Shown here: positions 1-20,696 of the stretch, in pieces
Numbering within the stretch: the first letter of the stretch is position 1
Layout: each line of letters starts with the position of its first letter
From: a virus
DNA: 20,696 bases
IMG/VR virus record: IMGVR_UViG_3300001460_006830
Coordinates: 1,143-21,838 of that record
Direction: 5' to 3' (one strand)
Program-made: the position numbers and the translations under genes
The notes under the pieces: generated by a model
The model's database searches: none
What the model saw: the letters and a program-made list of their open reading frames with translations, nothing else
Told to the model about the DNA's origin: nothing

Positions 1-123
1 ATTGAACTAGCCGAACAGAAGATGGAATATAGCATTACCATGAAACCTATTATAAAGTATATGCAGAAGAGACTAGAAGAGGAAAAAATAAAAGATATAG
101 AAGCGAAAGACAATGACGGTTAA
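1..123 (+). CDS. C-terminal end of an unidentified protein (partial)
   Basis: An open frame enters from the left edge and ends with TAA at 121-123, giving about 40 residues. The visible part is rich in Lys and Glu (for example QKRLEEEKIKDIEAK) and looks like a charged, probably helical tail. The next gene starts inside it at 113, an 11-base overlap, which matches the coupled layout of the genes downstream. Nothing here identifies the function, and the true start lies outside the window. Confidence 0.6.
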   Translation: MELAEQKMEYSITMKPIIKYMQKRLEEEKIKDIEAKDNDG

Positions 124-523
124 TATTGTTGGGGGAGGCCCTTCAAAAGCCCTTGTTACCCCAAATAACTTCACTATTGGCACCAATTTTCATTGTAAAT
201 GGGCTAACATAATCTTTGCTGTAGACGAACCCATAATTAAAAAACTTGTTGCTGATAATAATTTAAATCAACTCATATTTATGACTCCTCAAACATATAA
301 ATTTTTTAATGAATATAAAAGGTGTTATGAATTTGACTCAAGAAAATGGTTTAACACAAGTAGTTTATGTTCTGCTCTAAATGCTGTAGCATTAGGATAT
401 GTACTAGGGTTTGAAGATTTTAATTTATATGGATTTGAAAAAGTTCAACAAAATGACAAAGAAAAATTAGTAAAACTAGGACAAATATTAGATAAAACAA
501 AAAGGTATAAATTTATTTGTTAA
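113..523 (+). CDS. DUF115 / GT42-sialyltransferase-like Rossmann protein
   Basis: This 136-residue protein opens with a beta-strand and a Gly-rich turn, VGGGPS at residues 6-11. That resembles the nucleotide-binding start of DUF115/MptE-like proteins and CST-type (GT42) sialyltransferases. A later segment, NTSSLCSALNAVALGYVLGF followed by LYGFE, resembles the family pattern of a Ser/Thr-rich helix start, a small-residue helix and then a strand ending in G-[FY]-[DE]. It is much shorter than a full glycosyltransferase, so it may be a minimal Rossmann domain. It overlaps both neighbours (11 and 7 bases) and leads a run of glycan-type genes, which supports a role in sugar transfer. Family assignment is by motif only; the donor and acceptor are unknown. 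Confidence 0.5.
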   Translation: MTVNIVGGGPSKALVTPNNFTIGTNFHCKWANIIFAVDEPIIKKLVADNNLNQLIFMTPQTYKFFNEYKRCYEFDSRKWFNTSSLCSALNAVALGYVLGFEDFNLYGFEKVQQNDKEKLVKLGQILDKTKRYKFIC

Positions 524-1320
524 CAGGTAAAACACTACTTTTAAATGATACTACTCATTATCATCATGGTTGCGCAAAAGTGATAGAAACATTTACTTTT
601 GAAAATAGTATTTTTACTAATAGACCTGTTGAAGTTAATTTTTTAGAGTATTCTACTGTAATTCTGAATGGTGAGGGTACTATGCATCATAATCAGAGTA
701 ATGCAATAAAGTTTTTACAAGCGTTAAAAGATGCTCATAAAGTTGGATGTGATATTCAGTTGGTCAATACTGTTTGGCAAGATATGACAAATGATTACGA
801 CGAAGTTCTAGCTAAATGTAGTCTTATTGAAGTAAGAGATATTATTTCACAACAAGAACTTAAAAATAAACACGGTATTAAAAGTGATCTTGTTTTAGAC
901 AGAAGTATTAGACCAAATGTTCCTTTTCAAGATTTTACTCCTGTAAAGGTTTATCAAGGTAATCGTTTTGATAGTAAAGTTGATTCATTCAATTTAAATT
1001 ATCCAAAGATTGATATTTTTAAACAGGATTGGAATAGTATAGTTAATAGGTTGAGACACGCACAATTGTTAGTCACAGGACGACATCACGAGGCGTATGC
1101 GGCACTTAAAGCAAGATGCAAATTTATTGTATTACCAGGTAATACTCATAAGAATGAAGGCATTTATCTAAATGCTGGAGTCTCACCTATCAACTCATTA
1201 GATGATATTCAAGATGTATTAGATGGGCAGTATGACAGGGAGTTTAATAGAATATTTGATTATTATGAAAATAGAAAAAGAGTAGATGACAGTAAAAATT
1301 ATAACACCATATGTGTTTGA
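517..1320 (+). CDS. polysaccharide pyruvyl transferase-like protein
   Basis: This 267-residue protein carries the hallmarks of the polysaccharide pyruvyl transferase (CsaB/WcaK-like, GT-B-like) family. It has an N-terminal strand with NDTTHYHHG (10-18), LNGEGTMHH (50-58), a VRD motif at 106-108 followed by an HGIKSDLVLDRS segment, and GRHHEAYAALKA from 188 followed by LPGNTHKNEGI. In known members this family moves pyruvate from phosphoenolpyruvate to a sugar in surface polymers; some relatives have other substrates. The start is constrained: an in-frame stop sits at 508-510, so only ATT at 511 or TTG at 517 gives the full domain. TTG overlaps the preceding stop by seven bases. The next gene starts 35 bases before this one ends. 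Catalytic activity is inferred. Confidence 0.72.
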   Translation: MLTGKTLLLNDTTHYHHGCAKVIETFTFENSIFTNRPVEVNFLEYSTVILNGEGTMHHNQSNAIKFLQALKDAHKVGCDIQLVNTVWQDMTNDYDEVLAKCSLIEVRDIISQQELKNKHGIKSDLVLDRSIRPNVPFQDFTPVKVYQGNRFDSKVDSFNLNYPKIDIFKQDWNSIVNRLRHAQLLVTGRHHEAYAALKARCKFIVLPGNTHKNEGIYLNAGVSPINSLDDIQDVLDGQYDREFNRIFDYYENRKRVDDSKNYNTICV

Positions 1321-2026
1321 TCAAGAAATTAGACAGCATCAACAACAATTTTGGGAACTAGATGTTCACTACGAAAAAGATGTTGCAGGAATTGGTTCAG
1401 ATTTGATGTTCCAAAAAATATGGAATCAATATCCTAAAGATGACATATTTATTTTACACGCCGACATGAGTCCCCATCATGATGGCTGGTTTGAGGAGGT
1501 GCTTGCATATGTCGAGCAATACCCAAAAGCAGGAATGTTTGGTTGTTTGTTATTGTACCCAGCAAGAAACGAGAGTGGCGAACATTTCATACAGTGTGCA
1601 GGAGGAAAGTTCACTGACGGTAGACCAGATCACTTCGGAAGTGGACTTGTATTGGAAAACAGGTCAACGTTTAAATCAGAGCTGGAAATTGATTCAGGAC
1701 AGTACGATACCACGCGCTCCATCGCCTGGACAACATTTGGAGGTTGTTACATTAGACGGGAATTTATCGATTCCGTGGGCAATTTTGACCCCTCCTTTGA
1801 ATGGACATACAACAGAGACGTCGATTACTGCTTGTCTGGAAGACAAAATGGTTACAGCATCTATCAGATACCTGTACGACTCTATCACCACGAATCGCGG
1901 GATAACAAACGAATAAAAGACCAAAACAAAGCAAATATGGAAACGAGAAACCTCACACGTCTCCAGACGAAATGGGCAAACTCTAAATTTTACAAAACGC
2001 TGGACAAGGAGATAAAAAGTGGATAA
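1286..2026 (+). CDS. GT2-family glycosyltransferase
   Basis: This 246-residue protein is a GT-A fold glycosyltransferase of the GT2 type. The nucleotide-sugar/metal site appears as ILHADM with H58-A59-D60 in place of the usual DxD. The acceptor side shows TTFGGCYIRREFIDSVGNFD near 149-168, followed by a DVDYC-GRQNGY-I-V-YHHES pattern typical of rhamnosyl- and other GT2 enzymes. The ATG at 1286 gives a full-length domain and overlaps the previous gene by 35 bases. Base composition is unusual: blocks within 1621-1920 are about 40-52% G+C by hand count, against about 32% in the upstream gene, and CGN arginine codons are mixed in. That suggests more recent acquisition than its neighbours. The sugar and acceptor are unknown. 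Confidence 0.8.
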   Translation: MTVKIITPYVFDQEIRQHQQQFWELDVHYEKDVAGIGSDLMFQKIWNQYPKDDIFILHADMSPHHDGWFEEVLAYVEQYPKAGMFGCLLLYPARNESGEHFIQCAGGKFTDGRPDHFGSGLVLENRSTFKSELEIDSGQYDTTRSIAWTTFGGCYIRREFIDSVGNFDPSFEWTYNRDVDYCLSGRQNGYSIYQIPVRLYHHESRDNKRIKDQNKANMETRNLTRLQTKWANSKFYKTLDKEIKSG

Positions 2027-2237
2027 AGTGTTTATATCAAAAGAAGAACTTAGATCAGCGTTACAAAGTACACAACAAAAAGCTGGATTTTTTACTACAC
2101 TATTAGCTTGGTTCGGTTTCATTATTACTCTTTTATGGCTAATCCCTTTAGTAGTAATTTGGCTATTACTTTTTGTTATTTGTATTCCGTTTTATCTAAT
2201 TGACACACATATTTTAAGGAGAATCTTTAATGGGTAA
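2019..2237 (+). CDS. small two-helix membrane protein
   Basis: This 72-residue protein has a charged N-terminal segment of about 22 residues, then a long hydrophobic stretch from about residue 24 to 63 that can form two transmembrane helices (FFTTLLAWFGFIITLLWL and VVIWLLLFVICIPFYLI), and a short basic tail (HILRRIF). The GTG start at 2019 is supported by AAGGAG at 2006-2011 at suitable spacing; it overlaps the upstream gene by eight bases, and the methyltransferase gene begins eight bases before its end. No family is recognised. Its place inside a glycan-type operon suggests a membrane anchor or carrier-linked helper, but holin-like or other membrane roles are not excluded. Confidence 0.65.
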   Translation: MDKVFISKEELRSALQSTQQKAGFFTTLLAWFGFIITLLWLIPLVVIWLLLFVICIPFYLIDTHILRRIFNG

Positions 2238-2994
2238 ATTAAACCACGAGTGGGTAAAAGCCTCACTAGAAATGGCAGACAATGAGAGATCTAAACTATC
2301 AGAACGAGAGCGAGAGATTCACGGACTTAGTTCAACTAGGTTAAGATGTTTGATCAATAATCTTTGTGCTGCTGAAAAATGTAGCTATCTAGAAATAGGC
2401 GCATATAAAGGTTCTACTCTAATTGCAGCTGCACGAGGCAATGACGTAAAAGTTGTAGGAGTAGACAGCTTTCTATATGATGATAGAGAACCAAACAAGT
2501 GGGCTCCAGAAGGATTTATTTGGGATAATATGAAATCTCAACTAGAAGCTAACATCAATACATACCGACTACAACCAGATGTAGTAAACGGAGAGGACAT
2601 CTCTATTATACAATCAGACTTCAAAACAGCTGAATTACCTAAAAACACCTTTAGTGTTTGCTTTTTTGATGTTAGTCCTGTGAACTATGAATCATATGAT
2701 GCTTTTTTTGAAAATGTTTTACCTGCTTTAACGCAAAGTAGTGTTGTTGTTTTTAGTCAACAATCTAATAATGATCACGCGGAACAGCTTAATGAAGCTC
2801 TTAGAAAGCACGAAGCTAAAGTTAACTTACAATTCTCTGAAGTTAGAATATCAGGAACTAACGCAGACTCTACAAAATACTACAGCGGAGTTAGAGTTTT
2901 AGGTTTTATTAAAAAAGCTGTTGCTGTACCTGTTAAGGCACCAGTAAAAGCAGCAACTAAACCTACAAGTAATACAAAGGTGAATAATGGCTAA
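2230..2994 (+). CDS. class I SAM-dependent methyltransferase
   Basis: This 254-residue protein has a Rossmann methyltransferase core. Motif I is YLEIGAYKGSTL with E55, G57 and G61, and an acidic residue for the ribose appears in VVGVDSF (D79). FDV followed by SYDAFFENVLPAL and VVVF resembles motifs IV-V of the methyltransferase_24/macrocin O-methyltransferase-like group. The first 45 residues are helical and charged, and the last 30 form an Ala/Pro/Lys/Thr-rich tail (VPVKAPVKAATKPT), probably disordered. It overlaps the upstream membrane-protein gene and the downstream glycosyltransferase by eight bases each. Context suggests O-methylation of a sugar, but a small-molecule or protein acceptor is possible. 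Confidence 0.72.
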   Translation: MGKLNHEWVKASLEMADNERSKLSEREREIHGLSSTRLRCLINNLCAAEKCSYLEIGAYKGSTLIAAARGNDVKVVGVDSFLYDDREPNKWAPEGFIWDNMKSQLEANINTYRLQPDVVNGEDISIIQSDFKTAELPKNTFSVCFFDVSPVNYESYDAFFENVLPALTQSSVVVFSQQSNNDHAEQLNEALRKHEAKVNLQFSEVRISGTNADSTKYYSGVRVLGFIKKAVAVPVKAPVKAATKPTSNTKVNNG

Positions 2995-3838
2995 AAAGAA
3001 AAGCGTAATTAGTCTTATTAGTTATGATGCTAATCGTTTTCTAGCGCAATCTATAAAACGATATTATAACTATGTTGATGAAATAGTACTTGGAATTGAT
3101 AAAGATCGTATAACCTGGAGTGGTAATAACTTTTCGTTTGATGAGGATTCTCTTTGGAGCGAGCTTTCACAAATTGATAGAGATAGCAAGATATCAATTA
3201 TCGAAGAAGACTTTCACCAATCAGCTGTTGCTATAGAAAACGATAATTATGAACGTAACTTTTTAAAAGAACAGTGTTCTTACGACTGGATCTTTTCTTT
3301 TGATGCTGACGAAATGCTAGTTAATGCTAAAGATTTCTTTCTCAATTTTTGTCCTCTTGTAGAAAAATACTACAATAAAACAGATCTTTGTATGACTTGG
3401 GCCACTCCCTATAAAGTTGTTGAAGATGCAGAGGGCAACTCACAAACACTTATGATTGCTAACACTGATGCGTCTCCTTTTTTTGGAGAAAATCAAGGAT
3501 TTGTTACCTCTAAAGAGAGTACTTTTACTTATGCTCGTTGGACAAACAACTCAGCCGCTGGGGGTAATAGACTATTAAGTCCGTTAGTCGCGCTTCATTG
3601 GAGTTTGTGTCGTCCTGAGAAAGAGTTGCATGAAAAAATTAATAATATTGGACATTCAGATTTAGTGGAACAAGATCCTTTTTATCAAATTTGGTCTCAA
3701 GTAACTTGGGATAATTATCACGAACTAGAAAACTTTAAAACATCAGGACTAGGTGGTTCACAGTGGCCAACCCTATTTGCTGTACCGTCAGAGCAAGTTG
3801 AAAGTTATATTACTCAGCATTTAGGGAGAGCTTACTAA
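2987..3838 (+). CDS. GT2-like (GT-A fold) glycosyltransferase
   Basis: This 283-residue protein looks like a GT-A enzyme. An N-terminal strand (VISLISYDANRFLAQSIKR) is followed by a turn with VDEIVLGID, and the metal/donor site is DWIFSFDADEML with D106-A107-D108. The pattern of a question of who and where (short strand, NYVDEIVLG) is like glycosyltransferases that begin with a self-contained donor domain. An HWSLCRPEKELHEKI segment toward the C-terminus may bind the acceptor. It overlaps the methyltransferase by eight bases, and its stop shares one base with the next ATG (TAATG), consistent with translational coupling. The sugar and acceptor cannot be read from sequence. Confidence 0.7.
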   Translation: MAKKKSVISLISYDANRFLAQSIKRYYNYVDEIVLGIDKDRITWSGNNFSFDEDSLWSELSQIDRDSKISIIEEDFHQSAVAIENDNYERNFLKEQCSYDWIFSFDADEMLVNAKDFFLNFCPLVEKYYNKTDLCMTWATPYKVVEDAEGNSQTLMIANTDASPFFGENQGFVTSKESTFTYARWTNNSAAGGNRLLSPLVALHWSLCRPEKELHEKINNIGHSDLVEQDPFYQIWSQVTWDNYHELENFKTSGLGGSQWPTLFAVPSEQVESYITQHLGRAY

Positions 3839-5007
3839 TGAATATTGAATTTGTTGGAAAATTTTATGATAATCATTCTTTGACTATTATCAATAGAAAT
3901 ATCGCTCTTATCCTTAGTGAGAATGATAATATAGATTTGTATATAACACCTTTAGATGACTATACTCCAGACGCTGGATTAGATAAAAAAGTTGTTAAAA
4001 AACTTAAAGATATTAGTGCAAAAGAAATAGATGGTAATAGCTATCCAGACATACAAATTAGACACTCGTACCCACCTATATGGCAATGGCCGACAGACGA
4101 GCGAACTAAAGTAGTTTATATCCAACCTTGGGAGTATCCTAAATTACCCTTTGAGTGGCAACATAAGTGGGAAACTTTTGCAGATCATGTGATTGTACCC
4201 TCTAACTATATTAGGGATATAGCTGTGAGAGGCGGATTAAACCCACAATCTATTACGGTAGTACCTAACGGTTATAATGAACAACTGTTTAATAAAGAAG
4301 AGCCAAAAAACTTACCATATGGTATCGATAAAAATAAATTTAACTTTGTTTATGTTGGTAACTCTCAGTGGAGAAAAGGTTTAGACTTACTTATCAATGC
4401 TTGGCATAAGTGCTTCAGGTCTTATGATAATGCTCGCTTGATCATTAAAGATAACCCCGCAATCTACGGTAAAAACGGTGTTCTCAATGAACTTGTTAAA
4501 ATGCAATATAAAACTGAATGTGCTCCTGTAATCTATATTGATGATAATATTTCAGACGAAGATATGGCAGATATTTTTAAAGCATCAAAAGTAGTAGTAC
4601 ATCCTTATAGAGCTGAAGGTTTTGGTATGCATATTCAAGAAGCAGTAGCGTGTGGTTGTGTACCTATCTTACCTGATACAGGTCCTCATCAAGATTTTAT
4701 TCCAGAAGAAATTGGTATTAGAATTCAAACAAATCAAACAGTAGTTGACATATCTGCAGACGAAGTTTTTGCTCAAAAACCAGGTGACTCGTTTACCATG
4801 ATGAGCTCTCACACAATCGTTAACGAACCTAGTGGACAAAACTTAGAAAAAACGCTACAATGGATGTACCATTCTCATGAAAAGAAAAATCATTTTGATA
4901 GAGTTAGCGCACTTGATATGCCAAATACTTGGGAGAATGTAGCAAAACAATATGTGGAGGTACTTTTAAATGTCGGAAAATCAGACAAGCCCAACCGATT
5001 TAGATAA
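3838..5007 (+). CDS. GT4-family glycosyltransferase (GT-B fold)
   Basis: This 389-residue protein is a retaining GT-B glycosyltransferase. The N-terminal half has IPSNYIRD-like (VPSNYIRDIA) and VVPNGYNEQLF segments; the C-terminal half opens with FVYVGNSQWRKGLDLLINAW. The E-x7-E donor-binding signature is HPYRAEGFGMHIQEAVACG with E260 and E268. These are textbook features of GT4. The ATG overlaps the preceding stop by one base (TAATG). The next gene, iscA-like, starts 38 bases before this one ends. In this cassette it is the best-supported glycosyltransferase; the product remains unknown. Confidence 0.85.
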   Translation: MNIEFVGKFYDNHSLTIINRNIALILSENDNIDLYITPLDDYTPDAGLDKKVVKKLKDISAKEIDGNSYPDIQIRHSYPPIWQWPTDERTKVVYIQPWEYPKLPFEWQHKWETFADHVIVPSNYIRDIAVRGGLNPQSITVVPNGYNEQLFNKEEPKNLPYGIDKNKFNFVYVGNSQWRKGLDLLINAWHKCFRSYDNARLIIKDNPAIYGKNGVLNELVKMQYKTECAPVIYIDDNISDEDMADIFKASKVVVHPYRAEGFGMHIQEAVACGCVPILPDTGPHQDFIPEEIGIRIQTNQTVVDISADEVFAQKPGDSFTMMSSHTIVNEPSGQNLEKTLQWMYHSHEKKNHFDRVSALDMPNTWENVAKQYVEVLLNVGKSDKPNRFR

Positions 5008-5503
5008 ATGGTTTGAAGAATTAGAAGCTAGTTTAGACAAAGACGAGGTAGCTAGGCTAGCCCAAAGCGTACTAGAAAGGCACCAACCTACTCTTGAGGA
5101 TAAAGTTCTAGCAGATTTTCACGGTAATGCTCCTATTATAGAATCTGAGTTTCATGGGGTGTTACCTACTATTACACCGAAAGCACAGATATTTATTAGT
5201 CAAAATCTAGAGGAAGGGCAGCTGTTTAGATTCGGTGTAGCAGGAGGCGGTTGTTCTGGTTTTAATTATTTATTTGAGCCTACAGAAACTACTGATGCAG
5301 AAGATATAATTTTTTGTGAATCTCCTAAGTCTGTTATTGATCCTGAAAGTTTAAAATTTCTATACGGGTCTGCTATTGATTTAGAAGATTCAGGAATGAA
5401 TAAAATGTTAAAAGTAGTCAATCCAGGAGCAAGAGCCTCTTGTGGTTGTGGGACTAGCTTTGCTTTTGATGAGGAGTTGTTAGATCTATATGAAAACGTT
5501 TAG
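4970..5503 (+). CDS. IscA/HesB/ErpA-type iron-sulfur cluster carrier with N-terminal extension
   Basis: The C-terminal ~110 residues of this 177-residue protein form an A-type Fe-S carrier. All three ligand cysteines are present: C95 in GGGCSGFNY and C158/C160 in ASCGCGTSF, with the family's usual spacing of about 63 residues. Such proteins carry iron or [Fe-S] clusters to target enzymes in the cytoplasm. A typical family member is about 107-120 residues; this one has an extra 60-65 residue, acidic, helical N-terminus (LDKWFEELEASLDKDEVARL) of unknown role. The gene sits between a glycosyltransferase and a 2OG-Fe(II) oxygenase, overlapping both, with GGAGG upstream of its ATG. HesB-like genes are known in marine phages; the client here is unknown. 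Confidence 0.88.
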   Translation: MSENQTSPTDLDKWFEELEASLDKDEVARLAQSVLERHQPTLEDKVLADFHGNAPIIESEFHGVLPTITPKAQIFISQNLEEGQLFRFGVAGGGCSGFNYLFEPTETTDAEDIIFCESPKSVIDPESLKFLYGSAIDLEDSGMNKMLKVVNPGARASCGCGTSFAFDEELLDLYENV

Positions 5504-6122
5504 TTGGATTGTTAACGAAAGTAATATACCTTGGTTAGAGTTGGATATAAAGTATCCTTATGGAGAAATGTACGAGGAAGCTAAAGCAATTAAAGAACTA
5601 TTCGTAAAACACAGAGATCAAGATGGTAATGGTGGGTACAGACATAAAGGTTGGCGTAGTTTATGTATTCACGGAATTGATTCTGATAAAACTAATCATT
5701 ACGAGCAATATGGCTATAAGTCTAATAAAGAGACACCGTACATCTGGACAGAAATAGCCAATAAATGTCCTGTCACGACACATTTCTTTAAAAATACATT
5801 CCCTTTCAAAAGTTATTTTAGGCTTAGATTTATGCTTTTAGAACCTGGAGGTTATATTACCCCCCATAGAGATTCCTTTGACTCTAAGTTATCACCAATT
5901 AACATGGCACTAAATCATCCAAAAGGTTGCTTAATGAAAATGAGCAATCATGAAGGGTATGTGCCTTTTTCTCCTGGAAAAGCAATGTTACTTGATGTAG
6001 GTAATGAGCACGCTTACATTAACAAAAGCGATGAAGATAGATATCATATTATTGTTCACGGCATCAAGACAAAGGAATATGAAGAATTAGTTGTGAGAAG
6101 TTATGAAAAGAATAATGGGTAA
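5490..6122 (+). CDS. 2OG-Fe(II) dioxygenase, aspartyl/asparaginyl hydroxylase-like
   Basis: This 210-residue protein has a double-stranded beta-helix core with the iron facial triad H126-x-D128 (EPGGYITPHRDS) and H174 (DVGNEHAYIN), and R184 in DRYHIIVHG as the likely 2-oxoglutarate salt-bridge residue. The wording around these residues (INMALNHPKGCLMKM and GKAMLLDVGNEHAYINKS) resembles the Asp/Asn beta-hydroxylase group. It should use O2 and 2OG to oxidise a substrate in the cytoplasm. It overlaps the IscA-like gene by 14 bases and the next, unknown, gene by 20. Substrate could be a protein side chain, a nucleotide or a sugar. Confidence 0.82.
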   Translation: MKTFSWIVNESNIPWLELDIKYPYGEMYEEAKAIKELFVKHRDQDGNGGYRHKGWRSLCIHGIDSDKTNHYEQYGYKSNKETPYIWTEIANKCPVTTHFFKNTFPFKSYFRLRFMLLEPGGYITPHRDSFDSKLSPINMALNHPKGCLMKMSNHEGYVPFSPGKAMLLDVGNEHAYINKSDEDRYHIIVHGIKTKEYEELVVRSYEKNNG

Positions 6123-7482
6123 AAACAAAAATTATGTAGTAGGTATATATGACGATACCCGAATGTCACATAATTTAAGCCAAGCACAAAAGAATAAAGA
6201 AATAACCGAATTCTTTACTAGATTTAAATATTTCGGCCCAATGATTGTCAAAGAAAACATTAATGATGTTTTAGATGAAGCGTTGAACTATGATGTAGAC
6301 TATTGTTTAATTCAAAGTGTGGGACACATTATAAAAGAGGCAGCTTTTTTTACTTTTATTGAAAAATGGATAGCTAAACAAGATTTTTTTATTACTGGGC
6401 ATATTATGGACAAGAATAAAAAGAACCTTAACAACCCCAGTGGTAAAGAAGGTTATTACGGATTACACAAACAATGTATGTTAGTAAATCTTAAATACTA
6501 TAAAAAATTTGATAAACCAGTATTTGGTACTAAAAGTTCTGAAAAAGAATTCGTAACTAAGGCTGAGAGACATGTGAAAGATATACATGATGATTATACA
6601 CCTCTGTCTTTGAAACCAACAGAAGAACTTACTGTGTGTACACCTTTAGTAGATGGGTGGAATTTTATTAATACTAGTTTAGCTAATGATCTAACGGTAT
6701 ATAATTTTCACCCTAAAATCAGAGAACACAAACAATTTATATACCCAACAACAAGTGCCGCTGACTTGGAACACCAATTATCTTGGATTACTAACATAGT
6801 TGACTATGCCCAAGACTGTGTGTTTTTTTGGAATACAGAAAACTACTCTGATTTAAAATATGTAAATATAGAAAAACCGATAGATAAATTATATGCTGTT
6901 GCTGCAAGTTTTAAACCTAATATGATTTTAAATCACTATGATTTTACTGATGATTGTGAAGTTATTTACTATGATTATAGTAAGTCAGCTTTAGCGTTTA
7001 AAAAAATGTTAGTCAGAGAATGGGATGGAGAAGACTATCCTAAGTTTCTTGACTATGCTCAAAAGAAATTTAGAATTAACGAAACAGGTGGGAACGGCAC
7101 TGAGTATTTATCTAGAAAAGAGTTATGGGAGAGAGAATTAAAATGGTGGGGTTCTGAAAAAGCAATTAAAGAACATTGGGATAGATATAGAACGTTGAAT
7201 CATAAATATGTTCACTGTGATATATGTAAAACTCCAGAAAAAATTACTTCGTTAATCACCCCTAATGATAACTCAGTTATATGGTGGAGTAATGCTTTTC
7301 ACACTGTAGGCGCTCAGTATTTAAGAGGTGTATCAGGTGTTAAAGCTTGTTATGAGACTTGGTTAAAACAGATTGGTAATAAAAATCCTAATATATGGAT
7401 CTTAGGTAAAGACTATTTAGATCGACCAATAGAAGGCAATAGATTAAAGGATTATTTAAATGCTTATAATAGCCAAGACTAA
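6103..7482 (+). CDS. protein of unknown function (459 aa) between two 2OG oxygenases
   Basis: No family is confidently recognised. The N-terminal third (YDVDYCLIQSVGHI, then DFFITGHIMD, GYYGLHKQCMLVNL and KPVFG) has the alternating strand/helix feel of a donor-binding or GT-A-like domain, but no clear DxD is seen. A DIHDDYTPLSLKP segment separates it from a second part. The C-terminal part is aromatic-rich (FFWNTENY, NSVIWWSNAFHT, NPNIWILGKDYLD). No signal peptide or membrane helix is evident. ATG at 6103 overlaps the upstream gene by 20 bases; ATG at 6115 is an alternative. The next oxygenase overlaps its end by 23 bases, so all three genes are probably co-translated and may act in one pathway. 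Confidence 0.8.
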   Translation: MKRIMGKNKNYVVGIYDDTRMSHNLSQAQKNKEITEFFTRFKYFGPMIVKENINDVLDEALNYDVDYCLIQSVGHIIKEAAFFTFIEKWIAKQDFFITGHIMDKNKKNLNNPSGKEGYYGLHKQCMLVNLKYYKKFDKPVFGTKSSEKEFVTKAERHVKDIHDDYTPLSLKPTEELTVCTPLVDGWNFINTSLANDLTVYNFHPKIREHKQFIYPTTSAADLEHQLSWITNIVDYAQDCVFFWNTENYSDLKYVNIEKPIDKLYAVAASFKPNMILNHYDFTDDCEVIYYDYSKSALAFKKMLVREWDGEDYPKFLDYAQKKFRINETGGNGTEYLSRKELWERELKWWGSEKAIKEHWDRYRTLNHKYVHCDICKTPEKITSLITPNDNSVIWWSNAFHTVGAQYLRGVSGVKACYETWLKQIGNKNPNIWILGKDYLDRPIEGNRLKDYLNAYNSQD

Positions 7483-8044
7483 AATTACGAGTGATAACTC
7501 ATGGTTAAACCAGTTAAATTTTAAAGGTCACGATGATTTAGATTTAGCAGGTAACGTAGATGCAGTATCAATTAAAAGTAATGATGGTGGTATTCATAGT
7601 TTTTATAGAAACAAACCTGTCGAAAACCCCGAAGATTTTAAATATACAAAATACTATAAATTATGTAAACCTTTAATAGATTATTTTGATTTTGAGACTA
7701 CACGGGTTAGAGTACATAAACAAGAACCAGGACAAACCATCCCTATTCATACAGATGATAATAATATCAACGCGACAAGCAATGAAGATTTTAGACTTAG
7801 AGCAGTCACAGCGTTAACCGAAAGTGATGATTTTATTTATCAGTTTAATCTTGAAGGTTCTGTTGAACAATTTAGTCTTAAAAAAGGTGAAACAGTGTTG
7901 TTTGATCCTGATTTAGTAGGACACGGAATGATAAATAAATCAGAAACAGAAACTAGGTACTCATTAGTACAGATATTTAAAGCATACCCTGTCTCCCCTT
8001 GGTTAAAAGACTTTATCAACACTGAACAAACGGTAATTTTATGA
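7460..8044 (+). CDS. second 2OG-Fe(II) dioxygenase
   Basis: This 194-residue protein is another double-stranded beta-helix oxygenase. H97-x-D99 lies in PGQTIPIHTDDNN, the distal His is H155 in FDPDLVGHGMIN, and R166 in ETRYSLVQIF is a likely 2OG contact. Similarity to the oxygenase at 5490 is at the motif level only, so they look like separate members rather than a recent duplicate. ATG at 7460 overlaps the unknown 459-residue gene by 23 bases, and the PC4-like gene starts at 8041 with an ATGA overlap. It closes the long co-directional cassette. Substrate is unknown. Confidence 0.78.
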   Translation: MLIIAKTKITSDNSWLNQLNFKGHDDLDLAGNVDAVSIKSNDGGIHSFYRNKPVENPEDFKYTKYYKLCKPLIDYFDFETTRVRVHKQEPGQTIPIHTDDNNINATSNEDFRLRAVTALTESDDFIYQFNLEGSVEQFSLKKGETVLFDPDLVGHGMINKSETETRYSLVQIFKAYPVSPWLKDFINTEQTVIL

Positions 8045-8310
8045 ATATTGACTTCGGAACTGCTTTCCATAAACCTAACGGAAACGCTGTAAAAGTAACA
8101 ATAAACGAATTTAGAGACAAACTCTATCTACACATTAGAGAATACTCAATGGACGGAGATACAGGACAGTGGTATCCAACCAAATCAGGATTCTCAATTC
8201 CTGCAGACGAAGTAAGTTCTCTTGTCCCCCTATTAGAAGACGCAAGTGATGCGGTAGCTCAAAGATATATATGGAATACACAACTTGAGCTAGAATTGGA
8301 GCAAAAATGA
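8041..8310 (+). CDS. PC4-like ssDNA-binding protein
   Basis: This 89-residue protein matches the PC4 (transcription coactivator p15/Sub1) fold. It has VKVTINEF (17-24), the signature LYLHIREYSMDGDTGQWYPT running into P46-T47-K48-S-G50, and a final helix beginning at DEVSSLVPLLEDA. PC4 domains dimerise and bind ssDNA or melted duplexes, and phage homologues such as that of T5 are linked to replication and recombination. No OB-fold SSB was recognised in this window, so this protein may fill that role. It begins the region-2 genes that lead into ligase. Start by ATGA overlap with the preceding gene. Confidence 0.78.
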   Translation: MNIDFGTAFHKPNGNAVKVTINEFRDKLYLHIREYSMDGDTGQWYPTKSGFSIPADEVSSLVPLLEDASDAVAQRYIWNTQLELELEQK

Positions 8311-8615
8311 GTGTAAAAGCTTGGAATGACGAACAAGAAGCAGAATTAATTAAACTATATAATGAAGAAGGTCAAAAAGACGTTCATGAATTAGCAAATC
8401 ACTTCTCAAAAGGTTATAGAAGTGTTATAAGTAAGTTAGTTCAACTTAAAATTTACGAAAAACCTATTATTGAAGAAGATGATAAGTCACTTACAGTTAA
8501 AGTTATGCTTCGTGAATTAGAAGATATACTAGAAATAGAAGTTGATGGAGTTAATCTTAATAAAAAAGAAAATCTTTCTAAACTTTTAACTGCAATCAAA
8601 AATAAGGTTGAATGA
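8307..8615 (+). CDS. small SANT/HTH-like DNA-binding protein
   Basis: The first ~50 of 102 residues form one HTH/SANT-like module (WNDEQEAELIKLYNEEG, then DVHELANHFSKGYRSVISKL). The same layout occurs four times in the protein at 11255: an aromatic start, an acidic helix, E-[LV]-A-x2-[FM], a K/R-rich turn, S-[VI]-x2-KL. The second half is a charged helical tail with an acidic patch (EEDDKSL) and a Lys-rich end. It probably binds DNA and may regulate transcription or organise DNA. GGAG at 8298-8301 precedes its ATG. It lies between the PC4-like and bL33-like genes. Confidence 0.68.
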   Translation: MSVKAWNDEQEAELIKLYNEEGQKDVHELANHFSKGYRSVISKLVQLKIYEKPIIEEDDKSLTVKVMLRELEDILEIEVDGVNLNKKENLSKLLTAIKNKVE

Positions 8616-8821
8616 TGGCTTCGAAAAAGAAAAATAAACTAAATAAAGTGCATATGGTGCCAGAAGGCGAGAGCCGTAATAGTGCATCATACCACTTTAT
8701 TCATGCAAAAACTTTAAGCCAGCTTAGGGATGGTAAAAAGCTACGTATTCGTAGATACCATCCTGGTTTACGACAACATGTCTGGTTTGTAGAAACTAGA
8801 ATGCCTCCCCACTCTAAATAG
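8612..8821 (+). CDS. ribosomal protein bL33-like protein
   Basis: This 69-residue, very basic protein resembles bacterial large-subunit protein bL33. Its C-terminal half, K43-L44-R-I-R-R-Y49-x-P51-x-L-R54-Q55-H56-V57-x-F-x-E61, lines up with the bL33 pattern KLELKKFDPVVRQHV followed by YKEAKIK. The N-terminal half shows the basic start, a val-containing strand (KVHMVPEG) and SYHFIHAKTL in place of the GHFYTTTKNK stretch. It is about 14 residues longer than a 55-residue bL33. bL33 sits near the ribosomal E site, so a phage copy might replace or modify the host protein. It starts at ATG 8612 (or 8615), overlapping the upstream gene by four bases. Identification is from motif alignment by eye. 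Confidence 0.72.
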   Translation: MMASKKKNKLNKVHMVPEGESRNSASYHFIHAKTLSQLRDGKKLRIRRYHPGLRQHVWFVETRMPPHSK

Positions 8822-8828
8822 GTAATAT

Positions 8829-9323
8829 ATGATGCACGAAAAACATGAAGAATATATGAAGCGCCGAATGCTTGAAGAAGAAATACCTGCTAAATTTCCA
8901 CAACGTAAAAAAATCTTTGAGTCTCCTGATCGAGGTAAAACCGTATATGAACGTGATTTTGGTAGTACAAAACGTACTAAAACTGAAGAATGGGTGGAAA
9001 GCTTTGTAGAAGATTCAGGTGATCTTGAAATCAAAGTAATTGAAACACCAAACTATAAGTATAATGAGGATTCTTTAATCAAAGAGTTTAAAGCTTATAT
9101 TGATGATACTTATAACCAACATTATTCTCGTGATAAATTTCAAGCAACAGAGTTTATTATGGATGGGGGTCATGGCACTGGGTTTTGTATTGGTAATGTC
9201 TTAAAATATGCTCAAAGATATGGTAAAAAGGGTAGCAAAGAAGATGCTCGTAAAGATGTAATGAAAGTTCTTCACTATGCGTTACTTCAGCTTTATGTAC
9301 ACGACTCAGAAGATAATAAGTAA
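8829..9323 (+). CDS. DUF3310 (SaV-like) phage protein
   Basis: Residues about 85-160 of this 164-residue protein match DUF3310: HYSRDKFQATEFIMDGG, then GFCIGNVLKYAQRYGKKGS and DARKDVMKVLHYALLQL. The domain is widespread in phages and sits near replication or nucleotide-metabolism genes; its biochemical role is unsettled. The N-terminal part is charged (EKHEEYMKRRMLEEE) and contains FESPDRGKTVYERDF, a segment of the kind seen at phage protein N-termini. Two adjacent ATG codons (8829 and 8832) are both possible starts. It is followed by an AT-rich hairpin and then ligase. Confidence 0.8.
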   Translation: MMHEKHEEYMKRRMLEEEIPAKFPQRKKIFESPDRGKTVYERDFGSTKRTKTEEWVESFVEDSGDLEIKVIETPNYKYNEDSLIKEFKAYIDDTYNQHYSRDKFQATEFIMDGGHGTGFCIGNVLKYAQRYGKKGSKEDARKDVMKVLHYALLQLYVHDSEDNK

Positions 9324-9340
9324 ATTAAGACTTTCTTAAT
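9324..9340 (+). other. AT-rich 7-bp hairpin between DUF3310 gene and ligase
   Basis: ATTAAGA (9324-9330) and TCTTAAT (9334-9340) are perfectly complementary around a three-base loop, directly after the DUF3310 stop codon. It lacks a G+C-rich stem and is followed only by GCTTAATTTT, so it would be a weak intrinsic terminator at best. It could instead be an mRNA 3'-end or processing structure. Confidence 0.35.
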
Positions 9341-9354
9341 GCTTAATTTTCCGA

Positions 9355-9360
9355 TATTAT
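9355..9360 (+). promoter_or_regulatory. possible -10 element just upstream of ligase
   Basis: TATTAT at 9355-9360 lies six bases before the ligase ATG at 9367, and no purine-rich ribosome-binding site occurs in 9341-9366. If it is a -10 box, transcription would begin at or near the ATG, giving a leaderless message. No convincing -35 element is present at the right distance, so this is tentative. Confidence 0.2.
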
Positions 9361-9366
9361 CTTTAT

Positions 9367-11109
9367 ATGAATTACAAAGAACTCAAACAACTTATCCAAA
9401 AACATAATCAAGCGTATTATGATAACTCTGCATCTATGATAACAGATTCAGAGTATGATCAACTATATGATAAACTTGAGAATATGGAAAAAGCCCAAGG
9501 TTGGAGAGATCATGATTCTCCTACTAAACACATAGGCGGTGCTGCTGGCAAAGTTACTCATCCATACAAACTATACTCTCTCCGTAAAATATATGAAGGA
9601 GAAGAAGAATTAGAAGCTTGGATGAATGTCAAACTCCCTAAAATTGATGGTACTAACTTAACACTAATCTACCGTAGAGGTAAATTAAAGATGGGGTTAA
9701 CTCGTGGTAATGGTGAACAAGGAACAGATGTTACACATCTTATAGGAATGTTAAAAGGCGCACCAACTAGAATTGATCTTGATTATGATGAAGTAGTAGT
9801 TAATGGTGAGTGTGTAACAGATAATAATGTTGAAAACTTTAGGAACTATGTATCTGGAGCTTTGGGTTTAGACAGTCCATCAGAGTTTGCTCAACGCAAT
9901 ATTAGATTTATCGCTCATGACTGGTTAGGCGTATCTATGGATTATGAGCCAAGAATGAGAATACTTAAAAACGCAGGATTTTTTACAGTTCTTGAAGACC
10001 AATCGTGGGATTACCCAAAAGACGGTATAGTGTATCGTTGTAACTCTTATGCTAAATCACAACAGTTAGGTTATACATCTAAATACCCAAGGTTTGCAGT
10101 AGCTCTAAAACAACGAATGACTGAAATAGCAATCACAACCTTACAAGATGTACTATGGGTAGTAGGCCGTACAGGAACCGTTAATCCAACAGGTGTTGTA
10201 GAGCCTGTCGTTTTAGATGATGCAACTATATCTCGTGTTACTCTTCATAATATAGGTATTATTGAAGAACATAATCTTGGATTAGGTGATACAATTCAGA
10301 TTGAACGTGCTGGGGGTGTGATACCTAAATTCATTGGAGTAGTACAACACTCTGAGCACAGAATAAAAGTTAATAAATATCATGCTGAACAGACCATTGG
10401 TATGCAGACAAAGAGAGATGGTCCTAGACTAATGGTAGCTGATAAGAATAATATAAATACATCAAAAGTTTTGGAGCACTTTATCAAAACTCTTGATATA
10501 AAAGGATTGGGTCCGGCTTCTGTACAGAAGATGGGACTTACTCACCCAGTAGATCTTTTTGAAGGTCAAAATTGGGGTAAGCTTGGAGCTAACGGCTCTA
10601 AGGTCGAGGCTGAGATAGAAAGAACTAAAACTAAACCTTATGATATTGTTCTTGCTTCCCTTGGTATATCTGGGGTTGGTAGACGAGCGGCTAAACTTAT
10701 AGTCAGTAAGATTCCAGCTTTTAGAAATCTAAGAGACATAGAAACCACAGAAATAAAAGGTATAGGTCCTTCTACTGTTGAATCAGTTTTATCTTGGCTT
10801 GACGAAAACGAAGAGTGGGTAAATACTCTACCTCTTCAACTTGAACAGAATGTCACGGTTGAAGACGTTGTAGGAACTCCTGCTCGAAATGTGTGTATTA
10901 CAGGTAAGCTGGATATGACACGCGGTGATCTAGGTGATCGCTTAGAAAAGTTTGGATTTAAAGTAACATCAACTGTCACTAAAGATTGTTATGCTCTTAT
11001 TACTGGCGGTGATACAACATCATCTAAGTATAAGCGTGCTGTTACTCTTGGTATAACCATCATTGACTATTGGTCAAGCCAAAAAAATGTGTTATCTGGT
11101 GATTTTTAA
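9367..11109 (+). CDS. ligA: NAD+-dependent DNA ligase without zinc finger
   Basis: This 580-residue protein seals nicks using NAD+. Domain Ia motifs (YYDNSASMITDSEYDQLYDKL-type start) are followed by the adenylation motif KIDG with catalytic K92, TRGNGEQGTDVT, NGECV, and DGIVYRCN with PRFAVALK. The OB domain (VGRTGTVNPTGVVEPV, LHNIG, IERAGGVIPK), a helix-hairpin-helix region (LDIKGLG; GISGVGRRAAK; IKGIGPSTVES) and a C-terminal BRCT domain (about 507-578, with ITGKLDMTRGDL) follow. Bacterial enzymes are about 670 residues. Here the segment 328-372, where a four-Cys zinc finger normally sits, contains no cysteine. A conserved Lys in the DG-V-x-K motif is Arg. No Shine-Dalgarno is visible; the start is set by the domain boundary. 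Confidence 0.93.
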   Translation: MNYKELKQLIQKHNQAYYDNSASMITDSEYDQLYDKLENMEKAQGWRDHDSPTKHIGGAAGKVTHPYKLYSLRKIYEGEEELEAWMNVKLPKIDGTNLTLIYRRGKLKMGLTRGNGEQGTDVTHLIGMLKGAPTRIDLDYDEVVVNGECVTDNNVENFRNYVSGALGLDSPSEFAQRNIRFIAHDWLGVSMDYEPRMRILKNAGFFTVLEDQSWDYPKDGIVYRCNSYAKSQQLGYTSKYPRFAVALKQRMTEIAITTLQDVLWVVGRTGTVNPTGVVEPVVLDDATISRVTLHNIGIIEEHNLGLGDTIQIERAGGVIPKFIGVVQHSEHRIKVNKYHAEQTIGMQTKRDGPRLMVADKNNINTSKVLEHFIKTLDIKGLGPASVQKMGLTHPVDLFEGQNWGKLGANGSKVEAEIERTKTKPYDIVLASLGISGVGRRAAKLIVSKIPAFRNLRDIETTEIKGIGPSTVESVLSWLDENEEWVNTLPLQLEQNVTVEDVVGTPARNVCITGKLDMTRGDLGDRLEKFGFKVTSTVTKDCYALITGGDTTSSKYKRAVTLGITIIDYWSSQKNVLSGDF

Positions 11110-11153
11110 TAAAAAGAAAAAGAACCAGGATACCAAAATCCGTAACATTTCAG

Positions 11154-11182
11154 TTGCTTGTTATAAAGTTTTTCTGTAATAT
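11154..11182 (+). promoter_or_regulatory. sigma70-like promoter for the HTH-repeat gene
   Basis: TTGCTT (11154-11159) and TAATAT (11177-11182) are separated by 17 bases, a good spacing for host sigma70-type polymerase. Transcription would start near 11189 and produce a leader of about 65 bases before the ATG at 11255. The 145-base gap here is the largest in the window, which also points to regulation. Confidence 0.55.
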
Positions 11183-11194
11183 CTCTATATAAAG

Positions 11195-11245
11195 TCAAGA
11201 GAAAAACAAACTCTTGAAAATTCAACAAAACTTAAGTTCAAGGGG
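11195..11245 (+). promoter_or_regulatory. 5' leader with two mutually exclusive hairpins, one covering the ribosome-binding site
   Basis: TCAAGAG (11195-11201) can pair with CTCTTGA (11211-11217). The right arm, extended as CTCTTGAA (11211-11218), can instead pair with TTCAAGGG (11237-11244; seven Watson-Crick pairs and one G-U), burying most of the AGGGG Shine-Dalgarno at 11241-11245. The two helices share bases 11211-11217, so they cannot form together. This arrangement would allow translational control, for example by temperature or by a protein product. It is seen in the sequence but untested; short helices in AT-rich DNA can arise by chance. Confidence 0.4.
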
Positions 11246-11254
11246 AACAAATAC

Positions 11255-11938
11255 ATGTCTAAGTTTGAATACACTGACGAAATGGTTACTCGCATGCACG
11301 ACGTTGCAGGCTCAGGTGTAACCGAAGAAATTATCGAATCACTCATGGGTGAGTTCGATTTTCCACGTCGTTCTGTAACAGCTAAATTGCGTAAGCTGGG
11401 TTACGACGTACCTAAAAAGCCAGGTGCAGCTCCTGTCTTTTCTGCTGACGAAACTGATGCTCTTGCATCTTTCTTGGAAGCAAATTCTGGCAATTTGACT
11501 GCAGAAGAAATTGCTGACCAGTTTGCTGGTAGCAAGTTCACTGCACGTCAGATTAATGGTAAAGCTCTATCACTGGAAATGACCTCGCATGTCAAACCAG
11601 CTGAAAAGAAGATTACCCCACGTACCTACTCTGAGGACGAAGAAGCTAAGATCACTTCAATGGTCGAAAGCGGATCTTACCTTGAAGAAGTTGCAGACGC
11701 AATGGGTCGTTCTGTAAACTCTATCCGTGGCAAGTTGCTGTCAATGGGCCTCAAGGCTCCTCAGCGTGACAAAAAAGCTGTTAAGTCTGACCCATATGAG
11801 GGTATCGATGATATGCTTGATCAGACTGTCGAAGAGATCGCAACATCTTTTGACAAAACAGTTCGTGGTGTCAAAACAGTACTTACCCGCCGGGGTCTGA
11901 GCTGTGCAGATTACACACCTAAAGCTGCTGGTGAGTAA
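11255..11938 (+). CDS. tandem four-repeat HTH/SANT-like DNA-binding protein
   Basis: This 227-residue protein consists of four divergent HTH/SANT-like modules at about 6-50, 62-108, 125-167 and 180-215, joined by Lys/Pro/Ala-rich linkers. Each ends in the pattern S/T/R-[VI]-x-x-K-L/A-x-x-[LM]-[GE]. Repeat 3 (YSEDEEAKITSMVES, then EEVADAMGRSVNSIRGKLL) is clearest. It probably binds DNA at several points, as a regulator or a DNA-organising protein. It has its own promoter, a structured leader, AGGGG at 11241-11245 and a strong terminator. All 12 arginines use CGN codons (nine CGT, two CGC, one CGG) and none AGA/AGG. Its higher G+C than its flanks, with that codon choice, suggests high expression. 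Whether the repeats bind specific sites is unknown. Confidence 0.72.
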   Translation: MSKFEYTDEMVTRMHDVAGSGVTEEIIESLMGEFDFPRRSVTAKLRKLGYDVPKKPGAAPVFSADETDALASFLEANSGNLTAEEIADQFAGSKFTARQINGKALSLEMTSHVKPAEKKITPRTYSEDEEAKITSMVESGSYLEEVADAMGRSVNSIRGKLLSMGLKAPQRDKKAVKSDPYEGIDDMLDQTVEEIATSFDKTVRGVKTVLTRRGLSCADYTPKAAGE

Positions 11939-11944
11939 TCACAA

Positions 11945-11965
11945 CTTAACTTTTAAAAGGTTAAG
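11945..11965 (+). other. AT-rich hairpin upstream of the terminator
   Basis: CTTAAC (11945-11950) pairs with GTTAAG (11960-11965), extendable inward through a G-U and A-T pairs, immediately before the GC-rich terminator stem. It may protect the message 3' end or help termination. Tandem hairpins of this kind often follow abundant transcripts. Confidence 0.4.
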
Positions 11966-11967
11966 CA

Positions 11968-12000
11968 GGGATGGTGGTAACGCCATCCCTATTTTATTTA
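11968..12000 (+). terminator. intrinsic terminator with GUAA tetraloop
   Basis: GGGATGGTG (11968-11976) and CGCCATCCC (11981-11989) form a nine-pair stem (eight Watson-Crick, one G-U) closed by GTAA, a GNRA-type tetraloop. It is followed by TATTTTATTTA (11990-12000), a U-rich run. This is the best terminator in the window and isolates the HTH-repeat gene from its downstream neighbours. Confidence 0.85.
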
Positions 12001-12018
12001 GAATGTAGGTAAAAATGT

Positions 12019-12324
12019 ATGACACCCTTTCTGTTAGATGACTTAGAAGATTCTACTCTTGACGCTGTTCTATCTATGGAGCCAAAAGTAAGAGTAGAGT
12101 ATTATCGTAAAATAGCTAGAAAATATTTTCCAGATGTAAAAGAAAACTCTGATGAGTTTGAAAACTTACTTGAGTATTATAATAGTTCTTTTTATGTAGA
12201 AAAGATGTATAGAACTAATAAGTTTTTTCAAGAAAAATTTACAATAGTATATACTGATAAAGGATTTATACGTAACATCATTGCAGATATGTATTATGCC
12301 GATGATGATCTCATAACTCATTAA
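12019..12324 (+). CDS. small acidic protein of unknown function
   Basis: This 101-residue protein is acidic and helical, starting with an Asp-rich segment (LLDDLEDSTLDAVLSMEPK), then a basic helix (VRVEYYRKIARKYFPDVK), and ending in Tyr/Asp-rich sequence (MYYADDDLITH). No family is recognised and no membrane segment or signal peptide is present. ATG at 12019 is used because the ATG at 12015 hits a stop within nine codons; AGGT at about 12007 is a weak Shine-Dalgarno. It sits between a terminator and a promoter, so how it is transcribed is unclear (read-through or a promoter not recognised here). Confidence 0.55.
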   Translation: MTPFLLDDLEDSTLDAVLSMEPKVRVEYYRKIARKYFPDVKENSDEFENLLEYYNSSFYVEKMYRTNKFFQEKFTIVYTDKGFIRNIIADMYYADDDLITH

Positions 12325-12332
12325 ATCATATC

Positions 12333-12361
12333 TTGCACAGTCCTCCTTAAATTGTTATAAT
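12333..12361 (+). promoter_or_regulatory. sigma70-like promoter driving the two-HTH/helicase/primase/polymerase run
   Basis: TTGCAC (12333-12338), a 17-base spacer, then a perfect TATAAT (12356-12361). The -35 matches the consensus at three of six positions; the -10 is exact. Transcription would start near 12368, giving a short leader with AGGAG at 12376-12380, six bases before the ATG at 12387. This and the promoter at 11154 are the only convincing ones in the window, and this one stands before the closely packed replication genes. Confidence 0.6.
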
Positions 12362-12386
12362 TAGGCATAATTTACAGGAGATATCA

Positions 12387-13151
12387 ATGGCAGAAATCAC
12401 AGAAGCAAAAATTCGTCAAGCTATCTGGATGCTTAAAGCGAATAAGACTAAGAAGTCTATTTGTGAGCATCTTGGTATTGCTTATAATACAAAACGTCTT
12501 GATAACATCATCAAAGAATTCCACGAAAAATTAGAACGCGAAGCTGATTTAAAAAAGAAAGCTCGCAATAAGATATTTACTAAAGTTGAAAAACAAGGTA
12601 TTGCAGACGCATATCTTGGAGGTGAAACGCAATCTGCATTAGCAAAACAGTTTCATATCTCTCCACAAAGAGTCAAAAAAATTCTAATGGACATGAATGT
12701 GCCTATCCGTGCTAGAGGCAAAGGCAAGGCTGCACAAGTAGATCATGTTGTTCAAGACTTAGAAGTTAAGTTTGTTCAAGGCGATAAAGTATTCCTAGCT
12801 GCAGAAAATACTTTTGCAGATGTTCGTGAAGTATATGACGAAGAATGGTTAGAGGCTCATGAAAACGGTTTTCAAAAATATATTGAAACATACCCCTTTA
12901 AACCAGGGCGTGATGGAATGTCAGGTAAATATTTAGAACCTGCAGAAGGTATTCACTACGAAATTTATTGGATGCTAGAAGGAGAAGTTTTACCTACCCG
13001 TAAACTAGGGTCTTTTTTGCGTCAGCGCGAAAAAGTTAGTAAAGTTATAGAAGAAACAGGTAGAGAATCTTACCTCATATATAAAACAGATGATTATGGC
13101 GGTTATAAAACCGTCACTCGTGATAAACTATTTCCTGTTAAGGTTGGTTAA
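12387..13151 (+). CDS. two-HTH DNA-binding protein with a large C-terminal domain
   Basis: The N-terminal half of this 254-residue protein has two HTH-like segments: TEAKIRQAIWMLKANKTKKS and CEHLGIAYNTKRL (about 5-38), then TKVEKQGIADAYLGGETQSA with LAKQFHISPQRVKKIL (about 66-100). The second resembles a resolvase/sigma4-type HTH with a GRI/TQ-x2-LA-x2-[FY]-x-[IV]-S layout. The C-terminal half (from about 118) is a mixed alpha/beta region (VKFVQGDKVFLAAENTF; GRDGMSGKYLEPAEGIHYEIY) I do not recognise. It is first in the replication run, behind a good promoter and Shine-Dalgarno, and its stop overlaps the helicase ATG by one base. It may be a replication or transcription regulator, or an origin-binding protein; no target site was identified. 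Confidence 0.65.
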   Translation: MAEITEAKIRQAIWMLKANKTKKSICEHLGIAYNTKRLDNIIKEFHEKLEREADLKKKARNKIFTKVEKQGIADAYLGGETQSALAKQFHISPQRVKKILMDMNVPIRARGKGKAAQVDHVVQDLEVKFVQGDKVFLAAENTFADVREVYDEEWLEAHENGFQKYIETYPFKPGRDGMSGKYLEPAEGIHYEIYWMLEGEVLPTRKLGSFLRQREKVSKVIEETGRESYLIYKTDDYGGYKTVTRDKLFPVKVG

Positions 13152-14539
13152 TGGCAATTGATTTACAAAAGCTTACTCTGCGTAGACTCTTAGATACGCA
13201 GAGTAATGATCTATACTCTAAACTATTGAATCAGTACTTTACAGGTATTAATTCTGTATTGTACGATAAGATTAAGTCTTTTTATAAAGCTAACACCCGT
13301 CTGCCTTCTACAGACGAGATTCTTGCGTTGCGAAAAGACATTGGATTACAAGAGTATATTGAGAACCAAATTTGTTCTGAAGATAATCAAAATGAACAAA
13401 TTGCTGATGAGTTTTTAGTAGCACAACTACAAGACTACTATATACGAGATGAAACTATTCACTTTATGGATAAGTTAGTTGATGATTTAGATGATCTCGA
13501 AAAAGTAGAAGTTGTAGATAAGTTTCAAAATCATTTATTACACCTCAATCAAGCTATTCCTCATGACGACGAGTTGTATGATATTGCAGAGTTAGACTTT
13601 TTCCCGTCTGAAGACGATTTTAGAATATACCCATCAGGGCTATCATCAGAGTTTGATGCTGTTAATGGCGGTTTTGCAACACAAGAACTTATTCTACTAG
13701 GAGGTAGAAGGGGATCTGGTAAATCTATTATATCATTGAACTTAGCTATTAATAGATTTTTACAAGGTAATACTGTTGCTTTCTTTACGATTGAGATGCG
13801 ATATAAAGAAGTATATGATAGAGTATTAGCAATTGTATCGGGCGTGCCATTTCTTGATATTTTTAGAAACAAGCTAAACGACACGCAAAGGTTACAGCTT
13901 GCAAAAGCAAAATTTGAGACATTCTATAAACCTTCAGAAAAGGTTGATGACTTGATGAAGCATTTAGAGTATACAAAAGATTTTAAAAACTTTGAAAAAC
14001 GTGTAAAGATTGAGAAACCAGATATGAAAGAGCATCGATTGTTTATGATTGATGATGAATCTCTTACTCTTAATCGCATAGATCACTACTGTAATATGTT
14101 TGCTTCAAAATATCCTAACTTTAATATGGGTGTCGTAGACTATATCAATATCGTTAAACACGATAACCAAAAAGACTGGCAAACACAAATTACTATTGCT
14201 GACAATCTTAAATCATTGTCGCGTAAGTATGACATTACAATGATTTCTCCCTATCAAATTGATGCTTCGGGAGAAGCAAGGTTTGCAAAAGGTATTCTAG
14301 ATTCTGCAGACAGAAGCTTTAACTTCTTCCCTCCACCAGAAACAGAAGAACGTACTTTAGAAAATAAAATAACAATCCACACAACTAAAATGAGAAATGG
14401 CAGGCACATGAGTTTTGATGTACATATGGATTGGTCTTGTGTTAAGATCAACCCTAATATGTCTGAAGTGGTGAGTGAAAAACCTCATGCAGCTGTAAAA
14501 TTCGGATCAGATAAACAGGAAGGTGCAAAAGACTTATGA
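13151..14539 (+). CDS. DnaB-like replicative helicase
   Basis: This 462-residue protein is a RecA-fold hexameric helicase. A helical N-terminal region (1-150, beginning LRRLLDTQSNDLYSKLLNQY) resembles the DnaB/gp41 N-domain. Walker A is GGRRGSGKS at 184-192, preceded by the family's switch-like PSGLSSEFDAVNGGFATQEL segment. Walker B is MGVVDYINIV, followed by KSLSRKYDITMISPYQID and an Arg-rich tail region. It unwinds the duplex ahead of the polymerase. The stop is overlapped by the next start (ATGA). The 57-residue gene and primase follow directly, as expected for a primosome unit. No loader gene was recognised. Confidence 0.85.
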   Translation: MAIDLQKLTLRRLLDTQSNDLYSKLLNQYFTGINSVLYDKIKSFYKANTRLPSTDEILALRKDIGLQEYIENQICSEDNQNEQIADEFLVAQLQDYYIRDETIHFMDKLVDDLDDLEKVEVVDKFQNHLLHLNQAIPHDDELYDIAELDFFPSEDDFRIYPSGLSSEFDAVNGGFATQELILLGGRRGSGKSIISLNLAINRFLQGNTVAFFTIEMRYKEVYDRVLAIVSGVPFLDIFRNKLNDTQRLQLAKAKFETFYKPSEKVDDLMKHLEYTKDFKNFEKRVKIEKPDMKEHRLFMIDDESLTLNRIDHYCNMFASKYPNFNMGVVDYINIVKHDNQKDWQTQITIADNLKSLSRKYDITMISPYQIDASGEARFAKGILDSADRSFNFFPPPETEERTLENKITIHTTKMRNGRHMSFDVHMDWSCVKINPNMSEVVSEKPHAAVKFGSDKQEGAKDL

Positions 14540-14709
14540 AATCAAAACTAGCAGCATTCACCCAATGGATGGAAACAGGATACTATAAGAAAAACGGTCA
14601 AATTGTTTGGGATTTATATTTACAGCTCATAAGATACTGGGGTTGTATGTCAAAAGAAGAAAAACGATTCATGGATAGTAGTAAAAAAACATTGTTGATA
14701 GGTAAATAA
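14536..14709 (+). CDS. 57-residue protein between helicase and primase
   Basis: A short frame starts at ATG 14536, four bases overlapping the helicase stop (ATGA), and ends at TAA 14707-14709, one base overlapping the primase ATG. The 57 residues (KSKLAAFTQWMETGYYKKNG onward) are basic and aromatic, with a Trp-rich helix (VWDLYLQLIRYWG) and a charged C-terminus (SKEEKRFMDSSKK). Perfect junctions on both sides make it a real gene, not a gap. It might modulate helicase-primase contact; no family is recognised. Confidence 0.65.
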   Translation: MKSKLAAFTQWMETGYYKKNGQIVWDLYLQLIRYWGCMSKEEKRFMDSSKKTLLIGK

Positions 14710-15566
14710 TGGATTTAGTTGATCTTTTAAATCGAAGAGGTATTGAGTACCGCAAAACTAATAATCCATCTGAGATTTTAATTAGTTGTACTAGTGGAGA
14801 GCATATAGATAAATCTCCTAGTCTCTCATATAACTTAGAAAAAAACATGTTTCACTGTTGGAGTTGTAACTTCTCTGGCGGAATAACTAAGTTTATGCAG
14901 TCTATAGGTGAGACTATTAGACTAGATGTTGATAGTAAACAACCTTTTAAAATAAAAAAACTTAAAGATAAAATCAGAAAACTAGTAGAAATTGATGAGA
15001 TTCAATTACCAGAAGAACGTCACATCTATAATGGAGAGTTTAAAGGTATAAGTGGGAGTACCATGAAAGAGTTTCAAGCATTTACAACTCAACACTTGGG
15101 ACTGAAAGATTATATTTGCATACCTGTCTATCAATTTGGTAAACTTAAATTCATAGAAGGAAGATATGCAGGCTTAGTAGCAGGAAAACCTAAATACTAT
15201 CGTAGACCTCAAGGTGCTCCTGTATCCGAGATATTATTTCCGCTAGATAAAGTTAAAAATACTAACTATGTGATATTAGTTGAGGGTATCTTTGATATGT
15301 TGAATATGTGGCAGTTAGGGTATAAGAATACTTTATGTATATTTGGTGCATCAAACTTTAATAGAAAGAAGCTAGAAATACTTGATCGTATAGGAGTAAC
15401 AAGGGTTGATATATTAATGGATCCTGATGCTCCTGGTCAAATGGCTGCTACTAAGATTGCCGAGCTACTTAATACTCGTGATATTTTTTCACGCAATATT
15501 AAACTACCAGTAGGTACAGACCCGGGCGATATAAATCAAAGGCAAGCAGAAAAGTATTTAAAATGA
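14709..15566 (+). CDS. DnaG-like primase (zinc finger + TOPRIM)
   Basis: This 285-residue protein has an N-terminal zinc-binding domain with C27, H32, C50 and C53 (ISCTSGEH, then MFHCWSCNFSGG), and a TOPRIM catalytic core: E192-G193 in LVEGIFDML and D238-P-D240 in LMDPDAPGQ, followed by helix AATKIAELL. It lacks the long C-terminal helicase-binding domain of DnaG and is about half its length. It synthesises RNA primers. Coupled to the upstream 57-residue gene and the downstream zf-CHCC gene (ATG at 15563 overlaps its stop by four bases). Confidence 0.85.
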   Translation: MDLVDLLNRRGIEYRKTNNPSEILISCTSGEHIDKSPSLSYNLEKNMFHCWSCNFSGGITKFMQSIGETIRLDVDSKQPFKIKKLKDKIRKLVEIDEIQLPEERHIYNGEFKGISGSTMKEFQAFTTQHLGLKDYICIPVYQFGKLKFIEGRYAGLVAGKPKYYRRPQGAPVSEILFPLDKVKNTNYVILVEGIFDMLNMWQLGYKNTLCIFGASNFNRKKLEILDRIGVTRVDILMDPDAPGQMAATKIAELLNTRDIFSRNIKLPVGTDPGDINQRQAEKYLK

Positions 15567-15742
15567 GTGGCATAGCAAGAAATGACTTATTTAAAAAGCA
15601 GGCTGCAGGAGAAAAAACTGAAGTTGTTGTAGTAACTACAGACACTGTGTCCTGTTCAAACGATCATCCAAAAGTGTATTATAAACTACAAAATAAAAAA
15701 GCAGTATGTGAATATTGCGGAAAGGTGTTTATTAATGAATAG
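15563..15742 (+). CDS. zf-CHCC (NDUFS6-like) small zinc-finger protein
   Basis: A 59-residue protein starts at ATG 15563, overlapping the primase stop (ATGA), and ends at TAG 15740-15742. Its second half reads C31-S-N-D-H35-P-K-V-Y-Y...V-C49-E-Y-C52-G-K-V-F, the layout of zf-CHCC (C-x-x-x-HP-x-[VI]-Y-x-[LI] ... C-x-YCG-x-x-F). That domain is known from mitochondrial complex I subunit NDUFS6 and bacterial homologues. The N-terminal half is a basic then Val-rich strand (KTEVVVVTTDT). It probably binds Zn2+. Its place between primase and polymerase suggests a replication or redox-related role, but no function is established. The polymerase start overlaps it by eight bases. Confidence 0.72.
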   Translation: MSGIARNDLFKKQAAGEKTEVVVVTTDTVSCSNDHPKVYYKLQNKKAVCEYCGKVFINE

Positions 15743-17987
15743 TGTGTGCTTTGTGTTTGCAAGTGCGGCAGAAAAAAATCCTGACAAAGTTATTAACAAA
15801 TATTTGAAAGGCGTAGAATACGATACTAAGTTTCTACACTCAGGATCCAAAGAAAAAATTCTTAAGAAAGATATCGACCTAGATATGGACGAGCTTACAG
15901 GCTATAAAATCATGTGTCCTATTGGCGCGGATGCTCTTAAGTATGTTGCTGGTATGACTGGTATTCAAAAATACAATGGTGTATTTATCGAAAAGAAGTA
16001 TCTTCCTATTATGCATCCTAATATTTGTATTATCAAACCTCAAATGGAAGATGAAATTCAACGTGCTTTTGCACAGATTCCTAAACTACTCTCAGGCGAA
16101 GATTTGCAAACACACGAAAAAGACTACTGTTTCATTGAAACTCAAGGACAGCTAGACACTTACATAAAAGAGCTAGAAGACGCAACAACACTAGTAGTAG
16201 ATATTGAGACAACTTCTGTATCTCCACATACGGGTGTTATTCTAGGCATTGCTATATCTACTAGACCGCACCAGGGTTTATATGTTTCAAGCGAGCTTGT
16301 TTATAAACACAAACAGTGGTTTCATGACTTATTTAAAGATAGAAAATGTATCTTTCATAATTCAAAATTTGATACTAACTATATGGAAACAGAAATTGGT
16401 TTTGAATTTCCAGACTATGAAGACACTATGCTACTACATTACTGTCTAGAAGAATCTGTGGGTACTCATGGATTGAAACCTTTAGCGTTACGTTTTACTG
16501 ATCTTGGTGATTACGAAAGAGAGTTAGACGACTATAAGAAATCTTGGGCTCGTAAGAATAAGGTTAAACTAGCAGACTTTAATTATGGCATGTTACCAAG
16601 TGATATCTTAGCTCCTTATGCTTGTAAAGATGCTGATGCTACTTTTCAGCTATATATGAAATTCTGGCCTTTAGTAGAAAAAAGCGAAGAGTTCTTGCGA
16701 CTTTACAAAGATATTCTTATGCCAGCCACACATGCTATGAAAAGACTTGAAAAGAATGGTGGCCCGATTAATATTGAACAAGTCACCCATCTTACAGAAC
16801 AGTACACTATTGACATGGAAGAGTGTCACGAAGAAATTATGATGAGTGATGCAGTTCAACGATTTGAACGTACTCAGGGTAAAGACTTTAACCCTAATTC
16901 TACTTATCATCTACGTGAACTGTTCTTCAATATTCTTAGCATGAAAGTAACTAAGAAGACAGAGACAGGGGCTCCTTCAACAGATAAAGAAGTTCTTGCA
17001 AATATGGGGCACCCTCTAGCAGATGCGATTCTTGATCTAAGAGAAAAGAGTAAGCTAGCTGGAACTTATATATCTAACATTAGAAAAGGAGTAGATAAAG
17101 ATGGTCGGCTTCGTTCTGGTTTTAATATTCACGGTACTACTTCTGGGCGTTTATCTAGCAGTGGAAACCTCAACTATCAGAATATTCCACGCGATAACAA
17201 AGACATCAAAAAATTATTCAGAGCAAGACCAGGATACAAGATAATTCAGTGTGACTTAGGAACAGCTGAGGTATACTATGCAGCTATGTTATCAGGAGAT
17301 CAATTCTTACAAAAAGCTTTTATTGATAAACTCGACTTCCACTCGTATGTAGCCAAACAAATGTTTAATCTAGATTGTGACGTTGACGAAGTTAAGAAGA
17401 TATACCCAGCACAAAGACAATATGCTAAAGCTATTACTTTTGGCATTATGTACCAAGCAGGTCCTGCAAAAATTGCTGAAACAGTTAATAAAGATGCTAA
17501 GTCTGGAGAAGAAATATCTATTCCTCAGTCTAAGCAATTCATTAATAAGTACTTCTCAGAAGCAAAAGCTCTAAAAAAGTTTATTGACGGGTCAAACTCA
17601 CAAATAGAAAATCATGCTTTTATTTATTCTTTCTTTGGTCGTAAGCGCAGACTACCAGAAGCAAAATCTCCTAACCCAGGTGTATCTAAACACGCAATTC
17701 GATCTGGAGTTAATTTCTTAGTTCAATCTGTTGCTTCTGATATTAATATTCTAGGCGTAGTTGATCTTATTAAATGGATTGAAGATAATGACTATCTTGA
17801 TGCCATTAAACCATTTACAGTAGTACACGATTCTATCGTATCTGAAGTTAGAGAAGACTTGGTAGATGATTATATTGAGAATGCTCGCAAATGTATTCAA
17901 ATAGATCGTGGCTTATCAATTCCAAACTGTCCTATAAAAGTAGATTTCGAGATCGGGCCTAGTTGGGGTGAGCTTGAAGACTTATAA
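15735..17987 (+). CDS. polA: family A DNA polymerase with N-terminal UDG-like domain
   Basis: This 750-residue replicative polymerase has three parts. The N-terminal ~120 residues (IMCPIGADALKYV at 59-71 and PIMHPN around H94) resemble the uracil-DNA glycosylase fold found at the head of SPO1-type polymerases. No GE-x-PG motif is visible, so repair activity is unlikely. A 3'-5' exonuclease follows: D156-I-E158, FHNSKFDTNYM (motif II) and YACKDAD (motif III). The polymerase shows motif A CDLGTAE with D507 and E512, O-helix AKAITFGIMY with F569 at the place of E. coli F762, and motif C VHDSI with H698-D699-S700. The second acidic residue of motif C is Ser. Start at ATG 15735 is preferred over GTG 15708 because AAAGG lies upstream at about 15720-15724. 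Confidence 0.88.
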   Translation: MNSVCFVFASAAEKNPDKVINKYLKGVEYDTKFLHSGSKEKILKKDIDLDMDELTGYKIMCPIGADALKYVAGMTGIQKYNGVFIEKKYLPIMHPNICIIKPQMEDEIQRAFAQIPKLLSGEDLQTHEKDYCFIETQGQLDTYIKELEDATTLVVDIETTSVSPHTGVILGIAISTRPHQGLYVSSELVYKHKQWFHDLFKDRKCIFHNSKFDTNYMETEIGFEFPDYEDTMLLHYCLEESVGTHGLKPLALRFTDLGDYERELDDYKKSWARKNKVKLADFNYGMLPSDILAPYACKDADATFQLYMKFWPLVEKSEEFLRLYKDILMPATHAMKRLEKNGGPINIEQVTHLTEQYTIDMEECHEEIMMSDAVQRFERTQGKDFNPNSTYHLRELFFNILSMKVTKKTETGAPSTDKEVLANMGHPLADAILDLREKSKLAGTYISNIRKGVDKDGRLRSGFNIHGTTSGRLSSSGNLNYQNIPRDNKDIKKLFRARPGYKIIQCDLGTAEVYYAAMLSGDQFLQKAFIDKLDFHSYVAKQMFNLDCDVDEVKKIYPAQRQYAKAITFGIMYQAGPAKIAETVNKDAKSGEEISIPQSKQFINKYFSEAKALKKFIDGSNSQIENHAFIYSFFGRKRRLPEAKSPNPGVSKHAIRSGVNFLVQSVASDINILGVVDLIKWIEDNDYLDAIKPFTVVHDSIVSEVREDLVDDYIENARKCIQIDRGLSIPNCPIKVDFEIGPSWGELEDL

Positions 17988-18474
17988 GGATATTAAGTAT
18001 CCTTTTTTTGGGTTATATAAAAAACCAGAAAAGATTACTTTTAGCTTAACAAAAATTTTTGTACATAGAACTCTACAGAGTCATCAAGAAACCATAGATG
18101 ATAAGTCTTTAGACGGAGATTATTTTGCAAGACTATTACAGATAGATAAACGGCTAACGTTTGATTGTACCTGTAAAAATTTAGCACAATTAATTTTTCA
18201 AAGACCTAAATGGGGAATGGATTCTCAAGCGAGACCTCATGATATATCCGATATGTCTTATCATACTTCTTTAAAACTTCCCGTAAAAAAAGTAAGAGAA
18301 AATTTTGTATGGTTTGATAAAATTTCTTATCCGTTTGAAATACCAACACAAGAAGACTTAGAGATACCAGAAGATGTTTATGGAGTTTTAATAAGTTTAG
18401 AAAATGAATGGTTTTTAAGGGAATTTACCCTAAATGATAAAAATATAGGGTTAAGAAAGAAAATATTATTATGA
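17968..18474 (+). CDS. protein of unknown function (168 aa)
   Basis: No family is recognised. The 168 residues are mixed, with a basic aromatic start (YKDIKYPFFGLYKKPEKITF), a segment with FDCTCKNLAQLIFQ, a long polar central stretch (DSQARPHDISDMSYHTSLKL), and a Pro/Glu-rich stretch (EIPTQEDLEIPEDVY) toward the end. No signal peptide or membrane helix is visible. The GTG start at 17968 overlaps the polymerase by 20 bases; TTG at 17974 is possible too. Coupling with the P-loop kinase downstream (ATGA) suggests they are expressed together. Confidence 0.6.
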   Translation: MSLKTYKDIKYPFFGLYKKPEKITFSLTKIFVHRTLQSHQETIDDKSLDGDYFARLLQIDKRLTFDCTCKNLAQLIFQRPKWGMDSQARPHDISDMSYHTSLKLPVKKVRENFVWFDKISYPFEIPTQEDLEIPEDVYGVLISLENEWFLREFTLNDKNIGLRKKILL

Positions 18475-18914
18475 AGATTTTAATATGCGGGTTACCAGGT
18501 AGCGGTAAAAGTACATTAGCAAAACCTTTTGCTAACCTTATCGGGGGTGTTTACTTAAATGGTAATTCAATCAGAACTCAACACGATGATTGGGACTTTA
18601 GTATCAAAGGAAGGTTGCGTCAGGCACTACGTATGGGGCATATTGCAGATGGTATAGTGATGGCAGGCAAGATAGCAGTAGCAGACTTTATTTGTCCAAC
18701 ACAGGTTGCTAGAGATTGGTTTAATCCTGATTATACTGTGTGGATGGATACTATAAAAGAAAGTGAATACCACGAGACAAACGTCGTATTTGTAAAACCA
18801 GATCATTATGATTATCACGTAGCAACATGGTTCAAAGATACACATGCAGAATTAGTAAAAGTAGTAAATAATTATATGCTTGCACAGTCTGGTAAACCTA
18901 CAGAGAGATTATAG
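18471..18914 (+). CDS. APS-kinase-like P-loop kinase
   Basis: This 147-residue protein opens with Walker A GLPGSGKST (7-15) and continues with LNGNSIRTQHDDWDFSIKGR, RQALRMGHIADGIVMAGKIA and FICPTQVARDWFNPDYTVWMD. This resembles the CysC/adenylylsulfate kinase layout (GD-x-VR, FS-x-x-x-R, helix, then a strand ending before R). The residue usually Asp in the substrate loop is Asn (NGNS). It is shorter than typical APS kinases (near 200). It could phosphorylate APS or another small substrate. It lies between an unknown gene and a cupin, both also uncharacterised. Confidence 0.68.
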   Translation: MKILICGLPGSGKSTLAKPFANLIGGVYLNGNSIRTQHDDWDFSIKGRLRQALRMGHIADGIVMAGKIAVADFICPTQVARDWFNPDYTVWMDTIKESEYHETNVVFVKPDHYDYHVATWFKDTHAELVKVVNNYMLAQSGKPTERL

Positions 18915-18930
18915 TGGTTTTTGATTATAA

Positions 18931-19254
18931 ATGCAAATAAGTAAACTTAAAAATGCGGGAAAAAATGGTTGGTACATTGGCGACTTTAATGAGGCGATAG
19001 TAAGGTCAACTGCTGTAGAAGTATGTTATAGCACAATAAAACAGGGATATACAGATCCTCACTATCATACTAAATGTACTGAAATTCTTTTAGTTGTCAG
19101 AGGCAAAGGCACTATAAACGGTGCAAAAATAAAAAAAGGTGATATAGTAGTCATCAAGCAAGGCGAAATAAATGATCTTGTCGCTATAACAAAAAAATTC
19201 ACCGCTGTAGGAGTAAAAATTCCTGCAGGTGGGAATGATAAGGTTAGAATATGA
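18931..19254 (+). CDS. cupin-fold protein
   Basis: This 107-residue protein is one cupin domain. The metal site appears as H44-Y-H46 with E51 (DPHYHTKCTEILLVVRGKG), and the second strand set has KKGDIVVIKQGEINDLVAI. Such small cupins bind Fe, Zn or Mn and serve as dioxygenases, isomerases or regulators; the short length matches a stand-alone sugar- or ligand-binding cupin. Only 16 bases separate it from the upstream kinase, and no clear Shine-Dalgarno is present there. It overlaps the NADP+ reductase (ATGA). Substrate unknown. Confidence 0.7.
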   Translation: MQISKLKNAGKNGWYIGDFNEAIVRSTAVEVCYSTIKQGYTDPHYHTKCTEILLVVRGKGTINGAKIKKGDIVVIKQGEINDLVAITKKFTAVGVKIPAGGNDKVRI

Positions 19255-19970
19255 TAAAGTTAATAGTTACGGAAGTTCAACACTACTGCAAATCAACGTT
19301 TAGAATACGCACAGAGCGCCCTAACACGTTTCGTTTTACTGCTGGCGAATTCGTCATGATTAGTTGTAGAGAAACAAGTGTTAAGCGTGCATACAGTATC
19401 ACCAGCGGGCCAGGAGATGACTACTTAGAGTTTTTAAGTATTAATGTACCTAAAGGAGAACTTACCAAAGAACTTAGCAGATATGAGCCTGGTGATACGC
19501 TGTATATGAACGAGCGTAGTACGGGTACACTTACACTGGCTAATATTGAACTTGGAGGAAACTTATGGATGTTTGCCACGGGTACAGGGATTGCTCCCTT
19601 CATAAGCTTGTTAAGAGATCCAGAAACATTTGAAAGATTTGATACAGTCAACTTAGCTTGGTCTGCTAGAACAAGAGCCGAGCTTAAATCTTATCATAAG
19701 TTTTTGTTATCACTAGACGGATATTTTAATTACTATCCAACAGTAACACAAGACGAACCAGCGCTAAGAATACTCTCTGGTAGAATTACTGATCACATAG
19801 ATAATGATGTTTTTTGGAAGTTTATTCGACCAGACTCAGATAAAATAATGGTATGTGGCAATATGGATTTTAATAATGATATGAAAAATAGATTTATTGG
19901 GATAGGATTTACTGAAGGCAGCAAGCGCAGTGCAGGAAACTTCTTACAGGAGAAAGCTTTTGTCTCTTAA
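19251..19970 (+). CDS. ferredoxin/flavodoxin-NADP+ reductase
   Basis: This 239-residue protein matches the bacterial Fpr family, about 10-30 residues shorter than usual. FAD contacts lie in R46-A-Y48-S49-I-T-S; the NADP+ region is ATGTGIAPFISLLRD (T110-F117), with a CGN pattern (VCGNMDF) and the family C-terminus GFTEGSKRSAGNFLQEKAF ending in Val-Ser, typical of bacterial Fprs (GFTEGS...E-x-AFV). It transfers electrons between NADPH and ferredoxin or flavodoxin in the cytoplasm. A phage copy could supply reducing power to Fe-S assembly, ribonucleotide reduction or other host enzymes. AAGG near 19240 precedes the ATG, which overlaps the cupin stop. Confidence 0.88.
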   Translation: MIKLIVTEVQHYCKSTFRIRTERPNTFRFTAGEFVMISCRETSVKRAYSITSGPGDDYLEFLSINVPKGELTKELSRYEPGDTLYMNERSTGTLTLANIELGGNLWMFATGTGIAPFISLLRDPETFERFDTVNLAWSARTRAELKSYHKFLLSLDGYFNYYPTVTQDEPALRILSGRITDHIDNDVFWKFIRPDSDKIMVCGNMDFNNDMKNRFIGIGFTEGSKRSAGNFLQEKAFVS

Positions 19971-20696
19971 TAAAGTTCATGTAAAAAAGATATACTTAGC
20001 AGAAAAAATTTACATTAAAAAAGAGGATGTTGTTGATGTAGATCAACTTTTATCTTTATATACTTATGATAATGGAGATGAGTGGTTATCTACCATATCA
20101 GAAGATGATGATTATTATATAGTGCCTTCTAATTCATATCATAAGCTAACGTGGGACGAACTAGAAGATGATCGTAATTTTACTCAAATGGATAATGAAC
20201 ATAAGTTTGCAGGCGAACTAAGGTGGGAACAGCAAGAAGTAGCAGATAAATTCTTATCTAGAGGTAGAGCTAGATCTGGCATATTACAAGCTCCTTGTGG
20301 GTGGGGAAAAACTTTTACAGGTTGTGAAATTATTTCTAAAAACAATACTAAAACATTGGTTATGGTTCATACTAAACTTTTATTCAGACAGTGGATAGAA
20401 GAATTAGAACGTCAACTACCTTCGGCTAAAATAGGAAAAGTAGGTGATGGGTTATTTGATATACAAGATATTACAGTAGGTATTTATAAATCTATTTATA
20501 ATAGACGAGATGAGTTAGAAAATGCTTTTTCTACAATCATAGTAGATGAGGCTCACCTTTGCCCTGCAGAAATGTTCTCAACAGCTTTAAACTCTTTAAA
20601 CGCAAAGGTTAAAATAGGTATTTCCGCAACACCAAAACGTAAAGATGGCAAGCATGTTTTCTTATCTGATTATTTTTCACCTTATATGGTAGAAGC
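19960..20696 (+). CDS. SF2 DEAH-box helicase, UvsW/XPB-like (partial, runs off window)
   Basis: An open frame continues past the right edge. About 245 residues are visible. The TTG start at 19960 is supported by AGGAG at 19948-19952, seven bases upstream; the first in-frame ATG comes far downstream within this domain. It overlaps the NADP+ reductase stop by 11 bases. Walker A is APCGWGKT (A111-T118), motif II is DEAH (D196-H199), followed by ISATPKRKDG (motif III). This layout fits the UvsW/XPB-like branch. Preceding it is an acidic N-terminal region (WLSTISEDDDYY). It likely unwinds or anneals DNA in recombination-dependent replication. The C-terminal helicase lobe is outside the window. Confidence 0.82.
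   Translation, partial: MSLNKVHVKKIYLAEKIYIKKEDVVDVDQLLSLYTYDNGDEWLSTISEDDDYYIVPSNSYHKLTWDELEDDRNFTQMDNEHKFAGELRWEQQEVADKFLSRGRARSGILQAPCGWGKTFTGCEIISKNNTKTLVMVHTKLLFRQWIEELERQLPSAKIGKVGDGLFDIQDITVGIYKSIYNRRDELENAFSTIIVDEAHLCPAEMFSTALNSLNAKVKIGISATPKRKDGKHVFLSDYFSPYMVE

Follow-up and report, generated by a model that had tools for sequence, protein, structure and literature searches.

The stretch of viral DNA analysed here encodes a complete ferredoxin/flavodoxin-NADP+ reductase (Fpr) within the replication operon of a phage, and this protein is a genuine and probably active member of a familiar enzyme class in a viral context that has been little described, its activity being predicted from its sequence and structural model. 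The stretch, referred to as the window, comprises 20,696 nucleotides and forms the end of a viral contig of 21,838 bases (IMG/VR record IMGVR_UViG_3300001460_006830, a 21.8-kb fragment). We consider it likely that positions 19251–19970 specify a soluble, FAD-containing FPR of the bacterial type, of the kind known from R. capsulatus and Azotobacter, that this protein belongs to a family long kept by marine phages, and that it would act as an NADPH:ferredoxin/flavodoxin oxidoreductase supplying Fe–S and radical enzymes during infection. We infer the activity, the direction of electron flow, the carrier and the clients from sequence and fold, conserved residues, selection, a viral clade, the replication context, a ferredoxin operon in relatives and the candidate client genes. 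The window contains the following features:

4970–5503, plus strand: A-type (IscA/ErpA-like) Fe–S carrier, N-terminally extended by about 65 amino acids
13151–14539, plus strand: DnaB-like replicative helicase
14709–15566, plus strand: DNA primase (Toprim, CHC2 zinc finger)
15708–17987, plus strand: family A DNA polymerase (PolA), nearest to T5-like phages at about 41% identity
18471–18914, plus strand: P-loop kinase of 147 amino acids, weakly APS-kinase-like
18931–19254, plus strand: small cupin-fold protein of 107 amino acids
19251–19970, plus strand: fpr, complete, 239 amino acids, assigned by domains, PDB match, motifs and model
19251–19514, plus strand: FAD-binding half of fpr (codons 1–88) with the RAYS motif at codons 46–49, of the phage's own T5-like lineage
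19560–19970, plus strand: NADP-binding half of fpr (codons 104–239) with GTGIAPF and the EKAFV C-terminus, of T4-like-phage origin
19930–20694, plus strand: ResIII/DEAD-type helicase, overlapping the 3′ end of fpr and cut by the contig end

The boundaries of the fpr reading frame are exact (ATG to TAA, 239 codons in an ORF check of the window), and its product matches the Pfam families NAD_binding_1 and FAD_binding_6/8, all above their cut-offs. Pfam and an AlphaFold model built with 36 viral homologues (pLDDT 90, pTM 0.89) agree on the two-domain FNR fold, that is, a FAD-binding β-barrel and a Rossmann-like NADP domain. The best PDB fold match of this model is the R. capsulatus FPR 2bgj (TM 0.91), and in a sequence comparison another R. 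capsulatus FPR entry, 2bgi, is the closest in the PDB (E 1e-44). With the FPRs of R. capsulatus and A. vinelandii (2bgi, 2vnk, 1a8p, 6rr3) the viral protein shares the fold (TM ~0.91), the RAYS motif at the FAD, GTGIAPF, two arginines on the NADP side (R140, R178) and the EKAFV C-terminus; it differs from them in sequence (~38% identity), in length (239 against ~257 residues, with deletions in the NADP half), in having W137 where most bacterial rows have histidine, and in the placement of its gene in phage replication or metabolic clusters. The top NCBIfam model is PRK10926, ferredoxin–NADP(+) reductase (E 2e-30), but its score of 105.8 bits stays far below the equivalog cut-off of 390 bits and rules out an E. 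coli-type equivalog: The E. coli/Salmonella FPR (PRK10926; 1fdr, 3fpk) has the superfamily and the predicted reaction in common with the viral protein, yet the match is weaker and the viral chain ends in EKAFV in the style of R. capsulatus.

The initial annotation had credited the product with the complete FAD, NADP+ and C-terminal motifs of a functional Fpr, a claim that the 2bgi match, residue conservation, dN/dS ratios, model and fold uphold in silico. R46, Y48, S49, G111-T112-G113, A115-P116-F117, R178, C202-G203, E234, A236, F237 and V238 are identical in all 84 aligned viral homologues, R140 is kept in 79 of the 84, and position 235 is lysine (as in the window) or arginine throughout. 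The FAD-binding motif RxYS, here R46-A-Y48-S49, recurs in 84/84 viral and 55/55 bacterial rows, and the NADP domain of the window protein contains the motifs GTGxAPF (as GTGIAPF) and CG. It also has both R140 and R178, which are presumably the arginines that bind the 2′-phosphate of NADP, and the C-terminal EKAFV, which places an aromatic residue near the flavin. W137 sets the viral rows (84 of 84) against the bacterial ones, where histidine occupies this position in 51 of 55. The viral fpr copies evolve under purifying selection: Pairwise dN/dS ranges from 0.03 to 0.42 with a median of 0.13 (689 pairs).

Within the window, fpr is the third gene in a run of kinase, cupin and fpr downstream of the polymerase, primase and DnaB-like helicase genes, and the stop codon of the cupin gene and the start codon of fpr share four bases (ATGA). 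Because its own record is a virus contig and the upstream genes encode a DnaB-like helicase, a primase and PolA, the fpr DNA is assigned to a phage. The same gene order is found in a sister phage (L006), where it continues beyond the point at which the window's contig ends, with genes for products resembling gp32 and a glycosyltransferase, for a radical SAM protein (located ~3.9 kb beyond the beginning of fpr) and for a 2OG-oxygenase. At L006:1204–2283 this phage has an amidinotransferase-like gene (by eye) that, together with one more gene, is inserted relative to window positions ~11940–12019; relatives of it occur in L007 and L008. The kinase gene of the window (18471–18914) has homologues at L003:9093–9536, L009:9002–9484 and L006:9005–9448, and in T5-like phages as well as in contigs rich in radical SAM genes, fpr is preceded at a distance of two to three genes by an APS-kinase-like P-loop gene.

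Judged from alignments and trees, fpr itself is an intragenic mosaic, its FAD half stemming from the phage's own T5-like lineage and its NADP half from T4-like phages. Codons 1–88 share 82–85% amino acid identity with L006, L012 and L013, members of the window phage's own group; starting at codon ~104, the closest relatives are the T4-like phages L001 and L002, with 92–93% amino acid and mostly 88–97% DNA identity. A clade with L001/L002 is rejected in the FAD-half tree (p 0.005) and a clade with L006/L012/L013 in the NADP-half tree (p 1e-8), p-values that serve as a guide, the groups having been named after the identities were seen. The switch point lies in a highly conserved segment, TGTLTLANIELGGNLW-ATGTG, which would offer the most favourable site for homologous recombination. 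This exchange of half a gene across the divide between T5-like and T4-like phages, probably in shared hosts, shows that metabolic genes of this sort can travel piecewise from one phage group to an unrelated one. An exchange of halves of the same sort appears, in the alignment only, in L003 and L009. A mosaic gene could also come from a chimeric assembly, in which case fpr would be an artefact, or else host DNA, and no phage gene; we regard this as extremely improbable. The gene is flanked on either side by phage DNA collinear with L006 (84–86% DNA identity), the exchanged part sits within a single open reading frame and, at mostly 88–97% identity, is no copy of its nearest donor, and many viral loci have a member of the Fpr family beside gp43 or gp45. 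An assembly chimera as the source of the mosaic is unlikely given the collinear flanks, the single frame and the divergence from the donor.

The initial annotation had stated that such reductases are not standard phage genes, which is correct for cultured phages: PHROGs holds no match to the window Fpr, BFVD no convincing viral structure matching its model (best TM ~0.3 in a fold search), and the inspected INPHARED hits are bacterial. We rejected the INPHARED matches as cultured-phage homologues, two opened records looking bacterial by eye. One of the hit stretches (L265) contains nosD-like and nosZ-like genes and another (L264) an endonuclease III gene (by eye), and the gene annotations of the Acinetobacter MD-2021a and Salmonella records are in bacterial style. 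The opened stretches of OQ572413.1 and MT837753.1, both labelled phage, resemble bacterial chromosome. The statement fails, however, for uncultured marine phages, in which fpr is common: A profile scan of IMG/VR returned 179 candidate loci, the best 80 of which were fetched and left 38 distinct proteins at 90% identity. Their genes lie in T4-like genomes (adjoining gp43 or gp45), T5-like genomes, jumbo phages, contigs with rows of radical SAM genes and contigs of 172–316 kb, and the scanned flanks of 16 of the 36 non-redundant loci contain gp43 or PolA. Fpr is widespread in uncultured, mostly marine, phages, and the family is apparently undescribed; gene content and one named bacterial relative point to the marine origin of most sources.

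Searching a bacterial genome collection yielded mainly alphaproteobacterial Fprs, and in a tree with these, a sample bounded by the search patterns used, the viral Fprs form one group on a branch with 100/100 support and a length of 0.72, apart from the sampled alphaproteobacterial proteins. Two bacterial rows, from a Pelagibacteraceae genome and a gammaproteobacterial MAG, are nested in the viral clade on long branches. The position of fpr among viral genes on viral DNA and the grouping of its viral homologues mark it as a virus-encoded metabolic gene. The Pelagibacteraceae Fpr (L095:3989–4699) is at most 60% identical to viral Fprs and its context looks chromosomal; with just 2 of 147 genomes positive, SAR11-order bacteria were discarded as regular carriers of the viral-type Fpr. 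A second, bacterial-like viral lineage of Fpr is seen in two T4-like records (L260, L261; ~53% identity to the Roseomonas type), in the former next to a glutaredoxin-like gene.

Bacterial FPRs transfer electrons from NADPH via FAD to a one-electron carrier. During infection, the phage enzyme would accordingly take a hydride from NADPH, split it into single electrons on its FAD and pass these to a ferredoxin or flavodoxin, whereupon the reduced carrier would feed Fe–S-dependent and radical enzymes encoded or needed by the phage: the A-type carrier and SufT/PaaD-like protein of Fe–S assembly, radical SAM enzymes and perhaps also class I ribonucleotide reductase (RNR). The carrier would be the host's in the window phage and a phage-encoded [2Fe–2S] ferredoxin in some relatives. 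Four viral contigs contain an operon in which a [2Fe–2S] ferredoxin gene precedes genes for a SufT/PaaD-like protein and an A-type carrier, and the three longer ones (80, 136 and 307 kb, the latter two very similar to each other) encode Fpr as well; Fpr and ferredoxin share a record in G014, G048 and G049. The operon was noted at L082:1474–2481 and L090:10001–11077, and its ferredoxin has no match in INPHARED. A search for partner carriers in related phages thus returned a ferredoxin in three Fpr records and none in the others: Among Fpr records, most of which are fragments, a Fer2 ferredoxin was not detected in 45 of 46, flavodoxin (PF00258) was not found in 45 and a Bfd-type ferredoxin (PF04324) not in 21, so the latter two were dropped as phage-encoded partners. 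The window, from a source genome that is itself a 21.8-kb fragment, has no ferredoxin or flavodoxin gene. Because none of the three carriers was detected in most Fpr records, the partner is more likely to come from the host, and the window phage's Fpr probably uses such a host carrier. The Bfd result also bears on a reading in which Fpr, like Pseudomonas FprA acting with Bfd and bacterioferritin, would mobilise iron that is then built into phage enzymes or virions: The P. aeruginosa Fpr (2qdx) is of the same enzyme class and iron-using enzymes abound in Fpr phages, but with no Bfd-type ferredoxin in the 21 records we judge this role very improbable.

Turning to the clients of the proposed electron supply, radical SAM and other Fe–S enzymes need low-potential electrons. 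Radical SAM genes occur in 11 of 45 Fpr records, several of which have 5–18. Rows of them were seen in L003 (five in tandem at 1637–8024), and the large records of L017 (275 kb) and L081 (172 kb) hold 18 and 15, respectively. Since Fpr records of 236, 101 and 93 kb have no radical SAM gene, these enzymes were rejected as a universal client. The window has an A-type carrier gene 14 kb upstream of fpr (4970–5503), a possible functional partner of Fpr, and such carriers are present in 12 of 31 Fpr records and in 8 of the 9 above 80 kb. Among records of at least 50 kb they occur in 10 of 16 with and 1 of 6 without Fpr, a link that is not exclusive and whose one-sided Fisher p of ~0.07 was worked out by hand on a non-independent sample with a small control of T4-like records picked by NrdB; we therefore do not take this non-significant excess as proof of Fpr function. 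From the IscA-like carrier and the oxygenases the initial annotation had drawn the idea that the phage manipulates iron/redox supply: Its first part gains circumstantial support from the carriers in 8/9 records above 80 kb and from the ferredoxin–SufT–IscA operon in three Fpr records, weakened by the non-significant excess, while its second part is unsupported. 2OG-Fe(II) oxygenases draw their electrons from 2-oxoglutarate and need no ferredoxin reductase, and for this reason they are not plausible clients of Fpr.

In bacteria, FPRs have been connected with the response to oxidative stress, and a phage Fpr could likewise counter such stress or balance NADPH/NADP+ in the infected cell, as is thought for the host FPR, with no dedicated phage clients. 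Most relatives do lack a phage carrier and some large records lack radical SAM genes, but the recurrent co-occurrence of fpr with Fe–S assembly genes and, in some phages, with ferredoxin makes this role quite unlikely in our view. Alternatively, Fpr might mainly serve dNTP synthesis, keeping the diiron-tyrosyl cofactor of class I RNR active together with ferredoxin or flavodoxin, which its placement in the window's replication operon and near DNA polymerase in many relatives would then reflect. NrdB was found in 5 of 31 Fpr records, namely in all five searched ones above 100 kb, and a flavodoxin–RNR link has been proposed for phage 0305phi8-36 (PMC9405906). However, NrdB is usual in T4-like phages regardless of Fpr (3 of 20 control records picked by NrdB have Fpr), at loci with known coordinates nrd genes do not adjoin fpr, and the window fragment contains no RNR, so that we hold this alternative to be unlikely.

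It is already known that marine phages of the T4-like kind can have genes for Fe–S assembly and for radical SAM enzymes: Nishimura et al. (2017, PMC5332604) describe marine viral sets with A-type carrier, IscU, PaaD, glutaredoxin and up to 12 radical SAM genes, in T4-like marine phages similar to some Fpr phages and in the same Fe–S context. The text of that paper makes no mention of a reductase, and Fpr (with ferredoxin in a few records) would add the electron supply to these sets. For the Microcystis jumbo phage PhiMa05, a ferredoxin (ORF1) and a ferredoxin–NADP reductase (ORF48) are annotated (PMC8093824), as are both proteins in some Fpr phages here, a comparison at the level of annotation; PhiMa05, however, is a cyanophage, and its genes were read as photosynthetic electron transport. 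The flavodoxin of phage 0305phi8-36 has been characterised and works with a bacterial flavodoxin reductase (PMC9405906), but it is a single-electron carrier and not a reductase. The same paper cites its authors' earlier finding that genes for P450 redox partners, including ferredoxin and flavodoxin reductases, had turned up in no described virus genome, and our literature search, which left most subscription papers uncovered, returned no viral Fpr family outside cyanophages. The phage Fpr, in some genomes with its ferredoxin, is a candidate for the missing link between host NADPH and Fe–S/radical SAM enzymes. More tentatively, marine phages of several unrelated groups may share a modular redox kit for their own NADPH-driven Fe–S/radical chemistry, conceivably made up of Fpr and, in some genomes, ferredoxin, a SufT/PaaD-like protein, an A-type carrier and radical SAM arrays, with Fpr and even its halves exchanged between groups.

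A PTPS/QueD-like gene is found near fpr in 8 of 36 loci. In neither G007 nor G012, both with this layout, was a radical SAM gene seen that could encode QueE, and the 7-deazaguanine pathway with QueE as client was therefore rejected. In L018, L030, L071 and others, a second recurrent context has the PTPS/QueD-like gene directly before fpr and a UvdE-like UV endonuclease gene directly after it, followed farther along by an A-type carrier and a giant structural gene. Finally, a protein of 508 amino acids without a Pfam match (L069:6961–8487) is encoded close to fpr in 20 loci and, by eye, resembles tRNA-guanine transglycosylase/DpdA.
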